This document shows, one piece after another, positions 1 through 64,000 of a stretch of DNA of 64,000 bases. The translations under genes and the position numbers were made by a program. The notes below the pieces were generated by a model. The model did no database searches. It was not told the origin of the DNA and was given only the letters and a program-made list of their open reading frames with translations. Location of the stretch: positions 2,180,001 to 2,244,000 of the forward strand of contig NZ_PDJO01000001.1 of the NCBI RefSeq assembly GCF_002563775.1. The letters run 5' to 3'. This DNA comes from Thioclava sp. ES.031. Its GTDB lineage: Bacteria; Pseudomonadota; Alphaproteobacteria; Rhodobacterales; Rhodobacteraceae. Numbering within the stretch: position 1 is the first letter of the stretch; each line of letters opens with the position of its first letter.

Positions 1-1
1 C

Positions 2-781
2 GAGCTGGAGGACCGCCTTGGCACGCGCCTTCTGCAACGCACGACGCGGCGGATCGGGCTGACGCCTGCGGGCGAGCGTCTGCTGGCCGAGGCGCCAAGC
101 GTGCTCGACGGGCTCGACGATCTTCTGGGCGCGGTGTCGGAACAATCGCGCGGGTTCTCGGGCGTGTTGCGGATTTCCGCGCCGGTCACCTTCGGCGAGG
201 TCTATCTGGCGGAGATGCTCGCGCGCTTCGCCGCCCCCCACCCCGATCTGGTGATCGACCTGACGCTCTCGGATGCGGCGACCGATCTGGCCGCCGAGGG
301 GATCGACCTCGCCTTTCGGATCGGGCAGCTGCGCGACCAGGCGCTGCGCGCGCGCAAGCTGGGCGAGATCGGGATGCGCGTCGTGGCCTCTCCCGCCTAT
401 CTCGAACGCGCGGGCCGCCCGGCCCAGATCGCCGATCTGACCGACCACCGCTGCATCCATGACACCAATCACAGTGCGATCCCGCATTGGCGCTATCGCG
501 AGGGCGGAGAGATCGCCGCCCTGCCCGTTCCGGCGCAGATCCGCGTCAATAGCGGGCGCGCCGCCTGCGAACTGGCGCTGGCGGGGCATGGCATCACCTA
601 CGGGCCGGAATTCGTGCTGGAGCCGGAGATCGCGGCGGGGCGGCTGGTCTCGCTTTTCCCGCCCGAGACGCTGCTGCGTATTCCGCTTCATGCGGTCTAT
701 CTCGACGGGCCGCGCCTGCCGCGCAAGCTGCGCGCGCTGATCGATTTCGCCTATGAGGATACGCGCTCGCTCCGGGCCTGA
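2..781 (+). CDS. LysR-family transcriptional regulator, 5'-truncated by the window edge
   Basis: The reading frame is open from the first base, and translation before the first internal Met gives the end of a LysR helix-turn-helix (LEDRLGTRLLQRTTRR..LTPAGE). About 55-60 N-terminal residues, including the first DNA-binding helices, therefore lie outside the window. The remaining ~259 residues form the linker helix and the periplasmic-binding-protein-like effector domain (GVLRISAPVTFGE onward), as usual for the AaeR/DmlR-type subgroup. LysR proteins are cytoplasmic regulators that bind a small-molecule coinducer. The target is probably a divergent gene to the left, which cannot be seen. The convergent gene begins its stop codon 4 bases downstream. 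Family assignment is secure; ligand and target are unknown. Confidence 0.93.
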   Translation, partial: ELEDRLGTRLLQRTTRRIGLTPAGERLLAEAPSVLDGLDDLLGAVSEQSRGFSGVLRISAPVTFGEVYLAEMLARFAAPHPDLVIDLTLSDAATDLAAEGIDLAFRIGQLRDQALRARKLGEIGMRVVASPAYLERAGRPAQIADLTDHRCIHDTNHSAIPHWRYREGGEIAALPVPAQIRVNSGRAACELALAGHGITYGPEFVLEPEIAAGRLVSLFPPETLLRIPLHAVYLDGPRLPRKLRALIDFAYEDTRSLRA

Positions 782-785
782 GCGC

Positions 786-1343
786 TCAGCCCTTGGCCAC
801 CGCCGTCACGCCGCGCTTCGTCGCCGTGTCTTCGCGCTGCGCCGCCTCGGCGCGCTGATCCATCATGTCCTCGACGAAAAGGCTCAGAAGCGCACCGCGC
901 CCGTTCACCCCCGCCTTGCGGTAGATCGCGGCGCTTTGTGCCTTGGCGGTGCCCTCGGAGGTCTCGCGGAGCGCCGCGATTTCCGCCGTGCTCAGCCCCT
1001 TGATCGCAAAAAGCGCGACCTCGCGCTCAGCCCCGGTGAGACCCCAGTCGGAGAAACGCTCTTCCAGCAGGTCCTCGAAGGCCGAGGTCGCCCGTCGCAG
1101 ACGCGCCTTTGCCCGTGCGCCCTCGCGCAGAGCGCTTGCCAGGGCCAAGGCCCCGAGCGCGAGGCCCAGAACGAGGCCGAGCGCCGCCCCGAGTTCGAGG
1201 ATTTCACGGTTCTGCCAGCTGATCGGCGCGGGATAGAGGCCGAAGACAGACAGCAGGATATCGGAGATGAAGAAAAGCGCGCAGACCGCCTGGAAAAGCA
1301 AGATTGCCCCCACAAACACCGCCCGGCGCAGACGCGAGTTCAT
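786..1343 (-). CDS. Membrane-anchored LuxR-type HTH protein
   Basis: This 185-residue protein has two hydrophobic segments (about residues 9-35 and 48-70) followed by a charged linker and a C-terminal LuxR/GerE helix-turn-helix (about 98-158; LTGAEREVALFAIKGLS, then TAEIAAL and IYRKAGV). A DNA-binding domain tethered to the inner membrane suggests direct membrane-to-DNA signalling without a kinase, which is inference. The start is supported by GGGAGG 7 bases upstream. It lies 30 bases downstream of a secreted acidic PepSY-like protein and reads in the same direction, so the two are probably cotranscribed. No receiver or autoinducer-binding domain is present. The regulon is unknown. Confidence 0.8.
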   Translation of the reverse strand: MNSRLRRAVFVGAILLFQAVCALFFISDILLSVFGLYPAPISWQNREILELGAALGLVLGLALGALALASALREGARAKARLRRATSAFEDLLEERFSDWGLTGAEREVALFAIKGLSTAEIAALRETSEGTAKAQSAAIYRKAGVNGRGALLSLFVEDMMDQRAEAAQREDTATKRGVTAVAKG

Positions 1344-1373
1344 TGCGCGCCTCCCGGCCGCCAGCGCAAGGCG

Positions 1374-1907
1374 TCAATCATCGCCGCTGTCCCCGCCATC
1401 GTCGCTGCCACCGCTATCGCCGCTGTCGCTACTATCACTGCTATCACTGCTGCCGCTGTCGCTGCTGTCATCGCTTCCGCCGTCATCGCCGCTCGACGCG
1501 CTGCTGCTATCGTCCGAGGCGTCGTCGGAGGAATCGTGGTCGGAGGAGTCGTCATCGGATGTCGTCGTGGTGCGGTCGGAGGTGGACGTCTCGGTAGAGG
1601 TCCCCGAGGCGTTGCCGCCCAGCGGGGTGTCGCTCAGGATCGGCCTGCGACTGGAGCGCGACAGGTCGCGCAGGATCTCGCCGCTGCGCGGATCGATGAC
1701 GATTTCGCGCTCGACGCCCTTGCGGGTGCCGGTGATGCGCACGCGGCCCAGCAGGGTGCGGTGCACATCGATGTTCTGATAGCCGTAGGATTTGAGCTGC
1801 CGGGTGACCGCTTCGCTCGCGGTCTCGGCACGGGCAAGCCCGGGCGCCACGGGCACGCTCAGCGCGCCGATCAGCGCGGCTATCGCCAGATCTCTGCGCA
1901 GTCTCAT
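1374..1907 (-). CDS. Secreted PepSY-like protein with Ser/Asp-rich tail (copy B)
   Basis: The 177-residue product starts with a clear signal peptide (residues 1-26, ending ARA). A short PepSY-like module of about 60 residues follows (LKSYGYQNIDVHRT, then GVEREIVIDPRSGEI). The last ~75 residues are almost only Ser, Asp, Gly and Thr. The start at 1907 is preferred over an upstream Met at 1940 because GGGGGGAG sits about 8 bases before it. PepSY modules are usually secreted, interacting or inhibitory domains; the acidic tail could bind cations such as calcium, which is inference. It is paralogous to the next upstream gene, 82 bases away, and is followed by the membrane LuxR protein. No enzymatic motif is visible. 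Confidence 0.75.
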   Translation of the reverse strand: MRLRRDLAIAALIGALSVPVAPGLARAETASEAVTRQLKSYGYQNIDVHRTLLGRVRITGTRKGVEREIVIDPRSGEILRDLSRSSRRPILSDTPLGGNASGTSTETSTSDRTTTTSDDDSSDHDSSDDASDDSSSASSGDDGGSDDSSDSGSSDSSDSSDSGDSGGSDDGGDSGDD

Positions 1908-1989
1908 CGGCAAAACTCCCCCCGCGCGCGAACGCGGCATTTCAGAGGATTATGCCCGGCGCACATGGCACCGGGCAAGTCCGTTCGGA

Positions 1990-2526
1990 TCAGTCGTCGT
2001 CGCCGCCGTCCGAGCCGCCGCTGTCATGCGAGCCGCTGTCGTGCGAGCCGCCGTCGTCGGAACCGCTATCATGCGAGCCGCTGTCGTCCGAGCCGCTGTC
2101 GTCCGAGCTGTGATCGGAATCAGACGTGGTGTGATCGTCGTCGCTGCCGTCATCCATGCTGTGATCGTCGCTGCCCGAATGGTCGTCGCCTTGATCATCC
2201 ATATGGTCGTCTTCGCCAGCGTTCATGAAATCTTCCGACTGCTCGCGGACGCTCACGCCCTGCGTCATGTCTTCGCCCGCGCGCGTCCGGGAGGTTTCCT
2301 GTTTCTGGATCTTGCCGGTGGTGCGATCGTAGATGACTTCGATCTTGGTGCCGTCGGGGTTGTAACCCTCGGCCTTCACCTGGGTCGGGCCGACCTTGAT
2401 CTCGATATTGGTGAAGCCGTTGGCCTGAAGATTGTCCGCGATGCCTTGGGTCGACACTTCCGCCTGGGCCATATGGGCCGAGACCGCGAGAGCCGCAAAC
2501 ACGGCGAGGGTAGGTTTCATTTTCAT
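1990..2526 (-). CDS. Secreted PepSY-like protein with Asp/Ser/His-rich repeat tail (copy A)
   Basis: This 178-residue protein has a signal peptide (about 1-22, ending AQA) and a PepSY-like module (about 25-80; ANGFTNIEIKVGPTQVKAEG, then KIEVIYDRTTGKI). Residues ~100-178 are a hydrophilic tail built of five-residue units such as GSHDS and GSDDS. Unlike copy B, the tail carries many His residues beside Asp, so divalent transition metals are possible ligands (inference). GGAGGAG lies 8 bases before the start. It is first in a probable three-gene run with copy B and the LuxR-type membrane protein, and follows the trpB terminator. Function is unknown. Confidence 0.75.
   Translation of the reverse strand: MKMKPTLAVFAALAVSAHMAQAEVSTQGIADNLQANGFTNIEIKVGPTQVKAEGYNPDGTKIEVIYDRTTGKIQKQETSRTRAGEDMTQGVSVREQSEDFMNAGEDDHMDDQGDDHSGSDDHSMDDGSDDDHTTSDSDHSSDDSGSDDSGSHDSGSDDGGSHDSGSHDSGGSDGGDDD
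2019..2115 (-). repeat. 15-bp tandem repeat inside the acidic tail of PepSY-like copy A
   Basis: The plus strand repeats agccgctgtcrtgcg or agccgctgtcgtccg with a 15-base period, which on the minus strand encodes GSHDS or GSDDS. Units differ by single bases. Low-complexity coding of this kind leaves all six frames open, which explains the spurious overlapping frames here. Repeat-number variation between strains is plausible but cannot be judged from one sequence. Confidence 0.7.
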
Positions 2527-2638
2527 CTTTTATCTCCTCCGGAACAATTGTCCGCCGCGGGCTGCGACGTCGGAGCAAAGGGTCGGCGGACAACGCCCGC
2601 CGGTCCATTGCCAATTGGGTTATGGAGGCTCAATAAAC

Positions 2639-2664
2639 CTCAGGTTGTATGTCGTAAACCTGAG
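2639..2664 (-). terminator. Hairpin just after trpB
   Basis: CTCAGGTT and AACCTGAG can pair over a 10-base loop, ending 1 base past the trpB stop codon. On the minus strand the hairpin is followed by GTTTATTG, a weak U-tract. It is a plausible end of the ihfB-lapA-trpF-trpB transcript. Confidence 0.5.
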
Positions 2665-2665
2665 T

Positions 2666-3898
<1,233 letters not shown>

Positions 3899-4011
3899 GG
3901 CACACCTCGCGCTTATCGTGAGGATCGGTCTAGCGTCAAAGCGGGGCGAGATAAATCCCCGCCCCTGCATCTGGCCAAAAATACTCGCCTCTGCGGGGGG
4001 TCCGGCGCCGC

Positions 4012-4692
4012 TCAGGCTGCGCCCTGACGGGCCGTCTGGATGAAAGCGCGGATTTTCTCGGGGTCTTTGACGCCCGGCTCGCTTTCCACGCCCGAGGAGA
4101 CATCGACCTGCCGCGCGCCGGTCAGCAGGATCGCCTCGGCCACATTCTCCGGCGTCAGCCCGCCGGCCAGCATCCACGGCTTTTCCCAGGTGCGCCCGGC
4201 GATCAGCCGCCAGTCGAAGGACAGCCCGTTGCCGCCCGGAAGCTCCGCCTCTTTCGGCGGTTTGGCGTCGAGCAGGATCTGATCGGCCACCGCCTCATAC
4301 GCCGCGATCTTCGGCAGATCGGCGGCATCGGCCACGCCTACGGCTTTCATCACCGGCAGGCCGAACTTGGCGCGGATTTCCGTCACGCGCTCAGGCGTCT
4401 CCGAACCGTGAAGCTGGATCATGTCGAGCGGCACGGCGTCGGTGATCTCAGTGAGCAGCTCATCGCTCGGGTTCACCACTAGACCGACCTTGGCGATGCC
4501 CGGCTCGACCTCCTGGGCCAGCGCGCGCGCCTCGGCGATCTCCAGATGGCGCGGGGATTTGGCGAAGAAGACGAAGCCCACATAGCGCGCGCCCGCCTCG
4601 ACGGCGGCGGCGATATCCTCGGCCTTGCGCAGCCCGCAGATCTTCACGCGGGCGAGACCCTGCGCGTTGCGGTCTATGGCGACGGTGGGCAT
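4012..4692 (-). CDS. trpF: Phosphoribosylanthranilate isomerase
   Basis: TrpF converts N-(5-phosphoribosyl)anthranilate to the 1-deoxyribulose form, the third step of tryptophan synthesis. The 226-residue TIM-barrel protein carries the catalytic Cys in VKICGL, QLHG near residue 113, and the C-terminal phosphate site with the general-acid Asp in VDVSSGVES. The Met at 4692, MPTVAIDRN, is chosen because upstream sequence in this frame overlaps lapA. The start lies 1 base after the lapA stop, so translation is probably coupled. The trpB gene follows. Confidence 0.97.
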
Positions 4693-4693
4693 C

Positions 4694-5050
4694 TCAGCGC
4701 GAGGGCTGTTCGAGCAGCGCCAGCACGTCGTCCTTCGGGCCGGTCTTGTCGTGGCGCAGGGTCTGAACCTCTGCTTCGAGCTTGCGCGCCTTGCGGTCCG
4801 ACTGGCGGGCATTGCGGCGCAGACGCGACTCGCGCGCCCATTCCCAGACGAAGCCGATCAGAAGACCCAGCAGGACGCCCGCGAGGATCACGAGGAACAG
4901 CGGCACCTGAATCGCCCAGTCCCAGCCCAGGAAGCTGCCCGCCTCGAGCGGCAGCACCCGCAGCGTGACGATTTGACGATTGGCCAGCGCCAGCCCGATC
5001 AGGACCACGGCGAGCAGACCGAGAAACAGCAGCCGAAGCGCTCGAATCAT
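4694..5050 (-). CDS. lapA: LapA-domain inner-membrane protein (DUF1049)
   Basis: The 118-residue protein has two transmembrane helices (about 5-25 and 48-70) and a basic, coiled-coil-prone cytoplasmic tail. This is the layout of the LapA/DUF1049 family, which in enterobacteria works with LapB in controlling LPS synthesis. The family in alphaproteobacteria is little studied, so the role is inferred. It sits between ihfB (6 bases upstream) and trpF (1 base downstream), a conserved arrangement in this family of bacteria. Confidence 0.85.
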
Positions 5051-5056
5051 TAGCTC

Positions 5057-5344
5057 TTATTCCTCTTTCCCGTTCAGCCGGTCGCGCAGCAGCTTACCGG
5101 TCTTGAAGAAGGGTACGTGTTTTTCCTCGACCTCAACCGCCTCGCCGGTGCGCGGGTTCCGACCGGTGCGCGCGTCGCGCTTCTTGACGGAAAAAGCCCC
5201 GAACCCACGAAGCTCGACGCGGTCGCCCGAGGCCAGCGCCTCGGTGATCTCGTCGAAGATCGTATTTACGATTTTTTCGACATCCCGCTGGTAGAGATGC
5301 GGATTCTCCTCGGCAATCTTGGTGATCAACTCAGAGCGGATCAT
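5057..5344 (-). CDS. ihfB: Integration host factor subunit beta
   Basis: IHF-beta pairs with IHF-alpha to bend DNA at specific sites during recombination, replication and transcription. The 95-residue product begins [11 protein letters not shown] and has the beta-arm signature [18 protein letters not shown] with the intercalating Pro. GGGGGAG 8 bases upstream supports the start at 5344 over an in-frame Met six codons earlier. It is first of the ihfB-lapA-trpF-trpB run and follows rpsA across about 300 bases, as in many proteobacteria. Confidence 0.97.
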
Positions 5345-5646
5345 CTTGTTATCTCCCCCCACGGGCTTGGCCGGGTGTCCCCCCGGCTCTCACATGCGTC
5401 ATTTCGCAATTATAGGACCAATCGTTGCAACGCGGAACAGCAAAGACCCGGAAAATCCACGTAAAATCGAGCCCCTAGCGGTCTGCCGCCGACGGAACCG
5501 CCTTCGCAAACGCAGAAATTCGGCGCTTCGCCCGCCCACGCGTCACCCGTTAAGCGAATCGTCGTTGCAGATCGCCAAGGCTTTGCGGAACGAAAAAGGC
5601 CCCGCCAATCGGCGGGGCCTCTCGTTGAGCCAAGCGGCTCGATCTC
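5345..5646. other. Intergenic region between rpsA and ihfB
   Basis: About 300 bases with no convincing gene. It contains the rpsA terminator near its rpsA end and must hold the ihfB promoter in the remainder; no clear -35/-10 pair was recognised. The stretch 5401-5460 is less GC-rich than its surroundings. Confidence 0.6.
5593..5619 (-). terminator. Rho-independent terminator of rpsA
   Basis: On the minus strand a perfect 9-bp stem (GGCCCCGCC / GGCGGGGCC) with a four-base loop is followed by TTTTTC. It lies 28 bases after the rpsA stop. Confidence 0.9.
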
Positions 5647-7326
5647 TTATTGGTCGCCCTTGAGCGCGGCACCCAGGATGTCGCCCAGCGACGCACCCGA
5701 GTCCGACGAACCGTACTGTTCCACGGCTTCTTTCTCTTCAGCGATCTCACGCGCCTTGATCGACACACCCAGCTTACGGGTCTTGGAGTCGACGTTGGTC
5801 ACGCGGACATCGACGTGATCGCCAACCTGGAAGCGCTCGGGGCGCTGGTCGGCACGATCGCGGGCGAGGTCCGAACGGCGGATGAACGACTTCATGCCGT
5901 TGTATTCCACCTCGACGCCACCGTCTTCGATCGCGGTCACGGTCACGGTCACGATCGAACCACGCTTCACGCCGTCAACAGCATCGGAGAACGTGTCGGC
6001 GTCGAGCGCCTTGATCGAGAGCGAGATACGCTCCTTGTCGGTGTCCACTTCGGTGACAGCGGCCTTGACCATGTCGCCTTTGCGGTAGTCCTGGATCGCA
6101 TCCTCGCCACGCTGTTCCCAGCTGAGGTCCGAGAGGTGAACCATGCCGTCGATGTCGTTCTCGAGGCCAACGAACAGACCGAACTCGGTGATGTTCTTGA
6201 CTTCGCCTTCGATGACGGTGCCGACCGGGTGGGTCTCTGCGAAGACTTCCCACGGGTTGCGCATGGTCTGCTTGAGGCCAAGCGAGACGCGGCGCTTCGC
6301 GGTGTCGATCTCGAGGACCATGACGTCGACTTCCTGGCTCGTCGAAACGATCTTGCCGGGGTGGACGTTCTTCTTGGTCCAGGACATCTCGGACACGTGC
6401 ACGAGACCTTCGACACCCGGCTCCAGCTCGACGAACGCGCCGTAGTCGGTGATGTTGGTCACGCGGCCGGTGTGCACCGAACCCAGAGCGTACTTCGATT
6501 CCACCGAGTCCCACGGATCCGACTGCAGCTGCTTCATGCCGAGCGAGATGCGGTGGGTTTCCTTGTTGATCTTGACGACCTGGACCTTGACGGTCTCGCC
6601 GATCGACAGGATCTCGGACGGGTGGTTCACGCGGCGCCATGCCATGTCGGTGACGTGCAGCAGACCGTCGACGCCGCCCAGATCAACGAACGCACCGTAT
6701 TCGGTGATGTTCTTGACCACACCATCGACGACCTGACCCTCGGAGAGGTTGGCGATGACTTCGGCGCGCTGTTCGGCGCGGCTCTCTTCGAGGATCGCAC
6801 GACGCGAGACAACGATGTTGCCACGACGACGGTCCATCTTGAGGATTTGGAACGGCTGCTTGAGACCCATGAGCGGGCCAGCGTCGCGCACCGGGCGCAC
6901 GTCCACTTGCGAGCCGGGCAGGAACGCGACAGCGCCGCCCAGATCGACGGTGAAGCCGCCTTTGACGCGACCGAAGATAGCGCCTTCGACGCGCTCTTCT
7001 TTGGCGTAAGCTGCTTCGAGACGATCCCATGCCTCTTCGCGGCGGGCTTTCTCACGCGAGATAACGGCTTCGCCGCGAGCGTTCTCGACACGGTCGAGAT
7101 ACACTTCGACTTCGTCGCCGACTTCGATCTGCGGAGCCTCGCCGGGGTTGGCGAATTCTTTGAGTTCGACGCGGCCTTCCATTTTGTAGCCGACATCGAT
7201 GATGGCCTGGCCCGCCTCGATGGCGATGACCTTGCCTTTAACAACCGAACCTTCGTTCGGGGTGTCGATTTCGAGGCTCTCGTTCAGAAGGGCTTCGAAT
7301 TCGTCCATGGTTGCATTTTGCGACAT
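5647..7326 (-). CDS. rpsA: 30S ribosomal protein S1
   Basis: S1 binds mRNA at the platform of the small subunit and is needed to start translation on many messages. The 559-residue protein holds six S1/OB repeats (roughly residues 22-88, 105-171, 192-260, 277-347, 364-434 and 451-519), recognisable by repeats of TEYGAFVDL, TDYGAFVEL and TEFGLFVGL and by VxxIxxxxxRISL ends. AAGGAAA precedes the start. It is downstream of cmk in the widely conserved aroA-cmk-rpsA-ihfB order, but here a periplasmic peroxidase and another gene are inserted between cmk and rpsA. Confidence 0.98.
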   Translation of the reverse strand: MSQNATMDEFEALLNESLEIDTPNEGSVVKGKVIAIEAGQAIIDVGYKMEGRVELKEFANPGEAPQIEVGDEVEVYLDRVENARGEAVISREKARREEAWDRLEAAYAKEERVEGAIFGRVKGGFTVDLGGAVAFLPGSQVDVRPVRDAGPLMGLKQPFQILKMDRRRGNIVVSRRAILEESRAEQRAEVIANLSEGQVVDGVVKNITEYGAFVDLGGVDGLLHVTDMAWRRVNHPSEILSIGETVKVQVVKINKETHRISLGMKQLQSDPWDSVESKYALGSVHTGRVTNITDYGAFVELEPGVEGLVHVSEMSWTKKNVHPGKIVSTSQEVDVMVLEIDTAKRRVSLGLKQTMRNPWEVFAETHPVGTVIEGEVKNITEFGLFVGLENDIDGMVHLSDLSWEQRGEDAIQDYRKGDMVKAAVTEVDTDKERISLSIKALDADTFSDAVDGVKRGSIVTVTVTAIEDGGVEVEYNGMKSFIRRSDLARDRADQRPERFQVGDHVDVRVTNVDSKTRKLGVSIKAREIAEEKEAVEQYGSSDSGASLGDILGAALKGDQ

Positions 7327-7522
7327 GCGTTCAGATTTTCCTTTTCATCTTCGGTTTTCTGGCCTTGCGGTTGGCTCCGCCGGTCTTTCGTTGGAATGTC
7401 TGTGCTGCAATAGCATACGGGTCGGGTGAGTCCCAACCTGTCTCAGACCGCGCCCATATAGGCGCGATCGGCCAGTATCGCAAGCATTTATTGCGTCATA
7501 GACAGGCTGCGCGGCCTCTCGC

Positions 7523-8128
7523 TCAGCCTCGGCTCGCGCTGGCGAGAGCGGCTTTGACGTCGCCCAGCATCCAGGCCGAAAGGGGCTCGGCGCTGGCGGG
7601 ATAGGTCGCGATCACCGAGCCGTCGCGGCCCAGTAGCACCTTGTTGAAGTTCCAGCTCGGCTCGAACCCCTCGGTTTCGCGCATCCAGCGATAGAACGGA
7701 TGCGCCTGCGGCCCCTTCACCTTGGCGAGCTGCGCCATCGGCAATTCGGCCCCGAAGGTCAGCGCGCAATAGCGCTTGGCTTCCTCGGCACTGGAGAGTT
7801 CCTGCCGGAAATCGTTCGACGGCACGGTGAGGATCACCAGCCCCTCGCGGCCGTAAGTCTCCGACATCTGCTGCAGCTCGGTGAATTGCGGGGCGAAGCC
7901 GCATTTCGAGGCGGTGTTGACCACGAGCACGACCTTGCCACGGAAATCGGCGAGCGAGACCGTCTCGCCCTCCACCAGATCGAAGGACAAATCCCCCGGC
8001 ACCGGCATCGATGAGTGAGCCTTCACCGCGATCGGTTCGGGCGTCGCCGCCGGGCCGTCGGCGCGTGCCGGAGCGGTCGCAAAGGACACGCATGACAGCA
8101 TGCAGGCCAGAATCAGGGACAAGCGCAT
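7523..8128 (-). CDS. Periplasmic glutathione peroxidase family protein
   Basis: Family members reduce hydroperoxides with thiols (glutathione or thioredoxin-like donors). The 201-residue product has a signal peptide (about 1-22, ending ARA), then the peroxidase core. The peroxidatic Cys76 lies in NTASKCGF, with the following PSNDFRQE and WNFNKVLLGRDG motifs intact, so it is a Cys-type rather than selenocysteine enzyme. The start at 8128 has GAGGGTG upstream; the frame extends 21 codons further but without a signal sequence. Export to the periplasm means the reductant there is unknown. It sits alone between rpsA and a secreted hypothetical protein. Confidence 0.88.
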   Translation of the reverse strand: MRLSLILACMLSCVSFATAPARADGPAATPEPIAVKAHSSMPVPGDLSFDLVEGETVSLADFRGKVVLVVNTASKCGFAPQFTELQQMSETYGREGLVILTVPSNDFRQELSSAEEAKRYCALTFGAELPMAQLAKVKGPQAHPFYRWMRETEGFEPSWNFNKVLLGRDGSVIATYPASAEPLSAWMLGDVKAALASASRG

Positions 8129-8224
8129 CGGTCCACCCTCGAAATACATCCACCAATACCCAACGCGAGAGTTGGGAAAAAAGTTCACCACTTCGTGAAG
8201 ATATATTTCAAGCGTCCCTTTACA

Positions 8225-8791
8225 TCAATCGCAGATGCGGTCGACGCGGCGGTATTTCGGCTCCGGGAACTCCGGTATTTCCATTGGGTCACGGGGCTTT
8301 ACGCCGGGGCGCACCGCTTCCGGCGCGGTGTTCACGCTGTCGAAATCGAGCGCGAGGCGCTGACAGATTCCAAGGCTTTTCTGGCCGATATCGCCGAGAT
8401 CGCGCAGATCGATCAGATGACCGCCCTTCCGCGCATAGCCCGTGACCCCGAAATCGAGCGGCGGGTCGAGGCGTAGCCTTTCCGTCTCGGGGCCGAACAG
8501 CGCAGCGCCGCCCTGCCAGTCCTGCGCAGGCCCGAGCGCCACCTGCACTTCGAACCGTCCCGGCGGCACCAGCAGGCGAAAGAATTCACCGCCCTGCGCA
8601 TAGGCGCCCATCACGTCCTGCCCGGTCTTGGCATCGCGCAGCACGATATAGAGATCGCGATCCGGGGCCGATTTGATCTGCAGCGGCATGGTGCGAGGCA
8701 GGTCTGTCTCGCTCCACAACAGACCCTGCGGGCGCCCCTCGGCCGTGGCCTGCGTTGCAAGAACCAGCGAGAGGAGAACCCAGCGCAGCAT
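8225..8791 (-). CDS. Secreted hypothetical protein
   Basis: The 188-residue protein starts with a short signal peptide (about 1-17, ending ATA) and has no transmembrane segment after that. The mature part looks like a beta-rich domain (RDLYIVLRDAKTGQDVMGAY, then PPGRFEVQVALG) with two cysteines, ICQ and ICD, near the C-terminus that could form a disulfide. It resembles uncharacterised periplasmic proteins of Rhodobacteraceae, but I cannot name a family. It lies 11 bases downstream of cmk on the same strand, so the two may be cotranscribed. Confidence 0.7.
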   Translation of the reverse strand: MLRWVLLSLVLATQATAEGRPQGLLWSETDLPRTMPLQIKSAPDRDLYIVLRDAKTGQDVMGAYAQGGEFFRLLVPPGRFEVQVALGPAQDWQGGAALFGPETERLRLDPPLDFGVTGYARKGGHLIDLRDLGDIGQKSLGICQRLALDFDSVNTAPEAVRPGVKPRDPMEIPEFPEPKYRRVDRICD

Positions 8792-8802
8792 CCCCGCCCC
8801 CC

Positions 8803-9411
8803 CTAGTCCAGATCGCCCGCGCGGCGGGCCTCGATCTGATCGGCGGCGCGTGCGACCGCCTCTTCGATGCTGAGGTCAGAAGTGTCGATCACCAGCGCAT
8901 CCACCGCCGGGCGCAGCGGACTGTCGGCGCGGCCCATGTCGCGGGCGTCGCGCTCGCGCACCTGCTCCAGCACGTCGGCCTCATCGCCGCCCAGCTCCAG
9001 CCAGCGCCGATGCGCGCGCACCTCCGGCGAGGCGGTCACGAACAGCTTCACCTCCGCCTGCGGGCAGATCACCGTGCCGATATCGCGCCCATCGAGCACC
9101 GCACCGCCCTCGCGCGCCGCGAAGTCGCGTTGAAACGCCACCAATGCCGCGCGCACCTCGGGGATCGCGGCGACGATCGAGGCCGCCTGCCCCGCTTCCA
9201 TCGTGCGCAGGTCGTCGCGCGCAAGATCCTCGGGACACAGCGCCTTGGCCGCCGCGATGGGCTCCAGCCCCTCGGTCTCGGATTTCATGCCGACCGCGCG
9301 ATAGAGCGCACCGGTATCGAGATGCGCCAGCCCGAAGCGCTCGGCCACGGCCCGACTGATCGTACCTTTGCCCGCAGCGGCGGGGCCATCGATGGCGACT
9401 GTGAACTTCAT
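8803..9411 (-). CDS. cmk: Cytidylate kinase
   Basis: Cmk phosphorylates CMP and dCMP with ATP in pyrimidine salvage and nucleotide supply. The 202-residue protein opens with the P-loop [11 protein letters not shown] (9-17), followed by [11 protein letters not shown] and [13 protein letters not shown], the CMP-binding signature. The start at 9411 is chosen because the P-loop belongs close to the N-terminus; its ATG overlaps the stop codon of the preceding gene (ATGA), implying translational coupling. It belongs to the aroA-cmk block. Confidence 0.97.
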
Positions 9412-9917
9412 CGTTTCATCCGCAAATAAACTGTCCGCAGGATCAATAGCGTCAGGGCCGTCAGGCTCAAAGTGACTGCAACGCTCTTCAGAAGCGTCCA
9501 TCTGCTCGCAAAGGCGATCATGTCATCCGTGACCGTGCCGGACCGCAACAATGCGGCAACGGCATGATTTTCGAGATAGTCAAACGCAGCACCAAGAGTA
9601 GCCAGGATCGACAACACCACGGCTAGCCAGCCCTTTGCAAGGGCACGGAACGCGACAATCAGCGTCACCGCCTCCAGGGCCGGAAAGACAAGATCGAGCC
9701 GCTGCTGAACCGAGAGGTAATACTGTCGCGCCGGTGCGTCTAAGGAATCGAGGAGCGCCCGGGCCTGCGCAGCACTGTAGCCACCCGGACGCAAATCGAA
9801 CGGCGCCAGACCGCCCGCCGCATCCCGAAGATGCGGCAAGGTAACGAGCGTCATCGCAAGATAGACCGCCCCGGTCAGGGCCGCGAGCAGGACAAAGGCG
9901 ACCTGCGCCCGGCTCAC
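9408..9917 (-). CDS. Small integral membrane protein between aroA and cmk
   Basis: The 169-residue product has four predicted membrane helices (about 5-27, 73-92, 95-115 and 138-162) and an extramembrane loop between the first two ([17 protein letters not shown]). [13 protein letters not shown] after helix three is its most distinctive stretch. The start is GTG, overlapping the aroA stop (GTGA), and its own stop overlaps the cmk ATG, so it is embedded in the aroA-cmk operon. I do not recognise a named family. Its GC content looks slightly lower than that of aroA, which may point to later insertion. Confidence 0.75.
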
Positions 9918-11263
9918 CGGTCCGCCCGGGCGATCTCCGCGCCAAGCCCGGCCATCAGGTCCTCGAAGATCGGGAAAGATGTTGCAATGGGCGAGCCGTC
10001 ATCGACCGAGACAGGCTGTTGCGCGGCCATGCCCAGCACCATGAAGCTCATCGCGATCCGGTGGTCGAGATGGGTCACGGCGGTGCCGCCGCCCGGCACG
10101 CCCTCGGGGCCGCAGCCATGCACGATCAGGGTGTCCTCGTCTTCCTCGATCTTGATGCCATTGGCTTCCAGCCCACGCGCCATCGCGTCGATCCGGTCGC
10201 TTTCCTTCACGCGCAGCTCATGCACGCCGGGCATCCGGGTCGTGCCTTCGGCAAAGGCCGCGACGACCGAGAGAACGGGATATTCGTCGATCTGGGCCGA
10301 GGCGCGCTCGGCGGGCACGTCGATCCCGTGCAGCTTGGAATAGCGCACGCGCAGATCGGCCACCGGCTCGCCACCCTCTTCGCGTTCGTTCTCGAAGGTC
10401 AGATCGGCGCCCATCTCGCGCAGCGTGATGAAAATCCCGTTGCGGGTGGGGTTCTGGCTGACGCCCGGCACGACGATCTCCGAGCCGGGCACGATCAGCG
10501 CGGCGCATACCGGGAAGGCGGCAGACGACGGGTCGCGCGGTACGGCGACCTCCTGGGCTTTGAGCTCCGGCTGACCCTGCAGCGTGATGACATGGCCCTG
10601 CTCGGTCTCTTCGGTGGTGATCTCGGCACCGAAGCCGCGCAGCATCCGCTCGGTATGATCGCGGGTCGGGGTCTTCTCGATCACCACGGTCTGCCCCGGC
10701 GCGTTCAGACCCGCCAGCAGCACAGCCGATTTCACCTGCGCAGAGGCCATCGGCGTCGCGTAGCGCACGGGTGCGGGGCTCGGCGCGCCGAGAATGGTCA
10801 TCGGCAGACGCCCGCCATGACGCCCGAAAGCCTGCGCGCCGAACAGCCGGATCGGATCGGTGACGCGACCCATCGGGCGTTTGCGCAAAGAGCCGTCGCC
10901 GGTAAAGGTCGCAACGATCGGCGAGGTCGCCATCGCGCCCATGATCAGGCGCACGCCGGTGCCGGAATTGCCGCAATCGATCACGTCCTCGGGCTCGGCG
11001 AAGCCGCCCACGCCCACGCCATGCACAGACCAGCTGCCGGGACCGTGCTGCGTGACCTCGGCCCCGAAGGCGCGCATCGCCTTGGCCGTGTCGAGCACGT
11101 CTTCGCCTTCGAGCAGGCCGGTGATCTTCGTCTCGCCCACCGAGAGCGCGCCAAGGATCAGCGCGCGGTGGCTGATCGACTTGTCGCCGGGAACCTCCGC
11201 CGTGCCCTTGAGGGGCCCGCATTTGCGCGAAGTCATCTTGATCGGAGTGCCGTGGCCGGACAT
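9914..11263 (-). CDS. aroA: 3-phosphoshikimate 1-carboxyvinyltransferase (EPSP synthase), class II
   Basis: AroA joins phosphoenolpyruvate to shikimate 3-phosphate in the shikimate pathway. The 449-residue protein aligns by eye with Agrobacterium CP4 EPSPS along its length: [60 protein letters not shown] and [11 protein letters not shown]. That places it in class II. At the position of the CP4 resistance residue Ala100 this protein has Gly101 (GNSGTG), as in glyphosate-sensitive enzymes. It heads the aroA, membrane protein, cmk overlap series. Confidence 0.97.
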
Positions 11264-11322
11264 AGTGCCTCCCTTATTTCAACGCGCCCCTGTTAGCGCG
11301 ATCTGGCGGGAGGCGGAAGGGC

Positions 11323-12069
11323 TCAGATCCGCCGATAGGTCAGGTAATGCGGCTTGCGGCCTTCGCGCAGCGCTTTCTGCTCGTAGCGCGTCGAGAGCCA
11401 GTCCTCCCACGGCGTATCCCAATCGCCCGAAACCGGCTGCGGATCGTCGAAATCGAAGGCGGGGGGCACCTCGAACAGAGGCTCGAATCCGGCTTGCGGG
11501 ACTTCTTCGACGGTCTGGCGGACGTAATCGGGAATGTCGGTCGCCACGCGGAATTCCGATCCCGGTTTGAGCGCGCGGTGCAGCGGCTCGAGATGCTCCT
11601 GCGTGACGAAACGCCTGCGGTGGTGTTTCGATTTCGGCCACGGATCGGGATAGAGGAGAAACGCCTTCGAGATCGAGCCCGCGGGCAGCACGTCCATCAG
11701 GTCGCGCGCATCGCCGGGATGGACCGCGACGTTCGGGATCTTCTCGCGCCGCAGCTTGCCCAGCAGCATCGCGACACCATTCACGAAAGGCTCGCAGCCG
11801 ATGAACTCCACATCCGGATAGGTCTGCGCCATATGCGCCAGATGCTCACCCCCGCCGAAGCCCACTTCGAGCCAGACAGGCTTGCCCTTGAACCGCGTCT
11901 CCATGTCGAGCGGCTCGCGGTCGGGGTTCTCCTCCCAACCGACGGGACCGGGCAGACGGCCCGGCAGGTCCTCGCGCAGATATTCCTTCTGCGCCTTGTT
12001 CAGCGTCTTGCCGTGGCGGCGACCGTAGAAGTTGCGCCAGGGTTGTTCGGGGGTGTCATTCTCGCTCAT
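11323..12069 (-). CDS. trmB: tRNA (guanine-N7-)-methyltransferase
   Basis: TrmB methylates G46 of tRNAs with S-adenosylmethionine. The 248-residue product has the SAM-binding motif EVGFGGGEH (about 68-76), the acidic loop FIGCEPF, the catalytic FLLYPDPWPKSKHHRRR signature and the C-terminal STRYEQKA. Length is normal. It lies downstream of metK, with a small transporter gene between; metK makes the cofactor used here. Its stop is 60 bases before the aroA start. Confidence 0.97.
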   Translation of the reverse strand: MSENDTPEQPWRNFYGRRHGKTLNKAQKEYLREDLPGRLPGPVGWEENPDREPLDMETRFKGKPVWLEVGFGGGEHLAHMAQTYPDVEFIGCEPFVNGVAMLLGKLRREKIPNVAVHPGDARDLMDVLPAGSISKAFLLYPDPWPKSKHHRRRFVTQEHLEPLHRALKPGSEFRVATDIPDYVRQTVEEVPQAGFEPLFEVPPAFDFDDPQPVSGDWDTPWEDWLSTRYEQKALREGRKPHYLTYRRI

Positions 12070-12102
12070 GGGAGGGGCCTCTAGCCGCGTCGCTCGAAAG
12101 GT

Positions 12103-12549
12103 TCAAGCCTTCTGAATGAGGAACAGCCCGAGACACATGAAGCCGATCCCCGCCCCGCGCATCAAGGTGATGGGCCGCACGAGTGCCCCGAAGAGCCCGA
12201 ACTGGTCGATCGCGGCGGCCGAAATCATCTGTCCCAGCAGCACGAAGAACACCGCATTGCCGACCCCGAAGCGCGGCGCGATGAAGGTGATCGAGAGCAC
12301 GTAGAAGGCGATCAGCACGCCTGCGAGAAACAGGTATTTCGGCTGATCGGGGATGCGCGCGAAGCCCGAGGGCCCTGTCGTGACCGCGACGGCCAGCACC
12401 GCGCCCAAGAGCGCCACGGAGAACAGCACCACCGCCGCCACCGCAGGCGAGCCGATGCGACTGCCAAGCTGGGCGTTGAGTGCGGCGAGCACCGGAATGC
12501 CGATCCCGGCAGCAAGCATGATCGCGGCATAGCGCAGGGCGTCGGGCAT
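12103..12549 (-). CDS. DMT-superfamily YdcZ-type membrane protein (DUF606)
   Basis: The 148-residue protein has five or so hydrophobic helices spanning nearly its whole length. It matches the half-size YdcZ/DUF606 members of the drug/metabolite transporter superfamily (start ALRYAAIMLAAGIGIPV, middle VVLFSVALLGAVLAV, end GAGIGFMCLGLFLIQKA). Such halves probably dimerise to transport. The strong ribosome site GGAGGAG 10 bases before 12549 sets the start; the longer upstream frame is GC-rich shadow sequence. Substrate unknown. Confidence 0.85.
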   Translation of the reverse strand: MPDALRYAAIMLAAGIGIPVLAALNAQLGSRIGSPAVAAVVLFSVALLGAVLAVAVTTGPSGFARIPDQPKYLFLAGVLIAFYVLSITFIAPRFGVGNAVFFVLLGQMISAAAIDQFGLFGALVRPITLMRGAGIGFMCLGLFLIQKA

Positions 12550-12676
12550 GGTCTCTCTCCTCCGGTTTTCGGCGGAGAGTGGCGCGGACCGTCGGAGGGC
12601 GCAAGGTGGATCAGCGGGCGGAGGTTCTGATCGTTGGAGCCATCTTAGCCGTAATGCGGTCCGGCAGACGTCGCCC

Positions 12677-12703
12677 GGGGCGACCAGCCCCGGGCCGCGC
12701 CCG
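12677..12703 (+). repeat. Dispersed intergenic repeat, copy A, module 1
   Basis: A 27-base core, ggggcgaccagccccgggcc plus gcgcccg, is identical at 41671-41697 and, inverted, at 56658-56684. It contains the self-complementary ggggc/gccccg, so it can fold. Flanking sequence (gggagggcgcattg) is also shared with the 41.7 kb copy. Confidence 0.85.
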
Positions 12704-12830
12704 ACCTCCCCCCGGGAGGGCGCATTGCTACGTCGCATCCCGCACCTCCGTCGGAGGTATGCGGCCCCATAAAGTGCCAAGCACACCCCTTCCTATGCGC
12801 CCACCCGAGGTCGGGCGCGCCCCTCACGCA

Positions 12831-12863
12831 AAAGCAAACGGGCAGAGGTTGCCCCCTGCCCGT
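12831..12863 (-). terminator. Probable metK terminator
   Basis: ACGGGCAG pairs with CTGCCCGT across a 10-base loop. On the minus strand the stem is followed by TTGCTTTTG. It lies 23 bases after the metK stop. Confidence 0.7.
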
Positions 12864-12886
12864 CGCGAATTCCGGAAGCTCTCGCC

Positions 12887-14053
12887 TCAGACCGCTTTCT
12901 TCAGCGCCTCGACCAGATCGGTCTTCTCCCACGAGAAGCCGCCATCGGCCTCGGGGGCGCGGCCGAAATGGCCGTAAGCCGCGGTGCGCTCGTAGATCGG
13001 CTTGCACAGGTCGAGCGTGTCGCGGATGCCTTTCGGCGTCAGGTCCATCACCTGCCCCACGGCCTTTTCGATCACCTCGTCAGGCACTTCGCCGGTGCCG
13101 AACGTGTCGACATAGATCGACAGCGGTTTCGCCACGCCGATCGCGTAGGACACCTGGATCACGCATTTGCGCGCCATGCCTGCCGCGACCACGTTCTTCG
13201 CCAGATAGCGCGCCGCATAGGCCGCCGAGCGGTCCACCTTGGTCGGATCCTTACCCGAGAACGCGCCGCCGCCATGCGGGGCCGAGCCGCCATAGGTGTC
13301 CACGATGATCTTGCGCCCGGTGAGGCCCGCATCGCCATCCGGACCGCCGATCACGAAGGTCCCGGTCGGGTTCACCCACCATTCGGTTTCCGGCGTGATC
13401 CAGCCCTCGGGCAGGGTCTCGCGGATGTAAGGCTCGACGATCGCGCGGATGTCATCCGAGGTCTGATGCTCATGCGCGTGCTGGGTCGAGAGCACGATCT
13501 GGCTGACGCCGACAGGGCGGCCATTCTCGTAGCGCACCGACAGCTGGGATTTCGCATCGGGGCGCAGCTCGGGCTCGGCGCCCGATTTGCGCGCCTCGGC
13601 GAGACGGCGCAGGATCGCGTGCGAATAGTGGATCGGTGCGGGCATCAGTTCGGGCGTCTCGTCGGAGGCGAAGCCGAACATGATCCCCTGATCGCCGGCC
13701 CCGTCCTTGTCGACGCCCTGAGAGATATGGGCCGATTGCGGATGCAGGAAATTCGCGACTTTCAGCGTCGCCCAGTGAAACTCGTCCTGCTCGTAGCCGA
13801 TATCCTTGACGCATTCGCGCACGATCTTGTCGATGCCTTCGAGATATTCGGCGAGCTTGGTTTTGTCGGCCAGACCGACCTCGCCGCCGACCACGACCTG
13901 ATTGGTCGTCGCGAAGGTCTCGCAGGCCACCCGCGCGTTGGGCTCTGCAGCCAGGAAAGTATCGAGAACGGCATCCGAAATGCGGTCACAGACCTTATCG
14001 GGATGCCCCTCCGAAACGGATTCGGAGGTGAAGACGTAATTCGCGCGTGCCAT
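12887..14053 (-). CDS. metK: S-adenosylmethionine synthase
   Basis: MetK makes SAM from methionine and ATP. The 388-residue protein contains [17 protein letters not shown] at the N-terminus, the ATP/Mg motif [10 protein letters not shown] and the phosphate loop [16 protein letters not shown]. The start at 14053 is the conserved one; ten further in-frame codons lie upstream inside the riboswitch. The ribosome site GGAG is part of the riboswitch 3' strand, so SAM itself probably blocks translation. The gene follows lnt by 67 bases on the same strand. Confidence 0.98.
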
Positions 14054-14060
14054 GAAGGGG

Positions 14061-14107
14061 TGCTCCGTTGTTGATATCCCCACCCCGTCAGGAAGCCGTT
14101 GGGGTGG
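14061..14107 (-). promoter_or_regulatory. SAM/SAH riboswitch upstream of metK
   Basis: Read on the minus strand, a 7-bp stem CCACCCC (14107-14101) / GGGGTGG (14086-14080) encloses the conserved loop AACGGCTTCCTGACG. After a short linker comes GGAGCA (14066-14061), which can pair with the loop as the pseudoknot and is also the metK ribosome-binding site. This matches the SAM/SAH aptamer, described from Rhodobacterales metK leaders. It would act on translation. The element begins only 13 bases after the lnt stop. Confidence 0.88.
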
Positions 14108-14120
14108 TTCGGCCTTCTAG

Positions 14121-15686
14121 CTAGGAGCGCCTGCCGGTCGGGTCAATCGAAATACGCGCAAAGATTGAAAGAAGCGCTAAGGCTGCAACAATCAGCGCGA
14201 TGAACGGTGCGTCACCCAGCTTCGAATAGAGCGTCGGCGGCAGGCTCGGCGGCAGTTCCACGTCGAGTTTGCCCATCTTGTCCAGCCCGAGGCTCGCCGT
14301 GATCCGCCCCTTCGCGTCGATCATCGCGGTGACCCCGGTATTGGCATCGCGCGCCAGCGGCAGGCCCTGCTCGATCGCGCGAAGCCGCGCCTGTGCGAAA
14401 TGCTGATAGGGTCCGCTGAGCGTGCCGAACCACGCGTCATTGGTGACCTGCAAGATCCAGTCGGGACGCTGCGAAAAGCCGCGCAGGTCCTGCGGGAAGA
14501 TCGCCTCGTAGCAAATGAGCGGCGCGACATGGCCGAGCTTGCCCAAGTTCAGCAGCTTCTCCCCCGGCCCCGCCGAATAGCCATTGCCGACCTGCGCCGC
14601 GAAGGCGGTGATCCCGACCTTCGCCAACGTATCGCCGAAGGGCATGTATTCGCCGAAGGGCACGAGGTGGGATTTGTCGTAAAGCGCCTCGATTTGATCA
14701 TCGGGGCTGATGACGGCCAGCGAGTTGAAATAGCGGCTGCCCTGGCTGCGCTGCACCCCCATCGCGAGCGGAATGCCTCCCGCCGCCTCGGTCGACATCT
14801 CGAGCCCGCCCTGCGGGTGATCGAGCAGGAACGGCACCGCCGTTTCCGGCCAGACGATCAGGTCCGGCTTGGGCTGGCCGGGTGCGGGATCGGCTTTCGT
14901 CAGGTCCAGAAGCCGCTGGAAGAATTTCATCCGGTATTGCGGCAGCCATTTCAGGTCCTGCGGCGCATTTGGCTGCACCAGCCGCAGGGTGATTGGCTCG
15001 GGCCGCGGGGCCACCGGCGCATTGAGCCGCGCCACCCCGCCGAGCCACAGCCCGACCAGCACGACCAGCGCCGCGCCCACGATCCCGAGCGCCGCGGGCA
15101 TCCGCATCCCGCGCGTCATCGCCGGTGCCGCCGCGATCAGCAGGGTGATCAGGCTGAGCCCCAGCGGCCCGACAAAGGCCGCCGCCTGCGCGACCGGCGA
15201 GTCGATCCAGATATGGCCGACCAGCACCCACGGAAACCCGGTGAAGACGTAGGAGCGCAGTGCGTCCGAGGCCGCCATGCCGAGCGCTATTCCCAGCGCG
15301 CGCGAGCGCGGCCCCTGCCCCGCATTGGCCCCGAGCCCATAGCCGATCGCCCAGAAGACGCCCATGCCTGCGGCCATCAGGACCAGCGCGAACGGCGCCA
15401 TCCAGCCATAGATATCGGCCTCGACCATGAAAGGCTCGACGATCCAGAACATCGCGGCCAGCGCATAGCCGAAGCCGGTGGCAAAGCCGATCCAGATCAC
15501 GGAGGCGCGCCAACGTTCGGCGGAGGCGAACCAGATCGAGGCCGCCAAAGCGGGCAGCGCGATCCACCACAGACCCAGCGGCGCTTGGCCCAGAGCGAAA
15601 AGCGCACCGAAGAGCGCGGCCAGAGCCAAGCTCTGCCAGCGCGGGCGCAAGGGGGCACGGAAGCCGTCTCGGAGGGTCGCGATCAT
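14121..15686 (-). CDS. lnt: Apolipoprotein N-acyltransferase
   Basis: Lnt adds the third acyl chain to the N-terminal Cys of lipoproteins in the inner membrane. The 521-residue protein has about seven N-terminal membrane helices, then a periplasmic nitrilase-like domain and a final C-terminal helix. The catalytic triad is visible: Glu in VWPETAVPF, Lys in YDKSHLVPFGEYMPF and Cys in LICYEAIFP. It follows corC by 18 bases in the ybeY-corC-lnt order typical of proteobacteria; metK and its riboswitch come directly after. Confidence 0.97.
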   Translation of the reverse strand: MIATLRDGFRAPLRPRWQSLALAALFGALFALGQAPLGLWWIALPALAASIWFASAERWRASVIWIGFATGFGYALAAMFWIVEPFMVEADIYGWMAPFALVLMAAGMGVFWAIGYGLGANAGQGPRSRALGIALGMAASDALRSYVFTGFPWVLVGHIWIDSPVAQAAAFVGPLGLSLITLLIAAAPAMTRGMRMPAALGIVGAALVVLVGLWLGGVARLNAPVAPRPEPITLRLVQPNAPQDLKWLPQYRMKFFQRLLDLTKADPAPGQPKPDLIVWPETAVPFLLDHPQGGLEMSTEAAGGIPLAMGVQRSQGSRYFNSLAVISPDDQIEALYDKSHLVPFGEYMPFGDTLAKVGITAFAAQVGNGYSAGPGEKLLNLGKLGHVAPLICYEAIFPQDLRGFSQRPDWILQVTNDAWFGTLSGPYQHFAQARLRAIEQGLPLARDANTGVTAMIDAKGRITASLGLDKMGKLDVELPPSLPPTLYSKLGDAPFIALIVAALALLSIFARISIDPTGRRS

Positions 15687-15704
15687 GGGCGCGTCATAGC
15701 CCGC

Positions 15705-16595
15705 TCACTCGGCGGGCGCCACTCCCGGCAGACGCACGCGCAGACGTTTGATCCGGCGCGGATCGGCATCGACCACCTCGTATTCGACGCCGTTCTCGGT
15801 CACCACGACCTCGCCACGGGCGGGCACCCGGCCAAGCTGCATGAAGACCAGACCGCCCATCGAATCGATCTCGTCATCGGCCTCCTCGTCGGAGAGCCGC
15901 ATCCCGATCTGCGCTTCGAACTCGTTGACCGGCGCGCGGGCCAGCACGACCCATTGGCCGGGCTTTTCCTCGCGCCAATAGGCGTCGTCGGCCTCGTCAT
16001 GCTCGTCCTCGATCTCGCCGATCACCTGTTCGATCAGATCCTCGAGCGTGAGCAAGCCGTCGACCCCGCCATATTCGTCGATCACCAGCGCCATATGGGT
16101 GCGCTGCACCTGCATCTTCTGCAGAAGCACACCGATCGGCATCGAGGGCGGAACGTAGAGAAGCGGACGGATCAGCTTGCGCAGGGAGAACCGGCCATTA
16201 CCCGATCCGAACCCGTATTCCAGCGCCAAGTCCTTCAGGTGGACGAGGCCCAGCGGCGTATCGAGCGTTTCCTTAAAGACCGGCAGTCGCGAATAGCCGT
16301 GCTGGCGGAACTTCTCCACCAACTCGTCGCGGCTGATGGAGACCGGAACGGCCTCGATCTCGACTTTGGGAATGGCGACGTCGCCCACCCGCATCTTGCG
16401 CAGGTTTCCCAGCCCCAGCGGCGCTGGCGCGGGTTTCGGCGGCATTTCTACCTGTGGGGCCTCTTCTTCCATGGGGCGTTGCCCGAAAAAGCGGCTGAGC
16501 AACCCGCGCGAAGCGGGCTCCGAAGACTGACCGGGTTCCGAATTCTCCGAACTACCGGCATTGGCGGAGGTAACTCCGTCGGCGACCTGTCCCAT
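15705..16595 (-). CDS. corC: CorC/HlyC-type CBS-domain protein
   Basis: The 296-residue cytoplasmic protein has a disordered, Pro/Glu-rich start (1-60), a tandem CBS pair (about 70-190; VAIPKVEIEAVPVS, RTHMALVIDEYGGVDGL) and the C-terminal CorC_HlyC domain (about 210-290). Family members lack the DUF21 membrane part here and have been linked to magnesium/cobalt efflux through CorA; the older name haemolysin C is not supported by chemistry. The CBS pair probably binds adenine nucleotides. It lies between ybeY and lnt. Confidence 0.93.
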   Translation of the reverse strand: MGQVADGVTSANAGSSENSEPGQSSEPASRGLLSRFFGQRPMEEEAPQVEMPPKPAPAPLGLGNLRKMRVGDVAIPKVEIEAVPVSISRDELVEKFRQHGYSRLPVFKETLDTPLGLVHLKDLALEYGFGSGNGRFSLRKLIRPLLYVPPSMPIGVLLQKMQVQRTHMALVIDEYGGVDGLLTLEDLIEQVIGEIEDEHDEADDAYWREEKPGQWVVLARAPVNEFEAQIGMRLSDEEADDEIDSMGGLVFMQLGRVPARGEVVVTENGVEYEVVDADPRRIKRLRVRLPGVAPAE

Positions 16596-16633
16596 TGTTC
16601 CTTTCCGAAAGATGACGCGGAATGCGCCTAGTC

Positions 16634-17131
16634 TTACACATATGGGTTACGAATTCCTACGCTTTCAAGAAGCCGGATTTCGATTTGTTCCATTACTTGC
16701 GCATCTTCGTCGCGAATATGGTCATAACCCAGCAGATGCAGCACCGCGTGGATGAGCAAATGCAGCGTGTGATCGGAGATCGTTTTGCCTTGTTCTTCGG
16801 CCTCGCGGGCGCAGGTTTCATAGGCGATCGCGAGGTCGCCGAGCTCGATTTCGCCGAAGACATCGGGCGTGGGCGGCTCGGGATGGGTGCCGGGGTCTTC
16901 CGCGCCGCGCTCTTCGGCGGGCCAGCTGAGCACATTGGTCGGTTTCGCCTTGTCGCGATATTCGCCGTTCAGCTCGGCGATGCGGGCATCATCGCAGGCG
17001 AGAACCGAGAGGCGGCACAGCTCCGCCTCGATCCCGCGATCCTCCAGCACCAGTGTCGCTGCGCGGGTCATCAGGTCTTCCAGACCAACGGTTTCCCAGC
17101 GGGGGTCTTCGATTTCGAGATCAATTTCCAT
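16634..17131 (-). CDS. ybeY: Endoribonuclease YbeY
   Basis: YbeY is a metal-dependent RNase needed for 16S rRNA 3'-end maturation and ribosome quality control. The 165-residue protein carries the zinc motif HAVLHLLGYDH near residue 130 and the conserved RDKAKPTNVLSWP strand. Its start overlaps the end of the preceding small membrane-protein gene by 11 bases, so the two are cotranscribed. It is followed by corC and lnt. The phoH gene, often upstream in this cluster, is absent here. Confidence 0.96.
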   Translation of the reverse strand: MEIDLEIEDPRWETVGLEDLMTRAATLVLEDRGIEAELCRLSVLACDDARIAELNGEYRDKAKPTNVLSWPAEERGAEDPGTHPEPPTPDVFGEIELGDLAIAYETCAREAEEQGKTISDHTLHLLIHAVLHLLGYDHIRDEDAQVMEQIEIRLLESVGIRNPYV

Positions 17132-17456
17132 CGGTCATTCCGCCCTCAGCCCCAAGCGTCAAATCGCCGACCTTCTGCCCGGCCTTGTCATAGACCAGCA
17201 CTTCGCCCCCATCGGTCACCACGACCGTATAGTTGCGCGCAAAGGTCACGGCCTCTGCCTGCGCGCCCTCGGGGAGCGTGATCGCGGCGGGCAGCTGCGG
17301 CAGCGGATTGGGTTGTTGCAAGCGGATGACAAGCAGCGCCACGATCGCTACAAGCCCGACGATCATCACAGCCGCGAGCGTGGTCACCAGTATCTTGAGA
17401 AAGCGAAGATCGGGTGGCAGCGTGGTGGCAGGCTCTTCGTCAGGCAGGTCGGACAT
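17121..17456 (-). CDS. Small single-pass membrane protein (DUF6476-like)
   Basis: The 111-residue product has an acidic N-terminus (MSDLPDEEPA), one membrane helix (about 30-55; LVTTLAAVMIVGLVAIVALL) and a small beta-rich domain (NYTVVVTDGGEVLVYDKAGQ) probably in the periplasm. It resembles a Rhodobacteraceae family of unknown function; the DUF number is from memory. Its ATG at 17456 overlaps the ATG of divergent rluD through the shared CATG, so neither gene has a private leader. Its end overlaps ybeY. Confidence 0.78.
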   Translation of the reverse strand: MSDLPDEEPATTLPPDLRFLKILVTTLAAVMIVGLVAIVALLVIRLQQPNPLPQLPAAITLPEGAQAEAVTFARNYTVVVTDGGEVLVYDKAGQKVGDLTLGAEGGMTDGN

Positions 17457-18507
17457 GAATAAGGAAATCCTCAGCATCGAGATCGGACCCGGTATGGGTC
17501 CCCGCCTTGATAAGGCCTTGGCGGCGGCTGTGCCAGAGGAAGCGGCGCTCTCGCGCTCGCGTCTGGCGAAACTGATCGCGGAGGGCTCGGTCAGCCGCGA
17601 GGGCGTGGCCGTGACCGATCAGAAAACCAAGGTCGCCGAGGGCGAGGTCTATCAGATCGCGCTGGAGCCTCCGAAAGAGGTCGAGACGGTCGCGCAGGAC
17701 ATTCCGCTCGAAGTGCTGTGGGAAGACGACGACCTGATCGTCGTGAACAAGCCCGCGGGCATGGTCACCCACCCCGCGCCGGGCACGCCCGAAGGCACGC
17801 TCGTGAACGCGCTGCTGCACCATTTCGGCGACAATCTCTCAGGTATCGGCGGCGAGGCGCGCCCCGGCATCGTGCACCGCATCGACAAGGACACCTCGGG
17901 GCTGCTGGTCGTCGCGAAATCGGACCGGGCGCATCGCGGGTTGGCTGCGCAATTCGAGGCGCATACGGTGCATCGCCATTACCGCGCGCTCTGCCACGGC
18001 GTGCCGCAGGCCTCCGATCCGCGTCTGCGCGGGCTGAACGGGGTCAGCTTCGAGCAAGGCGGCGTGCTGAAAATCGTCACCCAGCTCGCGCGCCACAAAA
18101 CCGACCGGCAGAAACAGGCGGTGGTGGCCAATGGCGGGCGTCACGCCGTCACCCGCGCCCGCACGATCGAGGATTTCAACGGCACGGCGGCGCTGATCGA
18201 TTGCTGGCTGGAAACCGGCCGCACCCATCAGATTCGCGTCCATATGGCTTATGCGGGCCACGGGCTGATCGGCGATCAGACCTATGGCGGCAAGCGCAAG
18301 ATCTCGGAAAAAGCGGTCGGGCCTGCGGCTGCAGAGGCCGTGCGCGCCTTCCCGCGTCAGGCGCTTCATGCGGCGACGCTGGGCTTCATCCATCCGGTCA
18401 CCGAAGAGGAACTGTCCTTCGAGGCGCCCCTGCCCGAGGACATGACCGCGCTGATCGACGCATTGCGCGCGGCCTCCACGCCCCCAACCGGCGGCACGGG
18501 CCCGTGA
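17455..18507 (+). CDS. rluD: 23S rRNA pseudouridine synthase RluD
   Basis: RluD makes pseudouridines in helix 69 of 23S rRNA. The 350-residue protein has an N-terminal S4 RNA-binding domain (about 15-80; RSRLAKLIAEGSVSREG) and the RluA-type catalytic domain with the nucleophilic Asp in HRIDKDTSGLLVVAK and the GRTHQIRVHMAYAGHGLIGD motif. The start at 17455 gives the family N-terminus; AGGT lies 7 bases upstream. Longer in-frame sequence upstream is antisense to the divergent gene. It overlaps cls by GTGA; rpoH follows, as in many alphaproteobacteria. Confidence 0.95.
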   Translation: MNKEILSIEIGPGMGPRLDKALAAAVPEEAALSRSRLAKLIAEGSVSREGVAVTDQKTKVAEGEVYQIALEPPKEVETVAQDIPLEVLWEDDDLIVVNKPAGMVTHPAPGTPEGTLVNALLHHFGDNLSGIGGEARPGIVHRIDKDTSGLLVVAKSDRAHRGLAAQFEAHTVHRHYRALCHGVPQASDPRLRGLNGVSFEQGGVLKIVTQLARHKTDRQKQAVVANGGRHAVTRARTIEDFNGTAALIDCWLETGRTHQIRVHMAYAGHGLIGDQTYGGKRKISEKAVGPAAAEAVRAFPRQALHAATLGFIHPVTEEELSFEAPLPEDMTALIDALRAASTPPTGGTGP

Positions 18508-19946
18508 ACGTCTGGTGGGCCGAGCTTCTGACGCTGCTGATTCACTTCGGCTCTCAGGTGCTCGCGCTGTTGCGGGTGCTCACCCGACCCGACAAACCGC
18601 CTGCGGTGCGCGCAAGCTGGACTGTGCTGATCCTGTCGGTGCCGTTTCTGGGCGTCATCCTCTACATCCTGATCGGGGAGACGCGGCTCAACCAGCGCAT
18701 CGCGCGCAAGCTGCAGGCGACGGTGGACGCCCTGCCCGCCCCCGATCCGGTCGAGCCTGAAGACCTAGAGGCCGTCACGCCGGAATATCGCGCCGCTTTC
18801 GCGCGGGCCGCCGCCATCAACGGCTATGCGCCCAGCACCGGCGATGCGATCGCCTTCCTGCCCGACCCCGCCGATCAGCTGGAGCCGCTGATCGCCGATA
18901 TCGACGCCGCCACCCAGAGCGTCCACCTGATCACCTATATCTGGCTGAGCGATCTGACCGGCATCGCGATGGCCGAGGCGCTGACCCGCGCGGCGGAACG
19001 CGGGGTGCAGGTGCGCATCCTCGTCGACGGGCTTGGCGCGCGCGGCTTCATCAAGTCGCGCCACTGGCGGGCGATGAAAAAGGCCGGGGTGAAGACCGCG
19101 ATCGCCTTTTCCTTCCGCTGGCCGCTTTTCAAGCTCGCGACGATGCGGATCGATCTGCGCAATCACCGCAAGCTCGCCGTGATCGACGGGCATGTGGCCT
19201 ATACCGGCTCGCGCAACCTCGCCGACCCCGAATTCCGCATCAAGGCGCGCTTCGCGCCCTGGACCGATGTGATGCTGCGGATCGAGGGGCCGCTCGCCGC
19301 GCAACACCAGCATATCTTCGCAACCGACTGGGTGACCCACAGCCACGAGGAAATCTCGGATCTCGTGCTCCCGACCCCCGCCGCGCCGACCGCGCGCCCG
19401 GGCACGGCGGTCGCCTTTGCCACGGGGCCGATGCTGGACACGCGCGGGGTGCCGGATGTCTTTCTCGCCGTGATCGGGGCCGCGCGCGAGACGCTGACGC
19501 TGTCGACCCCCTATTTCGTGCCCGGCGAGGAGATCGCCTCGGCGCTGCGCGCCGCCAAACGCCGGGGCGTGCGGGTGCAGGTGATCGTGCCGAGGCGCAA
19601 CGACTCGCGCTTCGTCGCCCATGCCGCGCGCAGCTTCTATCCGGTGTTGGCCGAGGCGGGCGTCGAGATCTGGGAGCATGGGCCGGGCCTGTTGCACGCC
19701 AAGACGCTGCTGGCTGATGGCCGCGTGGCGATCCTCGGCTCGGCCAATCTCGACCGCCGCAGCTTCGAGCTGAATTACGAGAATTGCGTGCTGATCGAGG
19801 ATCACGAACTGGGTCTCGCGCTCGGCGAACGCCAGCGCCACTGGATCGCGCAGGCCCGCCGGATCGACCCGGAGCGCATCGCCGAATGGCCTTTGCACTG
19901 GAAAATCATCAACAATCTGATGTCGGTCCTCGCCCCGATCTTGTGA
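18504..19946 (+). CDS. cls: Cardiolipin synthase, phospholipase D type
   Basis: Cls condenses phosphatidyl groups to make cardiolipin at the inner membrane. The 480-residue protein has two N-terminal helices (about 5-25 and 33-55) with the usual ILYILIGETRLN stretch, then two HKD motifs: HRKLAVIDGHVAYTGSRN and HAKTLLADGRVAILGSANLD. The start is GTG overlapping the rluD stop, so translation is coupled. Placement between rluD and rpoH separates a pair that is often adjacent. Confidence 0.95.
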   Translation: MNVWWAELLTLLIHFGSQVLALLRVLTRPDKPPAVRASWTVLILSVPFLGVILYILIGETRLNQRIARKLQATVDALPAPDPVEPEDLEAVTPEYRAAFARAAAINGYAPSTGDAIAFLPDPADQLEPLIADIDAATQSVHLITYIWLSDLTGIAMAEALTRAAERGVQVRILVDGLGARGFIKSRHWRAMKKAGVKTAIAFSFRWPLFKLATMRIDLRNHRKLAVIDGHVAYTGSRNLADPEFRIKARFAPWTDVMLRIEGPLAAQHQHIFATDWVTHSHEEISDLVLPTPAAPTARPGTAVAFATGPMLDTRGVPDVFLAVIGAARETLTLSTPYFVPGEEIASALRAAKRRGVRVQVIVPRRNDSRFVAHAARSFYPVLAEAGVEIWEHGPGLLHAKTLLADGRVAILGSANLDRRSFELNYENCVLIEDHELGLALGERQRHWIAQARRIDPERIAEWPLHWKIINNLMSVLAPIL

Positions 19947-20062
19947 GGCGTCAGATGTTTTTTTACACATCTGCGACGGAAATCCCGTTACGATACGTTG
20001 ATCTTTCTATGCGACTGCGTCAGGGCGGATTTCGGTGAACCAATCGCCACTGCCCTGCGTTT

Positions 20063-20091
20063 CTTGAAAGAACGGGGGGCGATCCCCATAT
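20063..20091 (+). promoter_or_regulatory. Sigma-32 (RpoH) promoter of rpoH
   Basis: CTTGAAA (20063-20069) and CCCCATAT (20084-20091) are separated by 14 bases, an essentially perfect match to the heat-shock consensus. Transcription would start near 20098, leaving a leader of about 25 bases with a GGGAGA ribosome site. This implies positive autoregulation of rpoH. Confidence 0.85.
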
Positions 20092-20124
20092 TGAGCAGCC
20101 GCCAAAAGGGAGACATGGGAGACG

Positions 20125-21024
20125 ATGACGAGCTACACGAACCTTCCGGCCCCGAGTCCTGAGCAGGGGCTGAACCGCTATCTTCAGGAGATCCGGAAGT
20201 TCCCGCTTCTGGAGCCGGAACAGGAATATATGCTGGCCAAAAGCTGGGCCGACCACCAGGACACGGAGGCCGCGCACCAGCTGGTGACCTCGCACCTGCG
20301 TCTCGCCGCGAAGATCGCGATGGGCTATCGCGGCTATGGCTTGCCGCAGGCCGAGGTGATCTCGGAGGCCAATGTCGGTCTGATGCAGGCCGTGAAGCGC
20401 TTCGATCCCGAGAAGGGGTTCCGCCTCGCGACCTATGCGATGTGGTGGATCCGCGCGGCGATTCAGGAATACATCCTGCGCTCGTGGAGCCTCGTGAAAC
20501 TGGGCACCACCTCGGCGCAGAAGAAGCTGTTCTTCAACCTGCGCAAGGCGAAATCCAAGATCGGTGCCTATGAAGACGGCGATATGCGCCCCGAGAACGT
20601 CAAGCAGATCGCGACCGATCTGAACGTGACCGAGGAAGAAGTGATCTCGATGAACCGGCGGATGTCGGGCTCGGACGCGTCGCTGAATGCGCAGATCGGC
20701 GCCGGTGACGAAGGCGGGGCCGCGCAGTGGCAGGATTGGCTCGAAGACGAGGATGCCGATCAGGCCGAGGCCTATGCCGAGTCCGAAGAGATGGAAGCCC
20801 GCCGCGAAATGCTGATGGCCTCGATGGACGTCCTCAACGATCGCGAGAAGGACATCTTGATGCAGCGCCGCCTGCGCGACGACCCGGTCACGCTGGAGGA
20901 GCTTTCGGGCGTCTATGACGTCTCGCGCGAGCGTATCCGCCAGATCGAGGTGCGCGCCTTCGAGAAGCTGCAAAAGCGCATGACCGAATTGGCACGGGAA
21001 AAAGGTATGAACGTGCCCAGCTGA
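20125..21024 (+). CDS. rpoH: RNA polymerase sigma factor RpoH (sigma-32)
   Basis: RpoH directs RNA polymerase to heat-shock promoters. The 299-residue protein contains sigma region 2 (about 45-120; HLRLAAKIAMGYRGYGLPQ, DPEKGFRLATYAMWWIR), the diagnostic RpoH box QKKLFFNLR (132-140), and region 4.2 with VSRERIRQIEVRAFEKL. Sequence and length resemble RpoHI of Rhodobacter sphaeroides more than RpoHII. GGGAGA upstream and the conserved N-terminus MTSYTNLPAP fix the start. A sigma-32 promoter precedes it and a terminator follows. Confidence 0.97.
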   Translation: MTSYTNLPAPSPEQGLNRYLQEIRKFPLLEPEQEYMLAKSWADHQDTEAAHQLVTSHLRLAAKIAMGYRGYGLPQAEVISEANVGLMQAVKRFDPEKGFRLATYAMWWIRAAIQEYILRSWSLVKLGTTSAQKKLFFNLRKAKSKIGAYEDGDMRPENVKQIATDLNVTEEEVISMNRRMSGSDASLNAQIGAGDEGGAAQWQDWLEDEDADQAEAYAESEEMEARREMLMASMDVLNDREKDILMQRRLRDDPVTLEELSGVYDVSRERIRQIEVRAFEKLQKRMTELAREKGMNVPS

Positions 21025-21054
21025 CGCGCGAACGTTAACGAGTGCTGTTGTTTG

Positions 21055-21088
21055 TCGCCGTTCCCGTCCGGGGGCGGCGATTTTCTTT
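21055..21088 (+). terminator. Rho-independent terminator of rpoH
   Basis: TCGCCG pairs with CGGCGA, extended by CCC/GGG inside, and is followed by TTTTCTTT. It lies 31 bases after the rpoH stop. Confidence 0.8.
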
Positions 21089-21106
21089 GCGCCGCGCCGC
21101 TCGTTA

Positions 21107-21337
21107 TCACCGCGCCCGCGTCATGTGCCGCAATTGGTAAAGGAAAGCGGCGAAGGCTGCGCAGGCGAGCGCCAGCCAGACCACGCCGGATTGCGCATGA
21201 TAGACCACGCCCTCCTCCGGATCGAAGCAGCGCCCCATCTCGTTGAAGCAGCCCCGCCAGCGGAAATATTGCGCGTAATAAGCATAGCCGAAGGCGAGCG
21301 TCAGCCCGAGGCTGAAAAGCATCCCGATCACGCGCAT
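21107..21337 (-). CDS. Small two-helix membrane protein
   Basis: The 76-residue product has two hydrophobic helices (about 4-22 and 50-70) joined by a loop with two cysteines (RWRGCFNEMGRCFDPEEG). The ribosome site is weak and an alternative Met lies five codons in. It is probably real because codon use and domain layout are protein-like, but no family is recognised. It is convergent with rpoH. Confidence 0.6.
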   Translation of the reverse strand: MRVIGMLFSLGLTLAFGYAYYAQYFRWRGCFNEMGRCFDPEEGVVYHAQSGVVWLALACAAFAAFLYQLRHMTRAR

Positions 21338-21455
21338 CTCCGGCGCCCCCTTCCGTTTCGACCCAGCCTAGCGATGCACGACACCCGGTCAACGCGCCCC
21401 CGTTGCACCTCATCCTGATTGCGCTACCATCGCGTCGCCAAAAGGAGGGTAGTCT

Positions 21456-22433
21456 ATGACCGTTTTGAACTGGGGCATTCTGGGAGCTGCGAAATTCGCG
21501 CGCGAGCACATGGGCCGGGCGATCCACGCGGCTGAGGGCGCGCGGCTGGCGGCGCTCGCGACGTCGAGCCCCGAAAAAGCCGATCCGTTCAAGGCCTTCG
21601 CGCCCGATCTTAAGGTCCATGACAGCTATGACGCGCTGCTCGCCGACCCCGAGATCGACGTGGTCTATATCCCGCTGCCCAACACGCTCCATGTCGAATG
21701 GACGAAGAAGGCTTTGGCGGCAGGCAAGCATGTGCTGACGGAAAAGCCGATCGCGATGAAGGCCGAGGAGATCGACGGGCTGATAGACGCGCGCGACGCC
21801 GCCGGCAAATTCGCGACCGAAGCCTATATGATCGTGCATCACCCGCAATGGCAGCAGGTGCGCGCATGGCTCGATGCGGGCGCGATCGGCGAGCTGCGTC
21901 ACGCCGATGTGGCCTTCACCTTCAACAACCCCGACCCCACCAACATCCGCAACAAGCCGGAGATGGGCGGCGGATCGATCCCCGATATCGGCGTCTATGC
22001 CTATTCCTGCGTGCGCTTCGCCGCGCGCGCCGAGCCGGGCGAGCTGCGCACCGTCATCCATCGCGAGAACGATGTCGACACGTTCGTGCAGGTCACCGGC
22101 GAGATGATCTCGGACAAGGGCCGTTTCACCTATGGCGCGATGACCTCGACCCGGCTGCACCCGCGTCAGGAAGCGGTATTCCAGGGCTCCGAAGGTGTGA
22201 TCCGCGTCACCTGCCCGTTCAACGCGAATGTCTTCGATCAGGCCGAAGTCACCCTGATCCGCAAGGGCAAACCGGACGAGGTGATCCGCTATCCGGGCGT
22301 CAATCAATACGTGATCCAGGTGGAGGCTTTCGTGCGCCACGTCACCGAGGGCGCCCCCTATATGTGGACGCTTGAAGACGCGCGCGGCACGCAGGCGATG
22401 ATCGACAAGGTGTTCGCCAGCGAACAGGGATGA
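21456..22433 (+). CDS. Gfo/Idh/MocA-family NAD(P)-dependent oxidoreductase
   Basis: The 325-residue protein has an N-terminal Rossmann fold (NWGILGAAKFAREH, about 4-20) with the EKPIAM motif near residue 97. Its C-terminal sugar-binding domain includes GGGSIPDIGVYAYSCVRF, where Asp and Tyr stand in for the usual catalytic Lys/His/Asp set. Members oxidise or dehydrate sugars, inositols or diols such as trans-dihydrodiols. AAGGAGG 8 bases upstream supports the start. No neighbouring sugar genes help narrow the substrate. Confidence 0.88.
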   Translation: MTVLNWGILGAAKFAREHMGRAIHAAEGARLAALATSSPEKADPFKAFAPDLKVHDSYDALLADPEIDVVYIPLPNTLHVEWTKKALAAGKHVLTEKPIAMKAEEIDGLIDARDAAGKFATEAYMIVHHPQWQQVRAWLDAGAIGELRHADVAFTFNNPDPTNIRNKPEMGGGSIPDIGVYAYSCVRFAARAEPGELRTVIHRENDVDTFVQVTGEMISDKGRFTYGAMTSTRLHPRQEAVFQGSEGVIRVTCPFNANVFDQAEVTLIRKGKPDEVIRYPGVNQYVIQVEAFVRHVTEGAPYMWTLEDARGTQAMIDKVFASEQG

Positions 22434-22481
22434 TGCGGTCGCGGCTCGGGAACAAAGAACGCCTGGCGGTGTTCTGGATTT

Positions 22482-23390
22482 ATGAAATCACATGGCTCCC
22501 AGAGTAACGATCAAAGCCAGTCCGACGACGAGGGCGCGAAAGCCTCCAACGCCGTGCGCGAAAGACACGAAAAGCGCTCGGTGATGCAGGCGTCGCGCCT
22601 CTCGGCGCGGCTGATCTATGCCGTGATCCGCCATGACGGCGACGAGGAGCTGAACCGCCCGCTGATCTCGCTCGTGTGGTCGGGGCTCGCGGCGGGCATC
22701 CTCATCAGCCTCTCGGTCATCGCGCAGGCGAGCCTGCATGCTCGTCTGCCCGATGAGGACTGGCGGATACTGGTCGAGTCGCTTGGCTATTCGGCGGGGT
22801 TCATGGTGGTGATCTTCGGGCGGATGCAGCTGTTCACCGAGAACACGATCACGACCGTGCTGCCGGTGGTGGCGGATCGCTCGCTGACCTGTCTGCTGAA
22901 GATGCTGCGGCTCTGGGCGATCGTGCTGGCCTCCAACGTGCTGGGCTGCGCGATCGCCTCGGGCTTCCTGAGCATCCCGCATGTCATCCCCGACGAGATG
23001 ACCGACAGCCTGCTTGCGGTGGCGCGTCACGCGACCGATGGCGATATGGGGCAGAACTTCTACCGCGCGATGCCTGCGGGGATCATCATCGCCGCCGTTG
23101 TATGGATCATGCCCGCAGCGCAGGGCAGCTCTTTCCTCGTGATCCTCGCGATGACATGGCTGCTCGCCGCCTCGGGCTCGGCCCACGTCATCGCGGGCTC
23201 GGTCGAGGCGGGGCTGTTGGTCTGGGCGGGCCAGATGAGTCTTGCCGAAGCGTTCAGCAGGTTCTTCCTGCCGGTGCTGGCGGGCAATGTCGCGGGCGGC
23301 ACTGCGGTCTTCACGCTGCTCACATGGGGTCAGGTGAAGAACGAGGTGACGGGCGAGCCCGACGAGCCAGCCCCGGCGTCCGACCGATAA
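22482..23390 (+). CDS. Formate/nitrite transporter family protein (YfdC-like)
   Basis: The 302-residue protein has a polar N-terminus of about 60 residues and six membrane helices (roughly 63-85, 103-122, 142-165, 190-212, 216-240 and 258-280). It matches the FNT fold, with helix-loop signatures GRMQLFTENTITTVLP and NVLGCAIASGF. The long N-terminus is as in E. coli YfdC rather than FocA. Transport of small monovalent anions is likely but the ion is unknown. It converges on the sseB-like gene, 21 bases away. Confidence 0.88.
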   Translation: MKSHGSQSNDQSQSDDEGAKASNAVRERHEKRSVMQASRLSARLIYAVIRHDGDEELNRPLISLVWSGLAAGILISLSVIAQASLHARLPDEDWRILVESLGYSAGFMVVIFGRMQLFTENTITTVLPVVADRSLTCLLKMLRLWAIVLASNVLGCAIASGFLSIPHVIPDEMTDSLLAVARHATDGDMGQNFYRAMPAGIIIAAVVWIMPAAQGSSFLVILAMTWLLAASGSAHVIAGSVEAGLLVWAGQMSLAEAFSRFFLPVLAGNVAGGTAVFTLLTWGQVKNEVTGEPDEPAPASDR

Positions 23391-23411
23391 ACGAGTGCCG
23401 CCGGGCGCGCC

Positions 23412-24212
23412 TTAGCGCAGCTTCGGCGGCTTGCTCGGGTCCATGCCGGGGGCCGAACCGGGAACGATCTCCTGCACCTCTTCCGCTTCCGGCTCGGGCA
23501 CATGCAGCACGAGCCCTTTGTCCAGCAGAAGCTGCGCGGCCTTTTCCTCGGGCTCGAGGAAGGTCACGTCCAGTTCGCCCGCGTCCAGCCCGGAGAAAGT
23601 CAGCGCCTCGCCCATTGCCTTGGCGATCCCGGCGCGGAAATGCTCATGCGCGCCGATCACAGCCAGCACATGGCCCCGGTGGCCGTCCTCATAGGTCACG
23701 CCGCCCAGCACCGCGGCCTGCGCGATGCCTGCCAGCTGATGCAGCTTCGCCTCGAAGGCGGGCAGCAGCAGCGCGATCACCGCAGGCGACAGGCCCGGTG
23801 CGGTGAATTCCACCGGACGGCCCTGCGCCTCGGACGGCGTATGCGCGAGCGTCTCGGTCAGCCAGTCGAGCGCCTCGGGCGGCAGAAGCATCGCCGAGTC
23901 CGCCACCGCGAGATTGACGCCCAGCCCGATATTCTCGCCCACCAGATGCTGCGCGATCACCCGGCCCGGCAGCGCCGCATAGGGCTGCGGGCCGTCGGCG
24001 AACTCGCCCAGACGATCCTCGGTGTCGAAGACGAGGACGAAATCGCCCTCTTCGGTGGAGAACACCTGCGGCTTGATGTTTTCGTCCTCGGGCTCTTCCT
24101 CGAGAAGCAGGAAAAGCTCGGCATCGGCGAGACGGTCGAACACGGCGAGGCGCTTGGCCTCATTGTCGGGCTCAGATTCCATCGCGGCATGGGCGCGGTC
24201 ATAGGGGGTCAT
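23412..24212 (-). CDS. SseB-family protein
   Basis: The 266-residue cytoplasmic protein has an SseB N-terminal domain (about 20-130; LADAELFLLLEEEP, EGDFVLVFDTEDRLGEFADG) and a related C-terminal half (about 140-245). SseB-type proteins are found in many bacteria with no firm biochemical role outside enteric rhodanese or secretion contexts. The start at 24212 overlaps the stop of the uracil-DNA-glycosylase-like gene (ATGA), so the upstream open frame is discarded and the two genes are cotranscribed. Confidence 0.82.
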   Translation of the reverse strand: MTPYDRAHAAMESEPDNEAKRLAVFDRLADAELFLLLEEEPEDENIKPQVFSTEEGDFVLVFDTEDRLGEFADGPQPYAALPGRVIAQHLVGENIGLGVNLAVADSAMLLPPEALDWLTETLAHTPSEAQGRPVEFTAPGLSPAVIALLLPAFEAKLHQLAGIAQAAVLGGVTYEDGHRGHVLAVIGAHEHFRAGIAKAMGEALTFSGLDAGELDVTFLEPEEKAAQLLLDKGLVLHVPEPEAEEVQEIVPGSAPGMDPSKPPKLR

Positions 24213-24790
24213 GTCAGCTCCTTCACCCGCGCGCGCAGGACCGGCAGCAGGTCGGCCTCGAACCACGGGTTTTTCTTCAGCCATCCCGTATTGCGCCAGG
24301 ACGGATGAGGCAAGGGGAAGAGGCGCGGCGCGTGGTCTCGCCACCCCATCACGGTCTGGGTCACGTTGCGGCTGCCCAGATGCCAGCGCTGAGCGGCGCC
24401 GCCCACCAGAAGCGTCAGATCGACCGGGCCGATCTCGGCCATGACGCGCTCGCGCCATGTCTCGGCGCAGATCAAAGGCGGCGGCAGGTCCGAGCCCTTC
24501 GCGTCATAGCCCGGAAAGCAGAACGCCATCGGCGCGATCGCAATGCGCGACGTGTCGTAGAAGGTCTCGCGGTCCACCCCCATCCAGTCGCGCAGACGGT
24601 CCCCCGAGCGGTCGTTGAACGGCACGCCCGTCTCATGCACCCGCAGCCCCGGCGCCTGCCCCACGACCAGAATGCGCGCCCCCGCACCGAACCACGCGAC
24701 AGGACGTGGAGAATGCCCCGTGGCCGTCGCACGGAACCGCGCCGCGCAGATGCGACAGGCCCGGATATCCTCTTGCACGGGGCGGGTCAT
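24209..24790 (-). CDS. Uracil-DNA glycosylase superfamily protein
   Basis: The 193-residue product has four N-terminal cysteine-rich positions (CRICAARF), the UDG motif 1 in VGQAPGLRVHETGVPFNDRS and motif 2 in LPLPHPSW (near 163-170). This is the family 4/5-like layout, although only part of an iron-sulfur Cys set is evident. Members remove uracil or other deaminated bases. It heads a two-gene unit with the SseB-family gene and is divergent from the capsule export genes. Confidence 0.85.
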   Translation of the reverse strand: MTRPVQEDIRACRICAARFRATATGHSPRPVAWFGAGARILVVGQAPGLRVHETGVPFNDRSGDRLRDWMGVDRETFYDTSRIAIAPMAFCFPGYDAKGSDLPPPLICAETWRERVMAEIGPVDLTLLVGGAAQRWHLGSRNVTQTVMGWRDHAPRLFPLPHPSWRNTGWLKKNPWFEADLLPVLRARVKELT

Positions 24791-24917
24791 AGTTTCCTCT
24801 CTGGTGTCAATGTGTTCCTCGTTGCATAACCCTCCTCCAAGTGAACATAATCCTGCCCAAATCCAAGGTTAGGTGGGTTCTCAGCCTGCGCCCCCCGTGA
24901 TTTAGTGGCGAGGCGCG

Positions 24918-24923
24918 TATAAT
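24918..24923 (+). promoter_or_regulatory. Perfect -10 hexamer before the capsule-export genes
   Basis: TATAAT lies 23 bases before the ATG at 24946. No convincing -35 box is seen 16-18 bases upstream, so the promoter may need an activator. Confidence 0.4.
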
Positions 24924-24945
24924 TGGAGACCCGGACCGAGAGCTT

Positions 24946-25599
24946 ATGATCGTATTCGAGAACGTCTCCAAATCCTTCTGGACCGGTAAGCAGCGCAAGG
25001 TGATCCTCGAAGGCGCCAGCTTCCGTGTGGAATTGGGCCATAGCCTCGGCATTCTCGCGCCCAACGGCACCGGCAAGACCACGATCATCAACATGATGGC
25101 GGGGCTGGAAAAGCCCGACGAGGGCGAGATTCGCCGCTCCAGCCGCGTGTCCTTCCCGCTGGGCTTCATGGGCGGCGTCGTCTCGAAACACTCGGCGCGC
25201 GAAAACGCCCGGTTCATCGCGCGGCTCTACGGGCTCGACCCCGATTACGTCGAAGCCTTCTCGCGCTGGCTGACCGGCATCGCGGAATATTTCGACCAGC
25301 CCGTGGGCACTTACAGTTCGGGGATGCGCGCGCGGTTCACGTTTTCCCTGCTTCTGGCGCTGGAATTCGACATTTACCTGATCGACGAGGGGATGCCCTC
25401 GACCACCGATGTGGAGTTCAACCGCAAGGCAGGCTCGATCCTGCGCGACCGGCTGCGCGATTCCACCGTGGTCGTGGTCTCGCACCAGCCCGCCACGATC
25501 GAGAAATTCTGCAATCGCGCGGCGGTGCTGCGCGACGGCCAACTTTATCAGTTCGACACTCTGGAAGAAGCGAAGCGGTTGTATGACTACCAGTCCTAA
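24946..25599 (+). CDS. kpsT: KpsT/BexA-type polysaccharide export ABC ATPase
   Basis: The 217-residue ATPase energises export of capsular polysaccharide across the inner membrane. It shows Walker A in LAPNGTGKTT (about 39-48), a shortened signature region YSSGMRARFTFSL, and Walker B in YLIDEGM. Walker B is followed by PSTTD, typical of this subfamily. The signature is SSGM rather than LSGG, as in KpsT-like proteins. It overlaps the kpsE-like gene by 17 bases. The cognate permease (KpsM) is not in the window. Confidence 0.9.
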   Translation: MIVFENVSKSFWTGKQRKVILEGASFRVELGHSLGILAPNGTGKTTIINMMAGLEKPDEGEIRRSSRVSFPLGFMGGVVSKHSARENARFIARLYGLDPDYVEAFSRWLTGIAEYFDQPVGTYSSGMRARFTFSLLLALEFDIYLIDEGMPSTTDVEFNRKAGSILRDRLRDSTVVVVSHQPATIEKFCNRAAVLRDGQLYQFDTLEEAKRLYDYQS

Positions 25600-27391
25600 G
25601 GCCCCGAAATTCCGTATCCGCCGCGATGGTCCGGTAATCACGGGGAGCGATGGCTCGCTGCAACTGGGGGCCATGCCGCTGCAATCGGGCGCGGGCTACG
25701 CCGCCTCCGAGCCCGCCACGCCGCGCGCTTCGAACGCCTCGGCGGCCTCCGCCGCGCAAAGCGCGCCCTCCGCGAAGGCGCCGCAGCCGCAACGACAGCG
25801 CAAGCCGCAGCGCCAGCCGGACGATCCGTCCAACCTGTTCGAGCCGCAGGATGACGGGTTCGGCGATCAGAAATTCCCGACCGCAGGCCAGTCCGGCGCA
25901 GATGTGATCGATGCGGGCCAGCGCACCCCCGAGGAAGAAATCGACGCGATCCGCGCCGAGGGGCTGACCGGCCGCCAGTTGCGCCTCGCGCGTCGCATGG
26001 CCCAGAAACACGGCGTTCAGGCCAGTTCCGATTTCGAGGCCGTGCTGCTTCTGCGCCGCCGCGGGATCGACCCGTTCGACCGCTCGAATATCGTGGCGCT
26101 GGTGAAACCCGGCGAGGCGGAGGCGACCTCACGGGCGCTGGCGCGCACCGACGGGCCGGGCGCCGATACCCGCGTGAACCTGCCGCAGACGATCAAGCAG
26201 GGTCAGGTCCCCTCCACCGAGGTGATGAACGCGGACCGCCGCGCCGCCGAGATCCTGCGCATCCAGCGCGACATCGCCAAACGCCGCCGCCGCAAGCTGA
26301 TGCTGCTGGCCGCGCGGCTGGGTTTCTTCGTGGTACTGCCGACGCTGATGGCCGCCTATTACTACTTCGCGATGGCCACGCCGATGTATGCGACGAAATC
26401 GGCCTTCGTGATCCAGAAAGCCGAAGGTATGGGCAATTCCGGGCTGGGCTCGCTGTTCTCGGGCACGCAGCTCGCCACCAATCAGGACTCGGTCACGGTG
26501 CAGTCCTATCTGCAATCGCGCGACGCGATGCAGCGACTCGACCGCGATCAGGGCTTCAAGCAGACCTTCGAGGATCAGAGCATCGACCCGCTGCAGCGGC
26601 TGCCGGAAAACGCGACGGACGAACAAGCCTACCGGCTCTATTCCAAGATGGTCCAGATCGGCTACGACCCCTCCGAGGGCATCGTGAAGATGGAAGTGAT
26701 CGCCCCCGATCCGGTCAAATCGCAGAAATTCTCCGAGTCGCTGATCTCCTATGCCGAGGCGCAGGTGGACCAGCTGACCTCGCGGCTGCGCGACGACCAG
26801 ATGAAGGGCGCGCGCGAAAGCTATGAGGATGCCGAGGCCAAGGTCTTCGCGGCGCAATCCAAGGTGCAGCAGCTGCAGGAAAAGGTCGGCGTGCTCGATC
26901 CCGTCAGCGAGAATTCGATGGTGATGGGTCAGGTCGCCAATCTGGAAAACCAGTTGCAGCAGAAGCGTCTCGAACTGGGGCAGCTGCTCGACAATCCGCG
27001 GCCCAATCAGGCGCGGGTTGCGGGCGTGCAAGGCGACATCAAGCGCATTCAGGCGCTTCTCGACACCACGCGCGGCCAGCTGACGACCGCGCGGCAGTCC
27101 ACCGGCGGCGAGTCGCTCGCCGCCGTCACCGGCCAGCTGCAGATCGCCCAGGGCGAGCTGCAGACCCGGCAGATGCTGCTGTCGGCGGCCGCCCAGCAGA
27201 TGGAAACCGCCCGGATCGAGGCCAACAAGCAGGTGCGCTATCTGGAGATGGGCGTGCGCCCCGTCGCGCCGGACGAGCCCACCTATCCGCGCGCTTTCGA
27301 GAACACGCTGTTGGCTTTCCTGATCTTCTCGGGCATCTATCTGATGCTGTCGCTCACAGCTTCGGTCCTGCGCGAGCAGGTCTCGAGCTGA
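25583..27391 (+). CDS. kpsE: KpsE/BexC-type capsule export inner-membrane protein with long disordered N-terminus
   Basis: The 602-residue protein has a cytoplasmic N-terminal region of about 235 residues, the first 110 rich in Ala, Pro, Gln and Ser. Two membrane helices (about 240-262 and 573-592) flank a large periplasmic domain with Wzz-like start (PMYATKSAFVIQKAEG) and coiled coils (about 400-550). This is the polysaccharide co-polymerase/KpsE layout, which links the ABC exporter to the outer-membrane channel. The N-terminal extension is far longer than in E. coli KpsE (about 380 residues) and has a separable helical piece (EEEIDAIRAEGLTGRQLRLA). The start at 25583 lies inside the kpsT end. 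Confidence 0.87.
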   Translation: MTTSPKAPKFRIRRDGPVITGSDGSLQLGAMPLQSGAGYAASEPATPRASNASAASAAQSAPSAKAPQPQRQRKPQRQPDDPSNLFEPQDDGFGDQKFPTAGQSGADVIDAGQRTPEEEIDAIRAEGLTGRQLRLARRMAQKHGVQASSDFEAVLLLRRRGIDPFDRSNIVALVKPGEAEATSRALARTDGPGADTRVNLPQTIKQGQVPSTEVMNADRRAAEILRIQRDIAKRRRRKLMLLAARLGFFVVLPTLMAAYYYFAMATPMYATKSAFVIQKAEGMGNSGLGSLFSGTQLATNQDSVTVQSYLQSRDAMQRLDRDQGFKQTFEDQSIDPLQRLPENATDEQAYRLYSKMVQIGYDPSEGIVKMEVIAPDPVKSQKFSESLISYAEAQVDQLTSRLRDDQMKGARESYEDAEAKVFAAQSKVQQLQEKVGVLDPVSENSMVMGQVANLENQLQQKRLELGQLLDNPRPNQARVAGVQGDIKRIQALLDTTRGQLTTARQSTGGESLAAVTGQLQIAQGELQTRQMLLSAAAQQMETARIEANKQVRYLEMGVRPVAPDEPTYPRAFENTLLAFLIFSGIYLMLSLTASVLREQVSS

Positions 27392-27428
27392 CCCCTGAGC
27401 GGCCCGTCACGAGGCTGCGGAGAGAGAT

Positions 27429-28262
27429 ATGAAAGACGTGAAAATTGGCGGGCTGACCGTCTCGAACGACCGCCCGCTGACGGTGATCGCGGGGCCCTGC
27501 CAGCTGGAAAGCCGCGACCATGCGATGATGATCGCGAAGGAAATGGCCCGCGCCTGCGATCAGGCCGGTGCGCAGTTCATCTTCAAGGCCAGCTACGACA
27601 AGGCAAACCGCACCAGCCTCAAGGGCAAGCGCGGCCTCGGCATCGACGCGGGCCTGAAGATCCTCGAAGAGGTGCGCGCCGAGATCGGCTGCCCGGTGCT
27701 TACCGACATCCACGACGCCGAGCAGGCCCGGATCGCGGGCGCCGTGGTCGACGTGATCCAGATCCCGGCCTTCCTGTGCCGCCAGACCGATCTGCTCTTG
27801 GCCGCGGGCGAGACCGGCTGCGTCGTGAACATCAAGAAGGGCCAGTTCCTCGCGCCGTGGGACATGCCGAACGTGGCCGACAAGGTCGCCTCGACGAGCA
27901 ACGAGAATATCCTGCTGACCGAGCGCGGCACGTCGTTCGGCTACAACACGCTGGTCGCCGACATGCGCGGCCTGCCCGAGATGGCGAAGACCGGCTACCC
28001 GGTGATCATGGATGCGACCCATTCGGTGCAACAGCCCGGCGGTCAGGGCGGCTCCTCGGGCGGTCAGCGCGAATTCGCGCCGGTGATGGCGCGCGCCGCC
28101 GTGTCGCTGGGTATCGCGGGGGTATTCATCGAGACCCATGAGGCGCCCGACACCGCGCCCTCGGACGGGCCGAACATGATCCCGCTGAACCAGATGCCGA
28201 AGCTCGTGCAGACGCTGATGGAGTTCGACCGGATCGCCAAGGACGACCCGATCCGGCTGTAA
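27429..28262 (+). CDS. kdsA: 3-deoxy-8-phosphooctulonate (Kdo-8-P) synthase
   Basis: KdsA condenses phosphoenolpyruvate and arabinose 5-phosphate to Kdo-8-P, used in LPS and in the lipid anchor of ABC-exported capsules. The 277-residue barrel protein has AGPCQLESRD, KASYDKANR and DATHSVQQPGG. Cys24 in AGPC marks the metal-dependent class; E. coli has Asn here. GGAGAGA 6 bases upstream supports the start. It follows kpsE by 37 bases on the same strand. Confidence 0.95.
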   Translation: MKDVKIGGLTVSNDRPLTVIAGPCQLESRDHAMMIAKEMARACDQAGAQFIFKASYDKANRTSLKGKRGLGIDAGLKILEEVRAEIGCPVLTDIHDAEQARIAGAVVDVIQIPAFLCRQTDLLLAAGETGCVVNIKKGQFLAPWDMPNVADKVASTSNENILLTERGTSFGYNTLVADMRGLPEMAKTGYPVIMDATHSVQQPGGQGGSSGGQREFAPVMARAAVSLGIAGVFIETHEAPDTAPSDGPNMIPLNQMPKLVQTLMEFDRIAKDDPIRL

Positions 28263-28277
28263 GCGCCCATAAGGAAG

Positions 28278-28302
28278 GGCGCGCGAGAGACCCGCGCGCC
28301 CT
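28278..28302. terminator. Hairpin between kdsA and the convergent FAH-family gene
   Basis: GGGCGCGCG pairs with CGCGCGCCC over a 7-base loop. No U-tract follows on either strand, so intrinsic termination is uncertain, but its position between convergent genes suits a shared terminator. Confidence 0.5.
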
Positions 28303-28323
28303 GCCCTAATGTTTGAAAATGCC

Positions 28324-29169
28324 TCAGGCGTCGGCCACGACCTCGGCGCGCTGCTTGCCCAGACCTTCGATCTCCAGCTCCACCACGTCGCCCGGACGCA
28401 GGAAGCGCGGGGTCTCCATCCCCATCGCGACGCCCGGAGGGGTGCCGGTCGAGATCACGTCGCCCGGATGCAGCGTCATGAACTGCGACAGATAGCTGAC
28501 CAGCGTCTTCACGCCGAAGACCATCGTCTCGGTCGAGCCGTTCTGCATCACCTCGCCATTCACGCTCAGCTTCATCGCCAGCTTCTGCGGATCGGCCACC
28601 GCGTCGCGCGTCACCAGATACGGGCCGAGCGGGCCGAAGCTGTCGCAGCTCTTGCCCTTGGTCCACTGGCCCGCGCGATCCTTCTGATAGCTGCGCTCGG
28701 AGACGTCATTGGCGAGCACGAACCCCGCGACGTAATCCATCGCATCCTCTTCCGAGACGTATTTCGCGGGCTTGCCGATCACGATGCCCAGCTCGACCTC
28801 CCAGTCGGTCTGCTCGGAGCCGCGCGGCAGCACGATCGGATCGTTCGGGCCTTGGATCGCGGAGGTGGCCTTCATGAAGATCAGCGGCTCGGGCGGCACC
28901 TGCGCCCCGGATTCCGCGGCGTGATCGGCATAGTTCAACCCGATGCAGATCATCTTGCCGATCCCGGCCACCGGCGCGCCCAGACGCGTGCCTTCCGGCA
29001 CGACGGGCAGCTCCGACGCATCGAGCGAGCCGATCGCGGCCAGCCCGTCATCCGAGAGCACCGCGCCCCCGATATCTGCCACCTGCCCGGACAGGTCGCG
29101 GATCACGCCCTGATCGTCCATCAGCCCCGGTTTCTCGGCCCCGATCAGCCCATGACGCAGAAGTTTCAT
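28324..29169 (-). CDS. Fumarylacetoacetate hydrolase family protein
   Basis: The 281-residue protein has the FAH fold: IGKMICIGLNYADHAAE (about 70-86), the metal-binding Glu residues in DWEVELGIVIG (about 122-132), GFVLANDVSER and STGTPPGVAMGM. The size and motifs fit ureidoglycolate lyase or 2,4-diketo-3-deoxy-L-fuconate hydrolase-like members. Members cleave C-C bonds in diketo acids or related compounds. GGAGGACATCAC precedes the ATG. No linked catabolic genes define its substrate. Confidence 0.88.
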   Translation of the reverse strand: MKLLRHGLIGAEKPGLMDDQGVIRDLSGQVADIGGAVLSDDGLAAIGSLDASELPVVPEGTRLGAPVAGIGKMICIGLNYADHAAESGAQVPPEPLIFMKATSAIQGPNDPIVLPRGSEQTDWEVELGIVIGKPAKYVSEEDAMDYVAGFVLANDVSERSYQKDRAGQWTKGKSCDSFGPLGPYLVTRDAVADPQKLAMKLSVNGEVMQNGSTETMVFGVKTLVSYLSQFMTLHPGDVISTGTPPGVAMGMETPRFLRPGDVVELEIEGLGKQRAEVVADA

Positions 29170-29229
29170 GTGATGTCCTCCTTCATGTTGGCGGCATCAA
29201 GCCCGTGCCGCGGCGAAGATGCAAGGGCG

Positions 29230-29565
29230 TCAGCGGACATGCAGGATGAAAATTCCGAGCAGAACCATGAGCGCAATCACCAGCGCGAAGAGCAGCAGAT
29301 CGGGCCAGTTGGTGCCTTTTTCGTCCGGCGGTTCCTCGGCGTCGATCAGGGCGCGCAGCATCCGCATCCGCACGAAGGCGAGGATCACCACCACCCCGCC
29401 GCTCAGCACCATCGCGAGATCGGACCAGCCGGGAATATCCGCCCGCGTCAGCTTGGCGGCCGTCAGCCCGACGCCGACGATCGCGATGGCCGTGCGCAGC
29501 CAGGCCAGAAAGGTCCGTTCATTCGCGGCGTGATCCTTGAAATTCTCCTTCGCGGCCACTGTCAC
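29230..29565 (-). CDS. DUF202 (YidH-like) membrane protein
   Basis: The 111-residue product begins with the DUF202 signature AANERTFLAWLRTAIAIVG and has three membrane helices (about 24-44, 53-72 and 90-109). GTG at 29565 is chosen because AAGG lies 6 bases upstream and the family N-terminus starts there; more open frame upstream lacks family character. Function of the family is unknown. It lies 60 bases from the FAH-family gene and divergent from the oxidase operon. Confidence 0.82.
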   Translation of the reverse strand: MTVAAKENFKDHAANERTFLAWLRTAIAIVGVGLTAAKLTRADIPGWSDLAMVLSGGVVVILAFVRMRMLRALIDAEEPPDEKGTNWPDLLLFALVIALMVLLGIFILHVR

Positions 29566-30202
29566 CCCTGCCTTTCCATCGCATCTGTCGCGGCGCGTCG
29601 CGGGCGTGCCTGAGAGGCCGTACGCCGCGCCGTTCCTGCACCAGAATCGCGCTGAGGCCCCGCCCGGTTCCCCGCTCGGGTCCTCGGCTCTGAAATCGGC
29701 ACACCGCCCGGCCCTCTTGGAACTTTGGCCCACGCTTCAACCCGTCTCACGGCAAACGTGAGGCGCGGATCACGCGTTCGTTGCCGCGATCAGCGCTCCG
29801 GGAGCGCCTCGCGAGCATCTCTCGGTGCCATTTTCGCTAGAAAAACAAGCCCTACCCGGTGCGCGAACATTCCGCGCAGGAAGGCGCGATGCGGGGTCCG
29901 TTCAACCAAATTCATCATCGCGTGAGGTGAGGTGGTCGCGCCCCCGTGACTGCACCATCCTTAGCGTTCGCGAACATAAGGCCCCGCGCCACATGGTCGT
30001 GATCGTCCCTGAGCGGGGGTCGGAGCGCCCGACATCTGCACATATCTGAATGTTTGGGAACCGGTCACTCCGCCGTGCATTGTTCGTGAAAGAGACGTGA
30101 AAACAAACCGACCAACCGGGCTAAAGGGAGAATGGAACAGTGACGAGCATCCACGCGTCGCACCGGCTCGGCCCGGGTCAAGTCTGACACCGGAGCCAGC
30201 CT
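29566..30202. other. Long intergenic region upstream of the thiosulfate oxidase operon
   Basis: About 640 bases with no convincing gene. CGCGAACAT occurs twice (near 29862 and 29970), the second within the 10-base palindrome GTTCGCGAAC (29966-29975). No FNR box (TTGAT-N4-ATCAA) was found. A possible 15-codon frame starting GTG at 30140 with GGGAG upstream ends 15 bases before ccoN. The region is large enough for complex control of the operon. Confidence 0.5.
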
Positions 30203-31777
30203 ATGCAAATCACCGAAACGCTCGGCCTGCTGCTCGCGCTCAGCTTCGTCATCTCGCTTCTCGCGTTGACGATCCTGATCTGGGCGATCGCGAACAAGCA
30301 GGTCCACACGCCAGACGCCGATGACGCGCGGACCATTTTCGAGCCCGGCGAGGGCGCGGATATCGACTATCCCGACAAGCCCCACCATTTCGACACCGCC
30401 CGCAGCGGCATCGACGCGAATTCCTCCAGCGTCGTGATGTGGCTCATCGCGGCGGCGGTGTTCTGGCTGATCTACGGCTCGCTGCACGGGCTGGCCGCCT
30501 CGCTCGAACTCCACCTGCCCGACCTGATGTCGGGGACCGCGCAGATGACCTTCGGGCGGATGCGCACGGTCCACCTGAACTCGGTCGCCTATGGCTGGGC
30601 GAGCCAGGGCGGGCTGGCGGCGGTCTGCTGGATCATCCCGCGCATCTTCCGCACCAACCTGCGTATGACGGGCCTGCTGAAACTCGGCATCGTGCTGTGG
30701 AATATCGGTCTCGCGGCGGGCGTTCTGGCCATCGCGAACGGCTGGACCGACGGTCTCGAATGGCTCGAGATCCCGTGGCAGATCGACATCATCCTCGCCG
30801 CCGGCGCGGCGTGCTTCGTGGCCCCGCTGATCGCGACCGCGAAGAACCGTAACGTCCATCACATCTATGTCTCGGGCTGGTATTTCCTCGCGGGCGTGCT
30901 GTGGTTCCCGGTGCTCTTCATCGTCGCCAACATCCCCGGCGTCCATCACGGCGTCGAGCAGGCCACGATGAACTGGTGGTATGCGCATAACGTGCTGGGC
31001 CTGTGGCTGACGCCGCTGGGCGTGGGCACGGCCTATTACTTCATCCCGAAAATCATCGGCAAACCGGTCTATTCCTACGCGCTGTCGCTGGTGGGCTTCT
31101 GGGCGCTGGCGCTGTTCTACAGCCAGGTCGGCATCCACCACCTGATCGGCGGCCCCGTCCCCACCTGGCTGGTGACGCTTTCGGTCGTGCATTCGGTGAT
31201 GATGTTCGTTCCCGTCATCGCGGTGGCGATCAACCAGCACGTCACGGTGGCGAGCAACCTCTGGGCGCTCAAGGAGTCGATGCCGCTGCGCTTCATCTCC
31301 TTCGGGGCGGTGATGTACACGCTGGCCTCGTTCCAGGGATCGATCGAGGCGCTGCGCTCGGTCAACACGATCACCCACTTCACCCATTACACGGTGGCGC
31401 ACGCGCATCTGGGCGCCTATGCCTTCGTGTCGCTGGTGCTGATGGGCGCGATCTACCAGATCGTGCCGCGCGCGACGGGCAAATACTGGCCCTTCCCGCG
31501 CATGATCGCATGGCATTTCTGGCTGAACGTGATCGGCTTTGCCGTCTACTTCTTCTCGCTGACCATCGGCGGCATCCTGCAGGGCCTCGCCCAGCTCGAT
31601 GCGACCAAGCCCTTCGCCGACAGCGTGATCCTGCTCAAGCCCTATCTCGAAGGCCGTTCGCTCGGCGGCGGGCTGATGACGCTGGGCCACGTGCTGCTGG
31701 CGATCAACCTCATCGCGATCGGCTTCGCCAAGAAGACCCGTGAGACCGAAACCGAAAACATGGTGGCTGCAGAATGA
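30203..31777 (+). CDS. ccoN: cbb3-type terminal oxidase catalytic subunit (CcoN-like)
   Basis: CcoN holds the low-spin haem b and the haem b3-CuB site that reduces oxygen. The 524-residue protein has about 12-14 membrane helices. Expected ligands are present: His124 (RTVHLNSVAYGW), CuB His262 (WWYAHNVLG), His312/313 (GIHHLIGG), and His400/His402 (TVAHAHLGAY). A Tyr on the next helix (YSYALS, 290-292) fits the cross-linked Tyr of cbb3 enzymes. GGAG 7 bases upstream sets the start. It overlaps the CcoO-like gene (ATGA). Unlike normal cco operons, no ccoQ or ccoP follows. Confidence 0.88.
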   Translation: MQITETLGLLLALSFVISLLALTILIWAIANKQVHTPDADDARTIFEPGEGADIDYPDKPHHFDTARSGIDANSSSVVMWLIAAAVFWLIYGSLHGLAASLELHLPDLMSGTAQMTFGRMRTVHLNSVAYGWASQGGLAAVCWIIPRIFRTNLRMTGLLKLGIVLWNIGLAAGVLAIANGWTDGLEWLEIPWQIDIILAAGAACFVAPLIATAKNRNVHHIYVSGWYFLAGVLWFPVLFIVANIPGVHHGVEQATMNWWYAHNVLGLWLTPLGVGTAYYFIPKIIGKPVYSYALSLVGFWALALFYSQVGIHHLIGGPVPTWLVTLSVVHSVMMFVPVIAVAINQHVTVASNLWALKESMPLRFISFGAVMYTLASFQGSIEALRSVNTITHFTHYTVAHAHLGAYAFVSLVLMGAIYQIVPRATGKYWPFPRMIAWHFWLNVIGFAVYFFSLTIGGILQGLAQLDATKPFADSVILLKPYLEGRSLGGGLMTLGHVLLAINLIAIGFAKKTRETETENMVAAE

Positions 31778-32427
31778 ACCGCTATCTTCCTCTCGCAATC
31801 ACGGCGCTGGCGATCCTTGCGCTCGCGACCCTGTTCCTGGTGATCGCGCCGGGCATGCAGATCAGCGCGCAAGGCCCGTCGCAGGGGCTCAAACCCTACA
31901 CCGAGGCCGAGGCGCGCGGACGTGCCGTCTATGTCTCGATGGGCTGCCTTTACTGCCACTCGCAGCAGCCGCGCTCGCTGGCGCAGGCCCCCGATGCCGA
32001 ACGTGGCTGGGGCCGCGCCTCGGTCGCGGGCGATTATGCCTATGACGACCCCCACCAGCTGGGCACGATGCGCACCGGGCCGGACCTGATGGATATCGGC
32101 GACCGCCTGCCCTCGCAGGCCTGGCAGCTGACCCACCTCTACCAGCCCCGCGCCATCGCGAGCTGGTCGATCATGCCCGCCTATCCCTACCTCTTCGAGC
32201 ATAAGGACAAGGCCGGGCCCGACGATGTGGTGGTCAAGCTGCCCGCGCAATACGCGCCGAAATCCGGTGTGATCGTGGCCAAGCAGGATGCGCTCGACCT
32301 CGTGACCTATCTGCAGGGCATGAAGCGCCAATACGCCCCGCCGAAGGACGGTCTGCGCGACAACGGCTACGCGCTGATCGCCGAAAAGCAACGCGACGCG
32401 ACCGATGCCACCACGGCCTCGAACTGA
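31774..32427 (+). CDS. ccoO: CcoO-like monohaem cytochrome c
   Basis: The 217-residue protein has one N-terminal membrane helix (about 5-28) and a periplasmic domain with a single haem site CLYCH (58-62). The CcoO family features follow: CHSQQPR, AGDYAYDDP, RTGPDLMDIG and HLYQPR, with the Met ligand probably in SIMPAYPYL. CcoO passes electrons from a donor cytochrome to CcoN. It is coupled to ccoN by ATGA and followed 16 bases later by the trihaem cytochrome gene. Confidence 0.88.
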   Translation: MNRYLPLAITALAILALATLFLVIAPGMQISAQGPSQGLKPYTEAEARGRAVYVSMGCLYCHSQQPRSLAQAPDAERGWGRASVAGDYAYDDPHQLGTMRTGPDLMDIGDRLPSQAWQLTHLYQPRAIASWSIMPAYPYLFEHKDKAGPDDVVVKLPAQYAPKSGVIVAKQDALDLVTYLQGMKRQYAPPKDGLRDNGYALIAEKQRDATDATTASN

Positions 32428-32443
32428 GACCAGGGAGACAACA

Positions 32444-33724
32444 ATGACCGATAAGAAACCCGATCCCCGGCGTCCCGACGAAACCTTCGAGCCGTTCGAG
32501 GAAACCCGCCGCATCCCGTGGCCCGTCTATTCGATCGCGATCGCCCTCGCGATCTGGGGGGTGATCATGCTGGTCCAGACCAGCACCGCCGTTCAGGTTG
32601 CCGACAAGACGCAAGAAGAGGTGGCCAAGGAGGATAGCACCAAACTCGCGCAGGCCGCCGCACCCGATCTGGACGCGGGCAAGACGCTGTTTGCCGACAA
32701 TTGCGCCACCTGCCACGGCGATGCGGGCGAAGGCGTGGCCGGCGCCTTCCCTCCGCTGCACGGCTCGGATGTCGTGAAGCTGGGCGGCGCGAAAGCCGTG
32801 ACCCATATCGTGATGCGCGGCATCGGCGGCAAGCTCAACGTCAATGGCGACGGCTATGAGGGCCAGATGCCCGCCTTCGGCTCGGTTCTCAGCGACACCG
32901 AGATTTCCGAAATCGCATCCTACGTCGCGACCGGGCTCAATGACGACGCCAAGACGATCAGCGCCCCCGAGGTGGCCGATATCCGCAAGGTCGCCGGTGA
33001 CAAGGACCCGTTCGATGGCGGGGCCGGGCTCGCCGGGCTGATCAACGACCTGCCCGCGCAGCCGAACTCCGAAGCGGCCGATCAGGGCTCCGATTCCGAG
33101 CGCGTCGCGCAGCTTGTGGGCAAAGGCACCGACACCGTCTGGGCCTGCGCAAGCTGTCACGGCGACAAGGGCGAAGGCATCGAGACCGTGCCGCGTCTGG
33201 CGGGCCTTCCGGCGCCCTATCTGGCCAAGCAGCTGCATGACTTCCAGAAAGGCACCCGGTTCAACGACTCGATGGCCTATGTCGCCAAGGGTCTCAGCGA
33301 TCGCGAGATCGGCGAGCTCGCCAATTACTACGCGAGCATGAGCAGCCCGTCGGGCGCGAAACCGTCGCTGCAGGGCGATCTCAAGCGCGGCGCGCAGCTC
33401 GCCAAACAGGGCGATTGGTCGATCGGCGTTCCGGCCTGCTTCACCTGTCACGGGCCCTCGGGCGTCGGCGTCGCGCCGAACTTCCCCGGGATCGTCGCCC
33501 AACAGCCCAGCTATGTCGCGCATCAGCTCGCGATGTGGGCGGGCGGCGCGCGCCATAACTCGCCGCTCGGCCTGATGGCGGGGATCGGCAAGGCCCTGAA
33601 CGACGCGGATCGCCGCGCCGTGGCCGACTACCTCGCCTCGCTCGCCCCGATGCCGGCGATGGACAAAACCGAACTGGCCGCGATGGAAAGCAACATCCCG
33701 GTCCGTGAAGGAGTGGATCAATGA
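32444..33724 (+). CDS. Membrane-anchored trihaem cytochrome c (CcoP/TsdB-like fusion)
   Basis: The 426-residue protein has a single membrane helix (about 25-45) and three haem sites: CATCH (87-91), CASCH (235-239) and CFTCH (332-336). The first domain is like a single CcoP cytochrome; the last two form a cytochrome c4/TsdB-like dihaem module with paired DFQKGTRFNDSM and MWAGGARHNSPL motifs. AGGGAGA supports the start at 32444. Placed between ccoO and tsdA, it probably carries electrons from TsdA to the oxidase. The stop overlaps the tsdA start (ATGA). A fused acceptor of this form is unusual. Confidence 0.82.
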   Translation: MTDKKPDPRRPDETFEPFEETRRIPWPVYSIAIALAIWGVIMLVQTSTAVQVADKTQEEVAKEDSTKLAQAAAPDLDAGKTLFADNCATCHGDAGEGVAGAFPPLHGSDVVKLGGAKAVTHIVMRGIGGKLNVNGDGYEGQMPAFGSVLSDTEISEIASYVATGLNDDAKTISAPEVADIRKVAGDKDPFDGGAGLAGLINDLPAQPNSEAADQGSDSERVAQLVGKGTDTVWACASCHGDKGEGIETVPRLAGLPAPYLAKQLHDFQKGTRFNDSMAYVAKGLSDREIGELANYYASMSSPSGAKPSLQGDLKRGAQLAKQGDWSIGVPACFTCHGPSGVGVAPNFPGIVAQQPSYVAHQLAMWAGGARHNSPLGLMAGIGKALNDADRRAVADYLASLAPMPAMDKTELAAMESNIPVREGVDQ

Positions 33725-34821
33725 GTAACAAGCACCCGTCCGATATCCCTCCGCGCGGAGAGACCAAATCCTCCCGCGGGCAAACCGTGCTGCGGGCGAT
33801 CCTCGCAGTGGGCGGCGGCCTCGTGCTGGTCGTGCTGGGCTCGCTCCTCGTCGATTTCGGCCTCGCACCCAGCTGGCTGACCGGCGCCACCCGCGACCAG
33901 AGCGAAGCCGAGACCGCGGCTGCGCAAAGCGGCGGCGACGGCAAGCAGGCCGCGCTGTTCCAGCCGCCTGCGGAAAGCACCATCCCCGATGACGACTTCG
34001 GCAAATCGGTGCGCCGCGGCATGGCGATCTTCAACGATACCGGCACCAACGCGCATGACTTCGTGGGCAACGACCTGTCCTGTTCGAACTGCCACCTCGA
34101 CGCGGGCCGTCAGGCCTATTCCGCGCCGATGTGGGCCGCCTACCCGGTCTATCCGAAATATCGCGGCAAGAACAAAATGGTGAACACCATGGAGGACCGC
34201 ATCAAGGGCTGCTTCACCTATTCGATGAACGCACAAGGCTCGCCCTCGGGTGGCCCGCCGCCCTATGGCTCGGATGTCTATCGCGACCTGCAGGCCTATT
34301 TCTTCTGGATGTCCAAGGGCCTGCCCACGGGCGAGAAACCGGAAGGCGCAGGCTTCGGCAAGATCGACAAGCCCGCGCAAGACCCCTCGCGCCAGCGCGG
34401 CGAAGAGGTCTTCGCCGAGAACTGCGCGGTCTGCCACGGCGCCGACGGTCAGGGCCAGAAGGACATCAATGGCAAGGTCGTCTTCCCGCCGCTCTGGGGG
34501 CCGCACAGCTTCAACTGGGGGGCTGGCATGCACAAGGTCGATGCCGCCGCCGCCTTCATCAAGCACAACATGCCGCTGTCGGAGCCGAACAAGCTCAGCG
34601 TGCAGGAAGCGTGGGACGTGGCCGCCTTCGTCGACAGCCATCCGCGCCCGAACGACCCGCGCCAGATCGGCAACGTGACGGTGAAGGACGCCTTCGACAA
34701 ATGGCACCACAAGCATCAGGGCTACTACGGCAAGGAAGTCGATGGTGAGCTGATGGGTCCGGGCTACCCGTCCGGCGATCAGGCCTCCGTGCCCGCGCAA
34801 AACGAAAACTCGGGCGGCTAA
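33721..34821 (+). CDS. tsdA: Dihaem thiosulfate dehydrogenase, TsdA-like
   Basis: TsdA oxidises two thiosulfates to tetrathionate in the periplasm. The 366-residue protein has an N-terminal membrane segment (about 22-44) that may stay as an anchor, then haem sites CSNCH (121-125) and CAVCH (235-239). Between them, DRIKGCFTYSMN places Cys164 where TsdA has its unusual axial Cys haem ligand, the key family marker. Met284 in KHNMPLSE fits the sixth ligand of haem 2. It ends the operon before a strong terminator. A tetrathionate reductase direction is possible in this family, but the oxidase partner points to oxidation. Confidence 0.85.
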   Translation: MSNKHPSDIPPRGETKSSRGQTVLRAILAVGGGLVLVVLGSLLVDFGLAPSWLTGATRDQSEAETAAAQSGGDGKQAALFQPPAESTIPDDDFGKSVRRGMAIFNDTGTNAHDFVGNDLSCSNCHLDAGRQAYSAPMWAAYPVYPKYRGKNKMVNTMEDRIKGCFTYSMNAQGSPSGGPPPYGSDVYRDLQAYFFWMSKGLPTGEKPEGAGFGKIDKPAQDPSRQRGEEVFAENCAVCHGADGQGQKDINGKVVFPPLWGPHSFNWGAGMHKVDAAAAFIKHNMPLSEPNKLSVQEAWDVAAFVDSHPRPNDPRQIGNVTVKDAFDKWHHKHQGYYGKEVDGELMGPGYPSGDQASVPAQNENSGG

Positions 34822-34845
34822 GCCTTTCCCTTAGACGACCCGAAC

Positions 34846-34877
34846 GGGCCGGCGCAGCGATGCGCCGGCCCTTTTTT
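34846..34877 (+). terminator. Rho-independent terminator after tsdA
   Basis: An 11-bp perfect stem GGGCCGGCGCA / TGCGCCGGCCC with a 4-base loop is followed by six T. Confidence 0.95.
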
Positions 34878-34924
34878 GCGCCCCACTCCCCCCTCCGCGC
34901 GCTTGCCTTTGGCGGCCTGCGCTG

Positions 34925-34948
34925 CAATATGTCTGGTGGAACATATCG
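34925..34948 (+). promoter_or_regulatory. Inverted repeat before modA, candidate ModE/Mop-type Mo box
   Basis: CAATATGT and ACATATCG flank 8 bases, giving a perfect ATATGT/ACATAT dyad ending 3 bases before the modA ribosome site (GGAGG, 34951). AT-rich dyads with TATAT-type half-sites are the known form of molybdate-responsive operators in Rhodobacter. Assignment is inferred from position and symmetry. Confidence 0.5.
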
Positions 34949-34959
34949 AAGGAGGCCTC

Positions 34960-35709
34960 ATGTCCCTGCCCCGCATCCTCGCCCTCGCGCTGATCCCGGC
35001 GAGCCTCGCGCTGCCCGCCCGCGCCGAGGACGTCACGATCTTTGCCGCTGCCTCGATGAAGACCGCGCTCGATCAGGTAGCGAAAGCATGGGAGGAAAAG
35101 ACCGGCGATGTGGCGCATATCTCCTACGCGGGCTCGGGCGCGCTGGCCCGTCAGATCGCCGCCGGGGCGCCTGCGGACATCTACATCTCCGCCAATCCGG
35201 GCTGGATGGAGACGGTCGCGAAGACGGGCCGGATCGAGACGCAAGAGGACCTTCTGGCCAACCACCTCGTGCTGATCGCCCATGACCCGAAGGCCGCGCC
35301 GGTGACGATCTCCCCCGATCTGGATTTCGATAAGCTTTTGAATGGCGGCAAGCTCGCGATGTCGCTGGTGAGCGCGGTGCCCGCGGGGCAATACGGCAAG
35401 GCGGCGCTAGAGCACTACGGGCTCTGGGCCAAGGTCGAACCCGAAGTCGCGCAGGCCGATAACGTGCGCGCGACACTGGCAATGGTGGCCCTTGGCGCCG
35501 CCCCCTACGGCATCACCTACGCGACCGACGCCGTGGCCGAGCCGCGCGTGCATGTCGTGGCGACCTTCCCCGCGGACAGCCACCCGCCGATCCGCTACCC
35601 CGCCGCCCGCCTCACCGAGAGCGACGCGGCCAAAAGCTTCTATGCCGAGCTGAAATCGGACGCGGCGGCAAAAATCTTCCACGACCAAGGCTTCGAGACG
35701 CTGAAATGA
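34960..35709 (+). CDS. modA: Molybdate ABC transporter substrate-binding protein
   Basis: ModA binds molybdate or tungstate in the periplasm and hands it to ModB. The 249-residue product has a signal peptide (about 1-22, ending ARA) and the ligand-site strands VTIFAAASMKTALDQ and SYAGSGALARQIAAGAPADI. The start at 34960 is set by GGAGG 5 bases upstream; the frame continues upstream but through the terminator. It overlaps modB by ATGA. Confidence 0.96.
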   Translation: MSLPRILALALIPASLALPARAEDVTIFAAASMKTALDQVAKAWEEKTGDVAHISYAGSGALARQIAAGAPADIYISANPGWMETVAKTGRIETQEDLLANHLVLIAHDPKAAPVTISPDLDFDKLLNGGKLAMSLVSAVPAGQYGKAALEHYGLWAKVEPEVAQADNVRATLAMVALGAAPYGITYATDAVAEPRVHVVATFPADSHPPIRYPAARLTESDAAKSFYAELKSDAAAKIFHDQGFETLK

Positions 35710-36401
35710 GCTGGCTGTCGCCCTCTGACTGGCAAGCGGTTGTCCTGTCGCTGAAAGTAGCGGGCTGGGCGACGGCTCTCTCGCTGCCGCCGGGCCTGTT
35801 CGTGGCCTATGCGCTGGCGCGTTGGCGTTTTCCCGGGCGCAGCCTCGTCAACGGGCTGGTGCATCTGCCGCTGATCCTGCCGCCTGTCGTCACCGGCTAC
35901 CTGCTGCTGATCGGCTTCGCGCCGAACGGGGTGATCGGGGCGGCGCTGGCGAAGATCGGGATCACGGTCGCCTTTTCGTGGCGCGGGGCGGCGCTGGCCG
36001 CCGGGATCATGGCCTTTCCGCTGATGGTGCGCGCGATCCGGCTCGCGATCGAGGCGGTGGACCCGAAGCTGGAACAGGCGGCCTCCACCCTCGGGGCATC
36101 GCGCATCGCCAGTTTCGCAACGATCACCCTGCCCTTGATCCTTCCCGGCATCCTTGCCGGAAGCATCACCGCCTTCGCCAAGGCGATGGGCGAATTCGGC
36201 GCGACGATCACCTTCGTGTCGAACATTCCCGGCCAGACCCAGACCCTGCCGCTCGCGATCTATTCGCAATTGCAGGTGCCCGGCGGCGAGGCGGATGCCG
36301 CGCGGCTGGTGGTGATCTCGGTCACGCTGGCGCTTGGCGCGCTGTTGGTCTCGGAATGGCTGGCGCGACGAATCGCGGCGCGGATCGCGGGGCAGACCTG
36401 A
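35706..36401 (+). CDS. modB: Molybdate ABC transporter permease
   Basis: The 231-residue inner-membrane protein has five or six helices and the coupling EAA-like motif (KLEQAASTLGASRIASF, about 120-136) that contacts ModC. The sequence LPPVVTGYLLL and GEFGATITFVSNIPGQTQTL are typical of ModB. The start overlaps the modA stop and its own stop shares a base with the modC ATG, so modABC is translationally coupled. Confidence 0.96.
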   Translation: MSWLSPSDWQAVVLSLKVAGWATALSLPPGLFVAYALARWRFPGRSLVNGLVHLPLILPPVVTGYLLLIGFAPNGVIGAALAKIGITVAFSWRGAALAAGIMAFPLMVRAIRLAIEAVDPKLEQAASTLGASRIASFATITLPLILPGILAGSITAFAKAMGEFGATITFVSNIPGQTQTLPLAIYSQLQVPGGEADAARLVVISVTLALGALLVSEWLARRIAARIAGQT

Positions 36402-37477
36402 TGCTGGAAATCTCGCTCAGCCATCGCCTGCCCGCGCTCGATCTGGACGTCGATTTCACCGCGCCCGAAGGCGTCACCGCGCTGTTTGGCCCCTCCGGCG
36501 CGGGCAAGACGACGGTGGTGAACGCAGTCGCGGGGTTGTTGCGTCCCGACCGGGGGCGGATCGTGGTGAATGGCGAGGTGCTGCTCGAGACCGAGGCCGG
36601 GATCTGCCTGCCGCCCCATAAGCGGCGCATCGGGTATGTTTTTCAGGACGCGCGGCTGTTCCCCCATCTGAGCGTCAAATCGAACCTGCTTTACGGTCAG
36701 CGCTTCAACAAAACCAAGACCGCGCCGGAGTTCGACCGGATCATCGAGATGCTCGGCCTCGGCGCGCTGCTGGAGCGTCGTCCCGCCGCGCTCTCGGGGG
36801 GTGAAAAAAGCCGCGTCGCCTTGGGACGCGCGATCCTGTCGAACCCGCGCATGCTGCTGATGGACGAGCCGCTGGCCGCGCTGGATGCCGCACGGAAGGC
36901 GGAAATTCTTCAATATATCGAGCGGTTACGCGACGAAGTTAAACTGCCCATCCTCTATGTCAGCCACGCCCCCGCCGAGGTCGCGCGGCTTGCGACCTCG
37001 ATCGCGCTGATCGAGACCGGACGCCTGCGCGGCTTCGGCCCGGCGCGCGAAATCCTGTCCGACCCGACGCTCGCCCCCGCCCTCGGGCAGCGCGAAGCGG
37101 GCGCGGTGATCTCGGGTCGCGTTCAGTCGCAGGAGGCCGATGGGCTGGCCCGGATCGAGACCGCTGGCGGGCCGGTGCTGCTGCCCTATCCGGCAGGCCA
37201 GCCCGGCCAGTCGCTGCGGCTGCGCATCCATGCGGGCGACGTGACACTGGCGGTGGGTCGCCCCGAGGGGCTGTCCGCGCTCAACATCCTGCCCGTGACG
37301 GTCGCGGAGCTGCGCCCCGCGGATCCGCCCAGCGTCTATGTCCGCCTGAAGATGGGCGACGAACACCTGCTGGCCCGGCTCACCACCCGCTCGGTCGAGG
37401 CACTTCGCCTGACCGAGGGGATGGCCTGCCACGCGATCATCAAGGCGATGTCGGTGGCCTCCGAAGATGTGGGCTAG
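36401..37477 (+). CDS. modC: Molybdate ABC transporter ATP-binding protein
   Basis: The 358-residue protein has an ABC domain with Walker A (GPSGAGKTT, about 30-38), Q-loop (FQDARLFPHLSV), signature LSGGEKSRVALGRA and Walker B (MLLMDEPLAALD). A C-terminal Mop-like molybdate-binding TOBE domain (about 290-355; LSALNILPVTVAEL) gives feedback control in this family. It ends the mod operon and its stop codon lies in a hairpin shared with convergent putA. Confidence 0.96.
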   Translation: MLEISLSHRLPALDLDVDFTAPEGVTALFGPSGAGKTTVVNAVAGLLRPDRGRIVVNGEVLLETEAGICLPPHKRRIGYVFQDARLFPHLSVKSNLLYGQRFNKTKTAPEFDRIIEMLGLGALLERRPAALSGGEKSRVALGRAILSNPRMLLMDEPLAALDAARKAEILQYIERLRDEVKLPILYVSHAPAEVARLATSIALIETGRLRGFGPAREILSDPTLAPALGQREAGAVISGRVQSQEADGLARIETAGGPVLLPYPAGQPGQSLRLRIHAGDVTLAVGRPEGLSALNILPVTVAELRPADPPSVYVRLKMGDEHLLARLTTRSVEALRLTEGMACHAIIKAMSVASEDVG

Positions 37478-37492
37478 CGGGGTTTACCCCGC
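37477..37492. terminator. Short hairpin spanning both stop codons of modC and putA
   Basis: GCGGGG-TTTA-CCCCGC covers the last base of the modC TAG and the whole putA stop codon. The convergent genes are only 6 bases apart. A two-sided structure could stop or stabilise both transcripts; no U-tract is present. Confidence 0.45.
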
Positions 37493-40400
37493 CAGCAGCG
37501 CCGCGTTACCGCCCGCCGCGGTGGTGTCGACGCACAGATGCCGCTCGTGGAGGACATCGGCCTTCTGCACCGCGCCGGTGGTCAGCGTCAGGATCGGCCC
37601 TTCGCGCTTCGCCAGTGCTTTCACGAGGGCGCGGGTATCGTGGCCCCACCAGATTACGCCCGCGATATCCTCAAGCGTTTCAAGCACTTCCGGGGCGATC
37701 TTGCCATCGGCCCCGACGGCCACGCCGCCCAGCTTCTCGACCGCCTTGATCTGCGCGACCTGCGCAGCCTCGCCCGGGCCGAGGCACAGGATCGGTCCGC
37801 GCGGATAGCGGCGCAGCGTGTTCGCCTCGCCCGTCGGCCCCGGCAGCTCGAGCGCTTCGAGCGGCTCGCTCGCCTCGGCCTTCGCCGCCGCTTTCGCAAG
37901 CTTCTTGCGCAGCGCATCGAGATCGGCCTTGTGGCCCCATTCGCCATTCTTCGACGACGCCTCGGGCGCCATCGCGAAGCGCGTGAGATACAGCGGACCG
38001 CCCGCTTTCGGCCCCGTGCCCGACAGCCCCTCGCCGCCGAAGGGCTGCGAGCCCACGACCGCGCCGATCTGGTTGCGGTTGACGTAGAGATTACCGACAT
38101 GCAGCGCGTCCGAGACCTCCTGCACGCGGTTGTCGATCCGGCTGTGCAAGCCCGCCGTCAGCCCGTAGCCGGTGGCGTTGATCGCGGCGAAGACCTTCTC
38201 GATATCCTCGGCGCGATAGGTCGCGATATGCAGAACCGGGCCGAAGACCTCACGCTCCAGCGCCTCGACGCCGGAGACTTTCACCAGCGTCGGCGCGATG
38301 AAATGCCCCTTGGACGGCGCGTCGAGCTTGTGCAGCACGCGGCCCTCTTTCTCGGCAGTCGCGATATAGGCGGCGATATCGGCCTGCGCCTCGTCATCGA
38401 TCACCGGGCCGACATCGGTCGACAGATACCACGGATCTCCCAGCGACAGCTCGTCCATCGCGCCCTTGATCATCGAGATCAGCCCCTCGGCCACGTCTTC
38501 CTGCACATAGAGGCAGCGCAGCGCCGAGCAGCGTTGACCCGCCGACTGGAAAGCCGAGGCGATGATGTCGCGCGTCGCCTGTTCGGGCAGCGCGGTCGAG
38601 TCCACGATCATCGCGTTCAGACCACCGGTCTCCGCGATCAGCGGCGCGGTCGGGTCGAGATTGTCGGCCATCGACCGGCGGATCATCTTCGCCGTCTCCG
38701 TCGAGCCGGTGAAGGCGATGCCCGCGATCTTCGGGTTGGACGACAGGGCCGCGCCCACCGTCTCGCCCCGCCCCGGCAGCAGTTGCAGCACGTCGCGCGG
38801 CACGCCCGCCTCATGCATCAGGCGCACAGCGATGGCGGCGACGAGCGGCGTCTGCTCGGCCGGTTTCGCGATCACGCCATTGCCCGCAGCCAGCGCGGCC
38901 GAGATCTGCCCGGTGAAGATCGCCAGCGGGAAGTTCCACGGGCTGATCGCCGCGAAGATGCCGCGTGCGGTCGGGTCGCTCTCTTCGGCCTGCGCCGAGT
39001 AGTAATGCAGGAAGTCGACCGCCTCGCGCAATTCGCCCACGGCGTCGAGCTGGCTCTTGCCCGCCTCTTTCGCGAGCACGGCGAAGAAGGGCCCGAAGTT
39101 TTCCTCGTAAAGCTCCGCCACGCGGCGCAGAACGGCGGCGCGCTCGAAGACCGGGGCCTGCCAGGGGCGCGCGGCGTCGATGGCAGCCGCGACACAGGCC
39201 TCGTCGGCCTCGGTGACGCGGGCCACCTCTTCACCCGTCGAGGGGTTGATGACGGCCACGGCCTGCCCCGTCGCCTCGCCCGCCACCAGCGGGCCCGCAT
39301 CCGGGATCGCCACATTGCGGGCGGCGTCGATACGCGCCAGCGTGCCCTCATCGGTCAGATCGAAACCCATGGAATTCTCGCGGGACTCGGCGAACACTTC
39401 CGAGGGGAGCTTGAGCATCGCCGAACGCTCGGCATTCGCAAGCTGCACGAACGGGTCTTCCGCGATGGTCTCGGGCGCCACGTCCTCATCGACGATCTGG
39501 TGCACGAAGGAAGAGTTCGCGCCGTTCTCCAGCAGGCGACGCACCAGATAGGCCAGCAGGTCGCGATGCGCGCCGACGGGGGCGTAGATGCGGCAGCGGG
39601 TGCCTTCTTCGCGGTGGACGATCTCGTGCAGACGCTCGCCCATGCCGTGCAGGCGCTGGAACTCGTAGGGACGGCCCTCGGCCATCTCGAGGATCGCCGC
39701 GACCGAATGAGCGTTATGGGTGGCGAATTGCGGATAGATGCGGTCGGTATAGCTGAACAGCTTGCGCGCATTGGCAAGGTAGCTGACATCGGTCGCAGCC
39801 TTCGTGGTGAACAGCGGGAAGTCCGGCAGGCCTTCGACCTGCGCCAGCTTCATCTCGGTGTCCCAATAGGCGCCCTTCACCAGACGCACCATGATCTTGC
39901 GGTCGAGCTTTTCGGCCAGTGCGCCCAGCCAGTCGATCACGAGGCTCGCGCGCTTGCCGTAAGCCTGCACGACCACGCCGAACCCGTCCCAGCCGGCCAG
40001 CTCGGGGTCCGACAGAACCTCCTTGATGATCTTGAGTGAGATCACCAGACGGTCCTGCTCTTCGGCGTCGATATTGAGGCCCATATTCCCGGCCTTCGCG
40101 GCCTTCGCCAGATCCTTGAGCACTGGCACGATCTCGGCCATGGCGCGCTCTTCCTTGGCGACCTCGTAGCGCGGATGCAGCGCCGAGAGCTTTACCGAGA
40201 TGCCGGGATTTTCGGCCACGGGACGGTCCTTGCAGACCTTCGCGATAGCGGCGATGGCGTCGGCATAATCCTTCGCGTAGCGCTTGGCGTCGCGCGCGGT
40301 GCGGGCGGCCTCGCCCAGCATGTCGTAACTGTAGGTATAGCCGCGATCTTCGAGCTTCTTGGCGCGGCTCAGCGCGTTCTCGATGGTCTCGCCGAGGACG

Positions 40401-40903
40401 AACTGGCGGCCCATCTCCTTCATCGCGCGGCTGACGGCGGCGCGGATCACCGGCTCGCCCAGACGGCGCACAGCCCCGCGCAGCACGCCAGCCATGCCGG
40501 GCTTTTCGTCTTCGAGCACGCGGCCCGTCAGCATCAGCGCCCAGGTCGAGGCGTTGACCATCGACGACGAGGCCGTGCCCATATGCTTGCCCCAGTCGGA
40601 CGGTGCGATCTTGTCTTCGATCAGCGCGTCGATGGTCTCGGCATCGGGCACGCGCAGCATCGCCTCGGCCAGACACATCAGAGCGACGCCTTCCTGCGTG
40701 GACAGGCCGTATTCCGCGAGGAAGTGCTCCATCAGCGTCGGTTTGGCTTCGGTCCGGATGCGGCGCACAAGCTTCGCCGCGCGGGCAGAGATCTGCGTGC
40801 GATCACTCTCGCTCAGTTCGGCTTGGCCCTTCAGGCGCTCGAGAACTGCGGCTTCATCGGCGAATTTCGCCTGCGTCGTGAACTGATCGAACGTGTCGCC
40901 CAT
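37484..40903 (-). CDS. putA: Bifunctional proline dehydrogenase / pyrroline-5-carboxylate dehydrogenase
   Basis: PutA oxidises proline to glutamate in two steps with channelled intermediate. The 1139-residue protein has an arm domain, an FAD-dependent PRODH barrel (about 130-460; VRLVKGAYWDTEMK, YRIYAPVGAHRDL-like end) and an aldehyde dehydrogenase domain (about 540-1000) with Glu in AETGGLNAMIVD and catalytic Cys near 791 in SAGQRCSALR. A further ~130-residue C-terminal domain follows. The N-terminal ribbon-helix-helix DNA-binding domain of E. coli PutA is absent, so a separate regulator, the divergent Lrp-type gene, is expected. GGAGGATCGC precedes the ATG. Confidence 0.97.
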   Translation of the reverse strand: MGDTFDQFTTQAKFADEAAVLERLKGQAELSESDRTQISARAAKLVRRIRTEAKPTLMEHFLAEYGLSTQEGVALMCLAEAMLRVPDAETIDALIEDKIAPSDWGKHMGTASSSMVNASTWALMLTGRVLEDEKPGMAGVLRGAVRRLGEPVIRAAVSRAMKEMGRQFVLGETIENALSRAKKLEDRGYTYSYDMLGEAARTARDAKRYAKDYADAIAAIAKVCKDRPVAENPGISVKLSALHPRYEVAKEERAMAEIVPVLKDLAKAAKAGNMGLNIDAEEQDRLVISLKIIKEVLSDPELAGWDGFGVVVQAYGKRASLVIDWLGALAEKLDRKIMVRLVKGAYWDTEMKLAQVEGLPDFPLFTTKAATDVSYLANARKLFSYTDRIYPQFATHNAHSVAAILEMAEGRPYEFQRLHGMGERLHEIVHREEGTRCRIYAPVGAHRDLLAYLVRRLLENGANSSFVHQIVDEDVAPETIAEDPFVQLANAERSAMLKLPSEVFAESRENSMGFDLTDEGTLARIDAARNVAIPDAGPLVAGEATGQAVAVINPSTGEEVARVTEADEACVAAAIDAARPWQAPVFERAAVLRRVAELYEENFGPFFAVLAKEAGKSQLDAVGELREAVDFLHYYSAQAEESDPTARGIFAAISPWNFPLAIFTGQISAALAAGNGVIAKPAEQTPLVAAIAVRLMHEAGVPRDVLQLLPGRGETVGAALSSNPKIAGIAFTGSTETAKMIRRSMADNLDPTAPLIAETGGLNAMIVDSTALPEQATRDIIASAFQSAGQRCSALRCLYVQEDVAEGLISMIKGAMDELSLGDPWYLSTDVGPVIDDEAQADIAAYIATAEKEGRVLHKLDAPSKGHFIAPTLVKVSGVEALEREVFGPVLHIATYRAEDIEKVFAAINATGYGLTAGLHSRIDNRVQEVSDALHVGNLYVNRNQIGAVVGSQPFGGEGLSGTGPKAGGPLYLTRFAMAPEASSKNGEWGHKADLDALRKKLAKAAAKAEASEPLEALELPGPTGEANTLRRYPRGPILCLGPGEAAQVAQIKAVEKLGGVAVGADGKIAPEVLETLEDIAGVIWWGHDTRALVKALAKREGPILTLTTGAVQKADVLHERHLCVDTTAAGGNAALLAG

Positions 40904-40921
40904 GCGATCCTCCCTAAATCT

Positions 40922-40973
40922 GATTGGCTGATGCTATTCGATTTCCTCTAGGCGATTGGCTCAAAGATTTGCT
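40922..40973. promoter_or_regulatory. Repeated GATTNGCT motifs in the putA-lrp divergent promoter
   Basis: GATTGGCT occurs at 40922 and 40954 (32 bases apart, about three helical turns) and GATTTGCT at 40966. They lie in the 113-base gap between putA and the Lrp-type regulator, where PutR-type regulators bind. Binding is inferred. Confidence 0.45.
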
Positions 40974-41016
40974 AAGCGATGGTCTCTATGACTTATTTTA
41001 GGAGACTACGCAGCCT

Positions 41017-41484
41017 ATGAGTGAAGAGATCGATGCGATCGACAGGCGAATCCTCAACGAGCTTATCGCCGATGCTCGCCTCCCCGTGGCTGAGATAGCG
41101 CGCAGGGTCGGCTTGTCGAAGACGCCGGTGGCCGCGCGCATCCGTCAGATGGAGGAAACCGGGCTCATCAAGGGCTACCGGGCGATGATCTCGCCGATCA
41201 AGCTGGGGCTGACCCATGTCACCTATATCGAGCTGAAATTGAGCGATACGCGCGAGACGGCGCTGAAGGCGTTCAACGCCGCAGTGCGCGCGATCCCCGA
41301 GGTCGAAGAGTGCTACATGATCGCGGGCGGCTTCGATTATCTGGTGAAGATCCGCGCCCGCGACATGGCCGATTACCGGCGGATCATGTCGGAGGATCTG
41401 TCCACCCTGCCCCATGTCCATTCGTCGTCGAGCTATGTCGCGATGGAGACCGTTGTGGAAGCGAGTGCTCCGCCGCTGGAGTGA
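41017..41484 (+). CDS. putR: Lrp/AsnC-family regulator, probable proline-responsive PutR
   Basis: The 155-residue protein has an N-terminal winged HTH (about 5-55; DRRILNELIADARLPVAEIA, RRVGLSKTPVAARIR) and a C-terminal RAM ligand domain (about 65-145; EVEECYMIAGGFDYLVKI). Divergent pairing with putA matches PutR of Agrobacterium and Rhodobacter, which activates putA when proline is present. GGAG lies well upstream (about 14 bases), so the start is less certain than the family. Confidence 0.9.
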   Translation: MSEEIDAIDRRILNELIADARLPVAEIARRVGLSKTPVAARIRQMEETGLIKGYRAMISPIKLGLTHVTYIELKLSDTRETALKAFNAAVRAIPEVEECYMIAGGFDYLVKIRARDMADYRRIMSEDLSTLPHVHSSSSYVAMETVVEASAPPLE

Positions 41485-41670
41485 GGGCAACGCAGGGCCG
41501 CGCCCGACCGCCGGGCGGGCGTCCCTCGCATGTGGTCTGCACTTTATCGCGGCCAAATCCGGATGACCTCGACCCGCGCGCTTAGGTCCGCCAAGCGCCC
41601 GCCCGAGGGGGCGGACGGGCGCTGCCCGGGCCGCTTCGCGGCTGTTCCGGGCAGAGGCTCCACTTGGCGC

Positions 41671-41697
41671 GGGGCGACCAGCCCCGGGCCGCGCCCG
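41671..41697 (+). repeat. Dispersed intergenic repeat, copy B, module 1
   Basis: The 27-base core is identical to 12677-12703 and, inverted, to 56658-56684. The preceding ccacttggcgc matches the inverted copy C flank (gcgccaaagagtgg) in part. Confidence 0.85.
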
Positions 41698-41902
41698 TCC
41701 GGCCTTCGCGATGCTCAGGCGTTCGCCGGGGCGTCCTTCCACTGGAAGGCCGCTTTCTCCCGGCTCACCCCTCCCCACGGGAGGGCGCATTGGCGATGTC
41801 AGCGCGGGCCCACGCGTCATTCGGGCTTCCGAGATAAAGCACCCAGCCACACACGCATCAAAGCGCCCGCCCGAGGCTCGGGCGCGTCCCTCAGCGCAAT
41901 AC

Positions 41903-41930
41903 AAAAAAGGCGGCAGGTCGCCCCGCCGCC
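41903..41930 (-). terminator. Terminator of the UshA-like gene
   Basis: On the minus strand GGCGGC and GCCGCC pair over a 10-base loop followed by six T. It lies 23 bases after the stop. Confidence 0.85.
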
Positions 41931-41952
41931 CCTCGATCCGATCAGGCCGAAC

Positions 41953-43473
41953 TCACTCGCCCTGTTTCTTGATCCGACCGCCGAGCTTGGGCGCAACCGT
42001 GCCCTTGCCCTTGATATAGGTCATCACGTCATTGGCCATCAGGTTGCCGTTGCCCGCGTTCACGATGATCTTGCCACCGCCAAGCGCGGTATAGCCGTCG
42101 CCGCCGCCCAGCATGTAATCGTTGGTCGCGACCTTGTAGACCTTGTTGATGTCGAGCGGCTGACCGCCCACCTCGACCGAGACCACGCGCGAGCCCGCAG
42201 GCGCGCTCGGATCATAGACCACGCTCATGCCCGAGACTTGCGGGAAGCGGCCGGCCCCCTTCTCGACCTGGCTGAAGCCGTTCTCCAGCGCGCTCACGAT
42301 CTGCGAGCCGGGGATCTCGGTCACCACCGTCTTGTTGCCGAAGGGCAGCTCGGTCAGCACGTCCTTGCGGGTGATCTTGTGGCCCGCATCATAGGTCGTG
42401 TCGCCCCGGATGCCGCCGCCATTGATCAGCGTGACGTCCGCCTTGGTCGCATCGCGCAGCGCATCGGCGATCAGATCGCCCATCGTGCTCTCCTGCGAGC
42501 GCACGACATTGCGCCGCGAGTCCATCTCGGTCTCCGACGTACCGATCTGCTGGCCGAGATTGTCGTCGAGCTGCTTCTTGAACCCGTTGACCAGCTTCAT
42601 CGATTCCGGGTCCGGCGTGACATTCGCGGTGTCGATCCAGCGGAAATTCGGGGTCCAGCTGATCTTGCGCTTGCCGTCCTTCTCGGAGATGTCGACGGTC
42701 AGATCGAGCGGCTGCAGATAACGCGCGTCGATCGAGGTCTCCACGTAAGCCGTGATCCCGTCATAGAACATCGCGTTGAGGTGGTCGTCGCCCGACATGA
42801 TCACGTCGAAATCCTGGCTCGCGATCAGCTTGCGGTCGTTCGACTGGTCGGTCTGCACGACGCCGATCACCAGATCAGCGCCGTCCTCGCGGGCCTTCTT
42901 GGCGGCCGCGATTGCCGTGTCGACGGTGGGCTGGAATTTCAGATCGCCCGAATTGGCGACTTCGGGCGTGGTGTCCTGGGCCACCGGCACCAGCGCGACC
43001 TTGAGCCCTGCGATCTCCTTCATCATCACGCCGCCCAAGCCCTGAATGGGCGAGCCATCGGCCTGGGTGATGTTGATCGCGGCCCACGGATATTTCGAGC
43101 CTTCCATCTTCTTCTCGAAATTCTCCGGCCCGAAATCGAACTCATGGTTGCCCGGCACCGCGATGTCGAAGGGCACGATATTGGTCAGGTCGATCGTGTT
43201 CTGACCTTCGTCGATCCCCGACAGAAGCGAGGGCGAGAGCATGTCGCCATCGAAGACATAGAGCGTGTTGGGATTGTCCGCGCGCTCTTTCTTGGCGACC
43301 GCGTTGAGCCGCGCGAAACCGCCACGCTCACCATCGCCGTCGAAATTGTAAATATCGCCGACCCCGAGGATCGTGAGCTTCACCGTCTCGGCCTGAATAG
43401 GCCCGGCGGCCAGAAGCCCGGTCGAGGCGGCGCCCAGCATGAGGGCAGCCAGACGGCGCTTGAAATCGGACAT
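41953..43473 (-). CDS. Periplasmic UshA/5'-nucleotidase family metallophosphatase with altered metal motifs
   Basis: The 506-residue product has a signal peptide (about 1-28), a calcineurin-like metallophosphatase domain (30-300) and a C-terminal 5'-nucleotidase substrate domain (about 320-500; NGGGIRGDTTYDAGHKITRK, TNDYMLGGGDGY). GD (76-77) and GNHEFD (108-113) are intact. The first motif reads GDIYNFDG, with Tyr42 where the family has a metal-binding His (DxH), and the last reads SGDDH instead of GHxH. Family enzymes hydrolyse nucleotides or UDP-sugars. The start at 43473 is set by AGGGAG. Activity and substrate may differ from UshA. Confidence 0.88.
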   Translation of the reverse strand: MSDFKRRLAALMLGAASTGLLAAGPIQAETVKLTILGVGDIYNFDGDGERGGFARLNAVAKKERADNPNTLYVFDGDMLSPSLLSGIDEGQNTIDLTNIVPFDIAVPGNHEFDFGPENFEKKMEGSKYPWAAINITQADGSPIQGLGGVMMKEIAGLKVALVPVAQDTTPEVANSGDLKFQPTVDTAIAAAKKAREDGADLVIGVVQTDQSNDRKLIASQDFDVIMSGDDHLNAMFYDGITAYVETSIDARYLQPLDLTVDISEKDGKRKISWTPNFRWIDTANVTPDPESMKLVNGFKKQLDDNLGQQIGTSETEMDSRRNVVRSQESTMGDLIADALRDATKADVTLINGGGIRGDTTYDAGHKITRKDVLTELPFGNKTVVTEIPGSQIVSALENGFSQVEKGAGRFPQVSGMSVVYDPSAPAGSRVVSVEVGGQPLDINKVYKVATNDYMLGGGDGYTALGGGKIIVNAGNGNLMANDVMTYIKGKGTVAPKLGGRIKKQGE

Positions 43474-43705
43474 TTCGGTCTCCCTGCGGAATAACTTTTC
43501 ATAAACCCGAGCGGCCGCAGTTACCGGCGCGCTGGGGCGTGGGAGGAAGATTAGCCGCACTCCGCCACGGCGCAAACCGATAGAAGGATGACCTTGCGTT
43601 CTCGTGAAGGGCGGTGCCTGTTTTCGCGTCACTTCGCGGGCGGCGGAAGAGTGGGCGGCGGAAGATCGCGGAGGCGACCTGCCGCCCCCGTCAGACCAAG
43701 CGCGG

Positions 43706-45130
43706 TCAGACCAAGGTGCCCGCCATGCGGGCGAACAACGCATGCGCCTCTGCCTCGTCGATCAGGTCGACCGTGAATTGCGCGAAGGTCAGGCCGGTCT
43801 CGGGCGCGCTTGCGAACATGATCCGCACATCGTCGCCCGCCTCCGTGATCGAGTCGAGCTGGCCGCCGAATACGGTGGTGTAATTTCCGGCGAACCCGGC
43901 CATCAAATTCTCCAGCGCCTTGGCGCAGGCCACGATCTCGTCCGACGATCCTTTGACGGGCCGCAAGATCCGGTCACTCGGGCCGATCCGCCCGGCAAGC
44001 TGCAGCCCTTCGGGCAGCTCGATGCCCAGCCTGAGCCGCGTCGTTGCCAGAAGCAGCGCGCTCTCCTGCTTGGTCTCGATCTCGGCTTCGGTTTCGGGCA
44101 TTTCGGACCCGGTGACATTCGGCCCCGGCTCGCGAACAGGCTCACGCTCCGCGTCGCGGCCCGGCTTGGACGAACGCGTGACCCGTCGCGGCGACACTTC
44201 AGGCGTGCGGTCGACAGGCCGCGGGTCGGGCCGAAACTCGGGCTCGGCCCCGGGGGGCGCGACGGGCGCGCCGGAATTTGCAGGTTGCGACGCGCGCTTG
44301 CGGACGCTGCGCGCGCGGAACGGCAGGACCGCGCCCCCATGTTCGGAGAGCAGCGGCGAAGGCGCGTCATGGGTGCCGATCGCCAGATCCGCCTCGGTCT
44401 CGGGATCGAGCGAGTCGAGCCCCACCACCGCGCGCCCCGTCATCGCCCCGAGCGCCGCGATCAGCGCCGCACCGCCGCTGCGCTGGAAGGCCTCATCCGA
44501 GGTCTCGGCCTCGCGCAGGAGATCGCGCGCCCCGTGCAGGAAGGCGACCCGCGAGAAATAGGCCGCCGACTCGCGCTGCACCCGCGCTTTCAGCTTTGCC
44601 CGGTCGGTATCGTTGCGCAGCTTGTCGCCGCGCGAAATCGCGAGCAGGCAATCCGACGGGCGCGCCGGCCCCAGCCGCTCGATCATCGTCTTTTCGGTCA
44701 GCCGCCATGCCTGCGAGGCGATCGTCACCCAGATCATCACGTCGCAGGTCGCGATCAGGCCGATCTGCTCTTCGTTCACGTCTTCGGGGCGGCTCAGCGG
44801 CACTTCGACGAATTCGAACCCCTGCAGATGCGGCTGCGCGGAATAGACGTAAATCTCGGAGGGCACGGCCCAGCCTTCTTCGACCTCCGCCGCGTCGATC
44901 TCGCGCCCCGTCGCATCGCGCATCACCACGCCCGGCGTCGCGCGGTACCGCGCGACGACCGTAGGGCGCTCGGTCCGGCCCAGATTGTCGCCGATGCTGC
45001 GCGCGCGCAAAATCGCGTTGAGCACGGTGGACTTGCCGGAATTGACCTCGCCGCAGATCGCCACCCGCAGGGGCGCGCGATGCGGATCGGGCGGCGCGTC
45101 CTCGCGGCTGATCTCTTGCTTGAACATCAT
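43706..45130 (-). CDS. P-loop GTPase-like protein, last gene of the four-GTPase operon (degenerate G3)
   Basis: The 474-residue protein has a GTPase-like domain (about 20-230) with P-loop GEVNSGKST (27-35) and a G4-like SRGD (166-169). Where the G3 DxPG motif should be (109-112) it has EVPL, so hydrolysis may be impaired. A Pro/Arg/Glu-rich linker (about 270-370) leads to a C-terminal alpha/beta domain (375-474). IWVTIASQAWRLTEK resembles IWCTNATQAWRQSEK of the 358-residue gene in this operon, so the two are paralogues. AAGGGG favours ATG at 45130 or 45127; a GTG at 45148 overlaps the previous stop and is an alternative. No known name. Confidence 0.8.
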   Translation of the reverse strand: MMFKQEISREDAPPDPHRAPLRVAICGEVNSGKSTVLNAILRARSIGDNLGRTERPTVVARYRATPGVVMRDATGREIDAAEVEEGWAVPSEIYVYSAQPHLQGFEFVEVPLSRPEDVNEEQIGLIATCDVMIWVTIASQAWRLTEKTMIERLGPARPSDCLLAISRGDKLRNDTDRAKLKARVQRESAAYFSRVAFLHGARDLLREAETSDEAFQRSGGAALIAALGAMTGRAVVGLDSLDPETEADLAIGTHDAPSPLLSEHGGAVLPFRARSVRKRASQPANSGAPVAPPGAEPEFRPDPRPVDRTPEVSPRRVTRSSKPGRDAEREPVREPGPNVTGSEMPETEAEIETKQESALLLATTRLRLGIELPEGLQLAGRIGPSDRILRPVKGSSDEIVACAKALENLMAGFAGNYTTVFGGQLDSITEAGDDVRIMFASAPETGLTFAQFTVDLIDEAEAHALFARMAGTLV

Positions 45131-45144
45131 TGGCCCCTTCGCCC

Positions 45145-47286
45145 TCACGCGGCGCGCGTCGCGGGTTTGCGCCGCGGCATCATGGTGCTGCTGACGGCGC
45201 TCTCGATCGCCCCGAGATTGATCAGACGCCGTTCGAGCACTTCCAGCTTGCTCTGGATCCGGGACGCCAGGCGGCTTTGCATCTGCGGATCACGGGCCAG
45301 CCGTTCCAACTCGGCCCGCTCCTGCTTGAGCTGCAAGGTCCGCTCGCGCACGATCATCTCCATCATCCGCACCATCACCCGCAGCCGCGACCCGCCTGCG
45401 CTGGCGCGTTCCACCAGCGCCTCGCCATAGGCTTGCAGGATCTTCTCCACCGCCGGGCGCAGCTCTTCCGCCGCCACGATCCGCAACCCGTCGAGGGTCT
45501 TCTCGATATTCACGGTCGGACCGCGCCAGAAGGCCCAGCCCCGCTCCAGCGCGAAGTTGATGCGCAGCGCGCGCCGGGTCAGCGTCAGCGTCGAGGTGAA
45601 CGTGTCATGCGGCATATCCGACAGGTCGATCTCTTCGCTGGGATCGTCGAACCGGTCCGCGACCGTGGTGCGGCAGGCATGGATCGCATTGTCGAGCAGC
45701 ACGTCGATCGCCGCACGCGAGCGGGCGTAGCTTTTCGTCACCTCGCGTTCGAGCGCGATCTGCAGCGCGGTCGTGTCGGTCTCGAAACTGCGCGGCGGAC
45801 GACCGTCGCGGATCCGGTTGGTGCGCAGGACATCCTCGAACCGGTCGCGCTGGCTCAGGACGAAATCCTCGATGCTCTTGTTGAGCCGTGTCTCCAGCGC
45901 CGACCAGCCGCGGTTGAGCACCGCTTCGATCTGATGCTCGGCGCTCTCGACATGGTTTTCGAGCGCACCGCGCAGCGATTCCGTCGCCGCGATCTCGCCG
46001 CTCATTTCCTCGATCGCGGCCTCCGCCACGTCCGAGCGGATGCTCTCGATCTGCATCTGCAGCGTGTCGCGTTCGCGGCGGGCGACGAATTGCATCCCCG
46101 ACAGCTCCGCGCGCAGATCGCCGCGCAGTTGGGCGAGCTGCTGACGTCCCACCCCGCCGTCGATCACGGCAGAGAGCACATGTTTGACCTCTTCGACGCC
46201 CGAGGCCAGCAGCAGCCGGTCGATCGGATCCTCGGGCACACGGCCAAAGCGCGAATACAGGTATTGCGCCAGCTCCATCGAGTCCATCTCGGCGCGCGCC
46301 CAGGCGGCTTCCTCGTCGGAGCGCTGGGTGAGGTCGGCGAGATAGGCGCTGCCCGCGACGATCTTGAAATCGATATCGGGGATCGCCGCGCGCAGACGGC
46401 GCGACACATCGGCGATCACGCGGGGCACTTCGACCGCGTAATCGTCGAGCTCGTCGATCCGGTTGAGGAAGATCAGCACATCCTTGTCGTCCTGCTTGGC
46501 GAGAATGCGGATCAGGGCGAGGTCGACATCGGTCAGCGGCTGATGCGCCGAAAGCACCATGATGAACACGTCCGAGCGGTCGAGCGAGCGGCAGGTGAAC
46601 TCGTCACGCACGAGGAACGGGTCGTTCACGCCGGGCGTGTCGGTGATGATCGTGGGCACCTGAAATTCGGGCAAGCGCATGTAGATATTGGCGCTTTTCG
46701 TGAGCGCCGCATAGCGGCCAAGCGCCTCGCGCTCCAACCCGTCATCCGCGCCGGGCCCCGCGCAGACATAGCGTTGCAGCAGATCGGGGGCGAGGAAGTC
46801 GTAATCGTGATGCTGGCCCAGCAGCATCTGGTAATGCTTGCCGAGACGTCGTTGCGCGCGGCGGCGCATCTGCTCGGACTGCTCGCGCAAGATGTCGGTG
46901 TCGAACCCCGGCAGCAGCTCTTCGGTCAGCTTGCGGATGCGGGTGCCGCCATTGATGATCTCGTCCCAATCGGCCTCCGAGAAGAACTCGAACCGCGCAC
47001 CCGTCACCGGGTCTTCGGGCAGGTTGATGCGCATATTGGTCACGACCGAGGTCCACGGATTCACGTCCGAGGGAAGGAAGTCATGCTGGTGCAGGAAGGC
47101 GTTGAGGAAGGTCGACTTGCCCGCCTTCACCTGCCCGATCACCGCAACGCGCGCCGCCCAGTCATGCAGCCGCAAGCGCAGATCGCGGATGCGCGGACGG
47201 GCACTACGTTCGACGGAGGCCTCGATCCGGTCGAGCGCGCCGTTGAGAAAGTCGAGTTCCTTACGCAGTTGCGGGGCAATCTTCAT
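45145..47286 (-). CDS. Large dynamin-like GTPase B (713 aa)
   Basis: The protein has an N-terminal helix bundle, a dynamin-type GTPase domain and a long helical stalk (about 370-700). The GTPase motifs are intact: P-loop GQVKAGKS (51-58), switch I region LPSDVNPWTSVVT, DTPG (216-219) and NRID (275-278). VLSAHQPLTDVDLALIRI is shared with the 646-residue partner. No transmembrane helix is evident, but WAFWRGPTVNIEKTL in the stalk could be a membrane paddle. Bacterial dynamin-like proteins remodel membranes and often act in pairs. Starts overlap (ATGA) with the 358-residue gene. Confidence 0.88.
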   Translation of the reverse strand: MKIAPQLRKELDFLNGALDRIEASVERSARPRIRDLRLRLHDWAARVAVIGQVKAGKSTFLNAFLHQHDFLPSDVNPWTSVVTNMRINLPEDPVTGARFEFFSEADWDEIINGGTRIRKLTEELLPGFDTDILREQSEQMRRRAQRRLGKHYQMLLGQHHDYDFLAPDLLQRYVCAGPGADDGLEREALGRYAALTKSANIYMRLPEFQVPTIITDTPGVNDPFLVRDEFTCRSLDRSDVFIMVLSAHQPLTDVDLALIRILAKQDDKDVLIFLNRIDELDDYAVEVPRVIADVSRRLRAAIPDIDFKIVAGSAYLADLTQRSDEEAAWARAEMDSMELAQYLYSRFGRVPEDPIDRLLLASGVEEVKHVLSAVIDGGVGRQQLAQLRGDLRAELSGMQFVARRERDTLQMQIESIRSDVAEAAIEEMSGEIAATESLRGALENHVESAEHQIEAVLNRGWSALETRLNKSIEDFVLSQRDRFEDVLRTNRIRDGRPPRSFETDTTALQIALEREVTKSYARSRAAIDVLLDNAIHACRTTVADRFDDPSEEIDLSDMPHDTFTSTLTLTRRALRINFALERGWAFWRGPTVNIEKTLDGLRIVAAEELRPAVEKILQAYGEALVERASAGGSRLRVMVRMMEMIVRERTLQLKQERAELERLARDPQMQSRLASRIQSKLEVLERRLINLGAIESAVSSTMMPRRKPATRAA

Positions 47287-48359
47287 GGCTTGGTCCTCTT
47301 GCTCGCGTAGGCTGGCTCGGATTCGGTCGGGGGCTCGGCGTCCAGCCGATCAAGCAGATGCTCGACATGGGCGAGAACATCCGCGGCATCCGTGAAGGCG
47401 TGGCCCGCCGTGAGTTCCTCCCAGAGCGCGCGGGCCGAGCCCGACGCCGGGGCGCGCTCCAGGGGCGGATAGTCGGGCAGCGGCGAGTCGAGGATCAGCG
47501 GCTCGGCATCCGTCACATCCGGAAGCTCCGCCCTTTCCGCCTTGACCAGACGCGCCGAGCGCAGACGGCGCGGCTTGACCGGCGTGCGCGGTTTCGGGAA
47601 GGCGATCACGTCGCGCTCGCCCACGAATTTCGCGACCGTCTCGTTCGCGGCCCCCGAAGGCTTGTCGATCTGCCCGACCAGCCGCTCGATCTCGCGCGCG
47701 ATCTGCGCCACGTCCGAGGGCTCGGTCAGCGCGGCCAGACGGATCGTCGGGAAGACCTCCCCCGCCTCGCGCTCGACCCGGCGCATCAGTCGCGCGCGGG
47801 TGCGTTCATCAGCCAGACGGTCGCCATGAGTCACCACCAGCATCGGCTGCGCCAGCAGCGCCTCGGGCATCTCGTCCCAGACCGCCTTCTCGCTTTGCCG
47901 CCACGCCTGCGTCGCGTTGGTGCACCAGATCACCAGATCGGCATAGCGCAGCATCCGCTGCCAGCTTTCCATCGGCATGTTCGGGTCCGACGAACCGGGC
48001 GTGTCGATGATGTCGATCCGATCGAGGATCGGCGCGTTATGGGCGATCACGCAATAGCGCGCCTTCTCCAGATTGAGCTGCGCCAGATCGGCGAGCGGGC
48101 GCGCGACCTCTTCCTTGTCGATCCAAAGTTGCGCCCGGTCCCCGCCGCGCACCAGCCAGATCGGCGGCAGCGCGGTCGCGGTGACATGCGAGGGCAGCAC
48201 TTTCTCGCCCAGCAACCCGTTGATAAGACTGGTCTTCCCGGCGGAGAATTCGCCCGCGACCAGAACCCGCAGCTTGCGCGGTTTCGGAGTGGCCTGCGGG
48301 GCTTGCGCTTTCGACAGATCCGGCAAGTCGGGGCGTTCACGTTTGCGCAGCGAGTTCAT
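47283..48359 (-). CDS. Smaller dynamin-family GTPase (358 aa)
   Basis: The protein has a basic N-terminus, a GTPase domain with P-loop GEFSAGKT (36-43), DTPG (119-122) and G4-like THGD (177-180), then a disordered Pro/Arg-rich region and a C-terminal helical piece (about 305-345; SARALWEELTAGHAF). It lacks the long stalk of true dynamins, so it is more like a regulatory GTPase. The THGD in place of NKxD is shared in form with SRGD of the 474-residue paralogue. It is coupled by ATGA overlaps to both flanking large dynamin-like genes. Confidence 0.85.
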   Translation of the reverse strand: MNSLRKRERPDLPDLSKAQAPQATPKPRKLRVLVAGEFSAGKTSLINGLLGEKVLPSHVTATALPPIWLVRGGDRAQLWIDKEEVARPLADLAQLNLEKARYCVIAHNAPILDRIDIIDTPGSSDPNMPMESWQRMLRYADLVIWCTNATQAWRQSEKAVWDEMPEALLAQPMLVVTHGDRLADERTRARLMRRVEREAGEVFPTIRLAALTEPSDVAQIAREIERLVGQIDKPSGAANETVAKFVGERDVIAFPKPRTPVKPRRLRSARLVKAERAELPDVTDAEPLILDSPLPDYPPLERAPASGSARALWEELTAGHAFTDAADVLAHVEHLLDRLDAEPPTESEPAYASKRTKP

Positions 48360-50296
48360 GCCGAGAGCCTTTCCTTATCGTGACCGGACGCGCCCGACAG
48401 GCAGCGCTCGCGCACCGCCTTGCAGAACTGACCCTGATCGAAGGCGAAGCGCTCCACGATCTCGCGGCTGCGCGCGATGGCGGGGTCGAAATATTCGGTC
48501 ATCAGATCTTCGATCAGAGGCGTGGTTTCCGCGATGATCACCTCGCGATAGCGCGCCTGCGCCGCCCCCTTGCGGTTGAAGCGCCAATAACGACGCCACC
48601 ATGCGCCCTGCATGTCCAGCGTGATCATCCGCGCCAGCACGGTCGGCGCGCGATGTTGCGGCTGTTCGGGGAAGCGGCTGACATCGGCCTCGCGGATTAC
48701 GCCGAACTCGGCGGCGAGGAAGCTGTCGATCCCGTCGCTGACCATATCGAGCGCCGATTCCCCCTTGCGCCGCAGCCGCGCGCAATTCGACGCGAAGGCC
48801 GTCTTCATCGCCATACGCAGCGCGGTCGGGTCGTGGGTCCACGCGCCGATCTCGCCATAGGTGTCGATATGCGATTGCAGCGCCTCCAGCGCCGAGGCCA
48901 CGAATTGCTCCTGCGCCCGGTCGAGCCGCTCGCGCAGCTCTGCGCGCAGCCCCGCCGCCTCGTTATTGAAGGCCGACACCGCCTCTTCCTCGATCTCGGC
49001 GAGGCGGAGCATCAGTTTGGACTCGCTGAGAATGGTGGACGGATCGGCCACGCGCGCGACGCTATCGACGGTCTCGGCGCGCTCGATGATGCGCTCCAGC
49101 TCGTCTTGCACATCGCCCAGCACGGCCTGCCCCGGCCCCTCGACGATGCGCGAGACGACGGCCTGCATCAGCGCGCCGATCCCCGAGGCTTCCATCGCGC
49201 GCTGGCGCAGCTCGGTCTCGCTGCTGGGCGTGGTGCCGGTCATCTTCTCCAGCGCGGCGCGGCTGGCGGGCGCCATCTCGCTCACATCGCCCATCGCGCA
49301 ATTGGCCCAGTAGCCCGAGCCGAACAGGATCTCGATCTCCTCGCCAAGCCCCATGCGGCCCAGCGTCTTGCGGATCGAGTTGCGGATCGCAGCCTGCGCC
49401 CCGCGCGGGTCTTCAAGCTCGTCGATGCGGTTGACGAAGATCACCACCTCGCGCGCGTCGATGGCGCAGATGATGCGCAAAAGCGCCAGATCCATCGTGG
49501 TCAGCGCCTGATGGGCGGAAAGCACGACGATACAGGCGCGGCTGTCGCCGATCGCGTTGAGCGTAATCTGCTCGCGCATCATGAACGTGTCGTTCACCCC
49601 CGGCGTGTCGCGCAGGCACAAGCCTCGCGGCAGATGCGGCAGATCGAGATAGAGATCGGCGGATTTCGTCAGATCGGCATAGGTGCCCTCGATGGCCCCT
49701 TCGGCCAGATCGTCGGGATCGCCGTAGCAGATATATTGATCCAGCACCGCCTTATCGAGCGTCGGGAACGCGCGGCTGGTGCCCAGAAGGTCTTCGAACT
49801 GTTCGCCAAGCCGCGCCTCGGTCGCATCGCGCATCGCGGTGACCTGTTTGCGCACGCTCTCCGCCTCGGTCTCGAAGCCCGCACGGTTGGCCATCTCGCC
49901 CAGACGCCCGCCCGTCGCCACAAGCCGATCCCATTCGTGGCGGTCGAAGAACCGAAACAGCGCGCGCGTGTCCATCGGGCGATGGCGCGCGTTCAGATGC
50001 AGCGCCGTGATCACCGAGGTCCACGGGTTCACATCCGAGGGCAGCATCCCCGGCTTGCCGATCAACGCGTTGAGAAGGGTGCTTTTTCCCGCTTTGACCT
50101 GACCGATGACGCTGACGGTCGGCTCGAACGCGTCGATCGTCTCCAGAACGCTGTCGAGCTGATCCTCGACAAAACCGAGATCGGCGTCCGAGACGTCCTT
50201 TACGGCCTGTTCGAGCTGATCGAGCGTCTCCCAGTAAGAATTGAGCGCCTCGAAACCACGGCGATGCCAATCAAAGATGGAATTCGCTTCATACAC
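48356..50296 (-). CDS. Large dynamin-like GTPase A (646 aa), first gene of the operon
   Basis: It has an N-terminal helical segment (1-58), a GTPase domain with P-loop GQVKAGKS (65-72), LPSDVNPWTSVIT, DTPG (230-233) and NRID (289-292), and a helical stalk (about 340-630). The tryptophan/arginine-rich MQGAWWRRYWRFNRK near residue 560 is a likely membrane-contact element. GTG at 50296 is chosen because GGAGAG lies 7 bases upstream; the 17 further codons lack a ribosome site. It is paralogous to the 713-residue protein. With the other three genes it forms an overlap-coupled operon. Confidence 0.87.
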   Translation of the reverse strand: MYEANSIFDWHRRGFEALNSYWETLDQLEQAVKDVSDADLGFVEDQLDSVLETIDAFEPTVSVIGQVKAGKSTLLNALIGKPGMLPSDVNPWTSVITALHLNARHRPMDTRALFRFFDRHEWDRLVATGGRLGEMANRAGFETEAESVRKQVTAMRDATEARLGEQFEDLLGTSRAFPTLDKAVLDQYICYGDPDDLAEGAIEGTYADLTKSADLYLDLPHLPRGLCLRDTPGVNDTFMMREQITLNAIGDSRACIVVLSAHQALTTMDLALLRIICAIDAREVVIFVNRIDELEDPRGAQAAIRNSIRKTLGRMGLGEEIEILFGSGYWANCAMGDVSEMAPASRAALEKMTGTTPSSETELRQRAMEASGIGALMQAVVSRIVEGPGQAVLGDVQDELERIIERAETVDSVARVADPSTILSESKLMLRLAEIEEEAVSAFNNEAAGLRAELRERLDRAQEQFVASALEALQSHIDTYGEIGAWTHDPTALRMAMKTAFASNCARLRRKGESALDMVSDGIDSFLAAEFGVIREADVSRFPEQPQHRAPTVLARMITLDMQGAWWRRYWRFNRKGAAQARYREVIIAETTPLIEDLMTEYFDPAIARSREIVERFAFDQGQFCKAVRERCLSGASGHDKERLSA

Positions 50297-50770
50297 GAGG
50301 GAGCTCTCCTTTTCCGCAGGGGCGATGCGGATTTTTGGGTGACACACGGTCCGGCACGCCCATGCCGCCCGAGACCACCAATGTTACAGGGACGGCGCGC
50401 GCCCCCTTCTTGGCGACGCACCGGCTGGGTCGGTTCGTGCTTAAAGTTCTCTTGCCCAGTCATGTCCGAAATGCGGCAGAAATTATGGCAGACCGACCAT
50501 AATTGCCGTTTTCGGCGCAGTTAGCCCTCCCGGCTACGATGTGAAAATGCGTTTGTTCTCTTTGCTTTGCTGGGGATTCTGCAATTGCGTGACGCTGGGG
50601 AAGTCTCGTTTCGGCCCTATTTCCTTGGTTCTTCACGAATTTGTGAGTGTTTCCGGCTGCATTGATATCACGGGCGTTTCGATGGGATTGTTTACAACTC
50701 TGGCGTGTAATGCGCCCTGTCATCAAAGCTTCACTTGATCCGACTCTCTTATTTCGTAAAACCTCGAAAT
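50297..50770. other. Divergent promoter region between the GTPase operon and the ars operon
   Basis: About 470 bases with no convincing gene and clearly lower GC around 50520-50760. CTTCACGAATTTGTGAG (50631-50647) is a near-palindrome. TTGATC (50735) and TAAAAC (50757) spaced 16 bases could be the ars promoter. No clear promoter for the GTPase operon was recognised. Confidence 0.55.
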
Positions 50771-50771
50771 A
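50750..50771 (+). promoter_or_regulatory. Inverted repeat overlapping the arsRC start, candidate ArsR operator
   Basis: TATTTCG and CGAAATA form a perfect 7-bp dyad with an 8-base spacer, ending on the first base of the arsRC ATG and covering the putative -10 box TAAAAC. With that promoter the mRNA would start at about the ATG, consistent with the absence of a ribosome site (leaderless). Confidence 0.55.
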
Positions 50772-51610
50772 TGGATCAGATGACACCTCAGCGGCTCACC
50801 GTGCTGGGCCATGCGCAACGCCTTGCGATCTTCCGGCTCCTGATGCGCCGGTATCCCGACCGGCTGCCCGCAGGCGAGATCGGCGCGGCGCTGGAGCTGA
50901 AACCCTCGACGCTCTCGGCCTATCTCGCAGCGCTGAGCGAGGTCGGACTGATCGGTCAGACGCGGGCGGGCACTTCGCTGCGCTACGGGATCGAGATGGA
51001 GACTGTGCGCTCCCTCTTCGATGCGCTGCTGATCGACTGCTGTCAGGGCCGCCCCGATATCTGCTCCCCTCTCGCGCAGCCCGACCCAAGCGGAGACCCT
51101 ACGATGACGCGATCTGCGGCGGGCCGGAAATTCAACGTGCTTTTCATCTGCACCGGAAATTCGGCGCGCTCCATCCTCGCCGAGACGATCCTGCGAGACC
51201 GCGCGGGCGATCGGTTCAACGCCTATTCGGCGGGCACGAAACCCTATTCCGAGCTGAACCCTTTCGCGGTGCAGGTGCTGCGCGACAAGGGCCATGATGT
51301 CACCCCCCTGCGGGCGAAGAACATCTCCGAGTTTCAGGGAGAGGACGCGCCCCCGCTCGATTTCGTCTTCACCGTCTGCGACCTCGCCGCGAACGAGGAA
51401 TGCCCGCCCTGGCCGGGCCAACCGATCAGCGGCCATTGGGGGATGGCGGACCCGGTGAAGGCCACCGGCACCGAGGCCGAGCGCGCGCTGGCCTTCCAGC
51501 AAGCCTATGGCGCGCTTCACCGCCGGATCGAGGCCTTCGCCGCCCTGCCACTTACAACGCTCGACCGCATCGCGCTGCAATCCGCCGTCGATGACATCGG
51601 CCGCAACTAA
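50771..51610 (+). CDS. ArsR-ArsC fusion: arsenic-responsive repressor joined to arsenate reductase
   Basis: The 279-residue protein has an ArsR-type winged HTH (about 5-85; [21 protein letters not shown]) whose end carries Cys90, Cys91 and Cys98 ([10 protein letters not shown]), the trivalent-arsenic site of one ArsR type. From about residue 120 a low-molecular-weight phosphatase-type arsenate reductase follows, with CX5R in [10 protein letters not shown] (Cys127-Arg133). One polypeptide may thus sense As(III) and reduce As(V). ATG at 50771 is preferred over TTG at 50735 and ATG at 50780. It is first in the arsRC-gapdh-arsJ operon. No As(III) exporter gene is adjacent. Confidence 0.88.
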
Positions 51611-51620
51611 AGGACTGACC

Positions 51621-52619
51621 ATGACCACCTACGCCCTCAATGGCCTCGGCCGCATCGGGAAACTCGCCTTGAAGCCGCTTCTGGCACGCGGCGCGAAGAT
51701 CGCATGGATCAACGACGCGGTGGGCGATGCGGCGATGCAGGCGCATCTGCTGGAATTCGACTCCGTTCATGGCCGCTGGGACGCGGAGTTCGCGAGCGAC
51801 GAGAGCAGCGTCACCATCGACGGCACCCGCCTGCCCTTCATCGGCACGCGAAACATCGAAGACCTGCCGCTCGACGGCGTCGACGTGGTGATCGACTGCA
51901 CCGGAGTCTTCAAATCCGAATCTGCACTCGCCCCCTATTTCGCGGCGGGCGTGAAGAAGGTCGTGGTCTCGGCCCCGGTGAAAGACGGCCCGACCGCGAA
52001 TATCGTCTATGGCGTGAACAATGACGCCTATGACCCGGCTGCGCATAGCATCGTGACGGCGGCCAGCTGCACCACCAACTGCCTCGCCCCGGTGGTGAAG
52101 GTCATCCACGAGAACCTGCGGATCAAACACGGTGCGATCACCACGATCCATGACGTGACCAACACCCAGACCATCGTGGACCGCCCCGCCAAGGACCTGC
52201 GCCGCGCGCGTTCTGCGCTCAATTCGCTGATCCCGACCACGACCGGCTCGGCCACCGCGATCACGCTGATCTATCCCGAGCTGAAGGGGCGCTTGAACGG
52301 CCATGCGGTGCGCGTGCCGCTGCTCAATGCCTCGCTCACCGATTGCGTCTTCGAGGTCGAACGCGAAACGACCGCCGAAGAGGTCAACGCGCTGTTCAAA
52401 TCCGCCGCTGAGGGCGATCTGACCGGCATCCTCGGCTACGAGACGCGCCCGCTCGTGTCCTCGGATTACACCAACGACATCCGCTCCTCGATCATCGACG
52501 CGCCCTCGACGATGGTGGTGAACGGCACGCAGGTGAAGGTCTATGCGTGGTATGACAACGAGATGGGCTATGCCTACCGGCTGGCCGATGTCGCGCTGAT
52601 GGTGGGGGCGTCGCTGTGA
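51621..52619 (+). CDS. ArsJ-associated glyceraldehyde-3-phosphate dehydrogenase
   Basis: The 332-residue protein is a type I GAPDH: NAD-binding [16 protein letters not shown], catalytic Cys in [12 protein letters not shown], and [15 protein letters not shown]. In arsJ operons this enzyme uses arsenate in place of phosphate to make 1-arseno-3-phosphoglycerate, which ArsJ exports; that role is taken from the known gene pair. AAGGA lies 8 bases before the start. It overlaps arsJ by GTGA. As the main glycolytic GAPDH usually lies elsewhere, this is likely a dedicated copy. Confidence 0.93.
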
Positions 52620-53893
52620 GCGAGAGCCCCGCCAGCCGCCCCGAGGGTTTCTCCGCCTATATCGCGGTGACGGCGGCCTATTGGGCCTTCATGCTCACCG
52701 ATGGCGCGCTGCGGATGCTGGTGCTGCTGCATTTCCACACGCTGGGATTCTCGCCGGTGCAGCTGGCTTATCTGTTCATCCTGTATGAAGTGGCGGGGAT
52801 GGTGACGAACCTCTCGGCAGGCTGGATCGCGGCGCGGTTCGGGCTGGTCTCGACGCTCTATGCGGGGCTGTCGCTGCAGGTCGTGGCGCTGATCGCGCTG
52901 GCGCAGCTGAACCCGTCCTGGGCGATCGGGGCCTCGGTGGCCTATGTGATGGTGGTACAGGGCCTCAGCGGGGTTGCGAAAGACCTTGCGAAAATGTCCT
53001 CGAAATCGGCGGTGAAGCTGCTGGCGCCCACCGGCAAGGGCGGGCTGTTCAAATGGGTCGCGGTGCTGACCGGGTCGAAGAACGCGGTGAAGGGCGTGGG
53101 CTTCCTGCTGGGAGCGGCGCTGCTGGCCGCGCTCGGGTTCGATTACGCGGTGGTCGCGATGGCGGTGGTGCTGGCGCTGATCCTCGCCGCGATCGTCGTG
53201 GCGATGCCGCCGGGCCTGCCGCGCGGGCGCAAAGGCGCGAAATTCTCCGAAGTCTTCTCGAAATCGGCCAATGTGAACTGGCTGTCAGCGGCGCGGGTCT
53301 TCCTGTTCGGTGCGCGCGACGTCTGGTTCGTCGTCGGCATCCCGATCTATTTCTACGCGGTGCTGTCGGACGGCACACATGCAGGCGACCGCGCGGCCTT
53401 CTTCCTCGTGGGCACCTTCATGGCGCTCTGGATCATCCTTTACGGCGCGGTGCAGGCCGCCGCCCCGCGCATTCTGAACGCCAAGTCCCGCCCCGAGGGC
53501 GCGCTGATCGGGGCCGCGCGGCACTGGGCGCTGGCGCTGCTTGCCGTGCCTGCCCTTCTCAGCGCCGCCGTGCTGATCGACCCGACGCCGTCGCTGTGGC
53601 TCAGCTCCGTGCTGGTCGTGGGCCTGCTGGCCTTCGGCGCGATCTTCGCGGTGAATTCCTCGCTCCACTCTTATCTCATCCTCGCCTTCACGCAGGCCGA
53701 GCGGGTGACGATGGATGTGGGCTTCTACTACATGGCCAATGCGGGCGGGCGGCTGATCGGCACGCTGCTGTCGGGGCTGAGTTACCAGATGGGCGGGCTG
53801 CCCGCCGTGATGATCACCGCGACGGTGATGGTGGGTTTGAGCGCGCTCGCGGCGGGGCGGCTTGCGCCCGAGACATCCCTCACGAGCCCGTGA
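52616..53893 (+). CDS. arsJ: ArsJ, major-facilitator exporter of 1-arseno-3-phosphoglycerate
   Basis: The 425-residue protein has about 12 membrane helices and the MFS layout. The N-terminus ([36 protein letters not shown]) and the [11 protein letters not shown] loop are typical of ArsJ. It exports the unstable arsenylated glycolytic intermediate made by the adjacent GAPDH, which gives arsenate resistance. The GTG start overlaps the gapdh stop. It ends the ars operon. Confidence 0.92.
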
Positions 53894-53982
53894 GCAGAGA
53901 TGGACATTCCGCCCCGTCCACGCTTTGGTAGCGCGCGGAGGAGAGCGGCCCCCGCGCCGCTTGCAGAATGGGAGGAAAGCCG

Positions 53983-55659
53983 GTGCTGTCACGCGGCAAG
54001 GATTACGCGGCCACGCGGGCTGCGTTTCGATGGGACATACCCGAACGCTACAATATCGGCGTCGACACATGCGACAAATGGGCGGAGCGCGAGCCTGACC
54101 GCGTCGCGCTGATCGAGGTCGAAGAGGATGGCTACGGCGCGGTGCGCGAGACCACCTTTGGCGCGTTGCGCGAGGCGTCCAACCGCTTCGCCAATGTGCT
54201 GGCCGGACTGGGCGTGGGCGGCGATGGGCGTGAGACCGGCGACCGGGTGGCGATCTTGCTGCCGCAACGCCGCGAGACCGCCATCGCCCATATCGCGGCC
54301 TTCAAGGCGGGCTGCGTCTCGCTACCGCTGTTTACCTTGTTCGGCCCCGAGGCGCTGCTCCACCGGCTGCGCGACAGCGGCGCGCGGGTGCTGGTGACCG
54401 ATCCGGCGAGCTATGAGGTGATCGCCGCGATCCGCTCCGAATTGCCCGATCTGCAGACCGTCTTCGTCACCGATGACGGTGGGACCGGCGCGGACGGCGT
54501 GGCCGATTTCAATGCGGCCCTCGCCGCGGCCTCGCCCGAATTCACCCCCGTCGATACCAGCGCCGAGACCCCCGGCGTGCTGATCTACACCTCGGGCACC
54601 ACAGGCAATCCGAAGGGTGCGCTTCATGCCCACCGGGTGCTGCTGGGCCACCTGCCCGGCGTCGAGATGAGCCATGATTTCCTGCCGCAGGAGGGCGACC
54701 GTATCTGGACGCCCGCCGATTGGGCGTGGATCGGCGGGCTCTTGGACGTGCTGCTGCCTGCGCTGCATCACGGCGTGCCGGTCGTGGCCTGCCGTTTCCG
54801 CAAGTTCTCCGCCAAAGCTGCCGCCGATCTGATCCGGCGGCTAAGCGTGCGCAACGCCTTCCTGCCGCCCACCGCGCTGAAGATGATGAAGGCCGATCCC
54901 GAGAGCCTGACGTGGAACCTCGATATGCGCTCGGTCGCCTCGGGGGGCGAGCCTCTGGGCGCGCAGCTCCTCGACTGGGGGCGCAAGGCGCTTGGCGTCA
55001 CGATCAACGAATTCTACGGCCAGACCGAATGCAACATGGTGGTGTCGTCCGCCGCGAGCCTCGAGGCGCCCGAACCCGGCGCGATGGGCTGGCCGGTGCC
55101 GGGCCATGAGGTCGCGATCATCGACAGCCAGACAGGTCAGGTTCTGCCCGATGGCGAGGAAGGCGCGATTGCGGTGCGCGCGCCCGACCCGGTGATGTTT
55201 CTGGGCTATTTCAACCAGCCCGACGCGACCGAGGCGAAATTCGTGACCGGCCTCGACGGGCGCTGGCTGCTGACCGGCGACCGGGGCATCACCGGCGACG
55301 GTGGGCGGCTGCGCTTCAAGGGGCGCGACGACGATATCATCTCGACCGGCGGCTACCGTGTCGGCCCCGCCGAGATCGAGGATTGCCTGATCTCGCACCC
55401 GGCGGTGCAGATGGCGGGCGTCGTGGGCCAGCCCGATCCGCTGCGCGGCGAGATCGTCGCGGCCTTCGTCACGCTCTGCCCCGGCCATGCCGACACCGAG
55501 GCGCTGCGCGACGACCTTGCCGCCCATGTCCGCGCGCGGCTCGCGAAATACGAATATCCCCGCGCGATCTACGTGATCGACGACATGCCCGTGACCACCA
55601 CCGGCAAGATCATCCGCAACGCGCTACGCGCCCGCCTACCCAAGGAGCCCGCCCTATGA
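53983..55659 (+). CDS. AMP-dependent acyl-CoA synthetase
   Basis: The 558-residue protein is an ANL-superfamily adenylating enzyme: P-loop IYTSGTTGNPKGALHAH (about 200-216), ATP-site NEFYGQTECNMVV, LLTGDRG and the C-terminal Lys in TTTGKIIRNALR. Overall it looks like medium-chain or acetyl/propionyl-type synthetases. GTG at 53983 is preferred because GGAGG lies 7 bases upstream; the ATG at 53968 would put that site inside the gene. It is coupled to an enoyl-CoA hydratase (ATGA), suggesting catabolism of a carboxylic acid of unknown identity. Confidence 0.9.
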   Translation: MLSRGKDYAATRAAFRWDIPERYNIGVDTCDKWAEREPDRVALIEVEEDGYGAVRETTFGALREASNRFANVLAGLGVGGDGRETGDRVAILLPQRRETAIAHIAAFKAGCVSLPLFTLFGPEALLHRLRDSGARVLVTDPASYEVIAAIRSELPDLQTVFVTDDGGTGADGVADFNAALAAASPEFTPVDTSAETPGVLIYTSGTTGNPKGALHAHRVLLGHLPGVEMSHDFLPQEGDRIWTPADWAWIGGLLDVLLPALHHGVPVVACRFRKFSAKAAADLIRRLSVRNAFLPPTALKMMKADPESLTWNLDMRSVASGGEPLGAQLLDWGRKALGVTINEFYGQTECNMVVSSAASLEAPEPGAMGWPVPGHEVAIIDSQTGQVLPDGEEGAIAVRAPDPVMFLGYFNQPDATEAKFVTGLDGRWLLTGDRGITGDGGRLRFKGRDDDIISTGGYRVGPAEIEDCLISHPAVQMAGVVGQPDPLRGEIVAAFVTLCPGHADTEALRDDLAAHVRARLAKYEYPRAIYVIDDMPVTTTGKIIRNALRARLPKEPAL

Positions 55660-56423
55660 GCCCCGTCCTGTTCGAGACCCGCGGCAATATCGCGATCATC
55701 ACCCTCAACCGCCCCGAGCGGCGCAACGCGATCAATGCCGAGGCCGGCCACGCCCTGGCCGAGGCGGTGGCCCGTCTGGAAGCGGATGACGCGCTGCAGA
55801 TCGGCATCCTGCGCGGCGAAGGCGCAGTGTTCTGCGCAGGGATGGACCTCGCCGCTTTCACCGAAGGTAAGGTCGAGGAGTTACTATTTGCTGAAGGCGG
55901 TTTCGGCGGCCTGACGGAATCCCACCGCACGAAACCGATCATCGCCGCCTGCCACGGCGCCGCGCTCGCAGGCGGGTTCGAACTCGCCCTGGGCTGCGAC
56001 ATGATCGTGGCCGAAGACGGCTGCCGCTTCGGCCTGCCCGAGGTGCTGCGCGGGCTGGTGGCGGGTGCCGGTGGCGCGCTGCGGCTGGCAAGCCTCATCC
56101 CCCCGGCGCGCGCCCGCGAGTTGCTCCTGACGGGGCGGCTGTTCGACACGGCGGAAGCATGGGACCTGGGCCTGATCGCCCGGCGCGCCGAGGCCGGGCA
56201 AGCGTTCGAGGCGGCACTGGCACTGGCCGAGGAGGTCGCGAAGAACGCGCCCTTGGCCCTGCGCGAGACCCTGCGCCTGTCGCGCGAGATCGAGCGTCGT
56301 GCGGTCGACCCGCTTTGGGCGGAGAACGCACGGACCTTGAAAGCCGTGATGGCGAGCGAAGACGCCGCCGAAGGCGCCCGCGCCTTCCTCGAGAAACGCG
56401 CGCCGGAGTGGTCCGGGAGATAA
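55656..56423 (+). CDS. Enoyl-CoA hydratase/isomerase family protein
   Basis: The 255-residue crotonase-fold protein has the oxyanion-hole segments GAVFCAGMDLAAF (about 56-68) and HGAALAGGFELALGCDMIVA (about 100-119). At the hydratase position of the second catalytic Glu it has PEVLRGLVAGAGG, with Glu kept. Family members hydrate, isomerise or cleave acyl-CoAs. It overlaps the acyl-CoA synthetase gene, so the pair probably activates and then processes the same acid. Confidence 0.9.
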   Translation: MSPVLFETRGNIAIITLNRPERRNAINAEAGHALAEAVARLEADDALQIGILRGEGAVFCAGMDLAAFTEGKVEELLFAEGGFGGLTESHRTKPIIAACHGAALAGGFELALGCDMIVAEDGCRFGLPEVLRGLVAGAGGALRLASLIPPARARELLLTGRLFDTAEAWDLGLIARRAEAGQAFEAALALAEEVAKNAPLALRETLRLSREIERRAVDPLWAENARTLKAVMASEDAAEGARAFLEKRAPEWSGR

Positions 56424-56657
56424 GGGCCGCGCCCGAGCCTTGGGGTGAGCCGCGTCTCGGAAGGCTTCCTGTGGAAGGCTTCAGCGGCGAACGCGCCGCG
56501 CGTCGCGGCGCAGGGGGCGCCTGTGTTTCGCGGAAAGGGCCGCGCCCGAGCCTCGGGTGGGCGTCCCGAGACAGGTGGCCGGGCAGTTTATCTCTCAAGC
56601 CCGAATGACGGCTGTGCCCGCAGCGGCATCGCCAAAGCGCCCGCCCGGGGGGAGGGT

Positions 56658-56684
56658 CGGGCGCGGCCCGGGGCTGGTCGCCCC
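56658..56684 (-). repeat. Dispersed intergenic repeat, copy C, module 1 (inverted)
   Basis: The reverse complement equals the 27-base core at 12677-12703 and 41671-41697. Flanks ggggggagg and cgcgccaa extend the match to one or other copy. Confidence 0.85.
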
Positions 56685-56720
56685 GCGCCAAAGAGTGGGC
56701 TTCAAGCATCTCACAAAATG

Positions 56721-56750
56721 AAAAAGGCCCGAGGCGCATCGCCCCGGGCC
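56721..56750 (-). terminator. Rho-independent terminator of the dpp operon
   Basis: On the minus strand GGCCCGGGGCG pairs with CGCCTCGGGCC (one mismatch) over a short loop and is followed by five T, 41 bases after the dppF stop. Confidence 0.85.
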
Positions 56751-56791
56751 CATTCCTTAACTCCAAGCGGCCCTAAGGCACCGCCCTGCCC

Positions 56792-57634
56792 TCAGCTCTC
56801 CGCAGCCAAGAACGCCTTGCGGCGCTCGACCCGCTCGCGGATTTTCTCGACATCGGCGATCGGCGTCGCCGCCAGCAACGTCTTGGTATATTCGTGCTGC
56901 GGATTGGCGAAGATCTGATCGCGCGAGGCGTATTCCACCACCTCGCCCGCATTCATCACCATCACCTCATCCGCGAAATAGCGCACGACCGAGAGGTCGT
57001 GGCTCACGAAGATATAGGACAGGTCGAACTCGTCCTGCAGGTCTTTGAGCAGGTTCAGCACCTGCGCCTGCACCGACAGATCGAGCGCCGAGACCGGCTC
57101 GTCCAGCACGAGGATCTGCGGGTTCAGCATCAGCGCACGCGCAATCGCGATCCGCTGGCGCTGACCGCCCGAGAACATATGCGGGTAGCGGTTGTAGTGC
57201 TGCCGCTCCAACCCGACCTTCTCCAGCATCTCCTCGGCGCGCTTGCGGCGCTCCTTGGCGGGGATGTCGGTGTTGATGATCAGCGGCTCGGTCAGAACCT
57301 CGCCCACCTTCTGACGCGGGTTGAGCGACGAATAGGGGTTCTGGAAGACGATCTGAACCTTGGCGCGCAGCGCGGAGGTCACCTTGGTTTCCTTGATGTC
57401 GATCTTCTCGCCCTGAATATACAGATCGCCCGAATTGGCCGGGTCGATCAGCGTCAGGATGCGCGCCAGCGTGGACTTGCCGCAGCCGGATTCGCCGACG
57501 ATGGCAAGCGTCTTGCCCTGCTCGAGCGAGAACGAGATGCCGTGCAGCGCCCGGATCGTCTTCGCCCCGCGCAGGAACCCGCCCGAGACGATGTAGTCGC
57601 GCGTGATGTCGCGCCCTTCGAGGATCACACTCAT
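56792..57634 (-). CDS. dppF: Dipeptide/oligopeptide ABC transporter ATP-binding protein DppF
   Basis: The 280-residue ATPase has Walker A GESGCGKST (about 47-55), Q-loop FQNPYSSLNPR, signature FSGGQRQRIAIARAL and Walker B ILVLDEPVSALD. The C-terminal extension with the PQHEYTKTLLAATP motif is typical of the Dpp/Opp group. It pairs with DppD to drive peptide uptake. Its ATG overlaps the dppD stop. It is last in dppABCDF. Confidence 0.94.
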   Translation of the reverse strand: MSVILEGRDITRDYIVSGGFLRGAKTIRALHGISFSLEQGKTLAIVGESGCGKSTLARILTLIDPANSGDLYIQGEKIDIKETKVTSALRAKVQIVFQNPYSSLNPRQKVGEVLTEPLIINTDIPAKERRKRAEEMLEKVGLERQHYNRYPHMFSGGQRQRIAIARALMLNPQILVLDEPVSALDLSVQAQVLNLLKDLQDEFDLSYIFVSHDLSVVRYFADEVMVMNAGEVVEYASRDQIFANPQHEYTKTLLAATPIADVEKIRERVERRKAFLAAES

Positions 57635-58464
57635 TGCACGCCCTCCCAGCCATCGGCGACTGTCAGCAGACGGTCCCCGGTCGCGTTCTCCGGCAGCGCG
57701 GCCAGAAGCGCGCGCGTATAGGGATGCTGCGGGTTCTCGAAGAGTGAGAGCACGTCGGCCTCCTCCAGTTTGCGGCCCTTGAACTGGACCGAGACGCGGT
57801 CGGCGGTCTCGGCCACGACGCCCATGTCATGGGTGATCATGATCAGCCCCATGCCATATTCCTCCTGCAGGCTCATCAGCAGATCGAGGATCTGCTTCTG
57901 GATCGTCACGTCGAGCGCGGTGGTCGGCTCGTCGGCGATCAGCAGGCGCGGCTTGCAGGCGATGGCCATCGCGATCATCACGCGCTGACACTGCCCGCCC
58001 GAAAGCTGGTGCGGATAGCTGTTCAGCCGCCGCTCGGGTTCGGGGATGCCCACCTGCTCGAACAGCTCCAGCGCGCGTTTGCGGGCACCCTTGCCCTTCA
58101 GGCCAAGGTGACGCGTCAGCACTTCCTCGACCTGGAAACCGCAGGTGAAGGAAGGGTTGAGCGAGGAGATCGGCTCCTGGAAGATCATCGAGATTTCTTT
58201 CCCGATGATCCGGCGACGTTCGCGGCCCGACATTTTCAGCATGTCACGCCCGTCATAGGTGATCTCGTCGGCGGTGATCGTCGCGGTGGGCGGCAAGAGC
58301 CCCATCACCGCGAGCATCGAGACCGATTTGCCCGAGCCGGATTCGCCCACGATGGCGAGCACTTCGCGGCCCGAGACTTCGACATCGATCCCGTCCACGG
58401 CGCGGAACGCGCCCTGAGCGGTGTCGAATTCGACGGTGAGATTGCGGATTTTCAGCAAGGACAT
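57631..58464 (-). CDS. dppD: Dipeptide/oligopeptide ABC transporter ATP-binding protein DppD
   Basis: The 277-residue protein shows Walker [10 protein letters not shown] (about 39-47), [12 protein letters not shown], signature [14 protein letters not shown] and Walker [13 protein letters not shown]. The Cys in the signature (GGQCQR) is a common DppD variant. The C-terminus is shorter than E. coli DppD (about 327) and lacks the Cys-rich iron-sulfur-type tail. It starts 4 bases after dppC ends. Confidence 0.93.
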
Positions 58465-58468
58465 TGGC

Positions 58469-59377
58469 TTAGCTCCGCTTCAGTTTCGGATCGAGCGCGT
58501 CGCGAAGGCCGTCGCCCATCAGGTTGATCGCCAGCACGGTCACGAGGATCGCGAGACCCGGGAAGGTCACGACCCACCAGGCGCGCAGGATGAACTCGCG
58601 CGCTTCCGACAGCATCGTGCCCCATTCCGGGGTCGGCGGCTGCGCGCCCATGCCGAGGAAGCCAAGCGCCGCCACGTCGAGGATCGCGTTCGAGAAGCTC
58701 AGCGTGCCCTGCACGATCAGCGGCGCGAGGCAGTTCGGCAGCACCGTGCGGAACATCAGGCGCATATGGCCCGCGCCCGCGACCTGAGCGGCCATGACGT
58801 AATCGCGGTTCTTCTCCGACAGCACCGCGGCGCGGGTCAGACGCGCGAAATGCGGCTGATAGACGATGGCGATGGCGATCATCGCGTTGATCAGCCCCGG
58901 CCCCAGCACCGCCACAAAGACAAGCGCGAGCAGCAACGACGGGAAGGCGAGGATGATATCCATCACCCGCATGATCACGGTATCGACCCAGCCGCCGAAC
59001 CAGCCGGCGAGCAGGCCGAGGATCACCCCCACGGAGAGCGCGAGCAGCACGACCATCACGCCGATGAACAGCGAGAAGCGCGCGCCGAACAGCAGGCGCG
59101 AGAGAATATCGCGCCCGACCGCATCGGTGCCGATCAGGAAGGTGCCGTTGGCATCATGCGTCAGCGGCGTCGCCAGAAGCGCGTCGCGGAACTGCGTGTC
59201 GGGATCGAAGGGCGCGATCAGCGGCGCTGCGATCGCGGCCAGCGCGATCAACGCGAACACCACCAGACCGATCACGGCCCCACGGTTTTCTTTGAAATAG
59301 AACCAGAACTCGGCGAATTGCGCGCGGCGCGTGCCGGCCGGGATATCGGTTTCGGTCACTTCGGACATGTCACTCAC
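58469..59377 (-). CDS. dppC: Dipeptide/oligopeptide ABC transporter permease DppC
   Basis: The 302-residue inner-membrane protein has six helices, a long N-terminal tail with the family WFYFKENRGAVIGLVVF segment, the periplasmic loop and the coupling motif (LSEKNRDYVMAAQVAGAGHMRLMFRT split at about 170-192). The start at 59377 overlaps the dppB stop; a Met three codons in is an alternative. It forms the channel with DppB. Confidence 0.93.
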   Translation of the reverse strand: MSDMSEVTETDIPAGTRRAQFAEFWFYFKENRGAVIGLVVFALIALAAIAAPLIAPFDPDTQFRDALLATPLTHDANGTFLIGTDAVGRDILSRLLFGARFSLFIGVMVVLLALSVGVILGLLAGWFGGWVDTVIMRVMDIILAFPSLLLALVFVAVLGPGLINAMIAIAIVYQPHFARLTRAAVLSEKNRDYVMAAQVAGAGHMRLMFRTVLPNCLAPLIVQGTLSFSNAILDVAALGFLGMGAQPPTPEWGTMLSEAREFILRAWWVVTFPGLAILVTVLAINLMGDGLRDALDPKLKRS

Positions 59378-60381
59378 CTATGCCGGATACGCGGGTTAAT
59401 CAGACCGTAGAGCAGGTCCACGATCAGGTTCACGAACATCACGATCAGCGCGATCATCAGCAGCCCGCCCTGCACGGAGGGGTAGTCGCGCCGCGAGATC
59501 GAATCGACCATCCATTTGCCGATGCCCGGCCAGGAGAAGATCGTCTCGGTCAGGATCGCGCCCGCCATCAGCATGCCGACCTGCAGGCCGATCGTGGTGA
59601 TCACCGGGATCATCGCATTGCGCAGCGCATGGACGCCCACGACGCGGCGCGGCGGCATCCCCTTGGCGCGCGCGGTGCGCACGTAATCCTCGCCCAGCAC
59701 TTCGAGCATCGCCGAACGGGTCTGGCGCGCGATCACCGCGAGCGGGATCGTGGCGAGCACGACCGCAGGCAGGATCAGGTGGCTCAGCGCCGAGGTCAGC
59801 GCGCCGGATTGCCCCGACATCAGCGCGTCCCAGATCATGAATCCCGTGCCGTTGGGGAAGTAATACATCAGCGAGATGCGTCCCGAGACCGGCGTCCACT
59901 GCAGGATGCCCGAGAACAGGATGATCAGCAGCAGGCCCCACCAGAAGATCGGCATCGAATAGCCCACCAGCGCCGTGCCCATCGTCGCCTGATCGAACCA
60001 CGAGCCGCGCTTGATCGCGGCCAGCACGCCGATCGGCACGCCGATCACGACGGCGAGGAACATCGCGCAGATGCCCAGTTCAAGCGTGGCCGGGAAGAGC
60101 GCGAAGAACTCGCCCAGCACCGGCTTGTGGGTCACGAGGCTGTCGCCGAGATTGCCGTGCGCGAGTTGCCAGATGAAGTCGAGATATTGCTGCCAGAGCG
60201 GGCGGTCGAAGCCAAGCTGATGCGCCAGCTCGGCATGGCGTTCGGGGCTCAGCCCGCGCTCGCCTGCCATCAGCAGCACCGGGTCCCCGGGCAGCACCCG
60301 AACGAAGCCGAAGGCCACGATCGTGATGCCGATCAGCGTGGGGATCAGCCAGAGGATCTTGCCGATTATGAAACGTAACAT
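59374..60381 (-). CDS. dppB: Dipeptide/oligopeptide ABC transporter permease DppB
   Basis: The 335-residue protein has six membrane helices, a large periplasmic loop and the coupling motif with LGEDYVRTARAKGMPPRRV (about 225-243). N-terminal LWLIPTLIGITIVAFGFVRV is the family hallmark. It is separated from dppA by about 160 bases containing a strong hairpin, and overlaps dppC by ATGA. Confidence 0.94.
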   Translation of the reverse strand: MLRFIIGKILWLIPTLIGITIVAFGFVRVLPGDPVLLMAGERGLSPERHAELAHQLGFDRPLWQQYLDFIWQLAHGNLGDSLVTHKPVLGEFFALFPATLELGICAMFLAVVIGVPIGVLAAIKRGSWFDQATMGTALVGYSMPIFWWGLLLIILFSGILQWTPVSGRISLMYYFPNGTGFMIWDALMSGQSGALTSALSHLILPAVVLATIPLAVIARQTRSAMLEVLGEDYVRTARAKGMPPRRVVGVHALRNAMIPVITTIGLQVGMLMAGAILTETIFSWPGIGKWMVDSISRRDYPSVQGGLLMIALIVMFVNLIVDLLYGLINPRIRHR

Positions 60382-60496
60382 GTCACCGGTCCTGTTTGCG
60401 GTTCTTCAGGATACCTTTCGCGGCAGCCCCTGCCCGCCGCGCTCCGTGGCGCTCGCGGTCATTTGCCCCTCGATTTTCGGCCCCTGAATGTATTGC

Positions 60497-60522
60497 GAGG
60501 CGCCCAGTTTCCCGGGCGCCTC
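60497..60522. repeat. Strong hairpin between dppA and dppB
   Basis: GAGGCGCCC and GGGCGCCTC form a perfect 9-bp stem with an 8-base loop. No U-tract follows on the minus strand. Such structures between a binding-protein gene and its permease genes usually protect the upstream mRNA and raise its level; that is inferred here. Confidence 0.7.
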
Positions 60523-60544
60523 TGTCATGCAGGTAGTCTCAGGA

Positions 60545-62143
60545 TCACTCCGAGATGTCCACCCCGTAGAAGTCGTGACCGCCCAGCGGGTTCATCACAT
60601 AACCGGTGACCTTGTTGGACATCGGCATGAACACGGTCGAGTGGGCGATGGTGTCCCACGGCGCCTGTTTCTTGAACTCGACCTGCGCCTCCTCATAGAG
60701 CTTGGTGCGCTCGGCCTGATCGCTCGATTGACGCGCCTTGGTGATCAGATCGTCGAATTTCTGATCGCACCAGAAGGCACGGTTCGAACCGCTTTCAGCC
60801 GCCGAGCAGCCCAGCAGAACCGCGAGGAAGTTGTCCGGGTCGCCGTTGTCGCCGGTCCAGCCGAGGATCACCGCACCGTCACGGTTCGGATCTTTCGACT
60901 TCTTCAGGTACTCGCCCCACTCGTAGGAGACGATGTTCGCGGTCACGCCGACCTTGGCGAGATCCGATTGCATCAGCTCCGCGGTGCGGCGTGCGTTGGG
61001 CATGTAGGGCCGCTGCACGGGCATCGCCCAGATGTTCATCGTGAGGTCTTTCACGCCGGCATCCTCAAGCATTTTCTTTGCTTTTTCCGGATCGTAGGCG
61101 TCATCCTTGATGTCCTTGTTATAGGACCACATGGTCGGCGGGATCGGGTTCTTGGCAACCTGGCCCGCGCCCTGGAAGACCGCGTCGATGATCGCGTCCT
61201 TGTTGATCGCCATGTTCAGCGCCTTGCGGACTTCGACCTTGTCGAACGGAGCCTGCGTGGTGTTGTAGGCGAGGTAAGCCACGTTCAGACCGGGCTGCTC
61301 GTCGACCTTGATGTTCGAGTCGTCCTTGAGCGCCTGAATGTCGGCCGGCGACGGGTACGGCATGATCTGGCACTCGCCCGCCTGCAGCTTCTGCATGCGC
61401 ACCGCCGGATCGGGGGTGATCGCGAAGATCAGATCGTCGATCGCCGCTTTGCCCTTGAAGTAGTCCGGGTTCGCCTTGTAGCGGATCACGGCGTCCTTCT
61501 GGTAGGCGACGAATTCGAACGGGCCGGTGCCGACGGGCACGTTGTTGATGTCAGCCTTGCGGTCTTCGCTGGCCAGCTTGTCGGCATATTCCTTCGACAT
61601 GATCGACGCGAAGTCCATCGCGAGGTCGGCAAGGAACGGCGCGTTCGGCTCGGACAGGTGGAACTTCACCGTGTAATCGTCGACTTTCTCGATCGATTTG
61701 ATGATCGTCGGCATGTCCATGCCGGCGTAGTATTCATAGGAAACGCCCGGCGCGTAAGAATAATAGGGGTTGTCCTTGTTGCCCTGACGGTCGAACGAGA
61801 AAATCACGTCATCGGCGTTGAAATCACGGCTCGGGGTGAAGCCCTCGACCGAGTGGAATTTCACGCCCTTGCGCAGGTTGAACGTATAGGTCAGCCCGTC
61901 ATCGGACACGTTCCAGCTTTCTGCGAGGCCCGGTTCGATCTCGGTCGTGCCCGGCTTGAATTCGACGAGCTGGTCGTAGACCGGCTTCGAGGAGGCATCG
62001 AACGTCGTGCCCGAGGTATAGGGCGCGGGGTCGAAGCCTTCCGGCGACGCTTCCGAACAATAAACGAGCGTCTTGGCGCCGGCCCCGCCTGCGGTCATCA
62101 TCACCGCGGCAGCCCCCGCCAAAAGCATCGAGCGAATGGTCAT
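60545..62143 (-). CDS. dppA: Dipeptide-binding periplasmic protein DppA-like
   Basis: The 532-residue solute-binding protein (SBP family 5) has a signal peptide (about 1-23, ending AGA) and the typical start TLVYCSEASPEGFDPAPYTSG. The motif GLAESWNVSDDGLTYTFNLR and the Cys pair near the C-terminus (GCSAAES, FWCDQ) match DppA, so dipeptides or haem/aminolevulinate are likely ligands. The start at 62143 has AGGAAGGA upstream; the longer frame reaches into the promoter. It heads dppABCDF. Confidence 0.94.
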   Translation of the reverse strand: MTIRSMLLAGAAAVMMTAGGAGAKTLVYCSEASPEGFDPAPYTSGTTFDASSKPVYDQLVEFKPGTTEIEPGLAESWNVSDDGLTYTFNLRKGVKFHSVEGFTPSRDFNADDVIFSFDRQGNKDNPYYSYAPGVSYEYYAGMDMPTIIKSIEKVDDYTVKFHLSEPNAPFLADLAMDFASIMSKEYADKLASEDRKADINNVPVGTGPFEFVAYQKDAVIRYKANPDYFKGKAAIDDLIFAITPDPAVRMQKLQAGECQIMPYPSPADIQALKDDSNIKVDEQPGLNVAYLAYNTTQAPFDKVEVRKALNMAINKDAIIDAVFQGAGQVAKNPIPPTMWSYNKDIKDDAYDPEKAKKMLEDAGVKDLTMNIWAMPVQRPYMPNARRTAELMQSDLAKVGVTANIVSYEWGEYLKKSKDPNRDGAVILGWTGDNGDPDNFLAVLLGCSAAESGSNRAFWCDQKFDDLITKARQSSDQAERTKLYEEAQVEFKKQAPWDTIAHSTVFMPMSNKVTGYVMNPLGGHDFYGVDISE

Positions 62144-62255
62144 GGTCTGTCCTTCCTGTTGGTTGGTCTTTTCGTGAGTGCTGCCGCCCCCTCCGGTCGC
62201 GTGGGCGACATCGTGGGACGGTTCAAACACAAACTGGTGAGGAGTAAATCGTGGT

Positions 62256-62271
62256 TTGATCACGTGGTCAA
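62256..62271. promoter_or_regulatory. Near-palindrome upstream of dppA
   Basis: TTGATCACGTGGTCAA is a 16-base dyad with one mismatched pair, 113 bases before the dppA start. It could be an operator; it does not fit the FNR spacing (TTGAT-N4-ATCAA) exactly because the right half is GTCAA. Confidence 0.4.
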
Positions 62272-62362
62272 TGAATGCCGCGACGTCGCGGGTCACGAGC
62301 CAGTGAAACTTTCGTGTGCCTATGGGGCAGCGCCGTAGCCCGGCGGCCGGAGTGACGCAGCC

Positions 62363-63241
62363 TCAATCGAGCGGGATCACATCCACCGCCTGCGCGCTTT
62401 GCTGCCCGCCCGCGCCGCGCATCGCCCCGCGCAAAGGCGGCACGTCGTCATAGTCGCGCCCGTAGCCGACGGTGATGTAATCCTCGCCCGCATATTGATT
62501 GTTGGTCGGGTCGAACTCGACCCATCCGGTCTCGGCGCCCGCCCAGGCGCGCACCCAGGCATGCATCGCATCCGCGCCTTCCAGACGGGGCTGGCCGGGC
62601 GGCGGATAAGTGCGCAGAAAACCCGAGACATAGCCCGCAGGGATCCCCACCCCGCGCAGGCAGGAAATCATGATATGGCTGAAATCCTGACAGACCCCGT
62701 GGCGGTTCGCGAAGGCCTCGGCTGCAGGCGTATTCACATCGGTCGCGCCCGCATCAAAGCGCATCTCGCGATGCAGCGCGCGGCCCACGGCCTCGATCGC
62801 GCCGCGCGCGGTCTGGCCCGGTTGCAACTGCGCCTGAGCGAACTCCGTCATCTCTTTCGTCGGCGCCGCACGGCGCGAGGCCGCGAGGAAATGATGCGGC
62901 GCATTGGGCGCGAGGCTGCGGAATTGGGCGATCTCCTGCGCCAGTTCCTCGCGCGGCGAGGACAGGTCCAGACCCGGCTCTGCGAGCCCCCGGTCAATCT
63001 TTGCGGTGAGGGTCACGCCGATCTCCGCGATCGGCGCGTGCCAGACCGCCGAGGTCATCGCATTGCCGAAGAAATCGCGCGAGTCGTGGCGCTCATCGGG
63101 GGGCGGATCGAAGCTGAGCGCGCGCGACGTGACGGTCTGCAGCCCCGCAATGTCCGACGGCAGCACCCGCAGCACGGTCCGCGCGTGATCGGAGGGCGCG
63201 TTATACCGGTAGCTCAGCTTTAACTTCACCTCGTAACGCAT
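62363..63241 (-). CDS. Transglutaminase-like cysteine protease family protein
   Basis: The 292-residue protein has an N-terminal beta-rich domain (RYEVKLKLSYRYNAPSDHART) and a transglutaminase-like core with Cys in NRHGVCQDFSHIM (about 182-194), His in DAMHAWVRAW and Asp in VEFDPTNNQYAG. All three catalytic residues are present. No signal peptide is seen. Such proteins usually travel with an alpha-E protein and an ATP-grasp protein and may form or trim peptide links; the alpha-E gene lies 4 bases upstream here, so cotranscription is likely. Confidence 0.9.
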   Translation of the reverse strand: MRYEVKLKLSYRYNAPSDHARTVLRVLPSDIAGLQTVTSRALSFDPPPDERHDSRDFFGNAMTSAVWHAPIAEIGVTLTAKIDRGLAEPGLDLSSPREELAQEIAQFRSLAPNAPHHFLAASRRAAPTKEMTEFAQAQLQPGQTARGAIEAVGRALHREMRFDAGATDVNTPAAEAFANRHGVCQDFSHIMISCLRGVGIPAGYVSGFLRTYPPPGQPRLEGADAMHAWVRAWAGAETGWVEFDPTNNQYAGEDYITVGYGRDYDDVPPLRGAMRGAGGQQSAQAVDVIPLD

Positions 63242-63245
63242 TGGA

Positions 63246-64000
63246 TTACCTCAGATATTTCTGCGAAACGAGATCGGAGAGCCGGAACAGGTCCGACCGG
63301 ATCTGCTGCAACATCTGGGGCGTGACCTCTTCGGGTTCCATCACCGAGAGCTGGGTGCGCAACGGCATCAGCGCGCGCAGCAGATCGCCCGGACGCCCGG
63401 CCACCTCGGCCTCGGGCAACTCATCAAGAAGGCCCTTCAACCGATTGAGATGAAACAGAATTGCGCGCGGGTTGGCGGCGTCGAGCACCAGCAGGTCCAG
63501 CACCGTCTCGCGATTGGTGCGCACCCGGTAGCGGCGCTGGTGGGTGATGACGCTGTCGGCCACCTCCACCGCCAGATCGAGCGCGCCTTCCGGCGCATCC
63601 TCCGCAGTGAATCGGATCAGCAGCGCGGCCAGCCCGTCGGCGCGTTCCAGCGCCCGCCCGATCGACAGGAAGCGCCAGCCCTCGAAGCGGTACATGTTCT
63701 CGTGCACGAGACCGGAGAACCCGGTGATCTTGCGCAAAAGCACCCCCATCGCGCGCGCCGTATCGTCGCCGGGGCGCGCGGTGCTCACCATCCCGCGGGC
63801 GGTCTTCGACAGGTCCTTCAGCGCCAGCCAGCCATCGGTCGAGAACCGGTCGCGCAGTTTCGACGCACAGGCCTGCGCCGCATCGAGGCGCTGCAACAGC
63901 GCATCGGGCACGGGTTGCGAGATGTCGAACCCATGCGCCCCGAGGAACTCCGCCAGTCGGGCCAGCCGCTCGTCTTCCGGACTGCCTGTCGCGGCGAGGC
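63246..64000 (-). CDS. Alpha-E domain protein, 5'-truncated by the window edge
   Basis: The frame is open to the last base; about 251 residues are present and the start lies outside. The all-helical sequence with GEGWRFLSIGRAL-type motif (here RFEGWRFLSIGRALERADGLAALL) and DLLVLDAANPRAILFHLNRL is the alpha-E (DUF403) signature. A free-standing member is about 310 residues, but fusions to a circularly permuted ATP-grasp domain exist, and the edge hides which this is. An internal GTG at 63911 is not the true start. Confidence 0.85.
   Translation of the reverse strand, partial: LAATGSPEDERLARLAEFLGAHGFDISQPVPDALLQRLDAAQACASKLRDRFSTDGWLALKDLSKTARGMVSTARPGDDTARAMGVLLRKITGFSGLVHENMYRFEGWRFLSIGRALERADGLAALLIRFTAEDAPEGALDLAVEVADSVITHQRRYRVRTNRETVLDLLVLDAANPRAILFHLNRLKGLLDELPEAEVAGRPGDLLRALMPLRTQLSVMEPEEVTPQMLQQIRSDLFRLSDLVSQKYLR

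Follow-up and report, generated by a model that had tools for sequence, protein, structure and literature searches.

The window analysed here, a 64,000-nucleotide stretch of DNA from Thioclava sp. ES.031, holds four consecutive minus-strand genes for GTPases, two large (D1 and D2) and two small (S1 and S2), which raises the question whether the four proteins work together, and how they came to stand side by side. We describe an operon carried by some bacteria and absent from close relatives whose products look like one membrane-shaping machine; one of the two shortened partners, S2, seems, from its motifs, to have lost its switch.

The gene order is D1-S1-D2-S2, so that S1 separates two large dynamin-like genes within one operon, and each junction is a four-base overlap; the reading frames and all three overlaps (ATGA, ATGA and GTGA) lie where the preliminary description had placed them. 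D1 (from a GTG at 50296 to 48356, 646 aa) is a large dynamin-like GTPase with intact G1 (GQVKAGKS), G3 (DTPG) and G4 (NRID) motifs. S1 (48359-47283, 358 aa), a putative stalkless dynamin-type GTPase, has the canonical motifs GEFSAGKT, DTPG and THGD, while D2 (47286-45145, 713 aa), again a large dynamin-like GTPase with intact motifs, belongs to a separate, long-branched lineage. S2 (45148-43706) is predicted to join a stalkless dynamin-type G domain to a C-terminal domain. It had been given as 474 aa; that frame exists, but its ATG start at 45130 gives no GTGA overlap, and the GTG start yields 480 aa. All four proteins pass the Pfam cut-off for Dynamin_N, D1 and D2 with 55.3 and 56.3 bits against a cut-off of 27, and the four genes, at a third-position GC of 0.84-0.86, are no different from the remainder of the window (40 genes, mean 0.850).

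D1 and D2 are 30% identical over 625 aa (E 2e-60), and the motifs said to be common to the large pair are found in both. In the relatives' loci compared, every D1 and D2 for which there are data has G1, G3 and G4 intact, and a Trp is invariant within a Trp-rich segment across 13 large sequences; this conserved segment and the length of D1 and D2 fit a putative helical stalk with a membrane-binding tip.

The small proteins (27% identity over 204 aa, E 7e-17) likewise have the motifs reported for them in common. The T/S-x-GD motif, which had been read as standing instead of NKxD, is present, but is just the ordinary G4 position, spelt [T/S][H/R]xD. As the preliminary description required, the small proteins do not score as Era-like families: an Era or Ras origin is rejected by family scores far under the cut-offs (S1 reaches 25.9 for Era, with a cut-off of 237, and S2 23 for Der, with a cut-off of 306.7), and also by the model of S2, whose G domain (residues 24-238; 44435..45079, minus strand) came closest to IniA, BDLP and CjDLP2 in a fold search. 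After this domain the model holds only a low-confidence, probably disordered linker (residues 239-375; 44024..44434; pLDDT <50) and a small mixed domain (residues 376-480; 43709..44023), and in S1 about 130 residues follow the G domain; a stalk or GTPase effector region was recognised in neither. Judged from sequence for S1, and from sequence and model for S2, the two are stalkless dynamin relatives rather than full dynamins.

It is at G3 that the small proteins fall into two types. Among 79 small GTPases aligned, DxPG is kept in 49 of 49 S and S1 proteins, whereas Glu replaces the Asp in 29 of 30 U and S2 proteins, none of which keeps the glycine. Counted for the operon's own types, this Walker B Glu occurs in 15/15 S2 and 0/13 S1, the Gly being lost in all 15 S2 as well. 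Left out of these G3 counts are 23 small-GTPase ORFs whose called frame has no P-loop (4 S, 2 S2, 1 S1 and 16 of the 31 U), so that the retention of the P-loop is partly an effect of selection. The window's S2 retains P-loop and G4, and has the Asp-to-Glu change and the loss of Gly; it should thus bind nucleotide without normal switching.

The same four-gene order recurs in 12 further loci, but independent occurrence, which the preliminary description had named as counting against paired duplication, is seen in part: a D2-S2 pair stands alone in L084 and L141, and a D1/S1-like pair in L081. A four-part complex is therefore not obligatory. A small gene directly follows a full-length large gene in 48 of 55 cases (49 regions), which makes the large/small pair the stable unit. 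The motif comparison of four-gene loci covers 12 loci, L038 being missing because its S1 was called short; L087, with D1 broken and no full S1 called, serves for description only. L139, a duplicate of L088, was dropped, L140 is a D2 fragment only, and L088 starts near a contig end. The gene caller used for the relatives' loci was trained on seven window genes; it missed some starts, and called no large gene in L082. The wider family with a dynamin and a small GTPase is almost confined to one alphaproteobacterial family, where the majority of loci sampled have the layout kinase-FHA-phosphatase-U-dynamin-small GTPase. Nucleotide comparison with a same-genus locus found similarity mainly at the ArsR end.

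On this material we consider the chances about even that the four proteins form a single heteromeric machine for membrane remodelling, with the stalkless partners as its gate. D1 and D2, dynamin-like GTPases of full size, would assemble on the inner membrane, and S1 and S2 would pair with them via their G domains. We propose such pairing because dimerisation of G domains activates dynamin-type GTPases, and because one bacterial dynamin pair requires heterotypic G dimers. S1, with all catalytic motifs kept, would be the switchable partner, and S2, probably holding nucleotide without normal switching, a fixed partner or scaffold. The C-terminal domain of S2 could bring in, or stand in for, the separate roadblock-like protein of most four-gene relatives; in other loci, control may fall to kinase, FHA and PP2C phosphatase proteins. 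The use to the cell is probably envelope repair or vesicle-type remodelling.

Similarity of the S2 C-terminal domain to roadblock/LC7, whose order of strands and helices its predicted one resembles, is weakly supported. In the roadblock comparison it scored 28.7, with a shuffled maximum of 14.7, but at a probability of only 32%; the window's piece has no Pfam match, as is the case for nine of ten S2 C-terminal pieces, the remaining one giving only a weak TetR_C match. The S2 subgroup that includes the window's protein did not match the protein group F8 (probability ~0.5%, 5/40 shuffles as high). A fold search with the whole S2 model was filled by the G domain, and Rag GTPases were absent among the matches listed, which speaks neither for nor against a roadblock domain. 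The short S2 proteins of L135 and L136 are without the C-terminal domain. A separate roadblock-like gene is present in 8 of the 12 four-gene relatives; the window is without one. Pooled, the profile of groups F8, F6 and F15, which lie beside relatives' genes, matched PF03259 proteins with a probability of 92% (E 7e-7, 0/40 shuffles as high); taken singly against the roadblock profile they reached 54% (F6), 19% (F15) and 6% (F8), and F8 compared with F6 gave 0.5%. The proteins themselves stay under the PF03259 cut-off (best seen 19.0 bits against 23, E 0.0012), two of 27 members matching at E 1 or better. The F8 model is poor (pLDDT 46.5; best Foldseek match E 0.18) and uninformative on the fold. 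PDB profile searches with A1, A2 and A12 returned nothing usable; cvnB5, which we take to be a roadblock protein, appeared once at E 1.3 and was gone with a larger alignment. The window's genome gave no match to F8, in a search without positive control, or to PF03259; F18 was not called beside the operon, and tblastn with F8, F6, F15 and F18 proteins put no match into the gap that separates D1 from the following gene, among the best 30 matches listed. We think it unlikely that S2-type proteins are stalkless pseudo-dynamins whose C-terminal roadblock domain, with free-standing roadblock proteins, gates a two-dynamin membrane machine. If true, this would be a bacterial design counterpart of the Rag GTPases and Ragulator, which combine a G domain with a roadblock domain, on dynamin-type rather than Ras-type G domains.

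The kinase, FHA and PP2C families, found in 34, 32 and 37 of 50 regions respectively, would also suit a regulatory GTPase cascade with no membrane machine, the large proteins then serving as scaffolds for signalling whose state depends on kinase, phosphatase and roadblock proteins; so would a fusion in one relative, which joins S2 to a tyrosine/dual-specificity phosphatase domain and to a domain like roadblock, and the hydropathy profiles, in which no transmembrane segment is obvious beyond the G domains. We nonetheless judge a cascade decidedly unlikely, as the large proteins retain the size and motifs of full dynamins together with the invariant Trp, and no four-gene core has a kinase module at a distance of three genes or less.

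Similar doubt attaches to a role in defence, against phages or otherwise, with the dynamins sealing or disrupting membranes upon infection. The spread is patchy (D2-type in 15/394 genomes of the family), and in a genome of the same genus the site is cleanly empty; D1 and D2 match the PADLOC LeoA/LeoBC models, weakly and without curated cut-off, and in the available text of PMC8844932 DynA of B. subtilis confers phage resistance. Against this, the system is almost restricted to one bacterial family, and the neighbours, of which 100 of the 126 proteins listed from 17 loci were scanned with PADLOC and Pfam (E 1e-10; commonest 25 of 122 Pfam families listed), offer little. The sole strong match, DpdF (L084:13536-15602), is an ordinary RecQ helicase (RecQ 727 bits, cut-off 640; DpdF 215, cut-off 550), which moved our assessment of defence from unlikely to quite improbable. 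Repeated matches to mad3 (11), mad8 (5) and AriA (3) probably represent ABC/AAA ATPases, with Pfam ABC_tran in 10 of these neighbours and AAA_21 in 3. In NCBIfam, S1 scored only 13.7 bits against the LeoA cut-off of 325, and D1, D2 and S2 were not listed.

As to origin, the homology of D1 with D2 and of S1 with S2 favours the proposed duplication of an ancestral large/small pair, but the tree test rejects a joint clade of D1+D2 (AU p 4e-5, on a long D2 branch), which rules out a recent tandem duplication for these two; S1+S2 (p 0.33) is left standing, as is S2+U (p 0.41). In the tree D1 groups with the dynamins of kinase-FHA-phosphatase loci, and D2 stands apart. Judged from the phylogeny, the operon's origin is not a simple local duplication, and a mere tandem duplication leaving two functionally redundant large/small pairs, to which the S2 G3 motif and C-terminal domain also run counter, is very unlikely.

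Known bacterial dynamin pairs are usually two genes, as had been stated and as the accessible part of PMC6104087 agrees; LeoABC of enterotoxigenic E. coli, with three genes, is an exception (PMC4159319, in the text available). CjDLP1/CjDLP2 of Campylobacter jejuni (5owv) resemble the operon in adjacent dynamin-like genes, related G domains and the expectation of heterotypic partners, but both, as far as PMC6104087 could be consulted, have neck and trunk, whereas the operon has four genes with two stalkless partners. LeoABC also groups more than two dynamin-type genes, LeoB and LeoC together making one DLP according to the same portion of PMC4159319; the operon's large proteins are each complete, its small ones are extra G domains, and it has no split DLP. 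The nearest solved folds to the S2 G-domain model, Nostoc BDLP (2j68) and mycobacterial IniA (6j72), are single long proteins with stalks. MglA/MglB set a GTPase beside a roadblock partner, to which the Streptomyces conservons add a kinase (PMC4316618, part of the text); those GTPases are Ras-like, in contrast to the dynamin-type ones here, where dynamins are part of the unit. DO-GTPase/GAP1 systems, in what is available of PMC7159879, have the Walker B Glu seen in S2, often two GTPases, and in some cases kinase and PP2C. The DO-GTPase Pfam domain has no match in D1, S1, D2 or S2, and the words 'dynamin' and 'roadblock' are absent from the main text of that report.

Bacterial dynamins are usually discussed as full-length pairs; what is new here is the association of full-length dynamins with dynamin-type partners that have no stalk and fall into two types, one canonical and one with a conserved Glu at the switch Asp position. 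Through the kinase-FHA-phosphatase and roadblock-like neighbours, a bacterial dynamin would receive a defined signalling input, of which we found no report in the open literature, as judged by titles and the openings of abstracts. If the stalkless partners do gate the dynamins, the operon would be a small natural system for asking how membrane work is controlled by the pairing of G domains alone.

The window's minus strand carries an operon (50296-43706) in the order D1-S1-D2-S2, in which large dynamin-like GTPases (D1, 646 aa from a GTG start; D2, 713 aa) alternate with stalkless dynamin-type small GTPases (S1, 358 aa; S2, 480 aa from a GTG, or 474 aa from the ATG at 45130), and stop and next start overlap by four bases at each junction. 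All four proteins score above the Pfam Dynamin_N cut-off of 27 (D1 55.3, S1 45.3, D2 56.3, S2 29.2 bits). Identity is 30% between D1 and D2 (625 aa aligned) and 27% between S1 and S2 (204 aa aligned); the G1, G3 and G4 motifs of D1 and D2 are kept in all sequences with data. Queried with D2, S2 and the large-protein alignment, the Thioclava sp. ES.031 genome (one contig, 4.02 Mb) yielded no match beyond these four genes. The adjoining stretch (50771-53893) encodes an ArsR-type regulator that carries a fused LMW-phosphatase-like (arsenate reductase-like) domain, followed by GAPDH and an MFS transporter; presumably these resemble the ArsJ arsenic pathway.

Phylogenetic analysis of 57 large proteins places D1 with dynamins of kinase-FHA-PP2C loci and D2 in a separate, long-branched clade. 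A single clade of D1 and D2 (five loci constrained) was rejected (p-AU 4e-5), while the same test for S1 and S2 gave p 0.33; because of this, it looks as if the operon either united two older large/small pairs or stems from a duplication predating the split of D1 from other dynamins, a reading for which the long branch of D2 calls for caution. The distances of D1 and D2 correlate with rho 0.89 over 12 loci (0.41-0.63 for the remaining gene pairs), as expected for joint inheritance.

Of 394 Rhodobacteraceae genomes, 15 encode a D2-type protein (E 1e-120), ES.031 being one of them; among the matches listed, the type is also present in records named Pseudogemmobacter bohemicus, Paracoccus sp. IB05 (two loci), Rhodobacterales HKCCE2091, a Roseicyclus MAG and an uncultured Rhodobacteraceae bacterium. 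The complete set, in the same order and on one strand, is found at 12 loci of relatives (L034-L036, L038, L085, L132-L138; 13 with the window), counting L038, whose S1 was called short. The roadblock-like gene F8 lies upstream in eight of the 12 and the neighbour family F18 downstream in six, with L134 stopping at a contig end. At L135 and L136 a third large-small pair is added, giving six GTPase genes in a row; their S2 proteins are short and without the C-terminal domain, and L136 additionally carries an F15 gene. L137:7247-9094 encodes a 615-aa protein in which an S2 relative is joined to two further domains, a roadblock-like one (F15) and a tyrosine/dual-specificity phosphatase (PF22785). 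D2-S2 stands without D1-S1 at L084 (F8 present) and L141, and the strain of L084 has D1-S1-D2 at a second locus, L086. L083 shares this D1-S1-D2 arrangement; at both L083 and L086 another large gene follows and S2 is not among the called genes. L142 combines D2 and F8 with a small gene that fits neither small type clearly, and L081 is a D1/S1-like pair by itself. Also at L084, the gene at 13536-15602 encodes an ordinary RecQ helicase, yet it scores very strongly (E 8e-229) with PADLOC's models for DpdF; NCBIfam assigns RecQ and the score is under the DpdF cut-off, so that we rejected the DpdF identity and regard the match as a pitfall in defence annotation.

Gene-order comparison with the window revealed a clean empty site in a genome of the same genus (L177, G100:C9:56000-75999): both flanks keep the gene order of the window, with 73-94% identity, and the operon's place between the ArsR-like gene and the 5'-nucleotidase is taken by only 164 bp, measured between the called ORFs. 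Another genome of the genus, G088, carries the operon at the same site together with F8 and F18, and the window's lineage has therefore probably lost these two genes. Neither an F8 search of the ES.031 genome (run without a positive control) nor one with the Pfam roadblock/LC7 profile PF03259 (controls positive in 3 of 14 genomes) gave a match, and third-position GC gives no sign of foreign origin for the operon.

Across the order, S2-like and D2-like proteins were found in the same 42 of 101 sampled genomes, ES.031 included. We fetched 49 regions around them, called genes with our own script and clustered the neighbours together with the window (50 regions); PP2C phosphatases occur in 37, kinases in 34 and FHA proteins in 32 of the 50, with one representative of each family confirmed by Pfam. 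The most frequent layout is kinase-FHA-PP2C-U-L-S, where L and S are a large dynamin and a small GTPase and U is an additional GTPase-like protein, often followed by a small F6 protein (15/50 regions). The 49 regions contain 55 large genes of full length, 48 of them with a small gene directly downstream. F10 and F16, neighbours of kinase-FHA-PP2C loci (~260-276 aa, e.g. L065:11195-11977 and L048:6976-7806), are one family (profile probability 99%) with no clear match in a Pfam comparison, and putatively belong to a larger kinase-FHA-PP2C system. Outside Rhodobacteraceae the set is rare: ES.031 was the sole match to the alignment A6 among 240 genomes of the class (E 1e-20), in a search that scored four stretches per genome and may have let relatives escape. 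A scan of named genomes confirmed at least 33 loci, many of them distant dynamins, and the matches listed include a large-small pair in one Hyphomicrobiaceae bacterium.

The small GTPases were compared at G3 in 79 aligned G domains, all with a P-loop, leaving out 23 ORFs whose called frame has none (16 U, 4 S, 2 S2, 1 S1). G3 reads D-P-G in 13/13 S1 and 36/36 S; Glu is found in 15/15 S2 and 14/15 U, and the glycine is lost in every S2 (15/15) and kept in no U (0/15). The G4 Asp is present in 78 of the 79. Since G3 differs in this way between S/S1 and U/S2, multi-GTPase units tend, judging by these motifs, to pair a canonical small GTPase with one whose switch deviates, as in S plus U or S1 plus S2. 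The exceptions are the two-pair loci L042-L044 and L046, where both small proteins keep D-P-G, one of those at L046 being without a P-loop in its called frame. About half of the U ORFs have no P-loop, through short gene calls or genuine loss.

The neighbour families F8, F6 and F15 are likely of roadblock type, as profile comparisons suggest. Only two of 27 F8/F15/F6 proteins matched PF03259 at all, one F8 protein reaching E 0.0012, under the cut-off. A roadblock profile, built from 27 roadblock-type proteins encoded at loci that were located by searching 150 genomes with PF03259, matched the pooled families with 92% probability (score 48.95); shuffled columns reached this score in 0/40 cases (maximum 32.0), and unrelated families of the same loci gave 4% at most. 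Singly, F6 reached 54%, F15 19% and F8 6%; F15 matches F6 (99%) and F8 (67-74%), and F8 against F6 directly gave no match (0.5%). The C-terminal domain of S2 is possibly of the same type. It matches the roadblock profile with 32% probability (score 28.7, shuffled maximum 14.7), and the elements predicted after residue 350 (helix, strand, helix, three strands, helix) follow an order that we take to suit roadblock proteins. Against F8, one S2 subgroup reaches 87-91%; the subgroup with the window's S2 gives no match (0.5%; 5/40 shuffles equally high), and the two subgroups match each other at 97%.

Bacterial dynamin operons are already known, and the operon of the window is a variation on them. 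In the open literature we found no paper linking dynamin with roadblock, PP2C, FHA, Rhodobacter(aceae) or gene neighborhood, nor did a wider survey, judged by titles and the beginnings of abstracts, bring up such a link. Published work reports that hydrolysis by CjDLP1/2 depends on heterotypic G dimers (PMC6104087), and LeoABC, which includes a split DLP, influences vesicle release (PMC4159319). Gene order, motifs and domain types are directly observed. For the mechanism, we propose that S1 and S2 would pair with D1 and D2 via their G domains, S1 acting as the switch and S2 as a fixed partner, and D1/D2 would perform the membrane work. In relatives, the roadblock-like or kinase-FHA-PP2C genes may supply the signalling input.
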